Assembly: GCF_023238205.1 (NCBI RefSeq)
Contig: NZ_CP096659.1
Location: 1,815,626 to 1,879,625, forward strand
Reading direction: 5' to 3'
From: Halorussus limi
Lineage (GTDB): Archaea; Halobacteriota; Halobacteria; Halobacteriales; Haladaptataceae
DNA: 64,000 nucleotides
Shown here: positions 1 through 64,000 of the stretch, in pieces
How positions within the stretch are numbered: position 1 is the stretch's first letter
Layout of the letters: each line of letters opens with the position of its first letter
Position numbers and translations under genes: made by a program
The notes under the pieces: model-generated
What the model saw: only the letters and a program-made list of their open reading frames with translations
Told to the model about the DNA's origin: nothing
Database searches by the model: none

Positions 1-1
1 G

Positions 2-499
2 GCCGACGACCTCGATACGGTGGACGTGCTGGTGAACAACGTCGGCCCGTTCGCGCCCGACCACTGGGAGGACATCTCCTACGAGCAGTGGAACACCGTC
101 TTACAGGCCAACGTCAACGGCACCTACCTCTGCTGTAAGCGCGCGCTGCCCGCGATGCGCGACCAGTCGTGGGGCCGCATCGTGAACGTCGGCTACGCGA
201 GTTCCGAGAAGGGGATGGTCAACCCGAAGAACGCGCCTTACTTCATCGCCAAGCAGGGCGTGCTGATGTTCACCCGGATGCTCGCCAACGACACCCAGAA
301 CAACGGTATCACGGTAAACGCGGTGTCTCCCTACGTTGTCGAGAACTCCGACGAGTTCCCCGAGGACCTGCCGCGCGGACGACCCGCCGACTTCGAGGAC
401 GTGGAACAGGCGGTGCTGTTCTTCTTGGAGGAGGACAGCGACTACATCAGCGGCGAGAACGTCGAGGTTGACGGGGGTTGGCTGCCGGAGACCGTGTAG
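2..499 (+). CDS. SDR family oxidoreductase, 5' end outside the window
   Basis: The reading frame is open from the first bases, so the true start and the N-terminal Rossmann glycine motif lie upstream of the window. The visible part starts at the NNVGP segment (equivalent of the SDR NNAG motif), then shows the catalytic Tyr-x-x-x-Lys as YFIAK with a serine-containing segment upstream (VGYASS), and ends with the typical C-terminal VDGG. Short-chain dehydrogenases/reductases carry out NAD(P)-dependent redox of alcohols or ketones, often 3-oxoacyl or sugar substrates. The substrate here cannot be read from the sequence. The gene ends in TAG; the next gene begins 158 bp downstream with its own promoter. 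Confidence 0.9.
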   Translation, partial: ADDLDTVDVLVNNVGPFAPDHWEDISYEQWNTVLQANVNGTYLCCKRALPAMRDQSWGRIVNVGYASSEKGMVNPKNAPYFIAKQGVLMFTRMLANDTQNNGITVNAVSPYVVENSDEFPEDLPRGRPADFEDVEQAVLFFLEEDSDYISGENVEVDGGWLPETV

Positions 500-656
500 T
501 GGCGGCGTCACGTAGTCGCGCCCTAATCCGGCGTAACGGGCGTTTCGCGCCGAAAATCCTCAATCCGAGTTACTGCCGCCTCTCCAACCGACTAATAACT
601 TTTCGTGCCCGTCCGCTACGGTATCTCGTCGGGACCGACCCGACGGAGAGAGACCA

Positions 657-1259
657 ATGCACGAAAACGACGACAGTTCGAACATCGCATCGAAACTGCT
701 GGGCGAGGGGACGTCTCGCCGCGAATTCATGGACACGACCGCCAAACTCGGCGGGAGCGCGCTCGCGCTGTCCGCGCTCGGGGCCGGTACCGTCGCCGCC
801 GGGGACGGCACTCAGACGGAAGGAGCCGCGGTGACGTTCCAGAATCAGGAGACGGACGGTTCGACGGTGATGGTGGCCTCGGCGGCCGTTCCGGAGGGCG
901 GGTTCGTCGCTATCCACGACGCGACGCTCCTCGAGGGCGAGGTCCTCGGGAGCGTCATCGGCGTCTCGGAACTGCTGGACGCCGGCGAACACCAGAACAT
1001 CGAGGTCACGCTGTTCGAGGGCGTGCCGGGGGCCCAGTTCGACCAGTCGGCGCTGCAGGAGACCCAGCCGCTGATCGCGATGCCCCACCAGAACACGAAC
1101 GGCAACGAGTCCTACGACTTCGTCTCGTCGCAGGGCGAAGCCGACGGCCCGTACACCAGAGCGGGCGCGCCCGTGGTGGGTCTCGCGTACGCCGTCGTAC
1201 AGAGCCAAACGACGATGGGCGGCGAAACCACCACCGCCGAAGAGACCACGACCGAGTAG
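657..1259 (+). CDS. Tat-exported DUF7282-like haloarchaeal protein
   Basis: A 200-residue protein with a twin-arginine signal (TSRREFMDTTAKLGG, about residues 20-45) followed by a hydrophobic stretch ending VAAG, so it is probably exported folded through Tat. The mature part resembles the DUF7282 domain of haloarchaeal surface proteins, with alternating beta-strand segments (FVAIHDATLLEGEVLGSVIG). The C-terminus is a Thr/Glu-rich tail (TTTAEETTTE), a usual site of O-glycosylation or wall spanning in haloarchaea. A purine-rich GGAGAGAG lies 8-10 nt before the ATG and an AT-rich promoter patch lies near 589-607. The molecular role is unknown. The family name is from memory. Confidence 0.75.
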   Translation: MHENDDSSNIASKLLGEGTSRREFMDTTAKLGGSALALSALGAGTVAAGDGTQTEGAAVTFQNQETDGSTVMVASAAVPEGGFVAIHDATLLEGEVLGSVIGVSELLDAGEHQNIEVTLFEGVPGAQFDQSALQETQPLIAMPHQNTNGNESYDFVSSQGEADGPYTRAGAPVVGLAYAVVQSQTTMGGETTTAEETTTE

Positions 1260-1320
1260 ACGCGCTTCGGCGACGGCGAGACCGGCCGCGGTGCGGAACT
1301 GCGGCCGTCCGCGGACTCAG

Positions 1321-2412
1321 CTACGACCCGGAGAGTAATTTTTTCAGGTGTTCCGTCGAGAAGAACGAGGTCGGCTTGTCCATGTGGACGCCGATTTCGC
1401 CCGAGAACGCCGACAGCCCCGCGTGCTGGACCGGTTCGGGCAGCGAGTAGCACTTCCGAATCCAGTGGCCCAGTTCTATCTCGGTACTCAGGTCCTCGCG
1501 CCACGCCTCCTCGTAGTCCTGCAGCGTCGCCGGCCGCTCGGGGTCGATGACCTTCGCGGCGTGACTCGCGGCGGTCATGCCGTAGAGAATCCCGCCGCCG
1601 GTGAACGGCTTGGTCTGGGCGGCCGCGTCGCCGATGAGGAATCCGCGGCGACTCGTCACCGAGTCGGCGGGCCCGACCGGAATCATGCCCGCACAGAAGT
1701 GACTCGTCTCCACGTCGTACTCGTCGGTGAACGCCGAGAACAGGTCGTTGGCCGAGGGCTCCGACCCCGGCGGGGCCGCGAGGCCGTACTCGACGCCCGA
1801 CTCGCCGCGCGGGATGCGCCACGCGAAGAACCGCGGCGCGGTCAGGTGGACGTCCACGTAGTCGCCGGGGTCGTCCTCCTCGGAGAACGTGAGGACGCCC
1901 TGTAGCTTCTCGCCGGGTTCCGGCAGGCCGAGTTCCGACCGCACGCGCGAGACCGGCCCGTCGCAACCCGCGACCATGCGGGCCTCGAACGTCTCGGTGC
2001 CGTCCGGCGTGCTGGCGGTGACCTCCACGCGGTCGTCGTACTCCTCGACGGACGAGACGCTGTGGTTCTCCCGGAGGTCGGCGCCCGCCTCGCGGGCGGC
2101 CTCGGCGAGGCGTTCGTCCAAGCCCACGCGGTCGATGACGTTCGAGACGACCTCGCGCTTGTAGAAGGGGTAGTCGTCGCTTCCCGGACCGCCGACGTGG
2201 AAGCGCGCGCCGTACACCTCGTTCTGGAGGAGGTCCTCGCGCGCGCCGTCTGGCGTGAACTCCCAGATGTCGGTACTGACGTGTCCCGAACAGGCCAGCG
2301 GTTTGCCGACCGCTCCTCGTTCGAGCGCCAGCACGTCGTACCCCCGTTCGGCCGCCCGTCGGGAGAACCGGGACCCGGCCGGGCCCGCCCCGACGACTAC
2401 GAAGTCGTACAT
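1321..2412 (-). CDS. Geranylgeranyl reductase family FAD-dependent protein
   Basis: 363 residues. The N-terminus carries the FAD-binding dinucleotide motif VVGAGPAGSRFSRRAAERG with the closing acidic residue in LALERG. Around residue 275 there is GDAAAQTKPFTGGGI, close to the GDAAG-(Q)-x-KP-x-x-GGGI signature of geranylgeranyl reductases, and FFAWRIPRGESGVEYG matches the substrate-cavity motif of that family. In archaea these flavoenzymes saturate isoprenoid chains of ether lipids, quinones or dolichol. Haloarchaea usually have several paralogues, so whether this one acts on membrane lipids cannot be decided. It is monocistronic and convergent with the DUF7282-like gene. Confidence 0.85.
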   Translation of the reverse strand: MYDFVVVGAGPAGSRFSRRAAERGYDVLALERGAVGKPLACSGHVSTDIWEFTPDGAREDLLQNEVYGARFHVGGPGSDDYPFYKREVVSNVIDRVGLDERLAEAAREAGADLRENHSVSSVEEYDDRVEVTASTPDGTETFEARMVAGCDGPVSRVRSELGLPEPGEKLQGVLTFSEEDDPGDYVDVHLTAPRFFAWRIPRGESGVEYGLAAPPGSEPSANDLFSAFTDEYDVETSHFCAGMIPVGPADSVTSRRGFLIGDAAAQTKPFTGGGILYGMTAASHAAKVIDPERPATLQDYEEAWREDLSTEIELGHWIRKCYSLPEPVQHAGLSAFSGEIGVHMDKPTSFFSTEHLKKLLSGS

Positions 2413-2505
2413 CGGTCGGGCGTACTACCCTGCGGCCCAAGTATTCACCGCTCTATGCTCCCGTTTCGTTCCGTGGCACTCGGCGCTCAGCCGACCGCTC
2501 GTCGG

Positions 2506-3078
2506 CTATCGCTCCACGTTCGGCGGTGTCTCCTCCTGAGCGAGCCGCTGTCGCCGAACGTAGTGGGTCGCCGCGGAGAGCGCGAACGCCGCGACGATGA
2601 GGACGCCCCAAATCTCGTCGGGAATCGCTTCGAACGGCGGGACGCCCAGCAGGTCGCCGAGTACGAGAATCGCGCTCACCGCCGCGAGCGCGAGGTAGTA
2701 CCGAATCCACGGAAAGTCGTCCTGCGGCCGGAGATACCCCTCCAACTGGGCCGCGTTCCCCGACAGTTCGACGACCCCGCGGTTCTGGTTGTAATCGACG
2801 ATACCAGCGTCCGCGAGTTTCGGGAGATGCGTCTGGTAGAGAGACGTGTAGACCGACTTGCGTTCGTTGGCCGACAGTCCCTCCACGGTCGTGTCGTTCT
2901 CCCACGCCGCGACCTGCTCGGCGAGTTCGCTCAGCTCGACCGGACGCTCCTGCTGCTTGAGGTAATGCAGCGTGTATCGCCGTCGCCGGTTCTTCAACAC
3001 GTCGAAGATAAGGTCTTCGGACAGTGTCTCCTGTTCCGGTGAGTTGTCAGCCGAGCTCATGCTACCGAAGTCGCTCAA
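2506..3078 (-). CDS. DUF7344 winged-helix regulator with two membrane segments
   Basis: 190 residues. The N-terminal half is a winged-helix domain of the haloarchaeal DUF7344 type: FDVLKNRRRRYTLHYL, then ELAEQVAAWEN, then SLYQTHLPKLADAGIVDY. The C-terminal part has two hydrophobic helices, roughly residues 133-150 and 160-178, separated by a short acidic loop. The protein is therefore likely a membrane-tethered DNA-binding protein. DUF7344 proteins are numerous in haloarchaea and most have no assigned regulon. Two soluble relatives are carried by the insertion at 57.3-59.8 kb in this window. The two ATG codons at the N-terminus leave the exact start uncertain by a few residues. Confidence 0.85.
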   Translation of the reverse strand: MSDFGSMSSADNSPEQETLSEDLIFDVLKNRRRRYTLHYLKQQERPVELSELAEQVAAWENDTTVEGLSANERKSVYTSLYQTHLPKLADAGIVDYNQNRGVVELSGNAAQLEGYLRPQDDFPWIRYYLALAAVSAILVLGDLLGVPPFEAIPDEIWGVLIVAAFALSAATHYVRRQRLAQEETPPNVER

Positions 3079-3269
3079 TCGCTTGTTGCGCCGGTGCCAC
3101 CGCCACCCATCCCATCACGGTACGCCAGTTTCACCCGGACCACACTTTGTTATCCAGTACTTAGCGTCGAGACTTTGTAAAAAATCCTACAGGAAGCGGA
3201 GGTAATACGGGGATTCCCCGAGTTAACGTGACGATACGTGGCCAGAAACGCGGGAAGGGCGACGAATCG

Positions 3270-6221
3270 TCAGTCGTCTGTCGCCGGGGCCGCGCGGCGG
3301 TCGGTCCGCGGGCCGTCGAGGTCCACCGCGGGGAGCAGGTCGCGGAGGTAGCGTCCGGTGTGGGAATCCTCGGCGCGGGCCACTTCTTCGGGCGTTCCCG
3401 CGGCGACGACTTCACCGCCGTTCTCGCCGCCCTCGGGGCCGAGGTCGAGGACGTGGTCGGCGTTCTTCACGAGGTCGAGTTCGTGTTCGATGACGACGAC
3501 GGTGTTGCCCTTGTCGGTGAGTCGCTGGAGGACCTCGATGAGTTTCCGCTCGTCGGCCTTGTGGAGGCCCGTGGTCGGTTCGTCGAGCAGGTAGAGCGTG
3601 TCGCCGGTGTCCTTCTTGCCGAGTTCCTCGGCGAGTTTCACCCGCTGGGCCTCGCCGCCCGACAGCGTCGTGGAGGGTTGGCCGAGGTTCATGTAATCCA
3701 GTCCCACGTCCTTCAGTAGGCCGAGTCTGCGCGCGATGCGCTGGTCGTGCTCGAAGAACTCGTACGCCTCCTCGACCGACATGTCCAGCACGTCCGCGAT
3801 GGTCGCGCCCTTGTAGGTCACGTCGAGCGTCTCGTCGTTGTAGCGCGCGCCGTCGCACTCCTCGCAGGGGACGTACACGTCCGAGAGGAAGTTCATCTCG
3901 ATTTTGACGGTGCCCTGTCCGCCACACTCCTCACAGCGCCCGCCCTTCACGTTGAACGAGAACCGGCCCTTCTCGTAGCCGCGCTGTTTGGCGAGTTTCG
4001 TCTCGGCGAACAGTTCGCGGATGTAGTCGAAGACGCCGGTGTAGGTCGCGGGGTTCGACCGCGGGGTCCGCCCGATGGGCGACTGGTCGATGAGTCGGAC
4101 CTTCTCGACGTTGTCGACGCCCTCGATGTCGTCGTGTTCGCCGGGGTCCACGCTGGTGTTGTCGTTCATCTCGCGGGCCAGTCCCTTGTAGAGGATGTCG
4201 TGCATCAGGGTGGACTTGCCGGAACCGGAGACCCCGGTAATCGCGGTGAACTGGCCGACCGGGAGGTCCACGTCGAGGTCCTTGAGGTTGTGCTGGCGCG
4301 CGCCCACGACGGTCAGCGCTTCGTCGCTGTCGCGGCGCTCGTCGGGCACCGGAATCTCCTTGCGCCCGGCGAGGTAGTCGCCCGTGAGCGACTCCTCGCA
4401 CTGCTCGATTTCCTCGGTGGTGCCCTGCGCGACGACTTCGCCGCCGCGCTTGCCCGGACCGGGACCCATGTCGATGACGTTGTCGGCCTGCCGCATCGTC
4501 TCCTCGTCGTGTTCGACGACGAGGAGCGTGTTCCCGAGGTCGCGGAGTTCCTTGAGCGTGTTGAGCAGGCGGTCGTTGTCGCGCTGGTGGAGACCGATGG
4601 ACGGTTCGTCCAGCACGTAGAGGACGCCCACGAGACCCGACCCGATTTGGGTGGCGAGTCGGATGCGCTGGCTCTCGCCGCCCGAGAGGGTCGCCGCCTC
4701 GCGGTCCAGCGTCAGGTACTCCAGTCCGACCTCCTCCATGAAGCCCAGACGGGCGCGAATCTCCTTCAGAATCTCCTCGGCGATTTTGGTCTCGCGCTCG
4801 TCGAGTTTCGCTTCGAGGCCCTCGAAGTGCTCCAAGGCGTCCCCGATGGACATCTCGTTGACCTCCGTGATGGAGGTGCCGTCGACGTACACCGACCGGC
4901 TCTGGTCGTTGAGACGAGTGCCGTCGCAGACCGGGCACTCCGTGACCGCCATGTACTCCTCGATGTGGTCGCGGGTGCTGTCGGAGTCGGTCTCGACGTA
5001 CCGGCGTTCGAGGTTCGGGATGACGCCCTCGAATCGCTCGTCCTTCTCGCGGGTGCCGTTCTTGGTCGTCCACTCGAAGTGGACTTTCTCGTCGGTCCCC
5101 CAGACGAACGCCTCCTGCACGTCCTCGGGAAGGTCCTCGAACGGCGTGTTCACGCTCACGCCGAAGTGGTCGGCCACGTTGTCTAGCTGTCGCCGGTAGT
5201 AGGTCCGGTTGTAGCTCCACGGCTCGAAGACGTTCTTCAGCGGCTTGGAGGTGTCCTGCACCACGAGGTCCTCGTCGACCTCCTTGGTCTCGCCGATGCC
5301 CTCACACTCCGGACACGCGCCGTGGGGACTGTTGAACGAGAAGCTCCGTGTCTCTATCTCCCGGAAGTCGATGCCGCAGTGGGTGCAGGCCAAGTCCTCG
5401 GAGAACTCCACGACGAGCCGGTCGTCGTCTTCGCCCGCGAGGTCGCCGGTCGAGCGCGCCGTCGCGCCGCCGATGTCGTCGCCGGCCTCCTCGGGCGGGT
5501 CGGGCAGGACGACCTTCAGCGCGCCGTCGGCCTCCTCCAGTGCGGTCTCGACGCTGTCGGTGATTCGGCTTCGGGCCTCCGGGGAGACCTTCACCCGGTC
5601 CACGATTACGTCCACGTCGTGGTCGTAGTTCTTGTCGAGGTCCGGCCGGTTCGTCGTGAGGTCGAACTCCTCGCCGTCGACCTCGACGCGACTGTAGCCG
5701 TCCGAGACGAGGTCGTCGAAGAGGTCCTCGAAGGCTCCCTTCTGGTCGCGGACCACGGGGGCCGCGATTTTCGCGCGGGTTCCCTCCGGGAGTTCGAGGA
5801 CGCGCCGGACCATGTTCTGGGCGCTCTGCTCGCCAACCTCGCGTCCGCACTCCGGACAGTGGGGAGTCCCGATGCGGGCGTACAGCAGGCGGAAGTAGTC
5901 GTGGAGTTCCGTGACGGTCCCGACCGTCGAGCGGGGGTTGTTGGCGGCGTTCTTCTGGTCGATGGAGATGGCGGGCGAGAGGCCCTCGACGTTCTCGACC
6001 TGCGGCTTGTCCATCTGCCCGAGGAAGTTGCGGGCGTACGCCGACAGGCTCTCGATGTACCGGCGCTGGCCCTCGGCGTACACCGTCTCGAACGCGAGCG
6101 ACGACTTCCCCGACCCCGACAGTCCCGTCACCACGTTGAACTTCTCGCGCGGGATGGAGACGTCGAGGTCCTTGAGGTTGTGTTCCTCCGCGCCCTTCAC
6201 GTCGATGTAGTCCTTGCTCAT
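3270..6221 (-). CDS. uvrA: Excinuclease ABC subunit A
   Basis: 983 residues, within the normal 940-1000 range of UvrA. It is a tandem ABC ATPase: Walker [11 protein letters not shown] near residue 34, a zinc-binding CPEC segment near 125, a second cysteine motif CTHCGI plus CPEC, signature [12 protein letters not shown] near 505, then the second half with Walker [11 protein letters not shown] near 667, the C-terminal zinc module CEECGGQG / CEECDG, and signature [12 protein letters not shown] near 855. UvrA dimers scan DNA for bulky lesions and load UvrB in nucleotide excision repair. A glycine/acidic insertion near residue 240-265 ([17 protein letters not shown]) is a halophile-style loop. 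uvrB and uvrC are not in the window. It is transcribed away from the Lrp-type regulator. Confidence 0.98.
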
Positions 6222-6461
6222 CGTTTTCGCGTCCCGAGAGAATGTGTCTCCGTTCGCTGTGCCGTCTCGTTCATCAAGAGATAACAGGGATTCAGGCCAC
6301 TTAACGGGACTGTAATCGGAAAGTCTCAGCCGACGGACTCACCGCGCCCCCAGACAGTCACCGTCGCCGACGCGCCGGTTCGCTCGCACGGTCAGCGTCC
6401 GAGATTGGCCGAACCGTGTCGAAAGACCGGGCTTTTACCGAGTCCGGCAGTAGACGGGGGT

Positions 6462-7256
6462 ATGAGCTATCGCATCGACGAGATAGACAAACGCATCCTC
6501 TACCATCTCGCGGCCGACGCCCGGAACACGTCGGCCCCGACCATCGCCGAGGAGGTGGACGTGACCCCGGCCACGATTCGCCACCGCATCCGTCAGATGG
6601 AGGAAGAGGGCATCGTCGAGGGATACCACGCCGACATCGACTACGAGCGGACCGACGGCCGCATCGTCAACCAGTTCACCTGCACCGCGCCGGTCGCGGA
6701 CCGCCACCGACTCGCGCAGGCGGCGCTGAAGGTCTCGGGCGTCGTGAACGTCCGGAAACTGATGGCCGGGCGCGAGAACCTCGTCGTGACCGCGGTCGGC
6801 ACCGGAACCGACGACGTGACCCGCATCGCCCGGGAACTGTCGAACCTCGGTCTCGAACTCGAACGCGAGGACATCGTGCAGGACGAACTGTTCCACCCCT
6901 ACCACCCCTTCGGCGCGGACGACGACTCGCCCAGTCAGTCGTTCGCCGACGTGCAGAACCTGACCGGCGGTGCCGAAGTCATCGAGTTCACCGTCCCCGA
7001 GGACGCCGCCATCACCGGCGAGACCCTCGAAGCGGCCAACGAGTCGGGCATCATCGACGGCGACTCGCTCGTCATCAGCATCGAACGCGGCGACGCGGTG
7101 CTGACGCCGCGCGGGGACACCGCCGTCGAGGCGGGCGACGTGGTCACGCTGTTCGCCCCCGAGTCGGTTCCGGACGACACCGTCGAGGCGTTCGAGACCC
7201 AATCCGGGGGACGGGCGGCCGACTCCGGCGGTCGAACGGCCGATTCAGACGAGTGA
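6462..7256 (+). CDS. Lrp/AsnC-type regulator fused to an RCK_C (TrkA-C) domain
   Basis: 264 residues. Residues 1-60 form the Lrp/AsnC helix-turn-helix (DEIDKRILYHLAADARN, PTIAEEVDVTPATIRHRI). Residues 60-145 are an AsnC-like effector region. Residues 170-245 look like the RCK_C/TrkA-C ligand domain (EFTVPEDAAITGETLEAA, GDVVTLFAP), which in potassium transporters binds nucleotides or ions. Such fusions are common in haloarchaea, often tied to potassium transport genes, but none is adjacent here. The ATG at 6462 is preceded by a TTTTA box at 6432-6438, the spacing of a leaderless transcript, so an in-frame start further upstream at 6405 is rejected. The C-terminal tail is a low-complexity acidic stretch. 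Confidence 0.88.
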   Translation: MSYRIDEIDKRILYHLAADARNTSAPTIAEEVDVTPATIRHRIRQMEEEGIVEGYHADIDYERTDGRIVNQFTCTAPVADRHRLAQAALKVSGVVNVRKLMAGRENLVVTAVGTGTDDVTRIARELSNLGLELEREDIVQDELFHPYHPFGADDDSPSQSFADVQNLTGGAEVIEFTVPEDAAITGETLEAANESGIIDGDSLVISIERGDAVLTPRGDTAVEAGDVVTLFAPESVPDDTVEAFETQSGGRAADSGGRTADSDE

Positions 7257-7343
7257 GCAGTCGGTCCGAGGAAACTCCGATTCCGACGTACGAGCGGTCC
7301 GACCGCCACGGACCTTTTCCTCTCGGTCGTCGTACACGTCGTC

Positions 7344-8318
7344 ATGGACGAGGAGAAGGCGTTCGCGCTCGCCCTGCTGGCGGTCGCGCTCTACGCGTCG
7401 CTGTTGGTCGTCTGGCCCTTCTTCACCTACGTCGCGCTCGCGGTGTTTCTGGCCTACGCGCTCTTTCCCCTCCAGCGCCGCCTCGCGCCCCGAATCGGCC
7501 CGCGGAAGGCCGCTGTCGTCCTCATGGTCGCGGCCACGGTCCTGTTCGTCCTCCCGTTCGTCCTGATGTTTCAGGTCGTCCTCCAGCAGGCGCTCTCGGT
7601 GGTCGAGCGGGTCCAGTCCGGCGAAATCGACGTGGAACTGCTGGAGGAGTTTCTGGCCAGCGACCTCTGGCGAGACGTCCTCGACGCGGCCCAGTCGGGC
7701 GCGGGCCGGGTGCTGGAGGAGTCGGTCAGCGTGGTCGGCGGGGCCTCGACGGTCGCGGTCGGCATGACGATTCTGGGCTTTCTGCTCTACTACCTGCTGG
7801 TCGCGGGCGACGACGCGGTGGCGTGGTTCCGGGAGATGACGCCGCTCCCGGCCGACGTGCAGGACCGCCTCCTCGCGGAACTCGACCGCCTGACCTACGC
7901 GGTCCTCATCACACAGGGCGTCATCGCGGTCGTGCAGGCGGTCTTGACAGGTCTCGGCCTGTTCGCGCTCGGGTTCTCGAACGTCCTCTTCTGGACGGTG
8001 TTCGCGGTCGTTCTGGGTCTGCTCCCGTTCGTCGGGTCGATGTTCATCTGGATTCCGGCCGCGCTCCTGTTGATCGGGACGGGGCGTCCGTTCCGCGGGG
8101 CGGCCCTGCTCGTCTACGGGTTCGGCGTCATCAACCTCACCGACAACTACCTCCGACCGGTAATCGGCGGCCGGAGCGCCAACCTGAACCCCGCTATCCT
8201 CGTCGTCGGCATCTTCGGCGGTCTGGTGGTCTTCGGGTTCACAGGCATCTTCGTCGGTCCCATCGTCCTCGGGTTCACGAAGACCATCGTCGCGGTGGTC
8301 GCCGACGAGTACGCCTGA
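7344..8318 (+). CDS. AI-2E family transporter (permease)
   Basis: 324 residues with an N-terminal helical hairpin (residues 5-40, then 55-80), a long amphipathic region (85-135), and a C-terminal set of membrane helices including GLLPFVGSMFIWIPAALLL and the terminal FVGPIVLGFTKTIV. These are hallmarks of the AI-2E/UPF0118 permease family, which includes the E. coli TqsA exporter and sodium(lithium)/proton antiporters. In archaea no quorum signal is established, so ion transport is the more likely role. It begins 87 bp after the Lrp-RCK_C gene, in the same direction; whether the two are co-transcribed is not clear. Confidence 0.88.
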   Translation: MDEEKAFALALLAVALYASLLVVWPFFTYVALAVFLAYALFPLQRRLAPRIGPRKAAVVLMVAATVLFVLPFVLMFQVVLQQALSVVERVQSGEIDVELLEEFLASDLWRDVLDAAQSGAGRVLEESVSVVGGASTVAVGMTILGFLLYYLLVAGDDAVAWFREMTPLPADVQDRLLAELDRLTYAVLITQGVIAVVQAVLTGLGLFALGFSNVLFWTVFAVVLGLLPFVGSMFIWIPAALLLIGTGRPFRGAALLVYGFGVINLTDNYLRPVIGGRSANLNPAILVVGIFGGLVVFGFTGIFVGPIVLGFTKTIVAVVADEYA

Positions 8319-8465
8319 GTTACCGCCGAGGGCGCGTCGCCGTGCGGGCCTCCTCGCGGTCCGAGTCGCCGGGTGCCCCCTGATGGTCAGATTTCGAGAC
8401 CTCGTCACCGCGTTTTAGTTGCGCGTTCACGTAGTTATTTAAACGATAGCCGACAACTCCGGGCC

Positions 8466-9035
8466 ATGGTCAACGACATCGCCGCTCTCGACCTGACCGA
8501 CGACGAGTACACGGTCGTCCAGTCGCTGATTCGTAACAAGTACAAAGCGACCGACGCCGACGGGAACGTCGTCCTCCGGGGCAAGCAGAAGATGCTCAAG
8601 ATGAAAGAGGAGTTCCCGTTCACCGACGCCGACGGGAACGCCGCGTTCACGGTCAAGGCGGGCGGTATCCTCGACATCGCGGGCGACTACACGCTGATAG
8701 ACGACGAGACCGACGAGGCGGTCGTCGTCCTCGACCAGAACTACTCGCTGTTCACCGACACGTGGAAGATTCGGGACCCCGACACCGAGGCGCTCATCGC
8801 CACCATCGAGTCGAAGAGCACGCTGATTTCGGTCCTCCGGCACTTCATCGGGGTCGCCGGACTCATTCCCCACGCCTACGAAATCAGCGACGCGGACGGC
8901 GACCACGTCGGCACCATCGACGGCAAGTTCTCGCTCAAGGACACGTACGACGTGACCATCGACGACGCCAGCGACGTGCCCAAGGAGGCCATCGTCGCGG
9001 CCGCGATGGTGGTCGACGCTATCGAGGGGAACTGA
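8466..9035 (+). CDS. LURP-one-related / scramblase-like protein
   Basis: 189 residues made of repeating short beta-strands with DADG or DPDT turns (TDADGNVVLRGKQKM, WKIRDPDTEALIATI), matching the LURP-one/tubby-like fold seen in plant LOR proteins and phospholipid scramblases. The C-terminal VAAAMVVDAIEGN is the closing hydrophobic helix typical of this family. The ATG at 8466 is 27 nt after a clear TATA box TATTTAAAC at 8435-8443, so the transcript is probably leaderless and the longer in-frame start at 8373 is rejected. The molecular function in archaea is unknown. Confidence 0.85.
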   Translation: MVNDIAALDLTDDEYTVVQSLIRNKYKATDADGNVVLRGKQKMLKMKEEFPFTDADGNAAFTVKAGGILDIAGDYTLIDDETDEAVVVLDQNYSLFTDTWKIRDPDTEALIATIESKSTLISVLRHFIGVAGLIPHAYEISDADGDHVGTIDGKFSLKDTYDVTIDDASDVPKEAIVAAAMVVDAIEGN

Positions 9036-9131
9036 CGGTCGATGGAGTGACGACGACAGAACGCGAAGAATTCTGAACACTCTTCCGCCGATATTAGCAC
9101 ACGCTCGAATCCCTCGACGGCGAGGCGCGGA

Positions 9132-10247
9132 CTAGTACTGCGGAATTCGGGCCGAGCGGTCGCTCCCCTCCACGAACGGGAGCGTCCCGACTTCGGCGGA
9201 GACCTCCTCGCCGCCGACGCGGACGCTCAACTCAGATTCGTCCATCTCGAAGTCCACCACGGCGAAGGCGACGGGGTCGCCCTCGGTGGGACTCTCGACC
9301 GCTCGCGTCACCTCGCCGACCGCCTCGTCGCCGCTGAACACCGCCGCGCCGGAGTCGGGCACCGCCTCGGGTCGAAGTCCGACGAGTCGCTGACTCGGCT
9401 GACCGCGGTTCTCGACGCGCGAGACGACCTCTTGGCCGACGAAACACCCCTTCTCGAAGTCCACCGCGTTCCGGAGACCGACGACGTTCGGAATCCGACC
9501 TCGTAGCTCCGACTCGAACAGCGGCGTCCCGGCTTCGAGCGTCAGCGACTCCCACGTCGTCCTGCCGAACGGCGCGGCGTTCAGCCCCTGATTCAGGAGC
9601 GTGTCGAAGACCAACTCGGCGTTCTCGCGCTCGTTTCCGGTCTCGTTGACGGTCGTGCCGGTGGTACAGACCACCTCGAACCCCTCCTCGCCGGTCAGCG
9701 CGTCGGTCCGAATCACGGTGACGCCGACCGAGGCGATTCGCCCGCGAACGAACGAGAGGTGTTCGGCGGGCGAGGACGCGCCGTTGAGGACGCTGGCTAT
9801 CTTCTCGGTCGCCTTCGGGCCGTGGACGCCGAACACCGCGAAGTCGTCGGTCGCGACAGAAATCTCCACGTCCTGAATGAACACCTTCTCACGCCACTCG
9901 TCGGCCAGCGCGGCGGCCTCGCCCGGCGGGACGAACAGCAGCAGTTGCTCGCCGGCGTTGTAGACGTACATGTCCAACTCGACGCCGCCCTGCGGGTCGA
10001 GCAGGAGCGCGTACGCCCCCTCGCCGTCCGCGGTCGGCACGTCGTTCGACACCACGTTGTCCACGTACTCCACCCGGTCGTCGCCGCCGACCGTGACCAC
10101 GCCGTAGGGCATCTCGGTGACGCCGACGACGTTCCGGACCGCGACGTGCGCGCGGTCGGGTCGGCCGTAGTCGGCGGGAACCTCTCGGTCGCCGACTACG
10201 GTCCACTCCGCTCCGAGGTCGGCCTGCTGGTCCTCGATGACAGTCAT
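9132..10247 (-). CDS. ygfZ: YgfZ/GcvT-like folate-binding protein
   Basis: 371 residues. The N-terminal two thirds have the aminomethyltransferase (GcvT) fold; the C-terminal part contains KGCFVGQEVVSR, the K-G-C-x-x-G-Q-E motif diagnostic for YgfZ/CAF17/IBA57. These proteins bind tetrahydrofolate and support assembly or repair of certain [4Fe-4S] enzymes. The conserved cysteine needed in E. coli YgfZ is present. The usual C-terminal beta-barrel is present (RLVGLRPEAVPDSGAAVF). No glycine cleavage genes (gcvH, gcvP) are nearby, which favours the YgfZ role over glycine decarboxylation. Confidence 0.88.
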   Translation of the reverse strand: MTVIEDQQADLGAEWTVVGDREVPADYGRPDRAHVAVRNVVGVTEMPYGVVTVGGDDRVEYVDNVVSNDVPTADGEGAYALLLDPQGGVELDMYVYNAGEQLLLFVPPGEAAALADEWREKVFIQDVEISVATDDFAVFGVHGPKATEKIASVLNGASSPAEHLSFVRGRIASVGVTVIRTDALTGEEGFEVVCTTGTTVNETGNERENAELVFDTLLNQGLNAAPFGRTTWESLTLEAGTPLFESELRGRIPNVVGLRNAVDFEKGCFVGQEVVSRVENRGQPSQRLVGLRPEAVPDSGAAVFSGDEAVGEVTRAVESPTEGDPVAFAVVDFEMDESELSVRVGGEEVSAEVGTLPFVEGSDRSARIPQY

Positions 10248-10367
10248 CTCTACGTCGGAGTCGGGTTGGAACGCGGTTAAAAGGTCGGAATCCGGCCTCC
10301 CGGAGCGCCCGCCGCTCCGGATTATCGACCGTGCGCTGGCGACTCTCGAACCGCTCCGAAAACAGCC

Positions 10368-10667
10368 CTACAGCGGTAAGCGTTCGATAATCCGGTCCAC
10401 GAACGACGGTTCCTCGACTTCGTCGTCCTCGGGGTCGGGAATCACGCGGTCGTCGGGCGTGATGAGCGTCCGGTGGTCGCCCTCGTTGGCAGAGATGAGA
10501 CCGTCCTCCTTGAGGTTGGCGAGCGCGGTTTCGAGGTCGTCGATGTCGGCGTCGACGCGCGACCGGATTTCGAAGACCGTCATCCCGTCGTCGTTCCGGT
10601 CGACGAGTGCGTCGAGTACCGCAACCTCGACCTCTTCGCGGTTCCGGTACTCACGCTTTGCCTTCAT
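10368..10667 (-). CDS. Small winged-helix protein, DUF6432-like
   Basis: 99 residues, highly charged, with MKAKREYRNREEVEVAVLD at the N-terminus, a helix-turn-helix like segment (MTVFEIRSRVDADIDDLETALANLKEDGLI) and a short wing (GDHRTLITPDDRVI). It matches the haloarchaeal DUF6432 family as I remember it. It is likely a small DNA-binding protein of unknown target. It is divergent from the PUA-domain gene, with 122 bp between the two start codons, so both promoters share the interval. Confidence 0.78.
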   Translation of the reverse strand: MKAKREYRNREEVEVAVLDALVDRNDDGMTVFEIRSRVDADIDDLETALANLKEDGLISANEGDHRTLITPDDRVIPDPEDDEVEEPSFVDRIIERLPL

Positions 10668-10789
10668 ACGTGACAGTATGACCGGCGGGTTCTTACCTTT
10701 ATCTGAAGAGCCGCTCGGGGTTCGTTCGAGTCGTCCGCCGTTCGGCGGAAGGCGAGAGTATTAAGCCCCGAAGCGACACAGGTGTGTGT

Positions 10790-11269
10790 ATGGAAGTCAA
10801 GTCTCGCCACCACCTCCGGAGCGACGAGGTGCGTGAGATAGAGCAGCGACTCGCCGACCGACTCGGCGTCGAGTTGGACGCCGACAGCTACGAACTCGTG
10901 GAACTGGAGGACTCGGAGTTCGACCTCGTTCTCGTCGACGGCGACCCCGCCGTTCTCTACTTCGAGGAGGAACCGTTCCTGACCGTCCGGGGGGCCAACC
11001 AGTACGAACCCCAGACTCGGGTCGTCACCGTGGACGCGGGGGCGGTGTCGTTCGTCAGCGACGGCGCGGACGTGATGCGTCCCGGCATCACCGAGGCCGA
11101 CGACGACATCGCGGCGGGCGACCTCGTGGCCATCGCCGAGGAGTCCCACGGCAAGGTGCTGGCGGTCGGCCGCGCGAAGACCGACGGCGACGACATGGTC
11201 GGCGACGAGGGGAAGGTCGTTTCGTCGGTCCACCACGTCGGCGACGAACTCTACGAGTTCACCGTCTGA
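10790..11269 (+). CDS. PUA-domain RNA-binding protein
   Basis: 159 residues. The N-terminal half (residues 1-75) is a pre-PUA-like domain and residues 77-155 form a PUA domain: TRVVTVDAGAVSFVSDGADVMRPGI, then GDLVAIAEESHGKVLAVGRA, then GKVVSSVHHVGDELYEF. PUA domains bind structured RNA and are found in tRNA modification enzymes and in translation factors such as MCTS1/DENR-related proteins, to which this stand-alone archaeal type is related. The ATG at 10790 is used because TTAA at 10761 sits at leaderless promoter distance; the GTG two codons earlier is less likely. The last 11 bp overlap the convergent membrane gene. Confidence 0.87.
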   Translation: MEVKSRHHLRSDEVREIEQRLADRLGVELDADSYELVELEDSEFDLVLVDGDPAVLYFEEEPFLTVRGANQYEPQTRVVTVDAGAVSFVSDGADVMRPGITEADDDIAAGDLVAIAEESHGKVLAVGRAKTDGDDMVGDEGKVVSSVHHVGDELYEFTV

Positions 11270-11861
11270 GACCGGACCCCGAATCGGTCGCCTCTGCTTT
11301 CGTTTCGCTCCAGACCCACCCGCCGAGCGTCGCGATTGCGCCGCCCAACCAGACCGCGAGTCCGACCGACACCAGCGTCTCGTCGCCGACCAGCGCCGCG
11401 AGACCGAACGACGCCGCGACTCCCGCCGGCGTCCCGGCGAGCAGAGCGCCGCCCGCGCGCGGCGCGGCCCCAGCCCGGAGCAGACCGACGCCGAGGACCG
11501 GCGCGCCGACCACCGCGAGCAGGTACGCCCACACCGACACCGTCCACCCGTCGAGTCGACCGAACACGACGTACACTGCCGACCCGACGCACGCGCCGAC
11601 CAGTCCCGCGAGGACGGCGACGTAGCCGAGCCTTCCCAGCGCGCCCCACTCGCTCGCCGACCGGGCGCGATACCCCGCGACACCTGCAGTCGCCAGCGCG
11701 AGCGCGACCGGCGTGAGCGCGTCGAGGAAACCGTAGCCCAGCGGCGAGACTCCCCGACCCGCCGCGAACGCCCCCACCGAGAGTAGCGCCCACCCGAGGC
11801 CGCCCGCGACCCCCGCGAGTCCCGCGGCGCGCAGGCCGGCGTGAGACCCGAACCGAGACAC
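11259..11861 (-). CDS. Predicted multi-pass membrane protein, function unknown
   Basis: 200 residues, rich in Gly, Ala, Val and Leu, with about six hydrophobic helices (for example LAGVAGGLGWALLSVGAFA and YVAVLAGLVGACVGSAVYVVF). I do not recognise a characterised family. The codon bias (strong G/C at third positions) and the arrangement directly downstream of a DUF1028 gene support it as real. Its 3' end overlaps the PUA gene by 11 bp on the opposite strand. It starts 4 bp after the DUF1028 stop codon, suggesting a two-gene transcript. Confidence 0.75.
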   Translation of the reverse strand: MSRFGSHAGLRAAGLAGVAGGLGWALLSVGAFAAGRGVSPLGYGFLDALTPVALALATAGVAGYRARSASEWGALGRLGYVAVLAGLVGACVGSAVYVVFGRLDGWTVSVWAYLLAVVGAPVLGVGLLRAGAAPRAGGALLAGTPAGVAASFGLAALVGDETLVSVGLAVWLGGAIATLGGWVWSETKAEATDSGSGLRR

Positions 11862-11865
11862 GGGC

Positions 11866-12651
11866 CTACTCCGGGGACTCGACCGTCGGGTCCGCCGACT
11901 CCTCCGGGTCGGTCTCGCCGTCTGACGCTTCTGTCTGGTCGTCGGACGCCTCCAGTTCGTCGTCCTCGTACGCCTCCTCGTAGCGTTCGACCGCCGCCTC
12001 GAACCCCTCCTTCGCCAGTTCGTAGGTCTCGCGCAGGTCGGCTATCGGGGTCTCGGTCGCGTCGACGCGCAGGTCGTCGTAGTACGGTTCCATCTCGCGG
12101 TCCTCGGTGGTCTCCACGAGCAGGGCCGCGCTCTGGACGCGGAGGTCCTCGCGCTTGTCGCCGCCCTCGGCGTGGCCCGCGGAGAGCGCATCGACCAGTC
12201 GCTCGGCGAGCGGTGCGTCGCTGTCGTCCCGGTTCTCTTCGTACGCGCTCGCGGTTTCCTCGACGACGGACTCGCCGGTCAGCAGGTTCCCGGCGACGGT
12301 GTAGCCGTCGCCCTCGACGTGGCCGTACCAGCCCTTGCACTCCTCGCCGGAGAAGGCGAACGTCCCCTCCGAATCGACGCCGTGGAGTTGGCGCTGGGGC
12401 GCGCCCTCGTCGGCGTTGAGCAGGGCCTGCAGGGCGTCTTCGACCGCCAGACCGTCGTCGAGGTACTCGACGCCCTTCCGGCCGAGTTCCACGTTGACGA
12501 GGCTCTGGGTCGCGACCGCGCCGTTCTCGCTGGCGAACGGGCAGAGCGTCCCGACCGCGGGCAGTCGGGTCGTCACCGCGACGCCGAATCTGGTCTGGTC
12601 GTCGCCGTCGTCGTCCTCGTACTCCTCGCGAACACAGATACTGAAAGTCAC
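11866..12651 (-). CDS. DUF1028 family protein
   Basis: 261 residues from the GTG at 12651. The N-terminus VTFSICVRE is the typical DUF1028 start, followed by FGVAVTTRLPAVGTLCPFA and the conserved ATQSLVNVELGRKGVEYLDDG block, which resembles the Ntn-hydrolase fold assigned to this family. The C-terminal 40 residues are an acidic low-complexity tail (DDQTEASDGETDPEESAD). A TATA-like CTTTTTGC at about 12673-12680 on the minus strand lies 27 nt before this GTG, favouring it over the TTG at 12678. DUF1028 proteins often sit beside peptidase genes; no peptidase is adjacent here and the activity is not established. Confidence 0.85.
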   Translation of the reverse strand: MTFSICVREEYEDDDGDDQTRFGVAVTTRLPAVGTLCPFASENGAVATQSLVNVELGRKGVEYLDDGLAVEDALQALLNADEGAPQRQLHGVDSEGTFAFSGEECKGWYGHVEGDGYTVAGNLLTGESVVEETASAYEENRDDSDAPLAERLVDALSAGHAEGGDKREDLRVQSAALLVETTEDREMEPYYDDLRVDATETPIADLRETYELAKEGFEAAVERYEEAYEDDELEASDDQTEASDGETDPEESADPTVESPE

Positions 12652-12899
12652 GGACCGACCAACGGAGGCGGCGAGCAAAAAGGTCTGTTTTGCGGAAGGC
12701 CAGAACGCGCCGGCTTGGAGGCCACGCCGCGAGCCATCGTCGTCGGAATCAGCTATCTCGTACGCGGTACCGAGGGGGTAATTCAGCGATTCATGTAAGC
12801 GAAATAACGTTCGTGACCGCCGTTTTCACCGGATTCGGCCGTCGGAGTCGCCCTCCGTCTGACGTAAGAACTATACCGTTTCGCTCGGCCCATGTCCCT

Positions 12900-13256
12900 A
12901 TGGGCTTCATGAGCAAAATTCTCGGTGACAGGGACGCGCACACCGCCGAGGACTACGTGGAACTCAACCTCGACGACTTCGACACGGCGTCGGGCGACGC
13001 CGCGATGCAGGTCCACATCGCCGAGATACAGGGCCAGCAGGACGTCATCGCCATCAAGGACGCCATCTACGACGGCGACCTCGTGGTCGCGGACATCACC
13101 CGTCTCCGGACCGAGGACACCACCGTAGAGCGCATCACCAACGAACTCCAGCAGGTCGCCCGCGAGGTCGACGGCGACATCGTCCAGAAGGGCGACGACC
13201 AGATTCTCGTGACCCCGACAGGCGTGAAGGTCAGTCGGGAGAAACTCACGCGCTGA
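12900..13256 (+). CDS. sepF: Cell division protein SepF
   Basis: 118 residues, short as for archaeal SepF. It begins MGFMSKILG, an amphipathic N-terminal helix used as a membrane anchor, then a linker (DRDAHTAEDYVELNLDDFD) and the compact SepF core with AIKDAIYDGDLVVADITRL and the C-terminal ILVTPTGVKVSREKLTR. In haloarchaea SepF tethers FtsZ1/FtsZ2 rings to the membrane, since FtsA is absent. A TATA box CTATACC at 12871-12877 lies 27 nt before the ATG, so the first ATG is chosen and the mRNA is leaderless. No other division genes are nearby, as usual for archaeal sepF. Confidence 0.93.
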   Translation: MGFMSKILGDRDAHTAEDYVELNLDDFDTASGDAAMQVHIAEIQGQQDVIAIKDAIYDGDLVVADITRLRTEDTTVERITNELQQVAREVDGDIVQKGDDQILVTPTGVKVSREKLTR

Positions 13257-13280
13257 CGACTCGACTGCCGGTCTCGTCTT

Positions 13281-14732
13281 CTACTTCAACGCGCGTTCGA
13301 CGCTACTCGCGACGCTCCGGGCCTTCTCGGCGAGCGGTTCCGAGACGTTCCCCGACTCCACCGCGGCGTCGAGTTCGTCGTCGTCCACGCGCTCGACTTC
13401 GCCGTCCGGGTACTTCACCACGTCCACGTGGAGGTCCACGTACCGGGCGGCGTCGGGGAACAGTTCGACGGGCGTACAGACGTTGACGTAGGTGCCCTTC
13501 GACTCGCCGTCGTCGCCCCGGTAGACCGTGGGGTACCACCATCGGCCCTCCCGGAACTTCGTGACGGCAGCGTCGCCCGACTCGCGGGGCGTGCCCAGCG
13601 CGTCGTAGGTTCCTCGCCCGGACATCTCCCGGCGGACCGTCACCTTCCCCTCGTCGGGCGCGCACTCCGTGACCTCGCCGCGGCCGAGCGAGAAGCACCG
13701 GCCGTCGGGCTTGCCGTGCCTGATTTCGAGGCGGTCGCCCGCCGCGGGGCCGAACTGCCGGAGAGCCGCGCCCGTCGGGAACTCGCCCGCGCCGTCTCCG
13801 CCGCCGAGCGCGTCGGTCTCGGTCCAGAGGTCCTCCACGAAGTCCACCGCGGCGCTGGCCGACTCGCGGGCGGCCTTGACGCGGTGGTGGCCCGGCATCG
13901 TGGTCGTCACCGCGCGGCGCTCGGCGTCGAGCGCGAACCGGGACTCGCGGCCGAACCAGCACCACTCGGTCGCCTCGGGCGCGGCGAGTCGCCGGGGCAT
14001 GTCGCCTCGGTCGGCGTCTGCCGGGGAGTCGGGCGCGTCTGCGAGTCCGGCGTCGATTGCCTCGGCCAGTCCCACGGCCCGGCCGAGCGCGTCGTCCATC
14101 GCGTCCATCCCCGCGTCCTCGGCGGCGTACTCCCAGCGGACGCCCCAGTCGTCGGGCACCTCGGTCGGGAGCATCTCGGTCGTCCGGGCGAGTTCGGTCC
14201 GGGTCGCGTCGTCGCCGGAGGCGACCACCTTGTCGACGCCGGTCGAGAGGCTTGCAATCCCGCCGAACGCCCGCAACTCGGTGCCGAGGACCGGCCGGTG
14301 GTCGGCCCACGGCGGTGCGGGGTCGTGGACCTGCACCCGGACGCGGTCGCCCTCGTCGATTCGGCGGTCCACTCTCCCGAACGAGAGGTAGCCCTCCCGG
14401 TCGCCGAGGTCCACGACTGCGCCGCCGCCGAGCGTGTCGGTCACGGCGGCGTCGAAGACGGCACCGCGCGGGGCCGGGTCGGTCCACCGGAAGGCGTCCA
14501 CGCCCAGCGAGGCGAGGTCGTCGGCGACTCGCTCGACGGTCTCGGAGTCGCCGACGACCCCCGCGCCCTGCCGGTCGTCGGTGGTCTCGACGCTGGCGTC
14601 GTACTCCTCGACGGGGAACTCCGCGTCGAAGCGCCGTCGGATGGGCGGCGAGGCCTGCACGACCGACAGGTCCTCGCGGAAGCGCTCGGTCAGCGCGGTG
14701 GTGTAGATACCGCGAATCCTGACCCGACTCAT
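13281..14732 (-). CDS. FAU-1-type RNA-binding protein / probable RNase E/G homologue (DUF402)
   Basis: 483 residues, close to the 470-490 of archaeal FAU-1. The N-terminal part (MSRVRIRGIYTTALTERF) and central S1-like region (GGGAVVDLGDREGYLSFG) match the FAU-1 family, described as AU-rich RNA-binding and as an RNase E/G-related ribonuclease. The C-terminal third is a DUF402 domain (WWYPTVYRGDDGESKGTYVNVCTPVELFP begins it). A conserved Cys-Trp segment (EWCWFGRESRF) sits mid-protein. The ATG at 14732 overlaps the stop codon of the upstream gene (ATGA), indicating translational coupling. Confidence 0.85.
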   Translation of the reverse strand: MSRVRIRGIYTTALTERFREDLSVVQASPPIRRRFDAEFPVEEYDASVETTDDRQGAGVVGDSETVERVADDLASLGVDAFRWTDPAPRGAVFDAAVTDTLGGGAVVDLGDREGYLSFGRVDRRIDEGDRVRVQVHDPAPPWADHRPVLGTELRAFGGIASLSTGVDKVVASGDDATRTELARTTEMLPTEVPDDWGVRWEYAAEDAGMDAMDDALGRAVGLAEAIDAGLADAPDSPADADRGDMPRRLAAPEATEWCWFGRESRFALDAERRAVTTTMPGHHRVKAARESASAAVDFVEDLWTETDALGGGDGAGEFPTGAALRQFGPAAGDRLEIRHGKPDGRCFSLGRGEVTECAPDEGKVTVRREMSGRGTYDALGTPRESGDAAVTKFREGRWWYPTVYRGDDGESKGTYVNVCTPVELFPDAARYVDLHVDVVKYPDGEVERVDDDELDAAVESGNVSEPLAEKARSVASSVERALK

Positions 14733-15103
14733 AACTCCTCGCGGGCGGTGGCGAACCGGACTCGTTCGTGGACCGTCGGACCGAGCGTCAACTCGACGAC
14801 TTCGTCGCTCAGCACCCGAGCGCCCTCGACGTAGACGCCCCACGAGTCGAACCTGAGCCACCCGCGCACGTCGTCGCTGTGCGTGAAACAGTCGGCGTAC
14901 TCGACGGCGTGTTCGGGAAACTGGGCAGTGCTGTGAGTCAGGTCCATGTCCGAGTAGACGACCTCGCGGTCCTCGAAGAACGACTCGACCTGTTCGGCCG
15001 TGCGCTCGGCGTCGGACGCCGCGGCGTCCGACGCCTCCCGGAGCGTCTCCTCGGAGACGCCCGCTTCGCGGAGCGCCCGGCGGATGCGAGTGTCGAAGCT
15101 CAT
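14729..15103 (-). CDS. Conserved haloarchaeal protein upstream of FAU-1 (DUF7532-like)
   Basis: 124 residues from the ATG at 15103 (MSFDTRIRRALREAGVSEE). The first 50 residues are a charged helical region. The second half forms a compact beta region (VVYSDMDLTHSTAQFPEHAVEYAD, then DSWGVYVEGARVL and VVELTLGPTVHERVRFA). I associate it with a haloarchaeal DUF family (DUF7532) from memory, with limited certainty. Its TGA overlaps the FAU-1 ATG by 4 bp, so the pair is an operon and the protein probably acts with FAU-1 in RNA metabolism; that role is inference. The longer ORF start at 15271 lacks halophile codon bias and is rejected. Confidence 0.75.
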   Translation of the reverse strand: MSFDTRIRRALREAGVSEETLREASDAAASDAERTAEQVESFFEDREVVYSDMDLTHSTAQFPEHAVEYADCFTHSDDVRGWLRFDSWGVYVEGARVLSDEVVELTLGPTVHERVRFATAREEL

Positions 15104-15305
15104 ACCGTAAGCCTCGGGCGGCGGTGCCTTCGGTGTAGCGATTCGAGCGAACGCCGGGCCGCGGGTTCGGCGGGCGGCGGTCGAAAAGCAGTCCGACGGT
15201 CGAAACGCAGTTCGGCGGCGGCCGGCCGATTCGCGGGGACCGCGCGGCGCGGTCGGTGGGTCGGGCGGCAATCGGTGCCGGACGTGCGATTCGACGACCG
15301 CGTTC

Positions 15306-15488
15306 TCAGTCGTCGGCCGGGACGGTGCCGGTCCAGTTGGCGTCGGTCGTCGCGGACGCGGATTCGAGGTCCTGCATCTCGCGGTCCGCGTCGGCGGTTT
15401 CGGTCTCCGGTGTCTCCTCGCTCTGTTCGTCGTCCCCGCTCGGCGGGGCTGTGTACATGATTCCTCGGCTCGCGCTTCGGTACGTCAT
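15306..15488 (-). CDS. Small acidic hypothetical protein
   Basis: Up to 60 residues; an internal ATG gives a 50-residue form beginning MYTAPPSGDDEQ. The composition is strongly acidic and Ser/Thr-rich with no hydrophobic core, suggesting a disordered protein. Support comes from third-position G/C bias and an AT-rich promoter-like patch (CCCTTATCAATC) about 30-40 nt upstream of the longer start. I recognise no family. It could also be a chance ORF in the gap before the PrsW gene. Confidence 0.4.
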   Translation of the reverse strand: MTYRSASRGIMYTAPPSGDDEQSEETPETETADADREMQDLESASATTDANWTGTVPADD

Positions 15489-15621
15489 CTTGTCGAAAGT
15501 TGAGGTCGACTCTGATTGATAAGGGTTCCCCTGCGAGTCTTAACGGTGTATAATCACATTTAAGGTATGGAAGGGCCGGCCGGAGCCAGATAATTGGTAC
15601 TGGGGTCCTTACGCCCCGACG

Positions 15622-16779
15622 ATGGACGCTCCACGCGACCCGATAGAGGAAGGTGCGACCGATTCGGCAGATCTCTACGACATCGCGACGTGGGAGCCGA
15701 GGAGTTGGCTGGACAGGCTATCGGGCGGGGTCTACGGCGGGATTCGGCGACTCGGCCGGGTCATCGTCGTGGTCCTCGCGCTGGCCATCCTCGGCGCCCA
15801 GTTCGCGCTGACCGGACTGGCGGCGGTCAGCGACCCCGTCATCGGCGCGTTCGTCCTGATGTCTGTCGTCCCGGCGTTCGGACTGGCGGCCTACATCTGG
15901 TACGCCGACGTGACGACCTCCGAACCGCTCTCGCTGTTGGTCGGGACCTTCCTTCTCGGCGTGCTGTTCGCCGGTTTCGCCGCCATCATCAACACGCTGG
16001 CCGGCGCGATTACGCTGGTCCCGGTCGTCGGCATGGTCCTGTTCTTCTATCTGGTCGTCGCGCCGGTCGAGGAGACGGTGAAGTGGCTCGCCATCCGACT
16101 CTACGCCTTCCGGAGCGACCGCTTCGACGCGGTCATCGACGGCGCGGTGTACGGCGCGATGGCGGGACTCGGATTCGCCACCATCGAGAACGCCATCTAC
16201 ATCACGCAGGGCATCAGCGAAGTCTCCACCATCGGTTCCCAGCAAATCACCTCGGCGGGCCAGACCGCCGCGGTCCGCCTGCTGGCGGGGCCGGGCCACG
16301 TCATCTACTCGGCGTTCGCGGGCTACTACCTCGGACTGGCGAAGTTCAACCGCGAGAACGCGGGCCCCATCGTGGTCAAGGGCCTGCTCATCGCGGCGTT
16401 CATCCACGCGACCTACAACTCTCTGGTGACGTACCTGAGCGACATTCTCGCGTTCGCAGGCCTCGCAGTCGCGCCGGGCGTCGCGTTCCTCGGCTTCGTC
16501 TTCGTCTACGACGGCGTGTTCGGCTACCTGCTCTACCGGAAGATTTCGCGCTACCGGAGCGCCTACCGGCAGGTCAACATGGGCACGAGCGTCAGCTTCG
16601 AGGACGAGGAGGTGGCCCGCGACCGCGCCGACTTCGAGGAGTCGGCCGACGGCGCGGGCGACTTCGAGACCTCCGAGGAGTTCGCCGAGAACCGGCGCGC
16701 CGAGGACCGGCGCACCGAGAGCCAGCGCGCCGACGGCGACGCCGCCGACTCGCGTTCGTCCGACCGCGACTCGCTGTAA
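15622..16779 (+). CDS. PrsW family intramembrane metalloprotease
   Basis: 385 residues with about eight membrane helices after a 45-residue cytoplasmic N-terminus. It has the PrsW/M82 zinc-site pattern: EETVKW near residue 152 (E-E-x-x-K), GPGHVIYSAFAGYYLG near 228, and FIHATYN near 258, giving the conserved Glu and His ligands. Bacterial PrsW cleaves the anti-sigma factor RsiW; in archaea the substrate is unknown. The C-terminal 65 residues are a charged, Arg/Glu/Asp-rich disordered tail. It stands alone, divergent from the small acidic ORF. Confidence 0.9.
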   Translation: MDAPRDPIEEGATDSADLYDIATWEPRSWLDRLSGGVYGGIRRLGRVIVVVLALAILGAQFALTGLAAVSDPVIGAFVLMSVVPAFGLAAYIWYADVTTSEPLSLLVGTFLLGVLFAGFAAIINTLAGAITLVPVVGMVLFFYLVVAPVEETVKWLAIRLYAFRSDRFDAVIDGAVYGAMAGLGFATIENAIYITQGISEVSTIGSQQITSAGQTAAVRLLAGPGHVIYSAFAGYYLGLAKFNRENAGPIVVKGLLIAAFIHATYNSLVTYLSDILAFAGLAVAPGVAFLGFVFVYDGVFGYLLYRKISRYRSAYRQVNMGTSVSFEDEEVARDRADFEESADGAGDFETSEEFAENRRAEDRRTESQRADGDAADSRSSDRDSL

Positions 16780-16804
16780 CCCTCGCCCGAGCGTCGGTCG
16801 ACTG

Positions 16805-17413
16805 CTACGCCAGCGGGTCCGCGCCCGAGAGCCAGTCGGCCAGCCACCACCCGGCGACCCCCGAGAGACCGCCGAACAGACCGAACGACACCGGGAGGAC
16901 GACGCCGCTCCCGGCGACCAGCGCGTCGAACGCGCCGCTCCCGACCTTCTCGGCGTCGTAGGCCGCCAGCGAGACGCAGAGCGCGCCGCCGAGTCCGCAG
17001 GCCAGCGCGCCGTGGCGGAGTCCGTCGAGGCGACTGCTCGCGGTCCGGTAGCCCAACGCGACGCCGATGGTCGAGACGGCGAGCGCGGTCAGGACCGCGC
17101 CGTCGATTCGGAGCGGGTCGGCGACGACGTGGAGCAGGCCCACGCGGACGAACACCGCGGCCGACCCCAGCGCGACCGCGAGTCGGTCGGCGTTCGAGAG
17201 GCCGTCCGCGCGCCCGCGACCGAACGGCGCGGCGATTCGGCGGCGCTCGACCGCGCGGTCGATGCCGAGGACGGCCAGTCCGACGATGCCGCTCCCGAGA
17301 AGCCCCGCACCGGCGGTCACGAGCGTCGGGTCCGGGCCGGGCGCGAGCGCCGACGCGCCCGCCGCGGCCGCACCCGCGACGACCAGTCCGAGGAGGAGTC
17401 CGACGCTTCGCAT
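16805..17413 (-). CDS. Predicted membrane protein, function unknown
   Basis: 202 residues with about six hydrophobic helices, starting MRSVGLLLGLVVAGAAAAGAS and ending with a GLFGGLSGVAGWWLADWLSG segment. One charged loop (ERRRIAAPFGRGRADGLSN) lies near residues 56-75. No family is recognised. Codon bias and uninterrupted length on the coding strand support it. It is convergent with the PrsW gene, 25 bp between stop codons. Confidence 0.72.
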   Translation of the reverse strand: MRSVGLLLGLVVAGAAAAGASALAPGPDPTLVTAGAGLLGSGIVGLAVLGIDRAVERRRIAAPFGRGRADGLSNADRLAVALGSAAVFVRVGLLHVVADPLRIDGAVLTALAVSTIGVALGYRTASSRLDGLRHGALACGLGGALCVSLAAYDAEKVGSGAFDALVAGSGVVLPVSFGLFGGLSGVAGWWLADWLSGADPLA

Positions 17414-17585
17414 TCGGTCCCGATTCTCCGCTCGGAGATGAAAAAGCTACGTCAGACGCGCCTCGGAATGTAGAAACGTAGTCCGAAGCGGCGGGTGGGC
17501 TATCGTTCGACATCGAGGCTCGGTCGCCGAACCGCTCCCGACCGGTCTCGACCGCTGGACCGCGATACCGGCCCGGTCGAGGCTC

Positions 17586-18269
17586 CTACTGCTCTATCGC
17601 GTCGAGAACGCTCTTCTCACCGTTTGTCTCGACGCCCGCGTCCTCCAGCAGGCGCTCGGCGTACTTCGCGATAACGTCGACTTCGAGGTGGACCGGGTCG
17701 CCGACCGACTTCGTCGAGAGGTTGGTAATCTTTCGCGTCTCCGGGATGACGGCGACCGAGAAGCGGTCTCCGCCGCTCTCGGCGTCGTCGGACCCTGCGG
17801 AGTTTCCGCTTGCGGGCTTTCGCTCGGCGACGGTGAGGCTGATGCCGTCCACCGTGACCGACCCCTTGTCCACCACGTACTTACCGAAGCCCTCGGGGAC
17901 GGCGAACTCGTACGTCCAGTCCTCGCCGACCTCCTCGATGTCGGTGATTTCGGCGGTCGCGTCGACGTGGCCCTGCACGATGTGGCCGTCGAAGCGTCCG
18001 TCGGCGGGCATCGCGCGTTCGAGGTTCACCGCGTCGCCCGCCTCGACCTCGCCGAGATAGGTCTTGTCCACGGTCTCGCTGGCGAGGAACACCTCGAACC
18101 AGTCGTCTTCGAACTCCTCGACGGTGAGACAGACCCCGCTGACGCTGATGCTCTGGCCGCGGTCGAGGTTTCGAGTCACGTCCTCGCCCGCGATGCGGAG
18201 GCGTCGGCCCTCCTCGGTCACGGTCACGTCGCGAACCTCGCCGGCCTCCTCAACGATTCCGGTAAACAT
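17586..18269 (-). CDS. ribE: Riboflavin synthase, alpha-subunit type
   Basis: 227 residues with two lumazine-binding repeats. It begins with the diagnostic MFTGIVEEAGEV, contains the repeat-1 element SVSGVCLTVEEF and the repeat-2 element TVDGISLTVAER, and the inter-domain GHIVQGHVDATAEI. The enzyme dismutates two 6,7-dimethyl-8-ribityllumazine molecules into riboflavin. A Gly/Ser/acid insertion (KPASGNSAGSDDAESGG) lies in the second domain. Many other archaea use an unrelated RibC-type enzyme; haloarchaea have the bacterial-like type. No other riboflavin genes are adjacent. Confidence 0.95.
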   Translation of the reverse strand: MFTGIVEEAGEVRDVTVTEEGRRLRIAGEDVTRNLDRGQSISVSGVCLTVEEFEDDWFEVFLASETVDKTYLGEVEAGDAVNLERAMPADGRFDGHIVQGHVDATAEITDIEEVGEDWTYEFAVPEGFGKYVVDKGSVTVDGISLTVAERKPASGNSAGSDDAESGGDRFSVAVIPETRKITNLSTKSVGDPVHLEVDVIAKYAERLLEDAGVETNGEKSVLDAIEQ

Positions 18270-18544
18270 ACCAGATTTGTGGCGCCGGTCGGGTGAAAAG
18301 CGTTCCGGAGTTGGGGTAGTTCGGCCCGCAGACTCGTCGGAGACGCACTCCGCGGGGGTACGTCAGTGGCGTGCGTCCGTCGTCGCTCGCGTTGCGTAAT
18401 CGCAACCACCAACGTACTACCACCCGGACGTATTTATCTGTTCTAAACAAATATCTATAATTGGTAGAGATACCTCATCCGTCGTGGCCGGTCGTCGGCC
18501 CGCGCCCGCGGGATTTTTGACGGCCCGCCCGGAACCACCGGGTG

Positions 18545-18790
18545 ATGAGTAAACGGGGCATCCTCGGTACGCTTCAACTCGCGGCGACGCTCGTGTTCGC
18601 GCTCCCCGTCGGTCTTCTCGGCGTCCAGTTCCTCGCGAACGGCGAGGTCCTGCTCGGCGGCGGATTCGTCGCCGTGGCGGTCCTGATGGTCGTGCTGGAG
18701 GAGTATCTGACGACGCCGACCGACGTCCCGGGCGCAGTGGCCGAGAAGACGGTCGGGAAAGTCGCCAAGACGCCCGACGACGAGGAGTGA
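18545..18790 (+). CDS. Small two-helix membrane protein, DUF7533-like
   Basis: 81 residues with two hydrophobic helices (LQLAATLVFALPVGLLGVQFL and LLGGGFVAVAVLMVVLEEYL) and a charged C-terminus (VAKTPDDEE). It matches a conserved haloarchaeal family I recall as DUF7533. The ATG at 18545 is about 27 nt downstream of a GATTTTT element near 18511-18517, consistent with a leaderless transcript. Function unknown. Confidence 0.75.
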   Translation: MSKRGILGTLQLAATLVFALPVGLLGVQFLANGEVLLGGGFVAVAVLMVVLEEYLTTPTDVPGAVAEKTVGKVAKTPDDEE

Positions 18791-18912
18791 CGGAGCGGAG
18801 CGTCCTCTCGTGCGGGGTGACGGGGTACGACGTAACGCAGTCGAGACGATGTAGTGCGACGGAAGGCGGCCAACGGTCGGTTCGACGGCGGCGAGAAGCG
18901 GTGACGTGACGA

Positions 18913-21900
18913 CTACGTGTCAGTCGGCTCGCTATCACCGCCGTCGGTGACCGTGGGCTTCGACTGGAACTCCGATTCCGCGCCGAACTGCCGGTCGGTC
19001 GAGCCCGCGTCGTCGTCCACGTCGAACTCGTCGACCAGTTCCTTGAGGGCGTCCGCGGAGTCCGAGACCGTCTCGACGTTCCGCGAGACGTCGTTGATTG
19101 CCGCAGTCTGCTCCTGCGTCGCCGACGAGACGGAACTCGCTTCGGCGGCGGTCTGTTGGCTCACGCTGGACACCTCGTCCACCATCGCCACGACTTCCTC
19201 CGTGGAGACCGCCTGGTCTTCGGCGGCCTCGGAAATCTCCTCGACGCCGTGTTCGGCTTCCTGTACCGCCCCGGCGATGTCGTCGAACATCTCGATGGCG
19301 TCTCCGATGGTCTCGGAACCGGTCTCGACTCGCTCCTGCATCGAGCGCATGTCGCCGACGGTGTCGTCGGTGTGGGCCTGAATCTCGTCGATGAGGCTCT
19401 CGACCTCTTCGGTCGCGTCGCCGGCCTCGCTCGCCAGCGATTTGATCTCGTTGGCCACGACCGCGAACCCCTCGCCGGCCTCGCCCGCCCGTGCGGCCTC
19501 GATGGAGGCGTTGAGCGCGAGGAGGTTGGTCTGCTCGGCGATGTCCGTGATCAACTGGACGATGTCGTTTATCTCCTCTATCTGGCTCTCCAGGCTCTCG
19601 ACCTGCTCGACGGCGGTGTCGGCCTCCGATTCGATGGCCGAAATCTCCGCGGTCGCGTCGGCGGCGTGTTCGCGGCCCCGGTCGGCGAGTTCCGCCGCCT
19701 CGTTGGCGGTCTCGACCACGCCGTCGGCCGACGAGGCGACCTCCTCGATGGTGGCCGACAGGTCGTTCATCTCGCTCGCCGCGGCCTGTAGCTGTTCGGT
19801 CTGCTGTTCGGCCCCGAACGCGATTTCCTCGACGGACTCGGCGGTCTCCTGACTCGCGGCCTCTATCTGCTGGGCGCTGGTCGCTGTCTCGTCGCTCACG
19901 CGTGCGAAGCGGTCGGCGAAGTCCTTGACCTCGGCCAGACTGCTCTCGATTTCGGTGAGTCCGGCGTCCAGATCCGCCATCACCTCGCCGTACTGGCCCG
20001 GCAGTTCCGCGTCCACGTCCTGGTCGAGCGTTCCCTCGCGCAACTGCTCGCTGGCGTCCTGAATCCGGTCGAAACTCGCCCCGAGTTGTTCGACGCCGGT
20101 TTCGAGGTCCGCGAGGACCGCACCGTACTCGCCGGGGAGGTCGGTATCGACGGTCTGGTCGAGGCGACCCTCCCGTATCTGCTGGCTGGTCCGGCGAATC
20201 TCGTCGAACCCGACCTGTAGCTTCTCGATGCCCTCGTCGATGTCGGTCATTATCGCGCCGTACTCGCCGGGGAGGTCGGTGTCGACCTCCTGGTCTAGCG
20301 TCCCCTCGCCGAGGTTCTCGCTGACGGCCTGCAGTTCCGCGACCTGCGTTCGGAGGTTCCCCTGCATCTCGTCGAACGCCTCGACGAGTTCCCCGATTTC
20401 GTCGTCGGACGCGTCGATGTCGGTCTCCTCGTCGAAGCGCCCTTGGGCGAGCGCGGTCGCTCGGTCCCGAATCTGCTCTATCGGCGTCGAGAAGTACTCC
20501 GCCGCCTTGTACCCCAGTCCGACGACGGCCACGATGAGACCGGCGACGAGCAGGAGGACGAAGTTCCGGGCGGAGGTCGTCCGGTCGCGAAGGTCCTCTC
20601 TCAGCGCGGCGGCCGGCGCTTTCACGTCGCTCTCGGGAACCGTTCCCAGTAGCGCGAACTGTCTGTCCCCGAACTGGAGCGGAGTGTAGGACACGTAGTA
20701 CCGACTCTCGGTACCGCCCTCGGTTCGCGTGTACGTGTTCAGTCCGGTCTCGCCCGCCAGTATTCGCTCGTCGGCCAGCGTGGCCAGCGACCCCGCGTAG
20801 GACTCGTCGTCGATGTTCGCGCCCGAATCGATCACCGACTGGTCGGGGTGGCTCAGCACCCGACCCTCGTCGTTCACGACAGTCAGGTGGCCGGTTTCGC
20901 CGACCGTGACGTGGTTCGTCATCGCGGTGAGGATGCTGTAGTTGAACCTGAGTGCGACGGTTCCCGCGAACTCGCCGTCGTGATACACCGGCGTCGTAAT
21001 GTACGCCACTTGCTTGCCGCCGACCGACCGGACGTCGCCGAAGTGGACTGCCCCTTTCTCCAGGGACTTCGTCCGATTGAACCAGGCGGTGTCGGCGTAC
21101 GAGGTACCGGCGACCGACTCGGTCGTGACCTCGTCCCCGCTGGTTTGCGCTCGGAGGACGCCCTGCCCCTCCTCGTCGGTCAGGATAATCTCGTCGTAGG
21201 CCCGCACCGACTCGCCGCCGACCGAGACGGTTCTGGTGTTGAGATAACTCCGGAACGACTCGTTGATTCCGTCACGCGCGTTCTGCACGGCGGCGGTCTG
21301 GAGTTCGTAGTAGTAGACGCTGGGCGCGAGCACCCAGTCGAAGTCCTCGTGGTAGGTGTAGGCGATGAACTTGCGCTCCTTCGGGTTCCCCTTCTGGGTG
21401 GTGTCCTCCCAGTCGTACTCGGCGATGCCCCACTTCGTCCCGTTCCGGATAGCGGGGCTCGACTCGACGTTCGACCGGATGTCGTCGAAGACGGTCAACG
21501 AGGCGTCGTTCTTGAGGTTGAACCCGTCTTCGAGGCTGTGGTGGGCGACGATGTTCGAATCGAGGTCGGTCACGTACGCGTAGCCGGTGTCGCCGATGTA
21601 CCCCGGTTGGAACATCTCGGACAGCGTGCCGCTCGGACGAGTTCCGCTCGCGGTCGTTCCCACGAGTATAGTCTCGACCCTGTTCTCTACCTGTTGCTGT
21701 TCGGCCGACGAGAGGTCCTCCCAGTTACGGCCGCCGTACTCCTCTTCGAGAACCGTCTGCTTCGTCGTCTCGATGGTGTCGTGCATCTGGAGCGCGGTGT
21801 ACCCGACCTGCCTCTGACTCTGTCGCTGGATGAGTTCCATCTCACCCGCGCTCGCGGCCTCGTAGTTCTGCACCGAGGTGGACTCCGCCAGCGAGCGCGC

Positions 21901-22122
21901 GTCCACCCGCCGCACGTTGAGCAGGTTCTCGAACTCCTCGGTTCTGGCTTCGACGGTGCCGTTCAGGTCCTTCGTTATCTGGTCTTCGAGGTGCTTCGAA
22001 CTCTGGTCCTGCGCGTACGACCCGATGTCCTGCATGTTCTGGAGTCCGGCCATCCCGACCACCGAAACCGGGACGAGCGAGATGACCAGCAACAGCACGA
22101 TGAGTTTCGTCCGTATCTTCAT
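18913..22122 (-). CDS. Methyl-accepting chemotaxis protein with dCache sensor and repeated HAMP-like region
   Basis: 1,069 residues, long for a haloarchaeal transducer. Membrane helix 1 is residues 7-27 and helix 2 about 518-540; between them is a large extracellular dCache-type sensor ([41 protein letters not shown]). A HAMP domain follows, then three tandem units about 46 residues apart sharing LDQ-VD-(D/E)LPG-YG, then the signalling domain whose hairpin tip is [19 protein letters not shown] near residue 860. It should signal to CheA/CheW for taxis. Unlike most neighbours it has a good Shine-Dalgarno, GGAGGGG, a few nt before the ATG, and a long leader. The ligand is unknown. Confidence 0.95.
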
Positions 22123-22426
22123 CGTCTCCCCTCCGTCCGAGACGGGTCAGGTCTCTCGACGCGGTGGTTCTGTCGACCGATGGGCAGACCGCCCCGGCCC
22201 CGGATTTTGTCAACGTGTGTCTCACTAAACGTTCCCATAGGAGTACCAGCAAAAACCGTTCATTTAAACGTTGGCCTCAGATTTTTAGGTGCGATAACCT
22301 CAGATTTAATTACCCAACTTATTGTATAGCATAATTATAATATATTAGACATCGCCCCCGGCTCACGTCGTCGGGGTCGGCTCGTCGAAATTCGAGAAAC
22401 AGCGACGACCGGAACCGGCGACCGAC
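22123..22426. promoter_or_regulatory. Intergenic region upstream of the chemoreceptor gene
   Basis: This gap of about 300 bp holds no gene I can support. On the minus strand, a Shine-Dalgarno lies just before the chemoreceptor ATG, and a TATA-like TTTAAA lies at 22263-22268, implying a leader of roughly 110 nt. Two direct copies of CCTCAGATTT (22275-22284 and 22298-22307) lie 23 bp apart just upstream of that box. Beyond them a very AT-rich tract runs to about 22350, between the two minus-strand genes, and may also serve as terminator region for the helicase gene. Confidence 0.5.
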
Positions 22427-24253
22427 TTACTGGGCGGGCGGTTCCGAGACTTCTTCCAGCACGTCCGCGACGCCCTTTCCGTTGCGCTCGTTGTAGAGCA
22501 GCACGTCGATGGGCAGGGTCGGCGCGCCGCCGACCAGATTCTCCATGACGACGAGGCGCTCGCGGGCGCGGGACATGCCGACGTAGAACACGCGGCGCTC
22601 GTTGTCGGTCAGGACCGGCACGGGGTCGGTCGTGGAGTTGAACTCCTCGCCGTCCACCGGACCGTCCACCGTGGCGGCCATCTGCTCGACCACCTTCTCG
22701 GTCAGGTCCGTGGCGACGAAGACGTGGTCGGCCTCGCGACCCTTCGCGGAGTGGATGGTGCCGATGCGGACGCGGTCGGCCTCCATTCCCTCGTAGTCGC
22801 CGCCGAAGTAGGCCCGCATCGAGTTCTTCTGGAAACTCGTGACCTTTCGAACCATGTCGGCGGCCGAGGCCGGACCGGGCATGAACGGGGCGAAGTCGGT
22901 CACGAAGTCGGGGTCGACCTCGATTTCGGCGAGGTCGTCGGTGTCTGCCTCCTCCTTTCGCTCGTCGATGGCGTCGAAGAGGTCGTCTCGCTCGCTGGTG
23001 CCGAACGCCGAGTCCTGAAGCATGTCGGCGAGTCGCCGGGCCTGAAGGCCGGTAATCGGCTCCTCGTCGTCTATCTTCTCGACCGCGTCGACGTACTGCT
23101 GGAGGCGGTCGGTCCACATGCGCTGGTCGGTCAGGCACTTGAACGGGATGCCCTCGTCGATGAACTCGTCGATGAACCGGAACATCTGGTAGCGCGCCCG
23201 GAACAGCAACATCAGGGTGCCGTCGTGTTCTTCGATGGTGTACCGGACGTTCCGGACGAGTTCGAGCATCGAGGGGCTATCGACCTGTTCGACGGTGCCG
23301 CCCTGCTTGCGCGGCGAGAGGTTCTTCTCTTGGCGTTTCTCGATGTGGTGGACCTCCTGCTGGACGACCCGCAGAATCTCGGAGGGGAGTCGGTGGGAGG
23401 TGTCCAAAATCACGTCGTCGCCGCCCTCTTCGAGCAGCAGGCCCGGGTCCGCGCCCTGCCACGCGTAGACGACCTGGTCGTCGTCGCCCGCGATGAGGAC
23501 CTTCTCCATGTGGGGCTTCCACTCCTCGTACACGTCGTACTGGAGGCTGGTGATGTCCTGAAACTCGTCGATGACGAGGTAGTCGACGTTCGGGAGGAGC
23601 GACCGCTGGCGCACGCGCTGGAGCATGTCCGCGAAGCCGACGAGGTCGTTCTCGCCCTTGTAGTTTCGCCACCCACGGATGGCCTCGGGCACGTCGAGTC
23701 GGTCGTCGTCGCTGGGCCACGTCGGGGTGTACTTGTTCCCCTCTTGGGAGTTCGGGTCGATGTCCGGCGGCAGGCGGACCTCCTCGTCGTTCCACTGGAA
23801 GGGCACGTCGTACCAGTCGGCCACGTCGCGGCGGGTCCGCTGGAGCCACTGGCTCGTGGCGATAATCTTGTTGCCGAGCGTGGTCGAACGCGCGGTCCGG
23901 CGGCCCGCGCCGCTGTACTCGTCCTCGAACTCGATGCCGAAGTCCTCGCAGAACTCCTTCTTGTCGGACTCGCCGACCACGTCGTTCCGAGAGAGGTCCA
24001 GCAGTTCGTAGGCCTTCGCGTGCATCGTGCAGACCGACCCCTGCAGCGACCGGGGGTTCAAGTCGCGGCGCTCGGCGAGGCGCTCCCGAACCTCGTTGGC
24101 GGCCGCGCGAGTGTACGAGACCAGCAGAATGTCGTTGACGCCGACGCCCTCTTGGTCGAGCAGACCTTCGACCCTGTCGAGCAGTTCGGTGGTCTTCCCG
24201 CTACCGGGGCCACCGAACAGACGGGTCACTCGTTCTTCCGTATCTTGGCTCAT
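22427..24253 (-). CDS. UvrD/Rep-type superfamily 1 DNA helicase
   Basis: 608 residues. Walker A is FGGPGSGKTTEL at residues 13-24. Motif II appears as VIDEFQDITSLQYD (DEFQD), motif III as AGDDDQVVYAWQGA, motif IV/V elements as LMLLFRARYQMFRF and GTIHSAKGREADHVFVA, and motif VI as VFYVGMSRARERLVV. This is a 3'-5' SF1A helicase of the PcrA/UvrD/Rep group, somewhat shorter than bacterial UvrD (about 720), with a reduced 2B region. It likely acts in repair or removal of replication blocks. The start is the ATG of MSQDTEER at 24253. Confidence 0.92.
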   Translation of the reverse strand: MSQDTEERVTRLFGGPGSGKTTELLDRVEGLLDQEGVGVNDILLVSYTRAAANEVRERLAERRDLNPRSLQGSVCTMHAKAYELLDLSRNDVVGESDKKEFCEDFGIEFEDEYSGAGRRTARSTTLGNKIIATSQWLQRTRRDVADWYDVPFQWNDEEVRLPPDIDPNSQEGNKYTPTWPSDDDRLDVPEAIRGWRNYKGENDLVGFADMLQRVRQRSLLPNVDYLVIDEFQDITSLQYDVYEEWKPHMEKVLIAGDDDQVVYAWQGADPGLLLEEGGDDVILDTSHRLPSEILRVVQQEVHHIEKRQEKNLSPRKQGGTVEQVDSPSMLELVRNVRYTIEEHDGTLMLLFRARYQMFRFIDEFIDEGIPFKCLTDQRMWTDRLQQYVDAVEKIDDEEPITGLQARRLADMLQDSAFGTSERDDLFDAIDERKEEADTDDLAEIEVDPDFVTDFAPFMPGPASAADMVRKVTSFQKNSMRAYFGGDYEGMEADRVRIGTIHSAKGREADHVFVATDLTEKVVEQMAATVDGPVDGEEFNSTTDPVPVLTDNERRVFYVGMSRARERLVVMENLVGGAPTLPIDVLLYNERNGKGVADVLEEVSEPPAQ

Positions 24254-24361
24254 TACCACAATCCCAAGAGCCCCGTACTCATAAAACGATGTGAATCGAA
24301 CCGGCGGTCGAAATCGACTACGGCGCGGCCGCTCGGCGGGGGTCGCGCGGCCGAAAACCCG

Positions 24362-24523
24362 CTAGGAGGTGTTGCGCGGCGACCGGGCCTCGCGCACTTC
24401 GCTACCGTCTCGAATCTTGTCCTCGCATTCGGGGCAGACTCGCGGATTGTCGACCTCTCGCGGCGTGAACACTCGCGCGTACGCTTCGGTCACGAACGAA
24501 CCGCAGTTCTGGCACTCAGGCAT
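24362..24523 (-). CDS. DUF7563 mini zinc-finger protein
   Basis: A 53-residue protein with two CxxC knuckles: CQNC at residues 4-7 and CPEC at 30-33, with the conserved middle FVTEAYARVFTP and the tail RDGSEVREARSP. It matches the haloarchaeal DUF7563 family. Such one-domain zinc proteins are abundant in haloarchaea and some affect growth or adherence phenotypes. A minus-strand TATA-like stretch lies 25-35 bp upstream of the ATG. The gene sits just upstream of the helicase gene, in the same direction. Confidence 0.85.
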   Translation of the reverse strand: MPECQNCGSFVTEAYARVFTPREVDNPRVCPECEDKIRDGSEVREARSPRNTS

Positions 24524-24783
24524 TTCTCTTGTTCCACTACGGAAATCTTACACTATATTTCTATCGACACCGAACGCAACGTCTCGTTACCGCGATTAAG
24601 CGCCTCTTGCCCCCTCGCGGCGGTTTCCGCGAGACTGGATGAAAATACTGTAATTACTGTTTCCGGACTAGTCCGGGTTCACCCCAGACGTGGGACCGGT
24701 TGATGTAGCACGACTGCCGGCGCTCTGCGTCCTCCGAACGGCCGTCGCGCGGCGACCGGTCGCACGAGGTGGTCGCCCGAGCG

Positions 24784-24912
24784 TCACCCGAGCAACCGCA
24801 TCACGATGCCTACCCCGATGGTGAGGACGCCGAGAATCGTGGCGACCGGCGGAATCGGGACGAACAGCAGGACGACTCCCGCGAGGATGACGAGCGTCGA
24901 GAATCGGACCAT
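24784..24912 (-). CDS. 42-residue single-pass or hairpin membrane protein
   Basis: MVRFSTLVILAGVVLLFVP followed by IPPVATILGVLTIGVGIVM and a short end RLLG. Two hydrophobic stretches are separated by a proline pair, typical of small haloarchaeal transporter-like proteins that are widely conserved but uncharacterised. The ORF is complete, with ATG and TGA, and all third positions follow the halophile bias. Function unknown. Confidence 0.6.
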   Translation of the reverse strand: MVRFSTLVILAGVVLLFVPIPPVATILGVLTIGVGIVMRLLG

Positions 24913-25029
24913 ACGCGCCGTACGACTCCGAGTCGGAAATCGGTTGTCACGGTCTGCGCGCGGTCGCGCGCCGAAAAAAGCGTCGGTCGTCTGAAGCGGT
25001 ACGCTGCACCGAGGAGGGGCCGGCCGAGT

Positions 25030-25206
25030 CTACGGTCGCCAACCGCATACCGAGCACTCGCTGGCCGACGTATCGTGAAGCCCGCTACACTCCGGACACT
25101 GTTTCTTGTTGTGGTCCTCTTGCCAGCCGACTGTCTCCGTCTCGTGGCCACGCTCGGACAGGAATTCGTCGAAAACGTCGTCGTCGCCGGTCGGTGCGGT
25201 CGCCAT
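25030..25206 (-). CDS. HVO_0416 family zinc-finger protein
   Basis: 58 residues from the ATG at 25206 (MATAPTGDDDVFDEFL). The second half carries CPEC and CSVC knuckles in the conserved KKQCPECSGLHDTSASECSVCGW arrangement, shown here in two parts: KKQCPECSGLHD and ECSVCGWRP. It matches the HVO_0416 family of haloarchaeal micro-proteins. A textbook TATA box, GTTATATA on the minus strand at 25231-25238, lies 27 nt from the ATG, so the mRNA is leaderless and the longer ORF start at 25230 is rejected. Function unknown. Confidence 0.9.
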   Translation of the reverse strand: MATAPTGDDDVFDEFLSERGHETETVGWQEDHNKKQCPECSGLHDTSASECSVCGWRP

Positions 25207-25386
25207 ACATGGTATGCTAATACACACCACTATATAACCGTGTTGGTGTAACAGGCGGCGTATCGAGGTAACGAAACCGCTGATTTCTCGCGTGGCTCTG
25301 CCTGTCGAACCGGGTAAGATGGGCTTAACGCCGAGAGGGAGAATCGACCGCCAGAAGGAGGTTCGACCGCGCCGCGTCGCCGACCG

Positions 25387-26055
25387 CTACTCGAAGGTCA
25401 CGCCCACGTCGTGCATCCCCTCGTTCTCGACGGCGATGTTGATTAGCAGGGGCGTCAGGCTCTCGACTTCGGCCGCGTTGGCGACGCCGCCCGCCTTCAG
25501 TGCCCGGAGACCGTCGATTTGGTCGGCCAACTGGACCACCGTTCCGACCGCGTCCTCGTCGTCGCCGACGACTAGCGTGTCGAGGTCGAGTTCCACGTCG
25601 AGGTTCGCGAGGCGGTCGGCCGAGAGGTTGTGGAAGGCGCCGACTACCGGCACGCCTTCGGGCGCGGCGTCGGCGACGAGTTTCGTGACGCTCCCGGCCT
25701 TCGGGGGCTTGTAGTGGAACCCCTCGTCGTCGCGGTCCATCCCGACCGCGGGGGAGACCAACACGTCGGCGTCCTCGATGCGGTCGGCGATCGATTCCAC
25801 GAGGTCCCGGACGTGGAACGCGGGCACTGCCAGCACCACCACGTCGGCCCGGTCGGCCGCCATCTCGTTGGCGAACCCCTTGACTTCGCGCTCGACGCCG
25901 ACGCTGTCGAGTTCGGTCTCGTACTCGTCGGCCTTCCCGCGTGCCCTCTCGGGGTCCCGGGACCCGACGAGAATCTCGTGGTCGGTGTCTCGCGCCCACC
26001 GGAGCGCGAGGGCCTGTCCGATGTCGCCGGTTCCGCCGAGGAGTGCGATTCGCAT
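25387..26055 (-). CDS. npdG: NADPH-dependent F420 reductase
   Basis: 222 residues. It begins MRIALLGGTGDIGQALALRWA, the Rossmann motif of the Fno/NpdG family, followed by the NADP-binding segment VGSRDPERAR. Internal family motifs include VVVLAVPAFH, LVSPAVGMDRDDEG and VVGAFHNLSADRLAN. The enzyme passes hydride between NADPH and coenzyme F420. Haloarchaea make F420 but are not methanogens, so it probably supplies F420H2 for reductive steps. The C-terminus TPLLINIAVENEGMHDVGV is the usual end. The in-frame start upstream is rejected because the Rossmann strand must be at the N-terminus. Confidence 0.93.
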   Translation of the reverse strand: MRIALLGGTGDIGQALALRWARDTDHEILVGSRDPERARGKADEYETELDSVGVEREVKGFANEMAADRADVVVLAVPAFHVRDLVESIADRIEDADVLVSPAVGMDRDDEGFHYKPPKAGSVTKLVADAAPEGVPVVGAFHNLSADRLANLDVELDLDTLVVGDDEDAVGTVVQLADQIDGLRALKAGGVANAAEVESLTPLLINIAVENEGMHDVGVTFE

Positions 26056-26090
26056 ACCCCACAGTGGGGCCGGGCCCGGATTAAAGATTC

Positions 26091-26494
26091 TCACTCCGGC
26101 GGGCGTTCGCCGCCGAGTGCGCCCCGAATCCGGTCGTGACCCCGGTTCGCGACTCGACGGCCCGCCGAGAGACCGACCAGCACCGCGGCGGCCTGCCCGA
26201 CCGTCTCGGCGGTCGAATCGGGCGCGGCCACGACCTCCGTCGCCTCCATTCCGAAGTACGAGACGACGAACAGCGTGCAGAAGAACATCGTCAGTCGCCC
26301 GGCGCTCTCGCTCGGAAAGTCGCCGAGTTGCTGCCCGACGTACCAGTAGGCTATCGGAACCCGAGGACCGACGCGCCGACGACGGCGGGGAGTATCCGGG
26401 TGGGGTTCGGCGCGAGGAGCGCGCCGAGCAGGTAACTCAGAAAGCCGCCGATGCCGAGCGTCCACGCCGCGCGCTCGACGGTGCGAAGCCTCAC
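26091..26494 (-). pseudogene. Small membrane protein gene broken by a frameshift
   Basis: Starting from the GTG at 26494, the frame reads VRLRTVERAAWTLGIGGFL, then LLGALLAPNPTRILPAVVG and ends at TAG (26351-26353). The adjacent frame continues without a break as PIAYWYVGQQLGDFPSE and FFCTLFVVSYFGMEA down to 26091. Inserting one base near 26356 joins both into one protein of about 134 residues with four hydrophobic helices. The GTG overlaps the stop of the upstream gene (GTGA), so the pair was built as an operon. The upstream gene encodes a similar protein (shared LGALL-P-P-T layout). It is either a decayed copy or a sequencing error. Confidence 0.65.
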
Positions 26495-26865
26495 GACTCG
26501 CTCACCGCCTCGCGGTCGCGGAGTCGTTCGAGTCCGCCGAAGTACGCCATCCACGCGGCGAAAACGACACCCGCCAGCGTGAACGCGGAGCGGACGCCGG
26601 AGGCGGATTCGAGACCGACCGCGAACGCCGTCGCTTGCCACGCGAGTCCGACGACGACGATTACGCCGACGAACAGGAGGTAGCGACGCCACCACGGCGT
26701 GACCGACGGGTCACCGTAGAGCCAGAGCGTCGAGAGTGCCACGAGAAACGCCGGGACAGCGTACAGCAACTGCGTGAAGGGGTCCGGCGGAGTGAGAAGA
26801 GCGCCGAGCGCGAACGAAATCACGAGGGCGTCGGGCACCGCACTTCCGAGTCGGGACCAGTCCAT
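26491..26865 (-). CDS. Predicted four-helix membrane protein, function unknown
   Basis: 124 residues, start MDWSRLGSAVPDALVIS. Four hydrophobic helices: around residues 13-30, 35-52, 64-84 and 92-112, with a short charged C-terminus (LRDREAVSES). Its N-terminal helix pair (FALGALLTPPDPFTQLLYAVP) resembles the downstream, frameshifted gene, suggesting tandem duplication. No characterised family recognised. The stop codon overlaps the downstream GTG by 4 bp. Confidence 0.7.
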   Translation of the reverse strand: MDWSRLGSAVPDALVISFALGALLTPPDPFTQLLYAVPAFLVALSTLWLYGDPSVTPWWRRYLLFVGVIVVVGLAWQATAFAVGLESASGVRSAFTLAGVVFAAWMAYFGGLERLRDREAVSES

Positions 26866-26900
26866 GTCGGACTCGCCGGACCCGAACCCCAAAAGTCCCC

Positions 26901-27791
26901 CTACTCCAACAAGTCCGGCAGGTCGTTCACCGAGTCGATGACGGCGTCCGCGCCGGCCTCCTCGTACTTCCGGCGGCCTTCTTCGCCGGTCAGACCGCCG
27001 GTCAGCACGCCGACGCCGAAGTACTCGCGGCCGGGGTCCTCGTCGGCGGCGTTGCGCGCGGTCCGCACGTCGTCCAGCGTGTCGCCGACGAAGACGACCG
27101 AACGGGCGTCGAATCGCTCCGCGAGCGTGACGAGTGCGTGCGGGTGAGGCTTGCCCTCCTCCCAGTCGTCCATCGTGAACCGCCGGTCCTCGGGCACGTC
27201 GAGACCCGCCCGGCGCTGGGCGATGTCGGCCTCGTCTGCCGGGCGGCCGGTGACGATTCCGAGCGAACGGTCGCCCAGCGCGTCGAGGGTCGCGGATTCG
27301 AGCAGAATCGGCTCGTCGTGGATGAAGCCGGGTGCGTCGAGGTCCGGGTCCGCGCCCTCGATGTCGGCGTACAGGTCCGCGCCGAGGTAGAGCTGCTGGA
27401 ACACCTCGCGGAGGCGCTCGGGGTCCCACTCGGCCCGGGCGCTCTCGCGGGCCGCCTCGCCGAGTGCGTCGTCCACCACCGCCTCGGCGGCGTCGAGGCC
27501 GTCGGCCGATTCGGCGTCGTCCGACTCCGCTCGGTGCGCCGCGATTCGGTCGGTGAAGGTCTCCACGTCGAGTTCCATCCCCTCTCGGCGCGCGAGGACG
27601 AACAGGGCCGCGGCGTAGGTCAGTTCCCAGTCGTTGTTGAACCCGCCGGCGTCCTTGAACGACTGAATGGCGTCCTTCTCGATGGTGTCGCCGTGGACGC
27701 GCTCTATCGACTCCACGATGGCGCGTCGGTAGGAGTCGGCCACGTCCACGACTACCCCGTCGATGTCCAGCACGACCGCGTCTGCTTGCAT
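26901..27791 (-). CDS. HAD-superfamily hydrolase (TIGR01548-like)
   Basis: 296 residues. HAD motif I is [15 protein letters not shown] near residue 6-20 (nucleophile Asp), motif II is SLGIVTGRP near 197, motif III is [10 protein letters not shown], and motif IV is [13 protein letters not shown] near 240. The length and the long helical cap fit the haloarchaeal subfamily TIGR01548, whose members are often labelled phosphatase or phosphoglycolate phosphatase-like. The cap contains an acidic repeat ([15 protein letters not shown]). The substrate is not established. The start ATG at 27791 places motif I at the N-terminus. Confidence 0.88.
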
Positions 27792-27888
27792 GCGAGGGGG
27801 TAGTGAACCGGCGTTCAAGGGGCTTGCGACGCGAGTCCGGTCCGAGACGCCCGTCGGAACCCGGCCAGCGACACGTTCGCCGGGCGAC

Positions 27889-28677
27889 TCACCCCTCGGA
27901 CTCCTCCGCGCCCTTCACCTGCGCGACGTGGCTCAGCGTGACCAGTCCGAGACCGCCGCCGAGGTTCCCCGCCGTGACGACGGCGGTCGTGACCGCCAAC
28001 TCGGAGAGACCGATTTTCGCGCCGAGGAGCATGCCGAAGAAGACGTGGAGTATCGTGACGATGACGTGGTCGAAGGGGCCGAGCGTCAGCAGGACGCCGA
28101 CGACGTACGCCAGCGGGATGCGACTCCCGACGCTGTCGACGGCCTCCAGCAGGAACGAGAGCAGGGCGACGAGCGCCCCGCCCGTGACGGCCTTGACGAG
28201 CTCGGCGGCGACCCGCCGGTGGATTATCTCCTCTGCGGTCCGCGTCAGCACGTGGACCGCGCCCGGCGTCAGCGCTCCCTCCACGGACAGCAGGGTGATG
28301 AAGAGACCGCCGCCGACGAGGTTGAGGACGAAGGTCACGACCCAGAGGCGGACCAGCGGCCCGACCATCCACGAGTCGTCCGCGTCGACCGCCTTCGCGA
28401 CCGGGTCGAAGAAGTTCTCGTTGAACAGTTCGGTCCGTCCGACGACGAGGAACACGAGCGCGGGACCGAACGCGATGGCTCCCGCTATCTTGGCGAGTTC
28501 GGGGAATCGCGGCTCGAACGCGCCTTCGACGATGCCGAGCGCGATCATCCCGAAGACGACGGTGAACCCCGCGATGAAACTGGTCGAGACCAGTTCGAGC
28601 ATCGACTGGTCGAGGCGGCGCTCGCCCTCCTCGACCGCTCGGTCGAAAATCTCTGACGGGTCGGGTGCGACGGCCAC
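27889..28677 (-). CDS. Formate/nitrite transporter (FNT) family channel
   Basis: 262 residues with six hydrophobic helices. FNT features: [19 protein letters not shown] in helix 1-2, [10 protein letters not shown] after helix 2-3 (the FNT Glu-Leu-Phe-x-x-Asn signature), and [12 protein letters not shown] in the following helix. FNT pentamers conduct small monovalent anions such as formate, nitrite or hydrosulfide. The divergence from FocA/NirC and resemblance to the YfdC-like branch prevent naming the anion. The gene stands alone. Confidence 0.87.
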
Positions 28678-28811
28678 GCCTCGGTCGTCGTTCGATGCGA
28701 TGTTAAGCGTCTCGGCAGTAGTCGGTCCCTAACCGCCGCAATCGAACGTTTTCGACCCGCTGCGGCGAACGTCTCCGTCCGACTACGGGGGACTCTTTCG
28801 CCCCGCCGCGG

Positions 28812-29201
28812 TCATTCGCGCGCGACGAAAATCGTCTCGCCCGGCACGGTCTCGCGTTCGACCGGAACCGCGGGCGGGTCGCCGCCCAGCGTCGTGAACA
28901 GGAACGCGGCGTCGTGGCGGCGGGCCACCTCGAGCGTCGGCCGGTGGAGTTCCGGCGGGAGGTTCAGCGCGTAGACGGCGTCGGCGTCCCGGTAGCGCGC
29001 TGGGTCGGGGTCGAGAACGTCGTCCTCCGCGAACGCGACCCCGGCGGGCACCTCCCGGGGACGCACGTCGGTCGCGGTCACGGCGACTCCGGCGTCGGCC
29101 AGCGCGGCGGCCACGTCGGTCCGGTTGCCGATACCGACCTCTACGACCCGCTCGAAGCCGGATAATCGGCCGACGATGGCACGACGGGTTGGGGGACGCA
29201 C
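28812..29201 (-). CDS. UPF0146 family protein
   Basis: 129 residues from the GTG at 29201. It contains VVEVGIGNRTDVAAALADAG, a methyltransferase-like Gly motif I, followed by TATDVRPREVP, DADAVYALNLPPELHRP and the C-terminal TLGGDPPAVPVERETVPGETIF, which are characteristic of archaeal UPF0146. The fold looks like a minimal Rossmann methyltransferase without a clear catalytic motif. The ORF could be extended upstream but that would overlap the promoter of the divergent archaemetzincin gene, so GTG is preferred; the start remains uncertain. Confidence 0.82.
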   Translation of the reverse strand: MRPPTRRAIVGRLSGFERVVEVGIGNRTDVAAALADAGVAVTATDVRPREVPAGVAFAEDDVLDPDPARYRDADAVYALNLPPELHRPTLEVARRHDAAFLFTTLGGDPPAVPVERETVPGETIFVARE

Positions 29202-29240
29202 GGCGGGAAGTTTATGGGTCGGTCCCCCATAGTGTTTCCC

Positions 29241-29762
29241 ATGCTCGTTGACGTTGTTCCGGTCGGGGACCTCTCTGCAAAAGTCAAGCGGCAGGCTTCG
29301 ACCGCCCTGCGTTCCGTCTACGACTGCGACGTTACTATCCACGACTCTCAGCCGGTCCCGAACGGGGCACACGACGACAAGCGCGACCAGTACCGCGCCG
29401 AGGAGTTCATCGAACTCGCCGGCCGAGTCGGCTCCGGCGAGAAGAACATCGCCATCACGCCCAAGGACCTCTTCTACCGCCGCCGGAACTACGTCTTCGG
29501 TCTCGCCTACCTCGACGGCAACGGGAGCGTCATCTCGACCTACCGACTCCAGACTTCCAGCGACGGGGGCTTCTCGAACCGTAGCGCCGGCGAAATCTTC
29601 TCGGACCGAGTCCGCAAGGAGGTCGTCCACGAAATCGGCCACACGCTCGGACTGGAACACTGCGACAACAAGCGCTGCGTCATGAACTTCTCGCCGACCG
29701 TCCGCGAGGTGGACGTGAAGGAGGAGAACCTCTGCGGGTCGTGCCAGCGAAACGTACTGTAG
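29241..29762 (+). CDS. amzA: Archaemetzincin family zinc metalloprotease
   Basis: 173 residues, the usual length of archaeal archaemetzincin. The active site reads HEIGHTLGLEHCDNKRC (HExxHxxGxxH plus CxxxxC), followed by VMNFS with the met-turn methionine, and a further cysteine pair ENLCGSCQ, together forming the two zinc sites of the family. The N-terminus MLVDVVPVGDLS also matches. Its substrates are unknown. It is divergent from UPF0146; the two start codons are 40 bp apart. Confidence 0.95.
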   Translation: MLVDVVPVGDLSAKVKRQASTALRSVYDCDVTIHDSQPVPNGAHDDKRDQYRAEEFIELAGRVGSGEKNIAITPKDLFYRRRNYVFGLAYLDGNGSVISTYRLQTSSDGGFSNRSAGEIFSDRVRKEVVHEIGHTLGLEHCDNKRCVMNFSPTVREVDVKEENLCGSCQRNVL

Positions 29763-29861
29763 TTTCCGACGCCTCTTTCTTCTCCGGGTGGTCCGCGCCG
29801 ATATTGGGAGTCTGACGGCGTAACCGCGTTCGCTGTCCGGTCGCGATTCGGACTCGACCGC

Positions 29862-31205
29862 CTATCCTCGAATCCCGCGCCACCGGACGCCCTCTATCGT
29901 CGCACCGGCCAGCGAGACGGCGGCGACGACTAGCCAGAGGACCTGTCTGCCGACCCACGTGGGCAGGACGTACTTCGAGATGGCGACGACGTAGCCGAGG
30001 TACCGCTCGACCATCGACTCCCGGCCGCCGTCGGCCAAGTTCGCCTCGGGCGCGGTCGGGCGGTCGCTGGACCCCTCGGCGCGCGCGCCGTCGCTCCACT
30101 CGGCCGGAAGTCGGTCGGCCTCGTAGGGGAGCGCGCCGGTCTCGACCGCCCAGACGATTTCGCCGTCCTCGCTGACCTCCACGACGCGGTCGTTGTACGA
30201 GTCGGCGACCAGCGTGTGACCGTTTGGCTGGCGGTCGGCGTCGCGGGGCCAGTCGAGGGTCGCGCTCCCGCCGAACGACCAGACGATTTCGCCCGACCGG
30301 TTCAGTTCGACCACGCGGTCGTGTTCGCTGTCGGCGACCAGCAGGTGGTCGTCTGCGAGGCGGTCGGGGTTGTGTTGCTCGTACAGCACGCCGCCCTTGC
30401 CCGCGAACTGGTTCGGCCCGACGACGGGGGAGACGCTGACGTTCCGCTCGCCCGGACCGGTCCCGTTCTCGACGCGGAGTTCGACGACGGTGTCGAAGTT
30501 CCGGAGGCTGACCTGAAACACGCCCGGACGCAGGCGGTCCACGTCGTTCATGTGGGTCCAGTCGCTCTCCGGTCCCATGCGGTCGGGCCGGTCGTAGGTG
30601 TCGGTGGCGTTCCACTGCCAGACGACCTCCTGCTGGCGGTTCACGGCGAACACGCGGTCGTTGCCCATGTCCACCATGACCCACCGGTCGGCGCGGCCGT
30701 CGGCCCCGCTTCCGTTAGCCCGAACGGTGTAGTGGTCGGCGTCGTGGAGTTCGTGTTCGTGGAGTTCCGCGTCGTACCACGCGTACTCCCAGACGACTTC
30801 GTTGCTCGACTGCTCGACGATGCGGAGGGCGTTGCGCACGCAGTCCTTGAACCCGTCGTTGCGGTAGCGGTCCGGACACTTCGAGTCCGGAATCTCGTCG
30901 GCGGACGACACCTGCACGCGGTCGGGTCCGAGCGCCTCCACGTCGAACACGTCGTCGGGGGCGGCGTACTCCCAGACGACCTCGCCCTCGGGGTCGAGTT
31001 CGACCGCCTTCCCCTCGTGTTTGTAGCCCTGTAGCGCGACGAGGGTGTTGTTCTCGGGCGATTCCTCGGCGACGGTCACGCGCGGTTGGTCGGGGGCGGC
31101 CAGCACGCCGACCGTCGCGACCGCAAGGCTGAGAACCGCGAGACACGCGAACAGTTTGGCGCGGCGCTCGCAACCGGTTCCGAGCCAGTCGGGGAGACGT
31201 GTCAC
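29862..31205 (-). CDS. ASST-like beta-propeller membrane protein
   Basis: 447 residues starting at a GTG. An N-terminal hydrophobic helix (LFACLAVLSLAVATVGVLAA) is an uncleaved anchor or signal; a second helix near the C-terminus (QVLWLVVAAVSLAGATI) holds it to the membrane. The body is a beta-propeller of repeats with the pattern DRVVE--GEIVW (for example HDRVVELNRSGEIVWSF and NDRVVEVSEDGEIVWAV). HTLVADSYN and THMNDVDRL resemble arylsulfotransferase (ASST) family proteins. Whether it transfers sulfate is unproven; a binding or scaffold role outside the cell is equally possible. Confidence 0.8.
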   Translation of the reverse strand: MTRLPDWLGTGCERRAKLFACLAVLSLAVATVGVLAAPDQPRVTVAEESPENNTLVALQGYKHEGKAVELDPEGEVVWEYAAPDDVFDVEALGPDRVQVSSADEIPDSKCPDRYRNDGFKDCVRNALRIVEQSSNEVVWEYAWYDAELHEHELHDADHYTVRANGSGADGRADRWVMVDMGNDRVFAVNRQQEVVWQWNATDTYDRPDRMGPESDWTHMNDVDRLRPGVFQVSLRNFDTVVELRVENGTGPGERNVSVSPVVGPNQFAGKGGVLYEQHNPDRLADDHLLVADSEHDRVVELNRSGEIVWSFGGSATLDWPRDADRQPNGHTLVADSYNDRVVEVSEDGEIVWAVETGALPYEADRLPAEWSDGARAEGSSDRPTAPEANLADGGRESMVERYLGYVVAISKYVLPTWVGRQVLWLVVAAVSLAGATIEGVRWRGIRG

Positions 31206-31285
31206 TGAGTGGGGCTATGCGTCGATTGACGAAAACCGTTCGGTTCTCCGTCCGAAAAGAAATCGCGTCCGCGAGCGGTCGGCCC

Positions 31286-33100
31286 TCAGAGCGAGTAGTA
31301 GTACTCGCCTTGCTTCTTCTGTTCCTTGTCGAGTTGGCTCCCCGGCTTGTTGATGCGGGGGCGGCCGACGTTCTCGTCGCGCCGGAAGGTGATGTCGAGG
31401 TTGGCGAGGAAGTCGTTCATGCCGTCGCGCATCCCCTTGGGTTCGCTGGCGCGGCCGTGGACCGCGGGTTCGCCGTCGAACACCATCAGGCGGTCGGCCA
31501 GCAGGTCTATCATGTAGATGTCGTGGTCGATGACCATCACGGTGGCGTCCTGCTGTTCGGCGAACCGGCGGATGGCGTTGGTCGCGCGGACCCGCTGTTC
31601 GACGTCGAGATACGCCGACGGTTCGTCCAGTAGGTAGAGGTCGGCGGTCTCCGAGAGGCAGGCCGCGATGGCGACCCGCTGGCGCTCGCCGCCCGAGAGG
31701 TCGGTGAGCTGTTGCTCCATGATGCGGTCCAACTGGAGCGGTTGGGCGATTTCGGTGTTCCAGTACGACGACCCCACGCGGTCGGTGATAGAGCGCAGGA
31801 AACTGTCGGTCCGCATCGGCTGGTCGATTTCGATGTACTGGGGCTTGTACGCGATGTCGAGGTCGAAGTCGGCCTCGCCCTCGTCGGGTTCGAGGCGACC
31901 CGCCAGCAGTTGCGCGAAGGTGGACTTCCCGATGCCGTTCGGCCCGACGATGCCCAGCACCTCGTTCTCCCGAATCGTCCCGCCCTCCACGTCAAGGGAG
32001 AACTCGCCCTCGCCGTAGGATTTGGAGATGTCGGGGTACTCGACCAGCGTGTCGGCTCGCGACACCTGCCGCGGCGCGTGTTCCTCGAACTCGATGGCGT
32101 TCGGCCGGATGCGCATGTTCTCGTTGTCGAGATACCCCTTGAGGTACTCGTTGATGCCGTTCCGGACCGACTTCGGCGAGGTAATGACGCCGTACGCGCC
32201 GGGTTCACCGTACGCCACGTGGAGGTTGTCGGCCACGAGGTCGAGGATGGCGAGGTCGTGTTCGACCACGAGCATCGACTTGCCGTGTTCCTCGGCCATC
32301 TCCTGAATCAGGCGCGCGGCCTTCACGCGCTGGCTGATGTCGAGGTACGGCGTAATCTCGTCGATGAAGTAGAAGTCCACGTCGCGGGCCAGACACGCCA
32401 CCAGCGCGACCCGCTGGAGTTCGCCGCCCGACAGGCTGTCGATGTCCTGCTCGCGGACGTGTTCGATGTCGAGGCGTTCGAGCAGGTCGTCCAGCACGCC
32501 TCGCTCGTCCACGTTCTCCAGCAGTTGCTCGGTCGACCCGTCGAACTGGTCGGGAATCTTGTCCACGTACTGGGGCTTGCGCGCGACGCTGACCTCGCCG
32601 TCTCGCACGTCGGCGAGGTAGTCTTGGAGTTCGGTCCCCCGGTAGGCGTCCAGCACCGCGTCCCACCCCGGCGGGTCGGCGTGCCGGCCGAGGTTGGGCG
32701 CGAGTTCGCCGGCCAGCGCCTTGACCGCCGTGGTCTTCCCGATACCGTTCGGGCCGAGGATGCCGGTGACCTGCCCTTCCAGCGGGACCGGCAGGCCGTA
32801 CAGCGAGAAGGCGTTCTCGCCGTACCGGTGGACCGGGTCGTCCTCCAACTCCTGGGGGAGGTTGATTATCTCTATCGCGTCGAACGGACACTTCTCGACG
32901 CAGATGCCGCAGGTCTCCCCGAGGCAGATCTCTTCGCTGATGTGTACTTGGTCGGGTTCGCCCTCGTCGGCGTCGTCGCCCCGGAGTGTGATGCACTCCT
33001 TGCCGGTGCGGTTCGGCGGACAGTAGTTCTTACACTCGTAGTTGCACCGGTCGGGTTGACACCGTTCGAGGTCCACGACTGCGATACTGTCGTCTGCCAT
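31286..33100 (-). CDS. rli1: Ribosome recycling ATPase ABCE1/RLI
   Basis: 604 residues. The N-terminus has two [4Fe-4S] ferredoxin-like clusters: CQPDRCNYECKNYC with a later Cys, and CLGETCGICVEKCP. Two ABC domains follow: Walker A GPNGIGKTTAV with signature LSGGELQRVALV, and Walker A GPNGIGKSTF with signature LSGGERQRVAIA, plus the hinge ends typical of ABCE1. The protein splits post-termination ribosomes after aRF1/aPelota. The start is the ATG of MADDSIAVVDLERC; the ORF extends upstream into the preceding gene, which is rejected. It is the second gene of an operon with an EMC6-like protein, 2 bp apart. Confidence 0.98.
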   Translation of the reverse strand: MADDSIAVVDLERCQPDRCNYECKNYCPPNRTGKECITLRGDDADEGEPDQVHISEEICLGETCGICVEKCPFDAIEIINLPQELEDDPVHRYGENAFSLYGLPVPLEGQVTGILGPNGIGKTTAVKALAGELAPNLGRHADPPGWDAVLDAYRGTELQDYLADVRDGEVSVARKPQYVDKIPDQFDGSTEQLLENVDERGVLDDLLERLDIEHVREQDIDSLSGGELQRVALVACLARDVDFYFIDEITPYLDISQRVKAARLIQEMAEEHGKSMLVVEHDLAILDLVADNLHVAYGEPGAYGVITSPKSVRNGINEYLKGYLDNENMRIRPNAIEFEEHAPRQVSRADTLVEYPDISKSYGEGEFSLDVEGGTIRENEVLGIVGPNGIGKSTFAQLLAGRLEPDEGEADFDLDIAYKPQYIEIDQPMRTDSFLRSITDRVGSSYWNTEIAQPLQLDRIMEQQLTDLSGGERQRVAIAACLSETADLYLLDEPSAYLDVEQRVRATNAIRRFAEQQDATVMVIDHDIYMIDLLADRLMVFDGEPAVHGRASEPKGMRDGMNDFLANLDITFRRDENVGRPRINKPGSQLDKEQKKQGEYYYSL

Positions 33101-33102
33101 CG

Positions 33103-33411
33103 TTAGAAGGTGACTCCGTTCGTCAGCAGAATGGTCCACGTCACGAACCACATCGAGAACGTCATGAACAGCACGTAGAGGTGGTCTTTCGTGGAGAAGT
33201 CCTCCACGTCGATGCCCATCACTTGCAGGACCGGCAACTGGACGAAGACGAATCCGGCCACGATGGCCAGTCCTAGTTGGTCTTTGGCCGCGGTCCCGAG
33301 AAACGCGGCGGAGACGAACGCCGCCGCGATGCCCGCGAGCGTGGCAACTGCCGTCACCGTCACGCCCCGGACGTGGGAGGACCGCCGCTCGGATACCTGT
33401 TCGGTCGCCAT
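33103..33411 (-). CDS. EMC6-like membrane protein
   Basis: 102 residues from the ATG at 33411 (MATEQVSERRSSHVRGV). Three hydrophobic helices: about residues 19-38, 46-64 and 80-98, with a conserved GIDVEDFSTKDHLYVLFMTFSMWFV-like segment (quoted here as GIDVEDF and DHLYVLFMTFSMWF). It matches archaeal proteins annotated as EMC6-like, related to a subunit of the eukaryotic ER membrane insertase. Only 2 bp separate its stop from the ABCE1 start, so both should be co-expressed. A link between membrane insertion and ribosome recycling is an inference from this linkage. Confidence 0.75.
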   Translation of the reverse strand: MATEQVSERRSSHVRGVTVTAVATLAGIAAAFVSAAFLGTAAKDQLGLAIVAGFVFVQLPVLQVMGIDVEDFSTKDHLYVLFMTFSMWFVTWTILLTNGVTF

Positions 33412-33558
33412 GCGAGACGTTGGGGGACCCGAGTTGAAGGCCTTTTTGTTACGTGCGGGAGACTCGACGCCTCGCGTTTCCCGACCGGGTCCCCGCCGCG
33501 GGACAGTGCCAGACGTTCTCAATACTTTTATACTGGTCGCGTGTTTCGATTCGTAACG

Positions 33559-33840
33559 ATGGCAACTCAGTCCGAGTTAGAGGACATCGACGACCTACCG
33601 CCGAGTGCGAAGTTAGTCTTCAAGGTACTCGAATACAAGGGTGCGCTGACCCAAAAAGAGATAGTCGAGGAGTCGATGCTGTCGGCCCGGACCGTCCGGT
33701 ACGCCCTCGAACGACTCGAGGAGTTGGAGGTAGTCGAGGAGGACGTGTACTTCGCCGACGCGCGCCAGAACCTCTACGAAATCGACGTCTCGTGCGACAC
33801 GTCGGCCGACTCCGCCGACGCGAAGAACTGCGCCGACTGA
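33559..33840 (+). CDS. TrmB/MarR-like winged-helix regulator
   Basis: 93 residues. Helix-turn-helix: PPSAKLVFKVLEYKGALTQ, then EIVEESMLSARTVRYALERLEELEVVEED, then a short wing and a C-terminal tail containing two cysteines (VSCDTS, KNCAD). The cysteines, rare in halophile proteins, suggest redox or metal sensing, which is speculative. The ATG at 33559 follows CTTTTATAC (33524-33533) at leaderless distance. It is divergent from the EMC6-like/ABCE1 operon but separated by 147 bp. Confidence 0.85.
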   Translation: MATQSELEDIDDLPPSAKLVFKVLEYKGALTQKEIVEESMLSARTVRYALERLEELEVVEEDVYFADARQNLYEIDVSCDTSADSADAKNCAD

Positions 33841-34027
33841 GCGTCCGACCGCCGCCGTGGGCGAGAGCGAGACCGTTTTTCCGCGTCCGCGCCGGGAGTA
33901 CTGGGGCCGACCTTCACGCGCCGCTCTCGAACGTTACCGTCGAAGTAGTCGAAACAGAAACAGTCACGCCGAGCGCGTTCGAGACCGACTGCGAGTCGGG
34001 GTGCGTCGAGGCGGATCGGACTCCGAC

Positions 34028-35899
34028 TTACGCCCCGACGACCGTAATCGCCTGCTCGCGGTCGATTGCCCGCTCCAGTTCCTCCGCGATCGCACTGCCT
34101 CGCGAGACCTGAATGTCGCCGCCGCGGCCCACCGTCGCGGTGAACAGGTACTCGCCGTCGGCCTCCACCTCGACCGTCTCGCCCGCGTGACCGTCGGTCG
34201 GAAGGACGATGTGCCGGGAGGTGATTTCGGGGGTCACGACTTCGCCGCGCGCGCCGCCGGCGTCGGCCGCGCCGCCCGCGCCGCCAGCGCTACTCGCACC
34301 TGACACCGACTGCGGTTTCTCGTCGTGGGTCCGCACGTCGATGTCGATGCCGAGGCGGTTCTCGATGTCCTCGATGCGGCCGCCGCCCTTCCCGATGACG
34401 TAGGAGATGTCGTCCTCGGTGACGTAGACGGTGGCGCGGTTCTGGCCCTGCACCTCCACGTCCACCGCGCCGCGGGCGACCGACTGAATCTCCCGCTCGA
34501 TTTCCTGCTTGGCCAGTTTCGAGACGCCGCTCTCCTCGCGTTCGCCCTCGTTCAGCGGCACGGTGACGACCTGCCGGTTGAACGTGTAGATTTCGTACTC
34601 GGGGCGGCCGGTCTCGAAGTCCTGAATCATGATGACCGGGCGGGCGAGGTCCTCCTCCATCAGGCCCTCGGGCACCTTGACCTGCGTGGTCACGTCGTAG
34701 ACCTTCTCGACCTTCCCGGCCTCGATGTAGACGACGGTGTCCACGATTTGGGGAATCATGCCGAGTTCGACCCGGCCGACGAGGCGCTGGAGCGCGTCGA
34801 TGGCCCGGGTCGCGTGGACGACGCCTATCATCCCGACGCCCGCGAGTCGCATGTCGGCGAACACCTCGAAGTCGTCGGTCTTGCGGACCTCGTCGTAGAT
34901 GGTGTAGTCGGGCCGGACCATCAGCAGCGAGTCGGCGGTCTTCTCCATCTCGCCGCTCAGTTCGGTGTACTGGGTGATTTCCGGGCCGACCTGCAGGTCG
35001 CGGGGCTTCTCCATCGTCTTGACCGCGAAGTCGTTGTCCGCGAGGAACTCGCCGACCGCCTGCGCGAACGTGGACTTCCCCGCGCCGGGCGACCCCGAGA
35101 TGAGGACGCCGCGCTGGTGTTCGAGCAGGCGGTCTTTGAGTTCGTCGGCGAACTCGTAGTCCTCCATGTCGGTCTTGACGATGGGTCGGACCGCGGTAAT
35201 CTCCCACGCGTCGGCGAACGGCGGTTCCGCGACCGCGATTCGGTAGTCGCGGAACTGGACGATGGTCATCCCCTCTTCGGAGAGTTCGATGAAGCCCTCG
35301 TTGGACCGCTTGGCGCTGTCGATTATCTCGTTGGCGTACTCCTTGAGTTGCTCCTCTGTCGAGACGTCGTCGCGAATCTGCTGGTAGTGCATCTCGCCGA
35401 TTTCGCCCCGCTTGGCCATCGGCGCGACCCCGGCCCGGAGGTGGAGGCTCATCGTCTGGTCGTCGAAGAACTCCTCGATGGCGAGGCGGTCGATTTCCGT
35501 GTCGTCGGTCTTGGGCGCGATGTACTCCACGTCGAGGCCCTTCGCCTTCGCCACCTCGGCCTGCACGCTGTCGCTGGTGACGAACGTGGCGTCGTGGTCG
35601 GCGGCCAACTCCCGAATGTGGGCGTCGATTTCGCCCTCGTAGGCGCGACCCGCGGCCTCGGGGTCCGGGCGCTCGCCGACGTACTCGACCTCGATGTCGC
35701 CGTCGTCGGCGAGGTCCGCGAGTCGCTGGAGTTCCGAGAGGCCGTCCCATCCGCTCTCTTGGCCGCGGTTGGCCTGCGCTTCGAGTTCGGCGACGACTGC
35801 CTCCGGAATCAGCACCGTCGCGTCGGCGAACTCGCCGCTCTCGACGCGCTCGGAGATTCGCCCGTCGATAACGACGCTCGTGTCCGGTAGAACGTTCAT
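34028..35899 (-). CDS. PINc/VapC-type ATPase with KH domain
   Basis: 623 residues, standard for this archaeal family. The PIN nuclease domain starts MNVLPDTSVVIDGRIS (first Asp) and includes IPEAVVAELEAQA and TFVTSDSVQAEVA acidic sites up to about residue 150. An AAA/PilT-like ATPase follows with Walker A ISGSPGAGKSTFAQA near 271 and YTIYDEVRKTDDFEV. A KH domain with YVIGKGGGRIEDIENRLG occupies about 505-535, then a Gly/Ala-rich linker and a C-terminal OB/TRAM-like strand set. This architecture suggests an RNA-binding, ATP-driven ribonuclease, perhaps in rRNA processing. The long upstream ORF extension is rejected. Confidence 0.92.
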   Translation of the reverse strand: MNVLPDTSVVIDGRISERVESGEFADATVLIPEAVVAELEAQANRGQESGWDGLSELQRLADLADDGDIEVEYVGERPDPEAAGRAYEGEIDAHIRELAADHDATFVTSDSVQAEVAKAKGLDVEYIAPKTDDTEIDRLAIEEFFDDQTMSLHLRAGVAPMAKRGEIGEMHYQQIRDDVSTEEQLKEYANEIIDSAKRSNEGFIELSEEGMTIVQFRDYRIAVAEPPFADAWEITAVRPIVKTDMEDYEFADELKDRLLEHQRGVLISGSPGAGKSTFAQAVGEFLADNDFAVKTMEKPRDLQVGPEITQYTELSGEMEKTADSLLMVRPDYTIYDEVRKTDDFEVFADMRLAGVGMIGVVHATRAIDALQRLVGRVELGMIPQIVDTVVYIEAGKVEKVYDVTTQVKVPEGLMEEDLARPVIMIQDFETGRPEYEIYTFNRQVVTVPLNEGEREESGVSKLAKQEIEREIQSVARGAVDVEVQGQNRATVYVTEDDISYVIGKGGGRIEDIENRLGIDIDVRTHDEKPQSVSGASSAGGAGGAADAGGARGEVVTPEITSRHIVLPTDGHAGETVEVEADGEYLFTATVGRGGDIQVSRGSAIAEELERAIDREQAITVVGA

Positions 35900-36153
35900 G
35901 TACCCGTCTTGGGTCGGCGCGCCCATAAGGGGTATGCTTCGACACCCCCGGAACGTCGGGAACTTCGCTTCGACGCCGCGGTCACGGGCGGGCGCAACTT
36001 CGGTCGGGCGTGAGTCCGGTGAGAGCGAGTCCGGTCGGAAGCAAGTCTGGTCGGACGCGGGCGGTGCGGGCGCGGCGTGCGAGGGCGGAGCGGTGCAGGC
36101 GACGCGAGGGCAACAAGCTTCAATCACGTGGACGACCTGTTTCCGACGGAACC

Positions 36154-36738
36154 ATGCTCGATTCGCTGTCGGGGGAGCGGGCCGACCGCCTCAGTTGGCT
36201 CTTCGTGGGACTTCTCGTCGTGGCGATAGTCGAGAGCGTCGCGAGCCACGACCTCGTGTGGGCCGCGTTCCTCGATCTGACGCTCGTGATTCTGGTCCTG
36301 CCGCCGCTCCTCACCGAGGACTTGGGAACCGTCCTGCCGCCGTCCGTGACCGCGCTGGCGGCCCTGCCCGCGGCGACGCGGGCGTTCGACCTCCCGTGGC
36401 TGACCGACTACGCGGTCTACGTCGGGGTCGCCGCGGTGGCGCTGGCGGTCGTGGTCGAACTGGCGGTGTTCACCGACGCCGAGATGGCCCCGTGGTTCGC
36501 CGACGCGACGGTGGTCATGGCGACGATGGCCGCCATCGGCGTCTGGGTGGTCCTCCAGTTCTACTCCGACTTATGGCTCGGAACCGACCTCCTGCCGACG
36601 ATAGACGCCGTAATGTGGGAGTTCGTCCGTGCGACCGTCGCCGGGGTCGCCGCGGCGCTCGTCTTCGAGGTCCACTTCGCGTATCTCGACCCGACCGACC
36701 GGCGGGCGTCGGACCTCTCGGGGGGCGAGCGCGGATGA
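36154..36738 (+). CDS. Predicted membrane protein, function unknown
   Basis: 194 residues with about six hydrophobic helices (LSWLFVGLLVVAIVESVAS, FLDLTLVILVLPPLL, YVGVAAVALAVVVELAVF and others). The last helix pair ends in a short charged tail (DPTDRRASDLSGGERG). No family recognised. Its stop overlaps the next gene's ATG (ATGA), so the two membrane genes form an operon and probably work together. Confidence 0.75.
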   Translation: MLDSLSGERADRLSWLFVGLLVVAIVESVASHDLVWAAFLDLTLVILVLPPLLTEDLGTVLPPSVTALAALPAATRAFDLPWLTDYAVYVGVAAVALAVVVELAVFTDAEMAPWFADATVVMATMAAIGVWVVLQFYSDLWLGTDLLPTIDAVMWEFVRATVAGVAAALVFEVHFAYLDPTDRRASDLSGGERG

Positions 36739-37370
36739 CCGGCCGACCGGCCGACTCTGACCTGCTGAACGAGGAGCGCGAACGCTGGCTGGTCCGCCTG
36801 CTACAGGCGGGACTGGCCGGTCTCGTCTTCTACGGCCTCGCCCGCGGCAAAACCGGGGTCGCGGTCAACGCCGGCGTCTCGCTGGGGGTCACGTTCGTCC
36901 CGGCGGTCCTGCGCCGGGACGCGGGCATCTCGCTGGACGTGAGCTACGTCCTCTGGATTTCGACCGCGGTGTTCGTCCACGCGGCCGGGTTCCTCGGGCC
37001 CTACCGGAACGTGCCGTGGTACGACTCGGTCGCCCACGCCCTCTCCGCGTCCATCGTCGCGGGCGCTGGCTACGCCACCGTCAAGGCCATCGACCGCGAG
37101 TCCGACCGGACGACGCTCCCGAGCGAACTCCAGTTCGCGTTCATCCTCGTCTTCGTCATGGCGTTCGGCGTCTTCTGGGAGATTCTGGAGTTCGGAACCG
37201 AGAAACTGGCCTCGCTCCTCGGCGGGAAGGCGCCGCTGGTCCAGTACGGCGTCGACGACATCGTCAACGACCTCGTGTTCAATCAGGTCGGCGCGCTCGC
37301 CGTCGCCGCGTTCGATATGGCCCGCCCGAACGGCGCGGCAGAGGAGGCCGCCGAGGCGGTTGACGACTGA
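36735..37370 (+). CDS. YjdF/DUF2238-like membrane protein
   Basis: 211 residues with about five or six helices. The second half, WYDSVAHALSASIVAGAGYA, FAFILVFVMAFGVFWEILEF and YGVDDIVNDLVFNQVGALA, has the histidine, glutamate and paired-aspartate pattern of the YjdF (DUF2238) family. These polar residues inside membrane segments look like a conserved functional core, possibly metal binding, but activity is unknown. The ATG is coupled to the upstream membrane gene by a 4-bp overlap. Confidence 0.8.
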   Translation: MTGRPADSDLLNEERERWLVRLLQAGLAGLVFYGLARGKTGVAVNAGVSLGVTFVPAVLRRDAGISLDVSYVLWISTAVFVHAAGFLGPYRNVPWYDSVAHALSASIVAGAGYATVKAIDRESDRTTLPSELQFAFILVFVMAFGVFWEILEFGTEKLASLLGGKAPLVQYGVDDIVNDLVFNQVGALAVAAFDMARPNGAAEEAAEAVDD

Positions 37371-37460
37371 CCGACCCGGCCGTGCCTTCGACTCGCACCG
37401 GCGGACGGACCACCCGAACGGACGACTAACTTATCCGCGCGAGTCTCGTAATCGCGGTCC

Positions 37461-37838
37461 ATGCGTCACGAACACCTCGTAGTCACGGTCGAGGCCGAGA
37501 CGAAGTCGCGCATCGACGACCGACTCGACGGCGGCGAGTCGCTGGAGGCGTGGGTCGCCGACGCCATCGAGCGGAAGTTAGACGACGAGCGCGCCGAGAC
37601 CCCGGCGTCCGACGCCGAGGCCGCGTTCGGAGACGCGGCCGCGACCGCCGAATCCGGGGCGGGCGAGTCCGGCGGCGACTCCGACAGTGACCGCGACGAC
37701 TCCGACCGTTCTCACTTCGGCCGCGGCGGTCCCGACCGCTCGGACGCCGGCGACGCCACCTTCGACCGCGCCGAGTCCGACGACGCGGACGACGACTACG
37801 ACGAGGGATTCGAGTACGTGGACGACTGCGGTATCTGA
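37461..37838 (+). CDS. Small protein with ribbon-helix-helix-like start and acidic tail
   Basis: 125 residues. The first 45, HLVVTVEAETKSRIDDRL and SLEAWVADAIERKLDDE, look like a CopG-type ribbon-helix-helix: one strand then two helices. The rest is a disordered, Asp/Ser/Gly-rich tail (SDSDRDDSDRSHFG) ending EGFEYVDDCGI. A TATA-like CTTATC lies about 27 nt before the ATG. It may be a DNA-binding dimer, but that is inferred only from the short N-terminal pattern. Confidence 0.65.
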   Translation: MRHEHLVVTVEAETKSRIDDRLDGGESLEAWVADAIERKLDDERAETPASDAEAAFGDAAATAESGAGESGGDSDSDRDDSDRSHFGRGGPDRSDAGDATFDRAESDDADDDYDEGFEYVDDCGI

Positions 37839-37976
37839 CACGCTCGGCGGTACCGCGGCGACACCGGTCGGCCCGCCGTCGCCGACCGGTCTACGTCGGG
37901 CGAAAGCCGGGAGAATCCACGTCGAGCGAAAGCCAGCAGAATCGCCGCCCCTCGAATCGGTTCCCCGCGACTCGCT

Positions 37977-39179
37977 TCACTCCGACCACGTCACGTTTCG
38001 CGTCAGGACGAACACGAGCAGGGCCATCAGCAGTTGGCCGAAGAGCGCCTCCGCGGCGGCGACCGCTCGCGCCCAGATGAACACCGGTTGCATGTCGCCG
38101 TAGCCGAGCGTGGCGAACGTGACGACGCTGAAGTAGAGGCTCTGGAAGAACACGACGACGTTGTAGTAGAGGCCGCTGCCGGGGTCGAAGTAGTACTTGA
38201 CCGGCACGCCGCTCGGCGTCCCGTCGTGTATCTGGCCGACCAGCGGGAACAGAATCGCACAGACGACGATGACGACGGCGGCCGTGGCGATGACTCGCCA
38301 CGGGTTCGACCCGTAACCGGTCGTCCAGCGCCACGTCTCCTTGCCCAGCGCGCGGGGGTAGGAGCCGTACTCCCACGCCTCGCGCCTGCGAACGTCCTTC
38401 TGCTGGATGTAGTAGTTCCGCGAGGCCGCGGTCAGCCCGTTCTCCTCGGTGAGTCGCTGGAGTTCCTTGTACGTCCAGTGGGCCGCCTCGTAGCGGGTCA
38501 TGCGGCTTCCGTCGCCGTCGTGCTGGCGTCGGATGCGCAGCGACGTGATACCGTCGTCCTCGGCGTCGAGCAGTTCGTCCTCGTAGACGACGTTGTCGCC
38601 GAAGTTCGTGGACTCGTCGACGCGGGCGTTGTCGAAGACGGCGTAGTGGAGGCGCGCGCCGCAGAGGTCGGCCCCCCGGAGGTCGGTCCGGTGGAACTCG
38701 GTGTGTTCGAGGTTCGCTCCCCGGAGGTTCACCGACTGGGCGTCCACGCCCTCGAAGTGGGAGTACCGGAGGTCGGACCCGCTCACGTCGGTATCTTCGA
38801 GGTTGCAGTTGACGAAGCGCGCGTCGGTGATGGTCCGGTCAGCGAGCCAATCGCTCCCCGAAAGCTCCACGTCGCGGAAGATAGCCCCGTCGAGGCGGTC
38901 GCCGACGGTCGGCGCGGCGTTCTCCAACTCGCGCGAGGGCTTCTGGGCCACGTCGGCGTGCCAGATACACCGGTCGGTCTCGCCCCAGACCGGCCGCCAG
39001 CAACAGACGCCGCCGAGATTGGTGACGGCGCTCGCTTCGTGTGTGTAGCCACACCGCCCCTCCGCAGTCGTCGGTCGCTCGGTCGTGACGCCCTCGGCCT
39101 GCTCGTCGGAGATGTTCGCCGGCGGTCCCTCGGCGTCATCTCCGGATTCGTCCGTCGTAGACCGCATCTCCCCAGACAT
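37977..39179 (-). CDS. Pentapeptide-repeat protein fused to a potassium-channel pore
   Basis: 400 residues. N-terminal Cys/His region with GRCGYTHEA, VCCWRPVW and RCIWHAD, plausibly zinc-binding. Residues about 95-190 are pentapeptide repeats with the A(D/N)LxX rhythm (VNLRGANLEHTEFHRTDLRG, then ADLCGARLHYAVF), forming a right-handed quadrilateral helix. The C-terminus is a two-helix ion channel: helix ATAAVVIVVCAILFPLVG, pore loop with selectivity filter TLGYGD, helix ALFGQLLMALLVFVL. The pore should conduct K+; the cytosolic repeat part may gate it or bind a partner. It stands alone. Confidence 0.9.
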   Translation of the reverse strand: MSGEMRSTTDESGDDAEGPPANISDEQAEGVTTERPTTAEGRCGYTHEASAVTNLGGVCCWRPVWGETDRCIWHADVAQKPSRELENAAPTVGDRLDGAIFRDVELSGSDWLADRTITDARFVNCNLEDTDVSGSDLRYSHFEGVDAQSVNLRGANLEHTEFHRTDLRGADLCGARLHYAVFDNARVDESTNFGDNVVYEDELLDAEDDGITSLRIRRQHDGDGSRMTRYEAAHWTYKELQRLTEENGLTAASRNYYIQQKDVRRREAWEYGSYPRALGKETWRWTTGYGSNPWRVIATAAVVIVVCAILFPLVGQIHDGTPSGVPVKYYFDPGSGLYYNVVVFFQSLYFSVVTFATLGYGDMQPVFIWARAVAAAEALFGQLLMALLVFVLTRNVTWSE

Positions 39180-39376
39180 GGACGATGTAACAGAGCCACC
39201 CTTTTTCGGCTTGTGCCCGATTTGTCAAGCACTCTCGACCGAGGACGACCGGCAATGCGCCGATTTCGCACCTTCTGGCCGGCGCTACGTTCGGAAGACG
39301 GGCAGAGATGCTGTGTCACGCTACTGGCTCCGAGAGAGCCATCACGCCTTTTCTCGCGGGGCACGTCGAGTCGGAC

Positions 39377-39640
39377 ATGGCCGAACTCGACGCGATTCAC
39401 GAGGAAATCCGGCGCATCCGCGAGGACACCGACGCCGACCGCGGCGTGCGCCTGACGCTCGACTCCATCGAGGAGTCGCTGGGAGCGATGGAGTCGGGCG
39501 AGGACCCGCCGTATCCCGACCGCATCAAGGAGCTTCGGGCGGAAATCGACCGCCTGAGCGACGACGCCGACCCCGAAGTCGCCGCCGAACTCGACCGCCT
39601 GCAGGAGCAAGTCCGGGAGTACGAGCGCGAGCAACTGTAG
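39377..39640 (+). CDS. Small helical protein, DUF7553-like
   Basis: 87 residues, almost all predicted alpha-helix with heptad-like spacing (DAIHEEIRRIREDTDADRG, LTLDSIEESLGAM, KELRAEIDRLSD, ELDRLQEQVREYERE), so probably a coiled coil or helical bundle. The layout with a conserved PDRIKEL-type middle is reminiscent of haloarchaeal DUF7553. A CTTTTC box lies about 27 nt upstream of the ATG. It is 85 bp before the M20 peptidase gene, same direction. Function unknown. Confidence 0.7.
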   Translation: MAELDAIHEEIRRIREDTDADRGVRLTLDSIEESLGAMESGEDPPYPDRIKELRAEIDRLSDDADPEVAAELDRLQEQVREYEREQL

Positions 39641-39725
39641 TCCGCGTCGGTGCGTCGGTCCGGCGTCCGCGCGTCGACGTTCCGCGACCCGCGATTTCAA
39701 GCGGCTAGCGGACCACACCACTGCC

Positions 39726-40862
39726 ATGAGCGAACTCACCGAGTTGACCCGCGAACTCGTCTCGATTCCGTCCCACGAGGACGAGACCGAGGCGGGCGAC
39801 TTCGTCGAGAACTGGCTCCGCGAAGAGACCGACGCCGACGTGACGCGAGACCCGACCGGGAACGTCCTCGCCCGACGCGGTTCCGGCGGCGAATCGCTCG
39901 CGCTGGTCGGCCACCACGACGTGGTGCCGCCGGCCGACTCTCAGACCACCGCCGACGGTGCGTACACAGTCGAGGAGCGCGACGGCCGCCTCTACGGCCG
40001 CGGGACCGCCGACATGAAGGGTTCGGTGGCGGCCGCCATGCTGGCGTTCCGAGACGCCGCGGTGGGCGACACCGTGAGCGGTCGGACGCAGTCCGACGAC
40101 GACCCCGCCGACGAATCCGCTCCGGAACTCGTTTTCGCCAGTTTCGTCGGCGAGGAGCAGGGCGGTATCGGCGCGCGGGCGGCCATCGAGGATGGCTTCA
40201 CGCCCGACTACGCCGTCGTCGGCGAAGGCTCGACCGGGTACTCCGCGCCGGGCGTCACCGACGTGGCGGTCGCGCACAAGGGCCGCCGGGGAAGCACCGT
40301 CACCGCCCGCGGCGCGGCGGCCCACGCCAGCGAACCCGAGTCGGGCGAGAACGCGGTCTACCGGGCCTGCGACGCGGTGGACGCGATTCGGGACCTCGAA
40401 TTTCCCGCGGTCGAAGTCCTCGGCGAGGCGGTCCGCGGAAGCGTCGCCGTCACGGGAATCGACGGCGGGAGCGCGTGGAACGTCGTTCCCGAGGAGTGCG
40501 AGGTGACGGTTGACGAGCGCACCGTCCCCGGCGAGCGCGCGCCGCTGGAGCGCGTCGAGGAAATCGAGGGCGTCGAGTGGACCGTCGACCAAGACCTCCC
40601 GCCGATGCGGTGCGACGATGCGGACTTCGCCGAGACGGTGCTGACGTCCGCGCGTGAGGCGCAGGAAGGACGGGACCGCGCGCCGGAACTCGTCTCGAAA
40701 CCCCACGCGACCGACGCGGGATGGCTGGCCGAGACCGGGACGACCTGCGTGGTCTGCGGCGCGGCCGAACCCGGCGAGGCCCACACCGACACCGAGAGCG
40801 CGAGCGTCGAAGTGCTGGAGCGCTGTTACGAGATTTACCGCGGGGTCGCGGAGTCGTTCTGA
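39726..40862 (+). CDS. M20 family metallopeptidase (ArgE/DapE-like)
   Basis: 378 residues. Metal and catalytic residues of M20: LALVGHHDVVPP (first His and Asp), YGRGTADMKGSVAA (bridging Asp), VFASFVGEEQGGIGA (Glu-Glu general base) and the C-terminal CGAAEPGEAHTDTE (last His). The dimerisation lid includes KGRRGSTVTARGAAAHAS. The family includes acetylornithine deacetylase, succinyl-diaminopimelate desuccinylase and LysK; the exact substrate is not determinable. No arginine or lysine genes are adjacent. Confidence 0.9.
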   Translation: MSELTELTRELVSIPSHEDETEAGDFVENWLREETDADVTRDPTGNVLARRGSGGESLALVGHHDVVPPADSQTTADGAYTVEERDGRLYGRGTADMKGSVAAAMLAFRDAAVGDTVSGRTQSDDDPADESAPELVFASFVGEEQGGIGARAAIEDGFTPDYAVVGEGSTGYSAPGVTDVAVAHKGRRGSTVTARGAAAHASEPESGENAVYRACDAVDAIRDLEFPAVEVLGEAVRGSVAVTGIDGGSAWNVVPEECEVTVDERTVPGERAPLERVEEIEGVEWTVDQDLPPMRCDDADFAETVLTSAREAQEGRDRAPELVSKPHATDAGWLAETGTTCVVCGAAEPGEAHTDTESASVEVLERCYEIYRGVAESF

Positions 40863-40947
40863 AGCGGCCGGCGTCGGTGCGTCGCGCCGAGACCGTTTCG
40901 AGTCGAAACCCGACTTTTGATAACGCGTGCCACCTTACGACCGTCCG

Positions 40948-42480
40948 ATGGCAAGCGAAGCCGCCGCCGACGAGGCGTCCGACACCTACTCGGAGTTCAT
41001 CGACAAGGTAGAGCGACTGACGAACCTCGGGCACGCCGGGGGCGTCCTCGGTTGGGACCAAGAGGTGATGATGCCCGAAGGCGGGACGCCCGCCCGGTCG
41101 AAGCAGCGCTCGGCGCTCTCGACGGTGACCCACGAGATTCTCACGTCCGACGAGATGGCCGAGTTGCTCGACGAACTGGAGGACGAGGACCTGACCGACG
41201 AGCAGGAGGCGGTCGTCCGCGAGGTCCGGCGCAAGCACGACCGGGCCGCCCGAGTGCCACAGGACCTCGTGGAGGAGATTTCGCAGGTCTCCTCCGAAGC
41301 GATGCCCGTCTGGAAGGAGGCCCGCGAGGAGGACGACTTCTCGACGTTCGCGCCGACGCTCGAACGACTGGTCGAACTCAAGCGCGAGCAGGCCGAACAC
41401 ATCGACCCCGACCGGGACCCCTACGAGGTGCTGTTCGAGGACTACGAACCCTACCTCGGCGTCGAGACCGCCGAGCGCGTCCTCGACCGACTCCGCGAGG
41501 AACTCGTCCCGCTCATCGACGCGATTCGGGAGTCCGACGCCGACCTCGCCACCGAGACGTTCTCCGGCGAGTTCGACACCGACACGCAGGAGGAACTGGC
41601 CCGCGACGTGCTGGACACGCTCGGCTACGACTGGGACCACGGCCGCCTCGACACCGCCCCGCACCCGTTCTCGTCGGGCAACCAGTTCGACGCCCGCGTC
41701 ACGACCCGGTTCAGTCCCGACGAACCGCTCGGCGCGCTGATGGCGACGGTCCACGAGTTCGGCCACGCGACCTACACGCTCGGACTCCCCCGAGAGGACT
41801 ACGGCACGCCGTTGGGCGACTCGCGCGACATGACCGTCCACGAGTCCCAGTCGCGGCTCTGGGAGAACCACGTCGGCCGGTCGCGCGCCTTCTGGGAGCG
41901 CTTCCTGCCGAAGGTGAAAGAGCGCTTCCCCGACAAACTCGACGACGCGAGCGTCGACGACGTGTACGAGGCCGCCAACGAGGTCTACGAGGACAACCTC
42001 ATCCGGGTCGAGGCCGACGAACTCACCTACCACATGCACATCGTGGTCCGGTTCGAAATCGAGCGCGACCTGATTCGGGGCGACCTCGACGTGGAGGACG
42101 TGCCCGAGGTCTGGAACGACAAGTACGAGGAGTATCTGGGCATCCGGCCCGACTCCGACGCCGAGGGCTGTCTGCAGGACATCCACTGGAGCCACGGCGA
42201 CTTCGGCTACTTCCCGACCTACTCGCTCGGGAGCGTCCTCGCGGCCCAACTGTTCGACGCCGCGGAGGACGACATCGAGAATCTGGACGAGAAGGTCGCG
42301 GAGGGCGACTTCGAACCGCTCCACGACTGGCTGACCGAGGAGATTCACCGCCACGGGAGTCGCTACACCACCGACGACCTGATTCGGGAGGCGACCGGCG
42401 AGGAGTACACCGCCGACTACTTCCTCGACTACGTGAAGTCGAAGTACGGCGAGTTGTACGAACTCGACGACTACCAGTAG
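40948..42480 (+). CDS. Carboxypeptidase M32, copy 1
   Basis: 510 residues, normal for thermostable carboxypeptidase 1 type (M32). The zinc site is VHEFGHATY (HExxH) near residue 270, with the downstream Glu ligand in VHESQSRLWENHVGRS. Family motifs DPDRDPYEVLFEDYEP, PHPFSSGNQFDARVT and RPDSDAEGCLQDIHW are all present. M32 enzymes remove C-terminal residues with broad preference but not past proline. The ATG at 40948 (MASEAAADEA) is chosen over an earlier in-frame codon. It is followed by a paralogue at 42724, indicating a tandem duplication. Confidence 0.95.
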   Translation: MASEAAADEASDTYSEFIDKVERLTNLGHAGGVLGWDQEVMMPEGGTPARSKQRSALSTVTHEILTSDEMAELLDELEDEDLTDEQEAVVREVRRKHDRAARVPQDLVEEISQVSSEAMPVWKEAREEDDFSTFAPTLERLVELKREQAEHIDPDRDPYEVLFEDYEPYLGVETAERVLDRLREELVPLIDAIRESDADLATETFSGEFDTDTQEELARDVLDTLGYDWDHGRLDTAPHPFSSGNQFDARVTTRFSPDEPLGALMATVHEFGHATYTLGLPREDYGTPLGDSRDMTVHESQSRLWENHVGRSRAFWERFLPKVKERFPDKLDDASVDDVYEAANEVYEDNLIRVEADELTYHMHIVVRFEIERDLIRGDLDVEDVPEVWNDKYEEYLGIRPDSDAEGCLQDIHWSHGDFGYFPTYSLGSVLAAQLFDAAEDDIENLDEKVAEGDFEPLHDWLTEEIHRHGSRYTTDDLIREATGEEYTADYFLDYVKSKYGELYELDDYQ

Positions 42481-42486
42481 CGCGCC

Positions 42487-42693
42487 TCAGCCCCGTTCGA
42501 GCGCCTTCTTCGCTTCTCTGGCCGTCCCGCGTTCGCGCACTCGAAACGGGAACTCGCGGCTCCACTCGCCTGACTCGATACTGTGAGCCAAGCCCGGTTC
42601 GAGGTCCGCCTCGCAGCGCATCTCGGTCTCGAAGAACGTTCGGCGACGCCGGAGGTGTGGTGACGAACCCCACGCTTTCGCCGCCACCCTCAT
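42487..42693 (-). CDS. Small hypothetical protein between the two M32 genes
   Basis: 68 residues from ATG 42693, or 44 from an internal ATG at 42621 (MRCEADLEPGLAHSIESGEW). The third-position G/C bias is like that of neighbouring genes. The C-terminal RERGTAREAKKALERG is a charged helix. No family recognised. The longer start sits only a few bases from the leaderless promoter of the downstream M32 gene, so the shorter form may be the real one. It lies antisense between two paralogous genes. Confidence 0.4.
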   Translation of the reverse strand: MRVAAKAWGSSPHLRRRRTFFETEMRCEADLEPGLAHSIESGEWSREFPFRVRERGTAREAKKALERG

Positions 42694-42723
42694 CTTGATA
42701 CGTCGGGCAAGCGACGCGAGGGT

Positions 42724-44205
42724 ATGGCCGACGCGTACGACGACTTACTCGACCGATACGAGCGAATCAACGCGCTTCAGGACGGGAGCGGAGTTCTCTA
42801 CTGGGACCAGCAAGTGATGATGCCCGAGGGCGGGACGCCCGCCCGCTCGGAGCAACTGTCGGCGCTCTCGGCGGTCACCCACGAGCAACTGACCGCCGAC
42901 GAGACCGAGCGACTCCTCGACGCCGCCGAGGACGAGGACCTGACCGACGAGCAGGCGGCGGTCGTCCGGGAACTCCGCCGCGAGTACGACCGGGCGACGC
43001 AGGTGCCCGAGCGACTGGTCGAAGAGCACAGTCGCCTCCAGTCCGAGGCGCAGGACGACTGGCGCGAGGCGAAGGCCGACGACGACTTCTCGGCGTTCGA
43101 GCCGATTCTCTCGGACCTGCTCGACCTCCGGGTCGAGCGTGCCGAGCACATCGACCCCGACCGGGACCCCTACGAGGTGATGTTCGAGGACCGCGAACCC
43201 TACCTCGAACTCGACACCGTCGAGCGAATCTTCGAGGAGTTGAAGGACGGTCTCGTCCCGCTTATCGATGATATTCGGGCCAGCGAGGAGATACCCGACG
43301 CCTTCGACGGGACCTTCGACGTGGACGCTCAGGAGTCTCTCTCGCGCGACGTGCTGGACCTGCTGGACTACGACTGGGACCGGGGCCGCCTCGACACCTC
43401 GGCTCACCCGTTCATGTCGGGCAACCAGTTCGACGCCCGCATCACGACCCGGTTCGACGAGACAGACCTCCTCGGGGCGGTCAGTTCGACCGTCCACGAG
43501 TTCGGCCACGCGACCTACGCGCTCGGCCTCCGCGACGACGCCTACGGGTCGCCGCTCGGCCAACCGCGCTCCAGCGGCGTCCACGAGTCCCAGTCGCGCT
43601 TCTGGGAGAACCACGTCGGGCGGACCCGGGAGTTCTGGGAACTCGTCCTGCCGACCGTGAAAGACCGGTTCCCGCAGGTCTCGGACGTGACGCCCGAGGA
43701 GGCCTACCGGACCGCCAACCGAATCGAGTCGGGCAGCCTGATTCGGACCGAGGCCGACGAACTCACCTACCACATGCACATCATCCTCCGGTCGGAGATA
43801 GAGCGCGAGTTCGTCTCGGGCGACCTCGCGGTGAGCGAGATTCCGGCCGCGTGGGACGACAAGATGGAGCGGTATCTGGGCGTTCGGCCCGACTCCGATT
43901 CGGAGGGCTGCCTGCAGGACATCCACTGGACCGGCGGGTTCGCCAGTTTCCAGAACTACACGGTCGGGAGCGTCCTCGCGGCCCAACTCTGGGCGACCAT
44001 CGAGGAGGAACTCGACGACCCCCGCGGTCTGATTGCGGCGGGCGACTTCGGGCCCATCCGCGATTGGCTGACCGAGAACGTCCACCGTCACGGCTCGCGG
44101 TACACCACCGACGAACTGATTCGGGAGGCGACCGGCGAGGACCTGACCGCCGACTACTTCCTCGACTACGCCGAGGAGAAGTTCGGCGAAATCTACGGAC
44201 TGTAG
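42724..44205 (+). CDS. Carboxypeptidase M32, copy 2
   Basis: 493 residues, similar to copy 1 over its whole length. The zinc site is VHEFGHATYALGL and VHESQSRFWENHVGR; shared blocks include DPDRDPYEVMFEDREP, HPFMSGNQFDARIT, RPDSDSEGCLQDIHW and the end REATGEDLTADYFLDYAEEKFG. The ATG at 42724 is 27 nt after TTGATAC (42694-42700), consistent with a leaderless promoter of its own, so the copy is not dependent on the first gene. A T-rich tract follows the stop codon. Confidence 0.95.
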   Translation: MADAYDDLLDRYERINALQDGSGVLYWDQQVMMPEGGTPARSEQLSALSAVTHEQLTADETERLLDAAEDEDLTDEQAAVVRELRREYDRATQVPERLVEEHSRLQSEAQDDWREAKADDDFSAFEPILSDLLDLRVERAEHIDPDRDPYEVMFEDREPYLELDTVERIFEELKDGLVPLIDDIRASEEIPDAFDGTFDVDAQESLSRDVLDLLDYDWDRGRLDTSAHPFMSGNQFDARITTRFDETDLLGAVSSTVHEFGHATYALGLRDDAYGSPLGQPRSSGVHESQSRFWENHVGRTREFWELVLPTVKDRFPQVSDVTPEEAYRTANRIESGSLIRTEADELTYHMHIILRSEIEREFVSGDLAVSEIPAAWDDKMERYLGVRPDSDSEGCLQDIHWTGGFASFQNYTVGSVLAAQLWATIEEELDDPRGLIAAGDFGPIRDWLTENVHRHGSRYTTDELIREATGEDLTADYFLDYAEEKFGEIYGL

Positions 44206-44239
44206 CGTGTCGGCGGCCGACGCGCCACGCAAAGAGAAA

Positions 44240-44258
44240 CAACTTTCTTTCTTTTAGA
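44240..44258 (+). terminator. T-rich terminator after M32 copy 2
   Basis: An ACTTTCTTTCTTTTAG tract starts about 35 bp after the stop codon of the second M32 gene. Archaeal RNA polymerase terminates at oligo-T runs, so this is a likely transcript end. No strong hairpin precedes it, as expected in archaea. Confidence 0.4.
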
Positions 44259-44464
44259 CATAAGTTTCAACCTTTCACTTGTCTATAGGAGTTTCAGGGA
44301 TAACTATAGCGGTCTTACTGAGACGGCACGAGCGCGCTGGAAGTCCCGCCGCTGGCGCGACCGCCAGCAGAATACGGTAGCCAACAGACTGCGTCAACCA
44401 GCGCTACCCGTCGGTGTGCGTCGTTCCGCTCGAAGAAAAAACCGGTTCGGTGGTGACGAGTCGC

Positions 44465-44734
44465 CTACGCGCCCGCTTCCTGAAGCGCGTCTTCGAGTTC
44501 CTCGCGCTGGGTGACGCCGACGAACCGCTCGACGACGCCGTCGTCGTTCTCGACCACGATGGTCGGAATCGAGCGAACCTGATACTCGTTGGCCACGTCC
44601 TGATGCTCGTCCACGTCGATTTTCTCGAACTCGACGCTCTCGTCCCAGTCTTCCTCCATCTCTTCGAGGATGGGGTCTTGGGTCTTGCAGGGTCCACACC
44701 AGTCCGCGTAAAAGTCCTTCAGCGTGACAGTCAT
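44465..44734 (-). CDS. trxA: Thioredoxin
   Basis: 89 residues, short as for archaeal thioredoxin. The active site is ADWCGPCKTQDP at residues 10-21, followed by KIDVDEHQDVANEYQVRSIPT with the cis-proline (IPT) and the C-terminal VVERFVGVTQREELEDAL. It reduces disulfides in the cytoplasm. The N-terminal beta-alpha unit of the full thioredoxin fold is cut short, as in small archaeal glutaredoxin-like thioredoxins. No thioredoxin reductase is adjacent. The start is the ATG of MTVTLKDFYADW. Confidence 0.92.
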   Translation of the reverse strand: MTVTLKDFYADWCGPCKTQDPILEEMEEDWDESVEFEKIDVDEHQDVANEYQVRSIPTIVVENDDGVVERFVGVTQREELEDALQEAGA

Positions 44735-44867
44735 CGGTGTTCTGGCGGAACTATCTTCGCCTCGCGCATAAGGGTTTCCCACCCGCGTCGCTTTGCCGCG
44801 TTCGATTCGTCGCCGCCCCGGACGACGCTCCGAAAGGTTTACGCGAGGGGCGACCGGACGACCGTAC

Positions 44868-45032
44868 ATGAGCAGTGGCCAGAACTCCGGCGGACTGATG
44901 TCCAGCGCCGGACTCGTCCGATACTTCGACGCCGAGGACCGCAACGCCGTCCGCATCGACCCCAAGACCGTCGTCGCTTTCGGCGTCCTCTTCGGCGTCC
45001 TCATCGAAGTCGTGAACATCCTCGGACTGTAA
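44868..45032 (+). CDS. Sec61-beta/SecG translocase subunit
   Basis: 54 residues: a cytosolic segment [20 protein letters not shown], the linker [16 protein letters not shown], and one membrane helix [18 protein letters not shown]. This is the archaeal Sec61-beta layout (Gly/Ser-rich start, AGL-RYFD, then helix). It is the small subunit of the SecYE-beta protein-conducting channel. The TATA-like GGTTTACG at 44837-44844 lies 27 nt from the ATG, so the transcript is leaderless; earlier in-frame starts are rejected. Confidence 0.93.
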
Positions 45033-45086
45033 CGGTACCTCCGGGGCCGCCAGTTCTATCGGTACCGTTCTCGTAGTCGGCGTGAG

Positions 45087-45611
45087 ATGCGTCTCCTTCC
45101 AGAAACCGACACCGAGCGCGACCGCCCGTCTGACTCCTCGTCGGCCTCGCCGCGCTTGGAACGAGTCCGCGAGGGAGCGGTCGGCGGGTTCGTCGCGACG
45201 CTCGTCATGACCGCGTATCGGCTTCCGATTTCGCGGTCGCTCCCGCCGACCGCGCGCTTCTGGGCGACCTACGTCGGCGGCGGCGACGAGGACGACTACC
45301 CGGTGCAGGCGCTCGTCCTCCACCTGCTCTACGGCACTATCGGCGGCGCGGCGTTCGGCGCGATGGGCGCGCTCCTCGACGTGACGCCGTCGGACGACCC
45401 CGACACGGAGGCCCGCCGCGAGGAGGTCGGTCTGCTCGCGGGCGTCGGCTACGCCCTCGCGCTCTCGATGTTCGGCGAGCGAGTCGTCCTCCGGCGACTG
45501 CTCGGCATGGACCCCGACCCCGACGAGTCGCTGGTGTTCCACGTCGGCCACGTCGTCTACGGTCTGACGCTCGGGACGTGGGTGGGGTCGCGGTCGAGCG
45601 ATGGGGAGTAG
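45087..45611 (+). CDS. Predicted membrane protein, function unknown
   Basis: 174 residues. A 30-residue charged N-terminus is followed by helices around 33-48 (GGFVATLVMTAYRLP), 78-97 (LLYGTIGGAAFGAMGALL), 118-132 and 152-167 (VFHVGHVVYGLTLGTWVG). The repeated polar-glycine pattern resembles haloarchaeal DUF6789-like proteins, but I am not certain. It follows Sec61-beta by 54 bp in the same direction and may be co-transcribed with it. Confidence 0.7.
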   Translation: MRLLPETDTERDRPSDSSSASPRLERVREGAVGGFVATLVMTAYRLPISRSLPPTARFWATYVGGGDEDDYPVQALVLHLLYGTIGGAAFGAMGALLDVTPSDDPDTEARREEVGLLAGVGYALALSMFGERVVLRRLLGMDPDPDESLVFHVGHVVYGLTLGTWVGSRSSDGE

Positions 45612-45659
45612 GGTCACGGTCGAGTGACCGTAAGTAAGGTCGCGGTCAAGCGACCGCAC
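45612..45659 (+). repeat. Two tandem stem-loops with compensating base changes
   Basis: Two imperfect 22-bp copies, 26 bp apart. The first is GGTCAC-GGTCGA-GTGACC (45612-45629), the second GGTCGC-GGTCAA-GCGACC (45638-45655). Each forms a 6-bp stem with a 6-nt loop, and the A-T pair in copy 1 is a G-C pair in copy 2, so the pairing is kept while the sequence differs. They lie between a membrane gene and the pdxT promoter. Confidence 0.6.
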
Positions 45660-45713
45660 GTAGCCGATTGCCGAGACGCGCAACTTTTGAAGACCGACTC
45701 CGTACTCGCCGAC

Positions 45714-46337
45714 ATGACTCTCAAAGCGGGCGTCGTCGGAGTGCAGGGCGACGTGAGCGAACACGCCGAGGCCGTCCGGCGCGCGGGCGAGGCCCACGGC
45801 CGCGAGACCGAAGTCGTGGAGATTCGCGACAGCGGCCTCGCGCCCGAGTGCGACCTGCTCGTTCTGCCCGGCGGGGAATCGACCACCATCTCGCGCCTGC
45901 TCCGCGACGAGGGCATCGCCGCGGAGATAGTCGCCCACGTCGAGGCGGGCAAGCCGGTGTTGGCGACCTGCGCCGGCCTCATCGTCGCCGCCACCGACGC
46001 GGGCGACGACCGCGTTCGGACCCTCGACCTCGTGGACGCGACCGTCGAGCGCAACGCCTTCGGCCGCCAGAAGGACAGTTTCGAGGCTCCGCTGGCGGTC
46101 GAGGGACTGGACGAACCGTTCCCCGCCGTCTTCATCCGCGCACCGCTCATCGACGCGGTGGGCGAGGGCGTCGAGGTACTGGCCGAGTGGGACGGCCGCC
46201 CGGTCGCGATTCGGGACGGTCCGGTGGTCGCCACCTCGTTCCACCCCGAACTCACACCCGACTCGCGGATTCACGGACTGGCGTTCTTCGAGAACGACGG
46301 CGTGACCCTCCCCGAGCGACCGACCCCCGACCAGTAG
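45714..46337 (+). CDS. pdxT: Pyridoxal 5'-phosphate synthase glutaminase subunit
   Basis: 207 residues. Start MTLKAGVVGVQGDVSEHAEA, then the PdxT loop LLVLPGGESTTISRLL, the nucleophile region VLATCAGLIVAA (Cys), and the catalytic pair in VVATSFHPELTPD (His and Glu). This class I glutamine amidotransferase supplies ammonia to PdxS, which makes PLP from ribose 5-phosphate and glyceraldehyde 3-phosphate. pdxS is not in the window. The TATA-like AACTTTTG at 45682-45689 lies 27 nt before the ATG, so the longer ORF start at 45624 is rejected. Confidence 0.95.
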   Translation: MTLKAGVVGVQGDVSEHAEAVRRAGEAHGRETEVVEIRDSGLAPECDLLVLPGGESTTISRLLRDEGIAAEIVAHVEAGKPVLATCAGLIVAATDAGDDRVRTLDLVDATVERNAFGRQKDSFEAPLAVEGLDEPFPAVFIRAPLIDAVGEGVEVLAEWDGRPVAIRDGPVVATSFHPELTPDSRIHGLAFFENDGVTLPERPTPDQ

Positions 46338-46373
46338 GGCAGACTTTTCTTTCTGGCACCCGTCGGTAGGCGC

Positions 46374-46826
46374 ATGGACGTCGACATCGACGCAGTGCGA
46401 GTCGCGATGACCGACGAGGGGCCGGTACCGGTCGTCGTCCTCGCGCCGGACGACGACGGCGGCGTACTTCCCATCTTCATCGGGTTCGAGGAGGCCGTCA
46501 GCATCGCTCGCGGCGTGGAGGCCGAGGACATCGGCCGACCGCTGACCCACGACCTCACCCTCGACCTCGTGGAGGAACTCGGCGGGCGGGTCACCCGGGT
46601 CGTGGTCTCGGCGCTGGAGGACAACACCTACATCGCCGACCTCCACATCGACACGCCGCGCGGCGAGGCCGAAATCGACGCCCGGCCGAGCGACTCGCTG
46701 GCGCTCGCGGCCCGGACCAACGCGCCCATCGAGGTCGCCGACGACGTGTTCGAGTCCGGACGGCGCGACCCCGCGGAGTTCGACGAGTTACAGGACATCC
46801 AAGACGTGGCGGAGTTGGGACCATGA
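46374..46826 (+). CDS. DUF151 / bifunctional nuclease domain protein
   Basis: 150 residues. The DUF151 core is seen in VPVVVLAPDDDGGVLPIFIGFEEAVSI (quoted in part), RPLTHDLTLDLVEELGG, ALEDNTYIADLHI and DARPSDSLALAARTNAPI, the last being the hallmark. Plant members show DNase/RNase activity (bifunctional nuclease). The gene's stop overlaps the ATG of hisE (ATGA), so the two are translated together, a pairing seen in other haloarchaea as far as I recall. Confidence 0.87.
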   Translation: MDVDIDAVRVAMTDEGPVPVVVLAPDDDGGVLPIFIGFEEAVSIARGVEAEDIGRPLTHDLTLDLVEELGGRVTRVVVSALEDNTYIADLHIDTPRGEAEIDARPSDSLALAARTNAPIEVADDVFESGRRDPAEFDELQDIQDVAELGP

Positions 46827-47152
46827 CCGGCGGACCGACCGGCGAGTCGGCCGACGACGCCGAGGACACCGCGGCCGTCCTCGACGAACTGTTCGCGGTC
46901 GTGGAGGACCGCAAGGAGACCCTGCCCGACGAGTCGTACACCGCCTCGCTGTTCACCCACGAGAAGGGCGAGAACGCGGTGCTGGAGAAACTGGGCGAGG
47001 AGACCACCGAACTCCTGCTGGCCGCGAAGGACGACGACCGCGAGGAGATAGCCCACGAGAGCGCCGACATCGTGTATCACCTGCTCGTCCTGCTGTCGAT
47101 GAAGGAGATGGACCTCGCCGACCTGCGCGCGGAACTGCGCGAGCGTCGGTAA
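46823..47152 (+). CDS. hisE: Phosphoribosyl-ATP diphosphatase
   Basis: 109 residues. MazG-like all-helical fold with the HisE pattern: DELFAVVEDRKETLPDESYT, LFTHEKGENAVLEKLGEE (K-x-G-E-E metal site), and HESADIVYHLLVLLSM (E-x-x-D). It hydrolyses PR-ATP to PR-AMP in histidine biosynthesis. The first 18 residues are an acidic extension. Coupled to the DUF151 gene by a 4-bp overlap. Confidence 0.95.
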   Translation: MTGGPTGESADDAEDTAAVLDELFAVVEDRKETLPDESYTASLFTHEKGENAVLEKLGEETTELLLAAKDDDREEIAHESADIVYHLLVLLSMKEMDLADLRAELRERR

Positions 47153-47288
47153 CGCGGTCGGGTTTCGACTCGATTCTCTGGCGTTCGGTTTCTCGCGTTT
47201 CGACTTTCCTACCGTTCGCCAGTGGTCGGTGACTCGCTCGTACTCCGCCAGAATTGGCAATCACGCCGAACGAGAACGACTCCGAAAT

Positions 47289-47606
47289 CTACGACTCCAC
47301 CTTCTCGAACCGGTGCAACACGACGTCGCTGTCGTCGTCCCACTGGAAATCGTCGTGCGCCCGGTTCAGTATCTCGCGGTACTGCTCCAAGTCCCGCATG
47401 CCCTCCTTCCGGGCGTCTTCGTCGGTCAGGTCGCCGAGCGTCCGCTCGCGGACTTCCACGACCTCGAAGGCCTCGCCGTCCGCCTCGAACCGGTCGCCCT
47501 CCTCGGCGTACTGGCGTCCGCGGTGAATCTGTGTTATCTCGCCGTCTCTCGCGCCGCTTCGCATTCGGTCGTTCGGGAGCAGTGTGTCGGCTTCGATTTC
47601 GGCCAT
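47289..47606 (-). CDS. ASCH domain protein
   Basis: 105 residues from the ATG at 47606 (MAEIEADTLLPNDRMRSG). ASCH features include the beta strand GEITQIHRGRQYAEEGDRF, FEVVEVRERTLGDLTDEDARKEG and a C-terminal region ILNRAHDDFQWDDDSDVVLHRF. ASCH folds are related to PUA and bind RNA; some have ribonuclease or amidohydrolase activity. No catalytic residues can be assigned safely. The gene is divergent from the AIR-synthase-like gene, with 123 bp between. Confidence 0.82.
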   Translation of the reverse strand: MAEIEADTLLPNDRMRSGARDGEITQIHRGRQYAEEGDRFEADGEAFEVVEVRERTLGDLTDEDARKEGMRDLEQYREILNRAHDDFQWDDDSDVVLHRFEKVES

Positions 47607-47729
47607 GGTCGTGCGTTCGGACCGGACCGGGAAAGTGGTTCGGTCCGTTCGAGTCGCCCGGCCCGCTCGCTCGGACTCGCGCGCTTCGGAACCAGCACCG
47701 ATTAGTCCGCGCCGACACAACCCCCGCCA

Positions 47730-48749
47730 ATGACCGACCTCGGCAAGGTAGACCGCGCGTTCTTCGACCGGTACATCTACCCCAACCTCGGGGCCGACCG
47801 CGACGACGTGGCGCTCGGACCGCAACACGGCGTGGACTTCGGCGTCGTGGAGGTCGGCGGACGGGCGGTCGTCCTCGCGAGCGACCCCCTCTCGCTCGTC
47901 CCGGCGCTGGGGTTCGAGAAGGCCGGGTGGTTCGCGGTCCACGTCGCGCTCTCGGACGCCGCGGTCTCCGGAATCCCGCCCTCGCACCTCTCGGTCACGT
48001 TCACGCTCCCGCCCGAGATGACCGACGAGGAGTTCGGCGCGGTCTGGGAGGCGTTCGACCGCGAGGCCAGCGAACTCGGGGTCAGCGTCGTGACGGGCCA
48101 CACCGCCCGCTACGGCGGGTGTCGGTACCCGTGGGTCGGCGGCGCGACCACGCTGGCGGTCGGCGACCCCGAGGAGGTGGTCCGGCCCGACGGCGCGACG
48201 CCGGGCGACCGCCTCCTCGTGACGAAGGGTCCCGCGGTCGAAGTCGCTGGTTTTCTGGTCACGCTGTTCGAGGACGCGGTGGACCTCCCCGATTCGACCG
48301 TCGAGGCGGCCAAGGAGCGGTTCTGGGACATGAGCCCGGTCCGGGACGCGCTGACCGCCGCGGCCGCCGGTCCCGTCACCGCGATGCACGACGCGACCGA
48401 GGGCGGCCTCCGGGGCGCGCTGGTCGAACTCGCCGAGGCGGGCGGCGTCCGCCTCGACGTGAACTCGTCGGCGGTACCCGTCTTGCCGGGCGTCGCGGAG
48501 TCGTGCGACTTCTTCGGCATCGACCCGTGGGCCGCGACGAGCGAGGGGACGCTCCTGCTGACGGTCGAGTCCGGCGGCGCGGCGGACGTGCTGGACGCCC
48601 TCGAATCCGAGGGTATCCCGGCGGCCGAAATCGGCGAGGTCCGGGAGGGAGAGGGCGTCTTCGTGGACGGCGAGCGCGCCCGGAAACCCGAGTCCGACCC
48701 CTCGTGGGCGGTCTTCGAGGAGTACGCAGAGAAAGTCGGCTTGGAGTGA
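47730..48749 (+). CDS. AIR synthase-related (HypE/ThiL/PurM-fold) protein
   Basis: 339 residues. PurM-like two-domain ATP-binding fold: VVLASDPLSLVPALGF (metal-binding Asp), GWFAVHVALSDAAVSGIPP, the HTARYGG loop near residue 130, and the C-terminal-domain motif TAMHDATEGGLRGALVELAEA. This pattern is closest to HypE-like hydrogenase maturation proteins, but no hydrogenase genes are present and haloarchaea lack [NiFe] hydrogenases, so another role is likely. It is a stand-alone gene with its own upstream region. Confidence 0.8.
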   Translation: MTDLGKVDRAFFDRYIYPNLGADRDDVALGPQHGVDFGVVEVGGRAVVLASDPLSLVPALGFEKAGWFAVHVALSDAAVSGIPPSHLSVTFTLPPEMTDEEFGAVWEAFDREASELGVSVVTGHTARYGGCRYPWVGGATTLAVGDPEEVVRPDGATPGDRLLVTKGPAVEVAGFLVTLFEDAVDLPDSTVEAAKERFWDMSPVRDALTAAAAGPVTAMHDATEGGLRGALVELAEAGGVRLDVNSSAVPVLPGVAESCDFFGIDPWAATSEGTLLLTVESGGAADVLDALESEGIPAAEIGEVREGEGVFVDGERARKPESDPSWAVFEEYAEKVGLE

Positions 48750-48801
48750 GCGCGGTCGGTGGGCACCGGGATTTATCGGGGACATCGACGTACTCGCGGA
48801 C

Positions 48802-49206
48802 GTGAAACGCGTCTGGTTCGCGGTCGTCGGCGTCTTTTTCGCCCTCTTCGGCGTCGGGTTCCTCGCAGCGTTCGGCGTCGAATCGCTGGCGGACCCGACC
48901 GCGCTGGCGACGCTCGCGCTCTGGTTCGGCGCGTCGGCGCTGTACGTCCTCGGCGGTCTCGACGCCCCGGTCGGGGACCTCCGGTGGTACCAGTCTGTCG
49001 GTCTCGGGAACGTCTGTCTCGGCCTCCAGATGGTCGTGCGGGTGCCCTCCGAACTGGCCGGAGTGTCCGGCGACTTCGAACCTCTACTCGCCGCGCTCGC
49101 CGGGGGAGTGGGCGGCCTGACGCTGGCGTACATCGGTCTCGACTGGTTCCGCGGCGGTCGCCACTTCGACCTCTCGGCGTTCGAGGAGTCGCCGACCAAC
49201 GCTTAA
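48802..49206 (+). CDS. Predicted membrane protein, function unknown
   Basis: 134 residues from a GTG at 48802. Four hydrophobic helices (VWFAVVGVFFALFGVGFLAAF, ALWFGASALYVLGGL, LGNVCLGLQMVVRV, LLAALAGGVGGLTLAYIGL). The TATA-like ATTTATC at 48772-48778 lies 27 nt before the GTG, supporting a leaderless GTG start. No family recognised. The C-terminus is short and charged. Confidence 0.7.
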   Translation: MKRVWFAVVGVFFALFGVGFLAAFGVESLADPTALATLALWFGASALYVLGGLDAPVGDLRWYQSVGLGNVCLGLQMVVRVPSELAGVSGDFEPLLAALAGGVGGLTLAYIGLDWFRGGRHFDLSAFEESPTNA

Positions 49207-49221
49207 CCGCGCGGAGAACGT

Positions 49222-49599
49222 ATGCGGACCGGTATGACGAACTGGTACGCGGTCGGCGTCGGATTCGTCGTCATGAGCGTGGTCGGCATAGTCGGTCTCG
49301 CCGTCCCGGGACTCGGCCAACTCACCGCGGGACTGGTCGGCGGGTTCGTCGCCGGGTACGTGGCCGCGGGCGGGGCCGGACGCGGGGCGTGGCACGGCCT
49401 GCTCGCGGGGTCGCTCGGGGGAATCTTCGTCGCGGCCGTCCTCGGCGTCGCGGTCACCGCCGCCGGCGTGGCCGGGTTCGGTCCCTTCGGGTCGCTCCTC
49501 GGCGGCGGGGCGTTCCTCGTCGTCCTTCTCGTCGCGCTCGTGATGGGACTGGAGAGCGCGCTCGCCGGGGCGCTCGGCGGGTGGATAGCCGAGGAGTGA
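49222..49599 (+). CDS. DUF5518-type small membrane protein
   Basis: 125 residues with four Gly/Ala-rich helices (VGVGFVVMSVVGIVGLAVPG, GLVGGFVAGYVAAGGAG, GSLGGIFVAAVLGVAVTAAG, VVLLVALVMGLESALAG). The glycine-zipper repeats and the ending GALGGWIAEE match haloarchaeal DUF5518. It starts 16 bp after the previous membrane gene and is probably in one transcript with it. A start at the internal ATG (MTNWYAV) is also possible. Function unknown. Confidence 0.8.
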   Translation: MRTGMTNWYAVGVGFVVMSVVGIVGLAVPGLGQLTAGLVGGFVAGYVAAGGAGRGAWHGLLAGSLGGIFVAAVLGVAVTAAGVAGFGPFGSLLGGGAFLVVLLVALVMGLESALAGALGGWIAEE

Positions 49600-49658
49600 G
49601 TCACCGGAAAGGGGCCGAGGAATCGGGGGACCGGCGACGCCCAGATTTTCCGCGAGCA

Positions 49659-49691
49659 GTTACCCTCGGTAACTAGATTGGTACGGGTAAC
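49659..49691 (+). promoter_or_regulatory. Operator-like palindrome abutting the HxlR gene promoter
   Basis: GTTACC-CTC-GGTAAC (49659-49673) is a perfect 15-bp inverted repeat. A further GGTAAC half-site lies at 49686-49691 and runs directly into the TATA box (CTTTTAG, 49691-49697). The HxlR start ATG at 49722 is 27 nt after that box. Regulators of this family often control their own gene, so this is a plausible autoregulatory site. Confidence 0.55.
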
Positions 49692-49721
49692 TTTTAGACG
49701 GCGGGCCGAGTACCTGCGCCC

Positions 49722-50096
49722 ATGAGCGACGCCGACGAGCGACTCTCGGTGTGGTGCGCCGGAAAGGACTGGTGTCCCATCACCTCGACCGCGACGTTGA
49801 TCGGGAAGAAGTGGCACCCCGTGGTCGTCCACCGACTCCTTCAGGGCGGCCCGATGGGGTTCAACGAACTCAAAGACGACGTGGACGGCATCTCCAGCAA
49901 GGTCCTCTCGGACAGCCTCGACGACCTCGAAGAGAAGCGACTGGTAAACCGCGAAATCGTGAGCGAGAAACCGGTTCGAGTGCAATACTCGCTGACCGAG
50001 CGCGGCGAGTCGCTCGAATCGCTCATCGAGGAGATGCACGACTGGGGTGCCGAACACCTCACTCCGGCCGACGAGAAGGACGGCGCCATCTCGTGA
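49722..50096 (+). CDS. HxlR family winged-helix regulator
   Basis: 124 residues. The HxlR pattern is clear: LIGKKWHPVVVHRLLQGGPMGFNEL (quoted here as LIGKKWHPVVVHRLL and GPMGFNELKDDV), then GISSKVLSDSLDDLEEKRLVNRE and the wing VRVQYSLTERGESLESLI. Two cysteines at residues 11 and 16 (WCAGKDWCPI) flank the first helix and could form a redox or metal switch, as in HypR/QorR-type members. A palindrome just upstream of the promoter may be its own binding site. Confidence 0.9.
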   Translation: MSDADERLSVWCAGKDWCPITSTATLIGKKWHPVVVHRLLQGGPMGFNELKDDVDGISSKVLSDSLDDLEEKRLVNREIVSEKPVRVQYSLTERGESLESLIEEMHDWGAEHLTPADEKDGAIS

Positions 50097-50435
50097 CTTC
50101 GACGCGATAGCGGTCGAACTCCTTCGCCGAACCGACACTCGGGGAAACTGCCGATTTACGGTCCGAGAGCGGTTGCTAGTTTTCTGTCCGAAACAGAGGT
50201 GAGGAGTCTGATGGTTCGACGAGCGACGAATCCGGCCAACGCGACGAGCAACCGCCTCTGAGTCGCCCCTTCTCGCCGGAAATACCTGATTTCATATCGC
50301 AACAAATGATTTATCGCGGGTTCGCGCGCCGGGTCGAGGGGGAGACGGTGCCGGGCGCGAAGTCGAGAGGACGCCGACTCCGCGGTCCCCGACCTCGCGT
50401 ACGTTTAAACCGGAGAAAGTGACGAACCTCGCTCG
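50097..50435. other. Intergenic region, no gene supported
   Basis: About 340 bp between the HxlR and DUF6735 genes. The first part is GC-rich without a coding bias. An AT-rich patch (ATTTCATATCGCAACAAATGATTTATCG) spans about 50290-50317 and may be a termination or promoter area. A clear TATA-like CGTTTAAAC at 50401-50409 lies 27 nt before the DUF6735 start. A 16-codon ATG ORF near 50212 exists but is not supported as a gene. Confidence 0.5.
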
Positions 50436-51017
50436 ATGGGACACCGCGCACTCCTCGCCTATCGACGCGACGACGCGACCGACCGCTCGACTGACGACGC
50501 AGGCGATTCCGCGGCCGAACGCGGCGACTCCGCCGACCCTCCCGACGCCGCCTACGACCTCCACCGCTCGCACTGGGGCGGCGCTGAGTTCGCACTCCTC
50601 GACCGCATCTCGGCCGACGCGCCTTACGCCGCCGACACGCGATTCGCGGTGGACCCCGAGCCGATAGCGACCGCTCGCTCGCTGGCCGACGCTGCGGCGA
50701 ACCACCTCGATTTCCTCCACCACGAGGCGTTCTACCGCGTCTCCGCGGACTACCGGCCCACCGCGTTCCACCCGGTCTGGTTCGGTCTGGAAGTCGACAG
50801 CGATACCGTCGAGCGGAGTGAGACGGTCGGACACGGCGCGCTGGTCGAAGCGGTCCCCGAAGACGCGAACTACTTCCGCGGGTGGGTCCGGGGGACGAAG
50901 GCGGTCGTCGGGGAGATGGTGGACCGCGGGGCGCTCGGCCGCGGCGCGGCCGCCGATTACCTCGCCGACCGCGTTCGCTCGTGGACCGACGACCGGGAGG
51001 TGATTCTCCCCGGCTAA
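50436..51017 (+). CDS. DUF6735 family protein
   Basis: 193 residues beginning MGHRALLAYRRDDAT, the typical start of the haloarchaeal DUF6735 family (M-G-H-R-A-L-x-A-Y). A charged low-complexity insert (DDAGDSAAERGDSADPPDAA) follows, then YDLHRSHWGGAEFALL and FHPVWFGLEVDSDTVE. The family has no assigned function. The start is leaderless relative to the CGTTTAAAC box. Confidence 0.8.
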   Translation: MGHRALLAYRRDDATDRSTDDAGDSAAERGDSADPPDAAYDLHRSHWGGAEFALLDRISADAPYAADTRFAVDPEPIATARSLADAAANHLDFLHHEAFYRVSADYRPTAFHPVWFGLEVDSDTVERSETVGHGALVEAVPEDANYFRGWVRGTKAVVGEMVDRGALGRGAAADYLADRVRSWTDDREVILPG

Positions 51018-51089
51018 TCCGCGCTCGGACGGTCCTGCCACCCGACCGACACGCGCCGCTTTAGTGCGCTCGCCGCCTACCTACTGCCA

Positions 51090-51833
51090 GTGACACTCGC
51101 AGACGGCGACCCCGCGGCGGCCGACGCGCTCCACCGGCCCGACCCCGAGACGGCCCGCCAGCGCATCGCGACCGCCATCGACCGCGCCGACATGATAACC
51201 GTCTTCGGACGCTGTACGGTCGAGTACGAGGGCCGGGCCGCCAGCCACCTCGGGCCGGGCGACAGACTGGTCGTCCTCAAACCCGACGGCACCGCGCTGG
51301 TCCACACCGACGAGGGCCAAAAGCCGGTCAACTGGCAACCGCCGGGGTGCGCCCACGAGGTCCGCCTCGCCGACGGCGAGGTCCGAATCGAGAGCCGCCG
51401 GACCGGCCCGGAGGAGGAACTGACGGTCGCCTTCGAGCGGGTCGAGCAGGTCTCGACGTTCGACGTGACCGACGAGCGCGACCTCTCGCTGTCGGGCACC
51501 GAGGAGGACCTCCGCCAGCGGATTCTGGACGACCCGGGCCTCGTCGAGGAGGGATTCGAACCCCTCGCCACCGAGCGCGAGACGCCCGCCGGAGCGGTCG
51601 ACATCTACGGCAAGGACCGCGAGGGCGCGACGGTCGTCGTGGAACTCAAGCGCAAGCGCGTCGGCCCGGACGCGGTGGGCCAACTCGACCGGTACGTCGA
51701 GGCGCTGGAGCGGGACCTGCACGCCGACGCCGAGATTCGCGGGATTCTCGTCTCGCCCTCGGTGACGGAACGCGCGAGGACGCTACTCGGCGAGAAGGGG
51801 TTGGAGTTCGTGTCGTTGGGGCCGCCGGAGTGA
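51090..51833 (+). CDS. nucS: Endonuclease NucS
   Basis: 247 residues from the GTG at 51090, a normal length for NucS. The N-terminal half-barrel has VFGRCTVEYEGRAASHLGPGDR and TALVHTDEGQKPVNWQPPG (the W-Q-P-P-G DNA-binding loop). The C-terminal RecB-like nuclease shows AGAVDIYGKDREGATVVVELKRKRV: catalytic Asp, then the E-x-K pair. NucS/EndoMS cleaves both strands at mismatches or trims flaps and is stimulated by PCNA. No obvious PCNA-interaction motif is visible at the C-terminus (LEFVSLGPPE). A PCNA-type clamp and mutS lie within 5 kb. Confidence 0.94.
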   Translation: MTLADGDPAAADALHRPDPETARQRIATAIDRADMITVFGRCTVEYEGRAASHLGPGDRLVVLKPDGTALVHTDEGQKPVNWQPPGCAHEVRLADGEVRIESRRTGPEEELTVAFERVEQVSTFDVTDERDLSLSGTEEDLRQRILDDPGLVEEGFEPLATERETPAGAVDIYGKDREGATVVVELKRKRVGPDAVGQLDRYVEALERDLHADAEIRGILVSPSVTERARTLLGEKGLEFVSLGPPE

Positions 51834-51849
51834 GCCTCCGACCCGACGC

Positions 51850-52419
51850 TCAGAAGTTGGTCACCTTCGACTGAATCCGCCCGTCGTCGACCTCCGGCGT
51901 GGAGTCGTCGGCGTCTCGGAAGTACCGGGCCAACTCGTCCATCCGCACTTCGTCGCTCTCGTGGAGGAACGCTATTTCGGTGAGTGACAGGCTCTCTCCC
52001 CGCTCTAGCTTGTGTCGCAACTGTTCGGCGGTGAGCGACTGGAACGTCAGGTCGAGTCGCACCGTCGCGGCCCGGTCGTCACTCGCCTCCGCGAGGTTGA
52101 CCGCCTCGCTAAGGACCGTCTCGAACTCGAGGTCGGTGTCCTTGGTTACTCGGTAGAGGAAGGCGACGGCGGACACCAGCGCGTCGAACGCTTCGGTACC
52201 GTCCGCGCTCTCGAACTGATTCTCTACGACGAGTCGCCGGTCTCGCTCCGAGAGACACTCTACGAGCACCTCGAAGTCGAGAATCGCGTCGTGAATACGT
52301 TCGCGAATTCTCGCCCGTGCATTCCGCTCGGATTGGACGCTTGCGAACTCCGTCTCGCCGCGTAGGTACGCTCGGTCGGCCTTACTCAAGATACCGCGGT
52401 CTCGCTCATCTCCACTCAT
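51850..52419 (-). CDS. Haloarchaeal hypothetical protein with ILSKADRAYLRGE start
   Basis: 189 residues, acidic, predicted mostly helical. The N-terminus RDRGILSKADRAYLRGETE followed by RNARARIRERIHDAILDF is a module I have seen in several uncharacterised haloarchaeal proteins. The second half includes LTFQSLTAEQLRHKLERGESLSLTEIAFLHES. No catalytic motif is visible. It is divergent from the PCNA-like gene with 120 bp of AT-rich sequence between, and convergent with nucS. A role linked to those genes is only positional. Confidence 0.7.
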   Translation of the reverse strand: MSGDERDRGILSKADRAYLRGETEFASVQSERNARARIRERIHDAILDFEVLVECLSERDRRLVVENQFESADGTEAFDALVSAVAFLYRVTKDTDLEFETVLSEAVNLAEASDDRAATVRLDLTFQSLTAEQLRHKLERGESLSLTEIAFLHESDEVRMDELARYFRDADDSTPEVDDGRIQSKVTNF

Positions 52420-52539
52420 ACTCCGTATTGGGTTATAGCCTCGATTATAGGGATAAAAATATAACTGGTTTCTGATTATGTATCTGTTTATACACCTAAT
52501 GCTTATATGTCTGCTCTCTGACTCTACCGACGCCCAATC
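52420..52539. promoter_or_regulatory. AT-rich divergent promoter region of the clamp gene
   Basis: A 120-bp stretch far richer in A/T than its flanks separates two divergent genes. It contains several TATA-like elements; GCTTATATG at about 52501-52509 fits a transcript start near 52535 for the clamp gene. ATAAAAATATAAC at 52453-52465 may serve the minus-strand gene. Confidence 0.5.
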
Positions 52540-53346
52540 ATGAGCGAATCAGCTCCGGACACGAATTCCAGCGACGCGGCCGACGCACCGACGCGACCGT
52601 TCCGTGCTATCGTGGACGCCGACGCGATACAGATGGCCGTCGAGTTGGTCGACGCGCTGTTCGACGAGTGTCACCTCCGTTTGGAAGCGGAGGGCCTCAG
52701 AATGGCTGGCGTCGACCCGGCGACGGTCGCTTCGGTCGAACTCACCCTCGGACGCGCCGCGTTCGAGTCGTACGAGACTACCGGCGTCCACACCGGTGTG
52801 GACCTCTCTCGCCTCGGGGACGTGGTTCAGATGGCCGACAGCGGTCAACTCGTGGAGTTCGACCTCGCGTCAGAGACGCGCACGCTCGAAATCCACATCG
52901 ACGGCCTAGAGTACACGCTCGCGCTGCTCGACCCGGAGACGATTCGACGGCCGCCCGATAGTCCGAGCGGCGGATTCGACTTCGCCGGAGAGGTGGTCGC
53001 GGACGCCGACGACTTCGACCGGGCCGTCCGGGCCGCGGACATGGTCTCGAACCACCTCGCGCTCGGCATCGACGACGACGAGGACGCCTTTTACGTCGAG
53101 GCGACGGGCGACACCGACGACGTGTCGCTGGCGCTCCCCGCCGAAGACCTCGCGGACCTGACCACGGGCGAGGCCCACTCGCTGTTCTCGCTCGACTATC
53201 TGACTGCCATCGACCGCGCGATGCCCACGGACGCAGAAATTCGGCTCCGCCTCGGAATCGAGCAACCGGCCACTATCGCGTACGAGTTCGCCGACGGCGC
53301 GGGGTCGGTCGAGTACGTCGTCGCGCCGCGAATCTCCTCGCACTGA
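52540..53346 (+). CDS. PCNA-type sliding clamp with N-terminal extension
   Basis: 268 residues, against about 247 for canonical haloarchaeal PCNA. A 20-residue acidic extension (SESAPDTNSSDAADAPTR) precedes PFRAIVDADAIQMAVELVD. Clamp hallmarks are kept: LRMAGVDPATVASVELTL, FESYE, GVDLSRLGDVV, IDGLEYTLALLDPETIR, YVEATGDTDDVSLAL, HSLFSLDYL and the end VVAPRISSH. The inter-domain loop after DPETIRRPP reads DSPSGGFDFAG and differs from the usual DIPDLDL-type loop that holds PIP peptides. It may be a second clamp or the main one in a divergent lineage. It lies between nucS and mutS. Confidence 0.88.
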   Translation: MSESAPDTNSSDAADAPTRPFRAIVDADAIQMAVELVDALFDECHLRLEAEGLRMAGVDPATVASVELTLGRAAFESYETTGVHTGVDLSRLGDVVQMADSGQLVEFDLASETRTLEIHIDGLEYTLALLDPETIRRPPDSPSGGFDFAGEVVADADDFDRAVRAADMVSNHLALGIDDDEDAFYVEATGDTDDVSLALPAEDLADLTTGEAHSLFSLDYLTAIDRAMPTDAEIRLRLGIEQPATIAYEFADGAGSVEYVVAPRISSH

Positions 53347-53379
53347 CTCTCCGACGGACCGTCCGCTTTCCGGTGGCGG

Positions 53380-56091
53380 TTACTCCACTTCGCGTTTCAG
53401 TTCCGCCAGTTCGTTCATCGCCTCCAGCGGCGTCATCGTCGCCACGTCCACGTCTCGGAGTCGCTCGGCGAGTTCGTCGGTCGCGCCGTCGGCGATGGCC
53501 TTCGGTGCTGGTTCGGGGGCTTCTCCTTCGGACTCCTCGGTCCCGTCCTCGACGTCCACGTCTGCCGCCTCCGCCTCCGCGAGCAGTTCCCGCGCCCGCC
53601 CGACCACCTCGTCGGGCACCCCGGCCTCGCGGGCGACCTGCACGCCGTACGAGGCGGTGGCCGCGCCCCGGCGCACGTCGTGGTCGAAGACCACCTCCTC
53701 GTCGGTCCCCTCGGCCGCGAAGTGGAGGTTGAACGCCCGCGGCAGGTCGGCCGCGGTCTCGGTGAGTTCGTGGTGGTGGGTCGCGAAGAGGGTCAGCGCG
53801 CCCACCTCGTCGTGGACGTGTTCGGTCACGGCGCGGGCGATGGCCAAACCGTCGGTCGTGCTGGTGCCTCTACCCACCTCGTCCAGCAGGACCAGCGACT
53901 CGTCGGTCGCGCCCTCCAGAATCGCGGCGAGTTCGGTCATCTCGACCATGAACGTCGAGCGACCCCCGGCGATGTCGTCGCTCGCGCCGACGCGGGTGAA
54001 CACGCGGTCCACCGGCGCGATGCGGGCGCTCGCCGCCGGGACGAAACTCCCGGTCTGGGCGAGGACCGTGACGAGCGCGACCTGCCGCATGTACGTCGAT
54101 TTGCCCGACATGTTCGGGCCGGTGATGACCGCGAACGACTCGTCGGAATCGAGGTGGGCGTCGTTGGGCACGAACGACTGCTGGGTACGCTCGACGACGG
54201 GGTGGCGACCGCCCTCGATGTGAATCCCGTCGCCGCCGATTTCGGGTCGGGCGTAGTCGCGGGTGGCGGCCACCTCCGCCAGCGCGGCCAACACGTCGAG
54301 GCGGGCGAGCGCGTCGGCGACGGCCTGCACTCGCTCGGACTCGGCGGCGACCGTCGCCCGGACCTCCCGGAACAACTCGTGTTCGAGGTCGTCGGCCCGG
54401 TTCTCGGCCCGCAGAATCTCGTCCTCGCGCTCCTTGAGTTCCGGCGTGTAGAACCGCTCGGAGTTCTTCAGGGTCTGTCTGCGGTTGTAGTCGTCGGGCA
54501 CCGCGTCGAGGTTCGGGTTCGTCACCTCGATGTAGTAGCCGTGGACCGAGTTGTGCCCGACTTTCAGCGAGTCGATGCCGGTCCGCTCGCGCTCTCTGGC
54601 TTCGAGGTCGTCTATCCACGCCTTGCCCTCGCGCTCGGTGTCGCGCAGTTCGTCGAGTTCGTCGTCGTACCCCCGGCGAATCACCTCGCCCTCCGTGATT
54701 TCTCTCGGCGGGTCCTCGCGAATCGCGCGGTCTATCAGGTCCCGCACGTCCGCGAGTTCGTCCAAGTCCTCGCGGAGTTCGACCAGTCGCTCGGACTCGA
54801 AGTCGGCCATCGCGGCCTTCAGGTCGGGAACCACGTCCAAGGTGGCTTTCAGCGACCGCAGGTCCCGGGCGTTGGCCCGGCCCCGCGAGATGCGAGCGAT
54901 GAGGCGCTCGATGTCGTACACGTCCCGCAACTGCTCGCGGGCCTCCTCGCGGGCCTGCACGTCGTGAGTCCACTCCTCGACCGCGTCGAGTCTCGCCTCG
55001 ATGCGGTCGGCGTCCAACAGGGGCCGCCGGAGCCAGTCTTTGAGTTTCCGACTCCCGAGCGCGCAGGCGGTCTCGTCCAACACGCCGAGCAGGGTCACGT
55101 CGGCGTCGCCGTGGACCGTCCGGCGCTCGAACAGTTCGAGACTGGAGAGCGCCACCCGGTCTAGAAGCATGTACTCGCGCGGTTCGTAGCGAGTCAGGTG
55201 GTTGAGGTAGTCGAGGCGGCCCCGCTCGGCCGGGCCGGTCTCGCTTCCCTCGTCGCAGTCTTCTTTTCCTTTGCCGCCCTCGCTTCCGTCACTGTCCTCA
55301 TTTCCGACCCTGTCCTCGCTACCTTCCACGCCCCCGCGGGTGTACTCGGCGTAGGCCAACAGGGCACCGCAGGCCCGCACTTCTGCGTCGTGCGCGAGCA
55401 GCGTGTCGGGGGACCCGAAGTACTCCGAGACGCGCTCGCGGGCCGCCTCAGAGTCGAAGGCGGCCGAATCGTAGGGCGAGACCATGCAGTCGGCGTCGAA
55501 GAGGTCCGCGGTGGCCTCGGCGGTCGGTTCCACGATGGCCTCCGCCGGCGCGAACCGACTCACCTCGTCGGCGATGGCCTCCTCCCGGCGGGCGCTGGTC
55601 GCGTAGAAGTCGCCGGTCGAGACGTCGAGCAGGGCGAGCCCGTAGCGCTCGTAGTCCTCGGTCAGGCAGGCCACGAAGTTGTTGTCGTCGGTGTCGAGCA
55701 GTTCGTCCTCGGTCAGCGTGCCCGGCGTCACGATGCGAGTCACCGCGCGGTCCACGACGCTCGTGGTCTCCTCGGGGTCCTGCACTTGGTCGGCGACCGC
55801 GACCCGGTAGCCCGCGTCGAGCAGGGTCTCGATGTACGACTCGGCGCTGTCGATTGGGATGCCCGCCATCGGGTAGGTGCCGGTCGAGTCCTCGCGCTGG
55901 GTCAGCGCGATTTCGAGCAGTCGGGCGGTCCGCTCGGCGGCCTCACAAAATGTTTCGTAGAAATCTCCGACCTGAAACAGCACGAGCGAGTCGTCGTACT
56001 GCCGACAGAGCTCGAAGTACTGACTCATCATCGGCGTCAGCTCGTCCTCGTTTTCGGCCATCTTCTCGGGTGGCCCCAACGCCGCGTCCAT
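53380..56091 (-). CDS. mutS: DNA mismatch repair protein MutS
   Basis: 903 residues from the ATG of [10 protein letters not shown] at 56091. The mismatch-reading motif is [10 protein letters not shown] at residues 39-48 (Phe44-x-Glu46). Walker A is [13 protein letters not shown] near 657, Walker [17 protein letters not shown], and the ATHHHELTE switch follows. A halophile-specific acidic insert ([18 protein letters not shown]) interrupts the second domain near residue 270. The C-terminus ends [12 protein letters not shown]. This is the MutS1 type, acting with MutL in mismatch repair. mutL is not adjacent. The gene converges on the clamp gene with 33 bp between stops. Confidence 0.97.
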
Positions 56092-56248
56092 GGGTAGAGT
56101 ACACGGACTGCGGACCGAAATACCCCTCGGAACCGAGCGACGGCACGGGCCCGCAACGTGTCTCGTCGGTCCGCTCGCGACCGACCGGATACCCCGCGAA
56201 CGCGCCGGTGGCGGAAGGGCTAACCTTCGCAAGCGAGTAGGACTCGGC

Positions 56249-56617
56249 GTGACCGACACCGACGCAATCACCCGCGAGAAGCCGGTTCACCTCGCCGACG
56301 AAGCGGAGTTGGACGCCTTCGTCGCCGAACACGACCTCGCGCTGGTCGACTTCTACACGAAGGGCTGTTCGCTCTGTCAGGCCATCGAACCCGTGGTGGG
56401 CAACGTCGCCCGCGCGACCGACGCCGCGGTGGGGATGCTCAACCCCCGCGACGACCTCTCGCTCGTCGAGGCCCACGACGTGCGGAGCGTGCCGACGCTC
56501 CTGCTGTTCGAGGACGGCGAACTAGTGGGCAGGATGGCCGAGGGGTTTCAGGGGACCGAGTCGGTCGTGGAGTTCGTGGAGTCGCGCGGGCGGACGACCG
56601 AGCAGTCGGACGAGTAG
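56249..56617 (+). CDS. Thioredoxin-family protein
   Basis: 122 residues from the GTG at 56249. The active-site segment is [17 protein letters not shown] (CSLC rather than CGPC), with cis-proline in [22 protein letters not shown] 30-residue N-terminal extension precedes the fold. The changed CxxC dipeptide suggests a different redox potential from the thioredoxin at 44465. TAACCTT near 56221 at leaderless distance supports the GTG start. It is divergent from mutS. Confidence 0.88.
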
Positions 56618-56660
56618 TCTTGCAGTTCGGCTTCGGTGTCTCCCCGGTCTCTTCGACCGC

Positions 56661-56738
56661 TTAGCGGACCGCGAGCGCGGCGACGCCAGCGAGCACGAGC
56701 AGCGCGAACGTCCACCTCCGTCCGGAACGTTGGGCCAT
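56661..56738 (-). CDS. Possible 25-residue membrane peptide
   Basis: ATG to TAA ORF encoding MAQRSGRRWTFALLVLAGVA and ending ALAVR: a basic start followed by one hydrophobic helix. It has the composition of known haloarchaeal micro-proteins but is too short for firm support from codon bias. No family recognised. Confidence 0.25.
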   Translation of the reverse strand: MAQRSGRRWTFALLVLAGVAALAVR

Positions 56739-56848
56739 AGCTACTCGTCGGACGCCGGTGTTGAAACTTCGCTGGCCGGTGCCGCAGATGGGCTTTTGAC
56801 GCCGTGGCGTGAACCTTCAGGGGTGCCGTCTCTGGAGACCGACCCGCG

Positions 56849-57154
56849 ATGAATGACGCACTGCTCGCGCTCGCCTCGAACGAAGGTATCTTCGGCGTGC
56901 CCCACGGCATCCTGTCGTCGCGCGACGAGTGGATTGCGCTGGGAATCGGGCTGATAGCCGTCGCCTTCGCGGTCCTCTACGACGGCGACGTGGACCTGCG
57001 TCCGTTTCGGACCGCGGCCGTGGTGGGCATCGTCGTCTCGCTCGGTCTCTCGGTGCTCGCGCCGCCGATAGTCACCGACGAGTGGCACGTCCCGCTGGTC
57101 GTCCTCGTCCTCGCGCTTGGGGCGGCGTACGCCTACCGCCGCCGGGACCGATAG
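56849..57154 (+). CDS. Predicted membrane protein, function unknown
   Basis: 101 residues with three hydrophobic helices (WIALGIGLIAVAFAVLYDG, AAVVGIVVSLGLSVLAP, VPLVVLVLALGAAYAYR) and a basic end RRRDR. A GGAG element lies 10-13 nt before the ATG. It precedes the broken DsbA-like gene by 55 bp in the same direction. No family recognised. Confidence 0.68.
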   Translation: MNDALLALASNEGIFGVPHGILSSRDEWIALGIGLIAVAFAVLYDGDVDLRPFRTAAVVGIVVSLGLSVLAPPIVTDEWHVPLVVLVLALGAAYAYRRRDR

Positions 57155-57209
57155 CGGAAATCCCGGCCGTCGGTGGGTGACTTTTGAGGCTTCGACGCCA
57201 ACACGCGGT

Positions 57210-57272
57210 ATGAGCCAGCAATCAGCCGACGAGTTGGTCGTCTACTCCGATTACGTCTGCCCGTTCTGCTAC
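57210..57272 (+). pseudogene. DsbA/FrnE-like thiol oxidoreductase, 5' fragment
   Basis: ATG at 57210 with the promoter CTTTTGA at 57181-57187, 27 nt upstream. The fragment encodes MSQQSADELVVYSDYVCPFC and Tyr, that is the first strand and the CPFC active site of a DsbA/FrnE-type oxidoreductase. The coding sequence is then interrupted by the insertion, which adds eight foreign codons and a TAG (57297-57299). The active-site half would thus be made only as a 29-residue peptide. Confidence 0.9.
57266..57272 (+). repeat. 7-bp target-site duplication, left copy
   Basis: CTGCTAC, directly repeated at 59763-59769 immediately beyond the other end of the insertion. The bases outside differ on both sides, so the repeat is exactly 7 bp. 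Confidence 0.88.
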
Positions 57273-57291
57273 GGAAGTAGGAATCTTCTAG
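57273..57291 (+). repeat. Left terminal inverted repeat of the insertion
   Basis: GGAAGTAGGAATCTTCTAG. It matches the reverse complement of the right end at 18 of 19 positions; the first 13 are identical and the single mismatch is position 14. Confidence 0.9.
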
Positions 57292-57341
57292 AAGAGTAGC
57301 TCCCCTTGCTTGGCAGCGAAGTAGGGTCTCCCTTTGTTTAC

Positions 57342-57372
57342 CAGTAGTTGGTAGCACGGTTTCTTTATTCAG
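57342..57372 (+). repeat. Internal 31-bp inverted repeat, left copy
   Basis: Starts CAGTAGTTGGTA and ends TTTCTTTATTCAG. The reverse complement occurs at 58088-58118 with two mismatches. The pair brackets the first DUF7344 gene of the insertion, with the CAGTAG ends pointing outwards. No convincing target duplication is seen next to them. Confidence 0.8.
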
Positions 57373-57489
57373 AACCGTCTGTGTAATCGCCACGCGATTT
57401 AGAGCGTGGGTTGAGCGATATAAAGGGTGATGAACTCGCACGTATCCCCCACAATAGAGTTATCTGTTAGTCGCCTCCATCATCAATGT

Positions 57490-57540
57490 GAGGGAGTGAG
57501 ACCAGCCAGCAGTAATGACTGGTCTCGTTGGGACTCCCTC
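57490..57540. repeat. Long imperfect stem-loop inside the insertion
   Basis: GAGGGAGT-GAGACCAG (57490-57505) pairs with CTGGTCTC (57519-57526) and ACTCCCTC (57533-57540), leaving a 6-nt bulge on one side and a 13-nt loop. The 16 paired positions are all matched. The region 57300-57578 otherwise holds no gene I can support. Confidence 0.65.
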
Positions 57541-57578
57541 AACACTCCTGCATTGCCACGTCATTTCGTGAAGACGGG

Positions 57579-57941
57579 TTACTCGGTGAGCGTGACCAAG
57601 AGGTCGTCAACGAGTTCGCCGCCGCGATACCGAACGGTGCCGGTTCGTGCGTCAAAGTCGATGATACTCTCGTCTGCTAATCGCGGCAGTATCTTGTGGT
57701 GAAGGTCGACCAGTACGGAGTCACGGTCGCCAGCCTCGGGGTCGTGCGTGAGTACATTGTCGGCAATCTTATCGACCGAGAACACTGTTTCAGGTTCCGT
57801 GTGAAGCGTTTTGAGAACGTAGCGCCGCCGTTGATTCCTGAGTAGGTCGAACGCTTGATTCAACGTGGAGTCGTTCATCGTACCGAGGTTTGGCCCACCG
57901 TTCCATTCATACATCTCGGCGTCAGAATCAGTATTAGACAT
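57579..57941 (-). CDS. DUF7344-type winged-helix regulator (insertion cargo, inner)
   Basis: 120 residues. The family core is seen in LNQAFDLLRNQRRRYVLKTL, DKIADNVLTHDPEAGDRD, LVDLHHKILPRLADESIIDFDARTGTVRY. No membrane helices, unlike the chromosomal relative at 2506. It is probably a DNA-binding regulator of unknown target. A TATA-like TCTAAAG lies 27 nt upstream of the ATG at 57941. It is bracketed by the 31-bp internal inverted repeats. The codon use is less GC-rich than chromosomal neighbours, consistent with transfer. Confidence 0.8.
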   Translation of the reverse strand: MSNTDSDAEMYEWNGGPNLGTMNDSTLNQAFDLLRNQRRRYVLKTLHTEPETVFSVDKIADNVLTHDPEAGDRDSVLVDLHHKILPRLADESIIDFDARTGTVRYRGGELVDDLLVTLTE

Positions 57942-58087
57942 ACTCTACACTTGGCTCTTTAGATAGAAATAGTCACAAGGTTTTCACTCTTCTTTCCTTT
58001 TTGATTAAGTGGGTGAACCAACACCGTTGACCGGCCAATACACACCACCAATTGAGCGGAACCGGCAAGCCAGTTACGGACTATCTA

Positions 58088-58118
58088 CTGAATAAAGAAA
58101 CCGTATTACCAACTACTG
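58088..58118 (-). repeat. Internal 31-bp inverted repeat, right copy
   Basis: Reverse complement of the copy at 57342-57372 with two mismatches. It begins immediately after the stop codon (58119-58121) of the second DUF7344 gene, as expected if the inner module had inserted right there. Confidence 0.8.
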
Positions 58119-58508
58119 TTATGGGTAGTTATCGATAGTCGCCGCGATGTCGAGGGCGTCATCAAGGAGGTCCGGTGCATAGGTACAACAGACGGTCTCA
58201 CTTCGTCGGTCATAGTCAATGAGGCCGTAGTCATCGAGTTTCGGGAGATGAATCTGGACGAGGGTTGTCTTGACCTGTTTAATGGCCTCCGGCGTCATCT
58301 CGTTTCGTGGGATGTCCTGCTCGAACACGGTGAGGTGACTGGCGAGGTCATCGATAGAGGCCTGTTCGTGGTCACGTAAATAGTAGAGGACGCACCGCCG
58401 TCGTTGGTGGGCAAGCGCTCCAAAGATTCGAGTCGGGAGCGATGTGCCACCGTCGCTGACGACCGGGGTTTCTTGTTGTCTCCCTTGGTTGAACTCATCG
58501 TCAGACAT
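58119..58508 (-). CDS. DUF7344-type winged-helix regulator (insertion cargo, outer)
   Basis: 129 residues. Core: LPTRIFGALAHQRRRCVLYY, SIDDLASHLTVFEQDIP, TTLVQIHLPKLDDYGLIDYDRRSETV. It is related to the inner regulator and to the chromosomal one at 2506 but is clearly distinct. Soluble, with one internal CC pair (VCCTYAP). A CATTTTAGG box lies about 30 nt before the ATG at 58508. The gene ends exactly where the inner inverted repeat starts. Its target is unknown. Confidence 0.82.
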   Translation of the reverse strand: MSDDEFNQGRQQETPVVSDGGTSLPTRIFGALAHQRRRCVLYYLRDHEQASIDDLASHLTVFEQDIPRNEMTPEAIKQVKTTLVQIHLPKLDDYGLIDYDRRSETVCCTYAPDLLDDALDIAATIDNYP

Positions 58509-58702
58509 CCTTCTAGGAAGTTAGAGGACTATGACCTAAAATGTGTGGGGTGGTGCCATACCTCACTTTTAATGCTGGCTACAACACGGGCGGTCGTAGC
58601 CGCAATCCGAAACTCATACCACGAACTTCTCATCGGAACTCCGGTCATGTCTCAGTACCCTGAGTGAACGGAAGGGAAGCCTCGACAGGAACCCACCTTG
58701 TC

Positions 58703-59159
58703 TAGACGGTTGGTTGTAAGCGACTGACGATTCATGTGACGAACGGTTCCGTTCGAAAGATCGACGGAACTGGCCGTCTAGTGGCAGACATCATTGCGAG
58801 CGTTGCCGCCGAGGAGCGGCGTCAGCTTATTCGTCGGACAGAATCGGGACAGAGACGCGCCCGAGAAGAAGGGAAGTGGCTGGGGCAGGTCCCGATAGGA
58901 TTCGTTCGGACTCTGGGTATCTGAAGCCGAATCTAACCCCGAACTACGATAATGGAGAGACCGGGTTTTTCGACGTGGTAGATGCATTAGAGCGTGTTGA
59001 AGCTGGGGAGTCGTACAACAAGACGGCCTCAACCCCACCAACATTACCCGGCAGACGCTTGCGAAAATCTATCAAGACGACAATCGGCGGGAATGGTACA
59101 TTGAGGGTAAGACAGAGGACGAACGTGTGCAGGACGCTCTAATGGACGTGGAAGCCTAA
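58703..59159 (+). pseudogene. Serine recombinase (resolvase) remnant with two frameshifts
   Basis: Three overlapping reading frames join into a recombinase-like C-terminal part: LVADIIASVAAEERRQLIRR and TESGQRRAREEGKWLG (helix E and the DNA-binding start), then GYLKPNLTPNYDNGETGF after a shift near 58907, then LNPTNITRQTLAKIYQDD after a shift near 59022, ending at TAA. The N-terminal catalytic domain with the active-site serine is missing; a stop codon occurs at the 5' limit. It must be inactive. It may be a relic of how the element was built or of its former resolution system. Confidence 0.75.
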
Positions 59160-59302
59160 ATACGAACAGATTGCAACAAGATTGAAACATTGCCTCAGAC
59201 GGCTCTGTTGAAACCTTCCGCTACTGAGAGTGAGTAGGTGATGAGCAATTCAGAGCGTGAATTGACCGATAGACCGATTTCCGTTGCGCTGATAATGCGG
59301 GT

Positions 59303-59626
59303 ATGGTTGAGAGGCAACTCGTATTCACCTTCCTACAGTTAGTGGCGCTCTCGCTTCCTGCATTCGCCATTCTCCTGCAGATAATGGTCGAATCCGAGAT
59401 GCCGTATACGTACTGGGCAGTACCGATAACGACCGCCGGGATGGGACTGTTTCTCATTGGCGGTGCTATCGTTGTCGTAGAACTCATGTTTGCCACCGCA
59501 ACGACTACCGCGACGGTGGCATTGGGGTTCGCCCTCCTTGGGATATTCAGTATGCTCATCGGAGTCAGTCTTATCGGTTTGCAAACGGGAGCGGAACAAC
59601 GCCGTCTTCGAGACAGTGGGGACTGA
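59303..59626 (+). CDS. Small four-helix membrane protein (insertion cargo)
   Basis: 107 residues. Hydrophobic helices: FLQLVALSLPAFAILLQIMV, YWAVPITTAGMGLFLIGGAI, VVVELMFATATTTATVALG and FALLGIFSMLIGVSLIGLQT, ending GAEQRRLRDSGD. No family recognised. Codon use is less GC-biased than the chromosome. It could be a partner of the adjacent regulators, since DUF7344 genes often lie near small membrane protein genes; that is inference. Confidence 0.7.
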   Translation: MVERQLVFTFLQLVALSLPAFAILLQIMVESEMPYTYWAVPITTAGMGLFLIGGAIVVVELMFATATTTATVALGFALLGIFSMLIGVSLIGLQTGAEQRRLRDSGD

Positions 59627-59743
59627 CCGGAGGGGTTCACTGAATAGTACGCACCACACATTGATGATTTCAGTTACTATCAAGTCCAGAAAGTTTCAAA
59701 AGGGCCGTAATCACATTCCCGGGCTTCCACTAGTCCTGACGTA

Positions 59744-59762
59744 CTAGAGGATTCCTACTTCC
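59744..59762 (-). repeat. Right terminal inverted repeat of the insertion
   Basis: CTAGAGGATTCCTACTTCC. Its reverse complement matches the left end at 18 of 19 positions, the outer 13 bp being identical. Confidence 0.9.
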
Positions 59763-59769
59763 CTGCTAC
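59763..59769 (+). repeat. 7-bp target-site duplication, right copy
   Basis: CTGCTAC, identical to 57266-57272. It is in frame with the following DsbA codons (TGC TAC CTC GGG). Confidence 0.88.
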
Positions 59770-60342
59770 CTCGGGAAGGCCGCGATGGAAGAGTACATCG
59801 AACAGAACGACGACGCTCCGGCGGTAGAGTGGCGATTCTACGACCTCCGGGGGTACAAGCGCGCGCCCGACGGGAGCATCAACCACGACGTCGACGACGG
59901 CAAGGACGACGACTACTTCGCGCAGGTCCGGGAGAACGTCGAGCGCCTGAAAGACCGGTACGACGTGGAGATGGACCTCGACTTCTCGAAGGACGTGGAC
60001 TCGTGGAACGCCCAGCAGGCCGCGCTCTACGTCCGACAGACCGAGGGCGAGGAGACCTTCCTGACGTTCCACGAGGCGGTCTTCGAGGCGCTCTGGCAGG
60101 ACGGTCGGGACATCGGCGACCCGGAGGTGCTGGCCGAAATCGCCGAGGACGTGGGTCTCGCCGGGGGCGAAATTCGGGACGCGACAGAGGACGAGACGCT
60201 CGAAGCCGAACTCCGCGAGCGGTTCAAACAGGCCCAGCAGGCCGGCGTGTCGGGCATCCCGACCTTCGTCTACGAGGGCCACGCCGCCAGAGGCGCGATT
60301 CCGCCCGAACAGTTCGAGCGACTGGTCAAAGGCGGAGCGTAG
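59763..60342 (+). pseudogene. DsbA/FrnE-like thiol oxidoreductase, 3' fragment
   Basis: Continues the protein from Leu-Gly-Lys-Ala-Ala-MEEYIEQNDD to the end. It holds the helical insertion (DYFAQVRENVERLKDRYDVE, FLTFHEAVFEALWQDGRDIG) and the cis-proline strand SGIPTFVYEG, then the last helix PPEQFERLVKGGA. With the 5' part it would make a 211-residue FrnE-type enzyme. An internal ATG at 59785 could give a 185-residue product, but without the CPFC site it would lack redox activity. There is no promoter-like box at the usual distance. Confidence 0.9.
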
Positions 60343-60379
60343 TCGCGCTGATTCCGGTTCTCGTTCTCCTCGCCGTCCG

Positions 60380-61495
60380 CTACGAGTGCAGACTCCGCCG
60401 TCCCGCCCGCGCTAGATTTCCGGCCAGCAGAGCCACGCTGGTCACGAAGAACAGCGCGCCGACCGGCGACGCGAGGTCCACGAACAGCCAGTAGAGCGGC
60501 GCGGCCGCGGCCGGACCGACCGAGACGACCGCCAGTTCCGCGACGACCGGACCACAGCAACAGCAGGCGTTCGGCGCGGCCACCGCCGCGGTACCCGTGG
60601 TGACTTCCGCGCTCCCGGTCGCGTCGTTCGCGCGCCACTGGTACGCCAACAGCGCGGCGTTCAGGCCGACCAGCACCGCGACGGTGCCGACCATCCCGAC
60701 CATCCCGACCGAGAGGACGCCGCTCAGCGGCGTCGTCCCGAGGAAGTCGTGGAAGTGGAACTCGACGCCGGGCCAGTAGACCAGCGGGTTGGCGACCCGC
60801 GCGGTCGTGACGAAGTCCTCGCTCAGGTCAACGCCACCGCCGGGTTCGGGCACGAAGGTCAACATCCCCATCGAGAACGCGAAGAACAGGCCCGCAATGG
60901 TGCCCGTACCGGCGCCGAACCACCTGCTCGGGCGGTCGGCCAGCGCGCGACCGAGCAGGCCGCTCGCGTCGCGCCAGACGACGTAGCCGACGGTCGCAAG
61001 CACCGCCGCGGCCAGCAGGTAGCCGACCGGGTTCGTCAGCGACCCCGGCACGATGACGGGGTACGCGACCCACAGGCCCAGCAGCATCCCGAGCGCGGCG
61101 TACCGCGGTCTGTCGGGCCACCGCATCCGACCGACGACGAGGCTCCCGACCACGATTGCGAGGCCGATGCCGAGCGTCAGCGGTCCGAACCACGCCCGCG
61201 AGATGGCGGGTTGGCTCGCCGCCAGCGTCTCGACCGGCGAGAGTTGGACCAATCCGACCGCGCCGGTCGCGGCCACCGCCAGTCCGGCGAACGCGCCGCC
61301 GAGCGCGACGGTCGCCGAGGTCCGGCGCCGGGCGTAGGCGCTCCCGACCGCCGCCGCGACGCCGACGAGGAGGACCGCCAGCGCGAGCCACTGGGGCATC
61401 GGCGGGGCCGCCTCGCCGCCGTGAGCAGACGCGACCGGGACCGCCGCGAGCGCGGCGACCACCGTCGCGCCGCGCGCTGTCGAACGAGTGTGCAT
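60380..61495 (-). CDS. Polytopic membrane protein with a CCCC motif
   Basis: 371 residues with a cleavable-looking N-terminal helix ending AHGG (a His-Gly-Gly site) and about nine further helices. A loop near residue 300 carries PNACCCCGPVVAE, four adjacent cysteines that are rare in halophile proteins. Other polar motifs: WPGVEFHFHDFLGTTPLSG. The His/Cys set suggests metal handling (for example copper), which is unproven. The start is the ATG at 61495; ATACATACC sits near 30 nt upstream on the minus strand. It is convergent with the broken DsbA-like gene. Confidence 0.78.
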   Translation of the reverse strand: MHTRSTARGATVVAALAAVPVASAHGGEAAPPMPQWLALAVLLVGVAAAVGSAYARRRTSATVALGGAFAGLAVAATGAVGLVQLSPVETLAASQPAISRAWFGPLTLGIGLAIVVGSLVVGRMRWPDRPRYAALGMLLGLWVAYPVIVPGSLTNPVGYLLAAAVLATVGYVVWRDASGLLGRALADRPSRWFGAGTGTIAGLFFAFSMGMLTFVPEPGGGVDLSEDFVTTARVANPLVYWPGVEFHFHDFLGTTPLSGVLSVGMVGMVGTVAVLVGLNAALLAYQWRANDATGSAEVTTGTAAVAAPNACCCCGPVVAELAVVSVGPAAAAPLYWLFVDLASPVGALFFVTSVALLAGNLARAGRRSLHS

Positions 61496-61608
61496 ACTCC
61501 ATCGTCGGTTTCGGGACGGTATGTATGCGTTGCATCCGCCCGGACCGCCCCGTCTCGCTCGCGGTCCCGGACGGGAGCCGTCTGCTCCGAACCGTGCCGA
61601 TTCGGCCG

Positions 61609-62370
61609 TTACTCGTCGTCGGCCACGCTCGGGTGCATCTCCGGTTCGTCGTCGCGCGGTTCGTCGAAGTACTCGCCCATCGCGTCCAACGACTCGGCCT
61701 CGCGGCGCTCGCGCTCGTCGTCGCCTATCTCCTCGCACCCCGGCGGCACGTCCCGGCCGCGGCCGGTGAAGTACCGCTCGGGAGCGACCCAATCGTGGTA
61801 GAACGGCCGGTCGTCGTCTTCGAGGAGCGTCACCCCGACTTCGGCCCCGTGGCCGGCGGCCACGATTGCCTGATGGGGCTTGCCCGCGAGTCGCCCGGCG
61901 GCGTACAGCCCTTCGACGCTGCTCCGGCCGCGCTCGTCGGTCGAGACGAACGTCTTGCCCCGCTCGACCAGTTCCAGCGCGTCGAGCGAGTCGAGGTAGT
62001 CGGTCGCGTTCTTCGTCGCCGCGACGACGTACCGCGACCGATACTCGTCGCCGTCTCCGGTCTCGATTCGGAAGCGATCGTCGCTCGCGGCCGTTCCACC
62101 GTCGTCGGCCCTGCTCACGCGCGTCACCTCGGCTTCCCGGAACTCGCACCCGGCGCGCTCGGCCTGGTCGGCCATCGCGTCGAGCAGGAGGCGGGCGTCC
62201 ACTCCCGCCGGGAACCCCGGGTAGTTCTCCAGTCGAGCGTTCCGCCGGAGGATGGAGCCGCCAGCGTCGAGAATTAGCGTTTCGAGGCCGTTCCGCGCCG
62301 TGTAGATGCCCGCCGACCGGCCGGCGACACCGCCGCCCACGACGACCACGTCGTACGTGTTGTCTGGCAT
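61609..62370 (-). CDS. FAD-dependent oxidoreductase of the thioredoxin reductase type, lacking CxxC
   Basis: 253 residues from the ATG at 62370. FAD motif VVVVGGGVAGRSAGIYTARNG near the N-terminus, and the second FAD-binding motif GLYAAGRLAGKPHQAIVAAGHG. The central NAD(P) domain with its CxxC, found in true thioredoxin reductases (about 300-340 residues), is absent. The C-terminal tail is acidic and includes a Cys (PPGCEEIGDDERERR). Such proteins are frequent in haloarchaea and their electron acceptors are unknown. It lies next to the CCCC membrane gene, same direction. Confidence 0.85.
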   Translation of the reverse strand: MPDNTYDVVVVGGGVAGRSAGIYTARNGLETLILDAGGSILRRNARLENYPGFPAGVDARLLLDAMADQAERAGCEFREAEVTRVSRADDGGTAASDDRFRIETGDGDEYRSRYVVAATKNATDYLDSLDALELVERGKTFVSTDERGRSSVEGLYAAGRLAGKPHQAIVAAGHGAEVGVTLLEDDDRPFYHDWVAPERYFTGRGRDVPPGCEEIGDDERERREAESLDAMGEYFDEPRDDEPEMHPSVADDE

Positions 62371-62466
62371 GGTTCTCGGAGTCGCCTCGGCGCGGGAGGC
62401 CAATAGCGTATTCGATAGAGGGTCGCTCTCCGGAGGACGCCGGTGGCGTTCGACCACGACGTCCGA

Positions 62467-63783
62467 CTACGGTGCGAGCGCAACGTAGCCCTCCGGCGGG
62501 ATTGAGACTTCGGCGTAGCCGTTCCCGTCGGCGCGACTGTTCTGGTCACCGGTGTAGTCGTTGAGGTCCCTGTTCCGCCAACTGGTGTAGGCCGAGCGCG
62601 TCTGCCAACTCGTCGAGTTGTTGATGCCGACGAGGACGTTGTTGTACCGCTCGAAGACGTACACGTTCGAGTCGGTGACGCGGTCGTAGGCCGCGCCGCC
62701 GGCGAGGTTGTTCCGAATCCAGAGCAGGTTCCCGATGGCGTCGTCGCCGACGCCGTAGTCCTCGCTGTAGACGCGGGGATACCCCTCGTAGGTGAGAATG
62801 AACGCGTGCGCCAGCAGCGACTGGGCCGGGTCGGGACTGTCGTGGTTGCCCGCGAAGGTCAGCGCGCTGTACGGGTCGCGGTTGACGAACCCGGCCCCGG
62901 CCAACTTGCTCATGTCGCCGCCGGGTCCGTAGAACACCTCGTTTTTCATCACGTGGTAGAGTTTGTAGTCGGTGACGGACATTCCGGTGTCGGCGTACCC
63001 CTGCAGGTAGTCCAGTTTCGACTTGCCGTCGTACGATTCGGGGATGACCTCGCCGACGGTGTAGACGTCGCTCGCCCAGTGGTTGGCGTAGTCGGCGAAG
63101 AACGACTCGGGGACGTGTTTGGCGGCGTCCCAACGGATACCGTCCACGCCGACGTCGCGGTACTTGTCCACGTACTTCTTCAACTCGCCCCGGACGTACG
63201 ACGACTCGTGTTTCAGGTCGCGCAGGCCGACGAGCCAGCACCCCTCGACCGAGTAGTCGCTGGAGTAGTCGATGTCGCACTTCGGGTGGAAGTCGTCGCT
63301 GCCGAACTGCGGGATATCGTCGAGCGTCACCTTCCGCTCGAAGGTGTCGCCGCCCGCGGCCATGTGGTTGACGACGGCGTCGGCGATGACGTCCAGTCCC
63401 TGATTGTGGGCCTCGTCGACCATCGACCGGTACTCCGACTCGGTGCCGAACTCGCTGTCGAAGTTCAGGAGGTCGATTGGCTGGTAGCCCAGCGGCGGGT
63501 CGTACTTCTCGCCCGTGTACTCCCGTTCGTGCTTGTAGACCCGACTGAACTGGGCGGGCGGGACCTGTATCGCGTCGTAGCCCTGACCGGCAATCGTCGA
63601 GAGGTCGCTCTCGATGGTCGCCCAGTCGGTGTGGTAGTACTGGTACGCCGCGCCCGACCCGACCGCGGCCGCGTCGCCCGTGGCGAACTTCGCGCCCGCG
63701 GCGGCCGCACCGAGCGCACCGATTCCTTTCAGCACGTTCCTCCGGGGGATACTGTCACCGTCTCCCTTGGTTATTCTTGGCAT
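62467..63783 (-). CDS. Secreted alpha-amylase (GH13)
   Basis: 438 residues with a twin-arginine signal SIPRRNVLKGIGALGAAAA. GH13 regions: I DVIADAVVNH, II GVDGIRWDAAKH (nucleophile Asp), III YTVGEVIPE (acid/base Glu), IV LTFAGNHDS (transition-state Asp). Substrate-binding helpers YDAIQVPPAQFS and PLGYQPIDLLNFDSEFG are also present. The C-terminal domain is beta-rich and ends PPEGYVALAP. It should hydrolyse starch outside the cell. Tat export fits folding under high salt. The upstream region is AT-rich with several TATA-like boxes. Confidence 0.95.
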   Translation of the reverse strand: MPRITKGDGDSIPRRNVLKGIGALGAAAAGAKFATGDAAAVGSGAAYQYYHTDWATIESDLSTIAGQGYDAIQVPPAQFSRVYKHEREYTGEKYDPPLGYQPIDLLNFDSEFGTESEYRSMVDEAHNQGLDVIADAVVNHMAAGGDTFERKVTLDDIPQFGSDDFHPKCDIDYSSDYSVEGCWLVGLRDLKHESSYVRGELKKYVDKYRDVGVDGIRWDAAKHVPESFFADYANHWASDVYTVGEVIPESYDGKSKLDYLQGYADTGMSVTDYKLYHVMKNEVFYGPGGDMSKLAGAGFVNRDPYSALTFAGNHDSPDPAQSLLAHAFILTYEGYPRVYSEDYGVGDDAIGNLLWIRNNLAGGAAYDRVTDSNVYVFERYNNVLVGINNSTSWQTRSAYTSWRNRDLNDYTGDQNSRADGNGYAEVSIPPEGYVALAP

Positions 63784-64000
63784 CCGTCTGTGAACGTGTG
63801 ACGAAATAGTATAACATTTTCTCAGGCTCGCTTAAATTTCCACTCTGGGATATATTTATATTACCTACCGCCTCCCGGCGGAGTGCCCGGCGAGAACTAC
63901 TTTCGGGCGTGGAGACGGTCGCTCTCCGAGCGAATCGGTTCTCGTTCGGGCGGGACGACTACCGGCGGCGGTTTGCCCGTGTCGAAAGCTACGTCAGAGT
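63784..64000 (-). promoter_or_regulatory. AT-rich upstream region of the amylase gene (window end)
   Basis: No gene is seen. On the minus strand the region contains TGTTATACT (about 63806-63814), GAAATTTAAGC and AAATATATCC (63849-63858) before a GC-rich end. The exact promoter cannot be decided; a 5' leader of some tens of bases is likely. Confidence 0.4.

Follow-up and report, generated by a model that had tools for sequence, protein, structure and literature searches.

The window, by which we mean the whole 64-kb stretch of DNA analysed here, contains at 57273-59762 an insertion of 2,490 bp, the outer element, within a gene encoding a DsbA/FrnE-like protein (thiol-oxidoreductase). The ends of the insertion, GGAAGTAGGAATC[T/C]TCTAG at 57273-57291 and 59744-59762, form a 19-bp terminal inverted repeat (TIR) with one mismatch, of which the outermost 13 bp are perfect, and the 7-bp target duplication CTGCTAC is perfect on both sides. 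In silico excision of 57273-59762 yielded a 211-codon frame that contains a CPFCYLG motif and belongs to the DsbA family according to Pfam, and the same gene is uninterrupted in most Halorussus congeners. At the empty site of genome G097, the two BLAST halves of the interrupted gene overlap by exactly 7 bp, which corresponds to the duplication. The perfect 13-bp repeats, the duplication, the intact gene on removal and the existence of empty sites, all of which the original prediction had claimed or asked to be searched for, were thus confirmed. Within the window, the outer element is the sole perfect 13-bp inverted pair (at most 6 kb apart) with a perfect 7-bp duplication, and of the 12-bp inverted repeats, which form 394 pairs there, none has a duplication of as little as 5 bp immediately outside the 12-mers. 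The flanks of the target are roughly symmetrical (CCCG..CGGG). Since the 3' part of the interrupted gene is still fully open, the outer insertion appears to be recent. Just inward of the outer left end, the sequence CGAAGTAGGGTCTCCC at 57318-57333 resembles the terminal repeat, and it is possibly a second binding site of the enzyme that moved the outer element.

From left to right, the insertion consists of the outer left end, a nested cassette, the second of two DUF7344 genes, a serine-recombinase relic, a solo IS-like end, a membrane-protein unit and the outer right end (Table 1). Analysis of open reading frames and Pfam searches detected no intact transposase or integrase within 57273-59762, in line with the claimed absence of a transposase, and the predicted contents (two DUF7344 proteins, a 107-aa membrane protein and the recombinase relic) were all found. 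The DUF7344 proteins are probably DNA-binding regulators, judging from a weak winged-helix similarity; we found no paper on DUF7344 in the open-licence literature. The recombinase relic (PF00239, E = 7e-6), which is devoid of the catalytic N-terminal part, is probably provirus-derived debris. The solo end GGCTCTGTTGAAACC resembles the ends GGCTCTGTTGAAATCC of an IS from 'halophilic archaeon LT46' (L372) that has an 8-bp duplication. A cassette end of the L type, described below, lies just upstream of the membrane-protein unit in H. aquaticus (G177) and in G137, and because of this adjacency in two congeners the unit is probably a decayed cassette. Searches of plasmid records matched only parts of the outer element, and those of phage records gave no match.

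Table 1. Features of the insertion and of related transposons (positions refer to the window unless a locus is named)
Feature	Position	Strand	Basis or remark
DsbA/FrnE-like gene, 5' part including left target copy	57210..57272	+	frame MSQQ...CPFCYLGK... on joining to 59770-60342
Left target duplication CTGCTAC	57266..57272	.	perfect 7 bp
Outer left TIR GGAAGTAGGAATCTTCTAG	57273..57291	+	inverted-repeat comparison
Inner left flank TTAC	57338..57341	.	duplication imperfect
Inner left 31-bp TIR CAGTAGTTGGTAGCACGGTTTCTTTATTCAG; conserved L-end continues to 57413	57342..57372	+	nhmmer L-end model, 68 bits (not independent, model built with this copy included)
DUF7344 protein 1, 120 aa, passenger of inner cassette	57579..57941	-	PF24035, 58 bits; E = 1e-15
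Inner right TIR; conserved R-end continues to 58045	58088..58118	-	nhmmer R-end model, 65 bits (not independent, model built with this copy included)
Inner right flank TTAT	58119..58122	.	one mismatch to TTAC, flank comparison
DUF7344 protein 2, 129 aa, outside inner cassette, stop codon abuts cassette end	58119..58508	-	PF24035, 81 bits; E = 9e-23
Serine-recombinase relic, residues 102-248 of 249-aa homolog, three frames	58724..59153	+	tblastn with L101 homolog; DNA 78% identical
Solo IS-like end GGCTCTGTTGAAACC	59201..59215	+	by eye; compare IS ends of LT46
Membrane-protein unit (ORF 59303-59626, 107 aa)	59246..59664	+	83-96% identical unit in four congeners
Outer right end, LT46-like	59676..59762	-	84% identical over outer 45 bp, weaker to about 85 bp
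Outer right TIR	59744..59762	-	inverted-repeat comparison
Right target duplication CTGCTAC	59763..59769	.	perfect 7 bp
DsbA/FrnE-like gene, 3' part, frame still open	59770..60342	+	PF01323, E = 1e-24 for 59785-60342
L184 transposon	L184:1503-8130		duplication imperfect
L185 transposon	L185:1533-7873		duplication ATAA
L365 transposon	L365:4461-10929		duplication TTAC
L368 element, 3.8 kb, Cas-like genes	L368:8768-12529		clean TTAA duplication

The nested cassette (57342-58118, 777 bp) has its own 31-bp inverted repeats and carries one of the two DUF7344 genes. It had been overlooked in the original prediction, which treated 57273-59762 as one element; the insertion as such is real. The flanks of the cassette differ at one position, and could be either two half-copies or a mutated duplication. 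Two further cassettes of the same family are present in this genome, one of about 1.5 kb with DUF7344 and DUF7343 genes (L103, from G000:C1:2990512) and one with a membrane protein (L145, near G000:C5:78.4 kb). Across the order, the 31-bp inner end, allowing up to three mismatches, turned up in 121 of 394 genomes, spread over 41 of the 95 genera, and a reversed control pattern was found in none of the 394 genomes. Among 34 non-redundant end pairs we kept 26 with no more than four mismatches per end, chosen blind to duplications. A perfect 4-bp NTAN duplication flanks 20 of these 26 pairs and four more differ by one base, while a control with the flanks shifted 4 bp outward gave no match in any of the 26. 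The cassettes are 0.3-1.8 kb long and contain one or two passenger genes and no transposase. The passengers differ from copy to copy and include DUF7344 and DUF7343 regulators, MazE-PIN toxin-antitoxin pairs, an FkbM methyltransferase, a sensor domain, a response regulator, a motility-related protein of the HVO_2248 type, lipoprotein-like proteins and small membrane proteins. An element that spreads regulators, as originally proposed, is therefore not what was found: the layer that spreads is the nested cassette, for which DUF7344 is one kind of passenger among many. We found no paper on such cassettes in haloarchaea in the open-licence literature. At one locus (L186, G181:C1:2166500-2186000) there are several near-identical short copies, apparently non-coding, with the variant end CAGTTGTTGGTAATACGATTTCTTTATTCAG, which are MITE-like members of the family.

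The inner repeats could conceivably be conserved regulatory sites flanking regulator genes rather than the ends of an element, and they do flank DUF7344 genes in two copies of this genome. However, the genes between the repeats are unrelated from one copy to the next, and the exact 4-bp duplications just outside 20 of the 26 non-redundant pairs contradict this explanation, which we consider hardly credible.

Inner-type ends also bound elements of 6.3-6.6 kb that encode a divergent DDE transposase of 610-618 aa, and the ISH3 family provides by far the best family model for the transposases of L184 and L185, with NCBIfam scores of 119 and 131 bits against a cut-off of 225; because the scores fall below this cut-off, we call the transposase ISH3-like and not ISH3. 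ISH3 elements are archaeal, have ends that begin with CRGT, generate duplications of 4-5 bp, encode a Y-(2)-R-(3)-E-(3)-R motif and are 1225-1500 bp long (PMC2266710). The family described here has the end consensus CAGT and the 4-bp NTAN duplication, and the motif occurs as YRRRWGIETGFR in the L184 and L185 transposases. A transposase of this kind is WP_225336365.1 of Halomicrobium urmianum. Its members differ from ISH3 in size, both as autonomous elements and as cassettes, in the length of the transposase and in the presence of Cas5/Cas7-like and other genes: the large transposons also hold Cas7/Csm3-like and Cmr3/Cas5-like genes, and L184 carries the C-terminal half of a TnpB-related protein. 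No transposase was detected in the L368 element, which has inner-type ends. Two loci on a plasmid of Halorussus caseinilyticus (L204 and L205, G114:C4) derive by internal deletion from the Cas-like half of the transposon and have kept the same end. The nearest ISH3-like transposases in the present genome share no more than about 30% identity with the presumed mover. Across the family, IS-type ends and duplications enclose passengers without a transposase, the duplication of the window copy being imperfect, and cognate elements that have inner-type ends and bear a transposase (L185, L365 and L184) occur in other genera. On these sequence features we file the inner element as a putative mobile insertion cassette (MIC) of an ISH3-related family, and the ISH3-like transposase probably moves the cassettes in trans.

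The outer ends behave differently from a spreading family. The genome contains 51 matches to the outer end with up to two mismatches, and no pair with duplications was seen among the loci examined; elsewhere in the 394 genomes, matches lie mostly inside long reading frames. Exact degenerate outer ends were not found elsewhere in haloarchaea in a search of 84,980 genomes. What stands of the predicted element class is thus a clean, recent, transposase-free insertion of cargo, and the multiple copies looked for reduced to one other, at the same site. The outer right junction is present in exactly two of the 394 genomes, this one and that of LT46 (G182), where the insertion point in the orthologous dsbA-like gene matches to the nucleotide and the orientation agrees. 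Given this coincidence of position and orientation in the sole other copy, the outer element appears to recognise the dsbA site specifically. The similarity of the two right ends (Table 1) gives way to unrelated sequence further inward. LT46 has lost the 5' part of the gene as well as the outer left end, which was not found within 11 kb. A second dsbA-like copy of LT46 (L097:11689-12330) is intact, and its synonymous changes cluster on the target codons (GTT TGT CCC TTT TGT TAT), unlike in the other homologs seen; it is possibly a refractory site, an idea that is post hoc and of modest statistics.

A single old insertion, inherited by this species and LT46 and precisely lost from the other lineages, would account for the identical insertion point and orientation and for the similar right ends. 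In the MutS tree, however, the neighbours of this genome are G066, G097 and G125 (100/99) and that of LT46 is G114 (97/97), and the site is empty in all four, so that several precise losses would be needed. The remnant of the LT46 gene is closest to G131 and its sister G114 (87 and 86%, respectively), and the gene of this genome is among those least like it (77%). The open 3' part of the gene here and the unrelated interiors also speak against inheritance, which we therefore regard as unlikely. Given the groupings in the MutS tree and the identities of the flanks, two independent, site-specific insertions at the dsbA site are the likelier course. This reading is based on two copies, of which that in LT46 has lost its left side, and on the tree of a single gene, which is weak evidence for species relations; exact losses, or local exchange among species, could give the same picture. 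Another possibility, rather doubtful and yet somewhat better than inheritance, is that the outer element derives, in the manner of a MITE, from an unsampled DDE-type IS that duplicates 7 bp and is not very selective about its target, and for which the site shared with LT46 would be a hotspot. A duplication around inverted ends is the usual mark of DDE transposition, no mover is encoded inside, and the near-symmetry of the target flanks also fits. Against it, no other pair of the outer ends was found in this genome or, except for the LT46 copy, in the 394 genomes of the order, and none of the DDE_Tnp_1 genes of this genome and of LT46 has ends similar to the outer ends.

A serine recombinase might instead have integrated the element in the manner of SCC or XisF, with CTGCTAC as the core, the TIRs as att arms and the relic as the remains of its own integrase. 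The relic does lie inside, the insertion is at a conserved gene site in a fixed orientation, and the XisF and CcrB models match the homolog of the relic with scores under their cut-offs. The evidence on the other side makes this quite improbable: no intact integrase is present in the outer element, the homolog that is intact in this genome belongs to a 23.3-kb element located in a tRNA-Val gene with 24-bp repeats, inverted repeats with duplications were not seen around the 16 other loci of recombinase homologs, and a close homolog of the recombinase is missing from LT46. A search of viral contigs for the recombinase gave no match. The 23.3-kb block with the intact recombinase (G000:C1:110835-134144) is 99.93% identical to G177:C1:646644-669953, at the same tRNA-Val locus and with the 24-bp repeats; it is a recently shared integrated element of two Halorussus species. 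As regards the mover of the outer element, inverted ends, a short duplication and empty sites are all observed, and no cognate transposase with the same ends was found inside or among the DDE_Tnp_1 genes of the two host genomes; because of the inverted ends and the short duplication, our best guess is a DDE-type enzyme that was supplied in trans or lost.

We propose, with a probability of about 0.7, that 57273-59762 is a mosaic of two mobile layers, an outer dsbA-site element and a nested ISH3-like cassette moved in trans. The outer element with its 19-bp ends would have inserted into the active-site codons (CPFCYLG) of the dsbA/frnE-like gene, duplicating 7 bp and, as part of this explanation, disabling the gene. 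Its enzyme would have acted from elsewhere or since disappeared, and the LT46 copy at the same base would represent an independent event. The 777-bp inner cassette was most likely mobilised by the divergent ISH3-like DDE transposase of its larger relatives, and the outer element seems also to have gathered a probable second, decayed cassette, the solo IS end and the recombinase debris. A broader scheme, to which we give slightly less than even odds, is a gene-cassette economy of haloarchaea, in which the ISH3-like transposase accompanied by Cas5/Cas7-like genes spreads single-gene cassettes with regulators, toxin-antitoxin pairs, lipoproteins or sensors through many genera and the outer element, a separate one, serves as a dsbA-site-specific landing pad for them. 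If so, short cassettes that lack a transposase and escape annotation may carry many of the small hypothetical and regulator genes of haloarchaea, one transposase family could be tested as their common mover, and the cassette ends offer a ready search handle. As inner-type ends also bound the Cas5/Cas7-like transposons, the spread of such CRISPR derivatives becomes testable, and the outer element points to a highly conserved active-site motif as a possible target of site-specific insertion.

Several known systems resemble parts of this arrangement. SCC-type cassettes use serine recombinases for site-specific insertion in a conserved gene and have inverted ends and short direct repeats. The outer element differs from them in having no intact recombinase, and the loci of the recombinase homologs are without such ends. 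HRAMP comprises haloarchaeal Cas5/Cas7-like genes without a CRISPR array (PMC8730458); in our case the Cas-like genes, which may be likened to HRAMP, sit within ISH3-like transposon ends. The MITEs of Haloquadratum are transposase-free, have inverted ends and need a transposase in trans (PMC3119063). Haloarchaeal MITEs and SMRs share with the inner cassettes the lack of a transposase and the inverted ends, but the Haloquadratum MITEs are mostly shorter than 500 bp and non-coding, except for the ISH2-type with an ORF (PMC3119063). The closest likeness is to MICs, in which IS-like ends enclose a passenger that replaces the transposase and which are activated in trans (PMC3129680); the inner cassettes are like them in the IS-like ends, the target duplication and the passenger in place of a transposase. 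Compared with MIC231 of Bacillus cereus, the example of a MIC cited in PMC2266710, the inner cassettes are archaeal, have ISH3-like and not IS231 ends, carry diverse passengers in many genera and have 31-bp ends which, in part of the family, continue inward into conserved L and R sequences.
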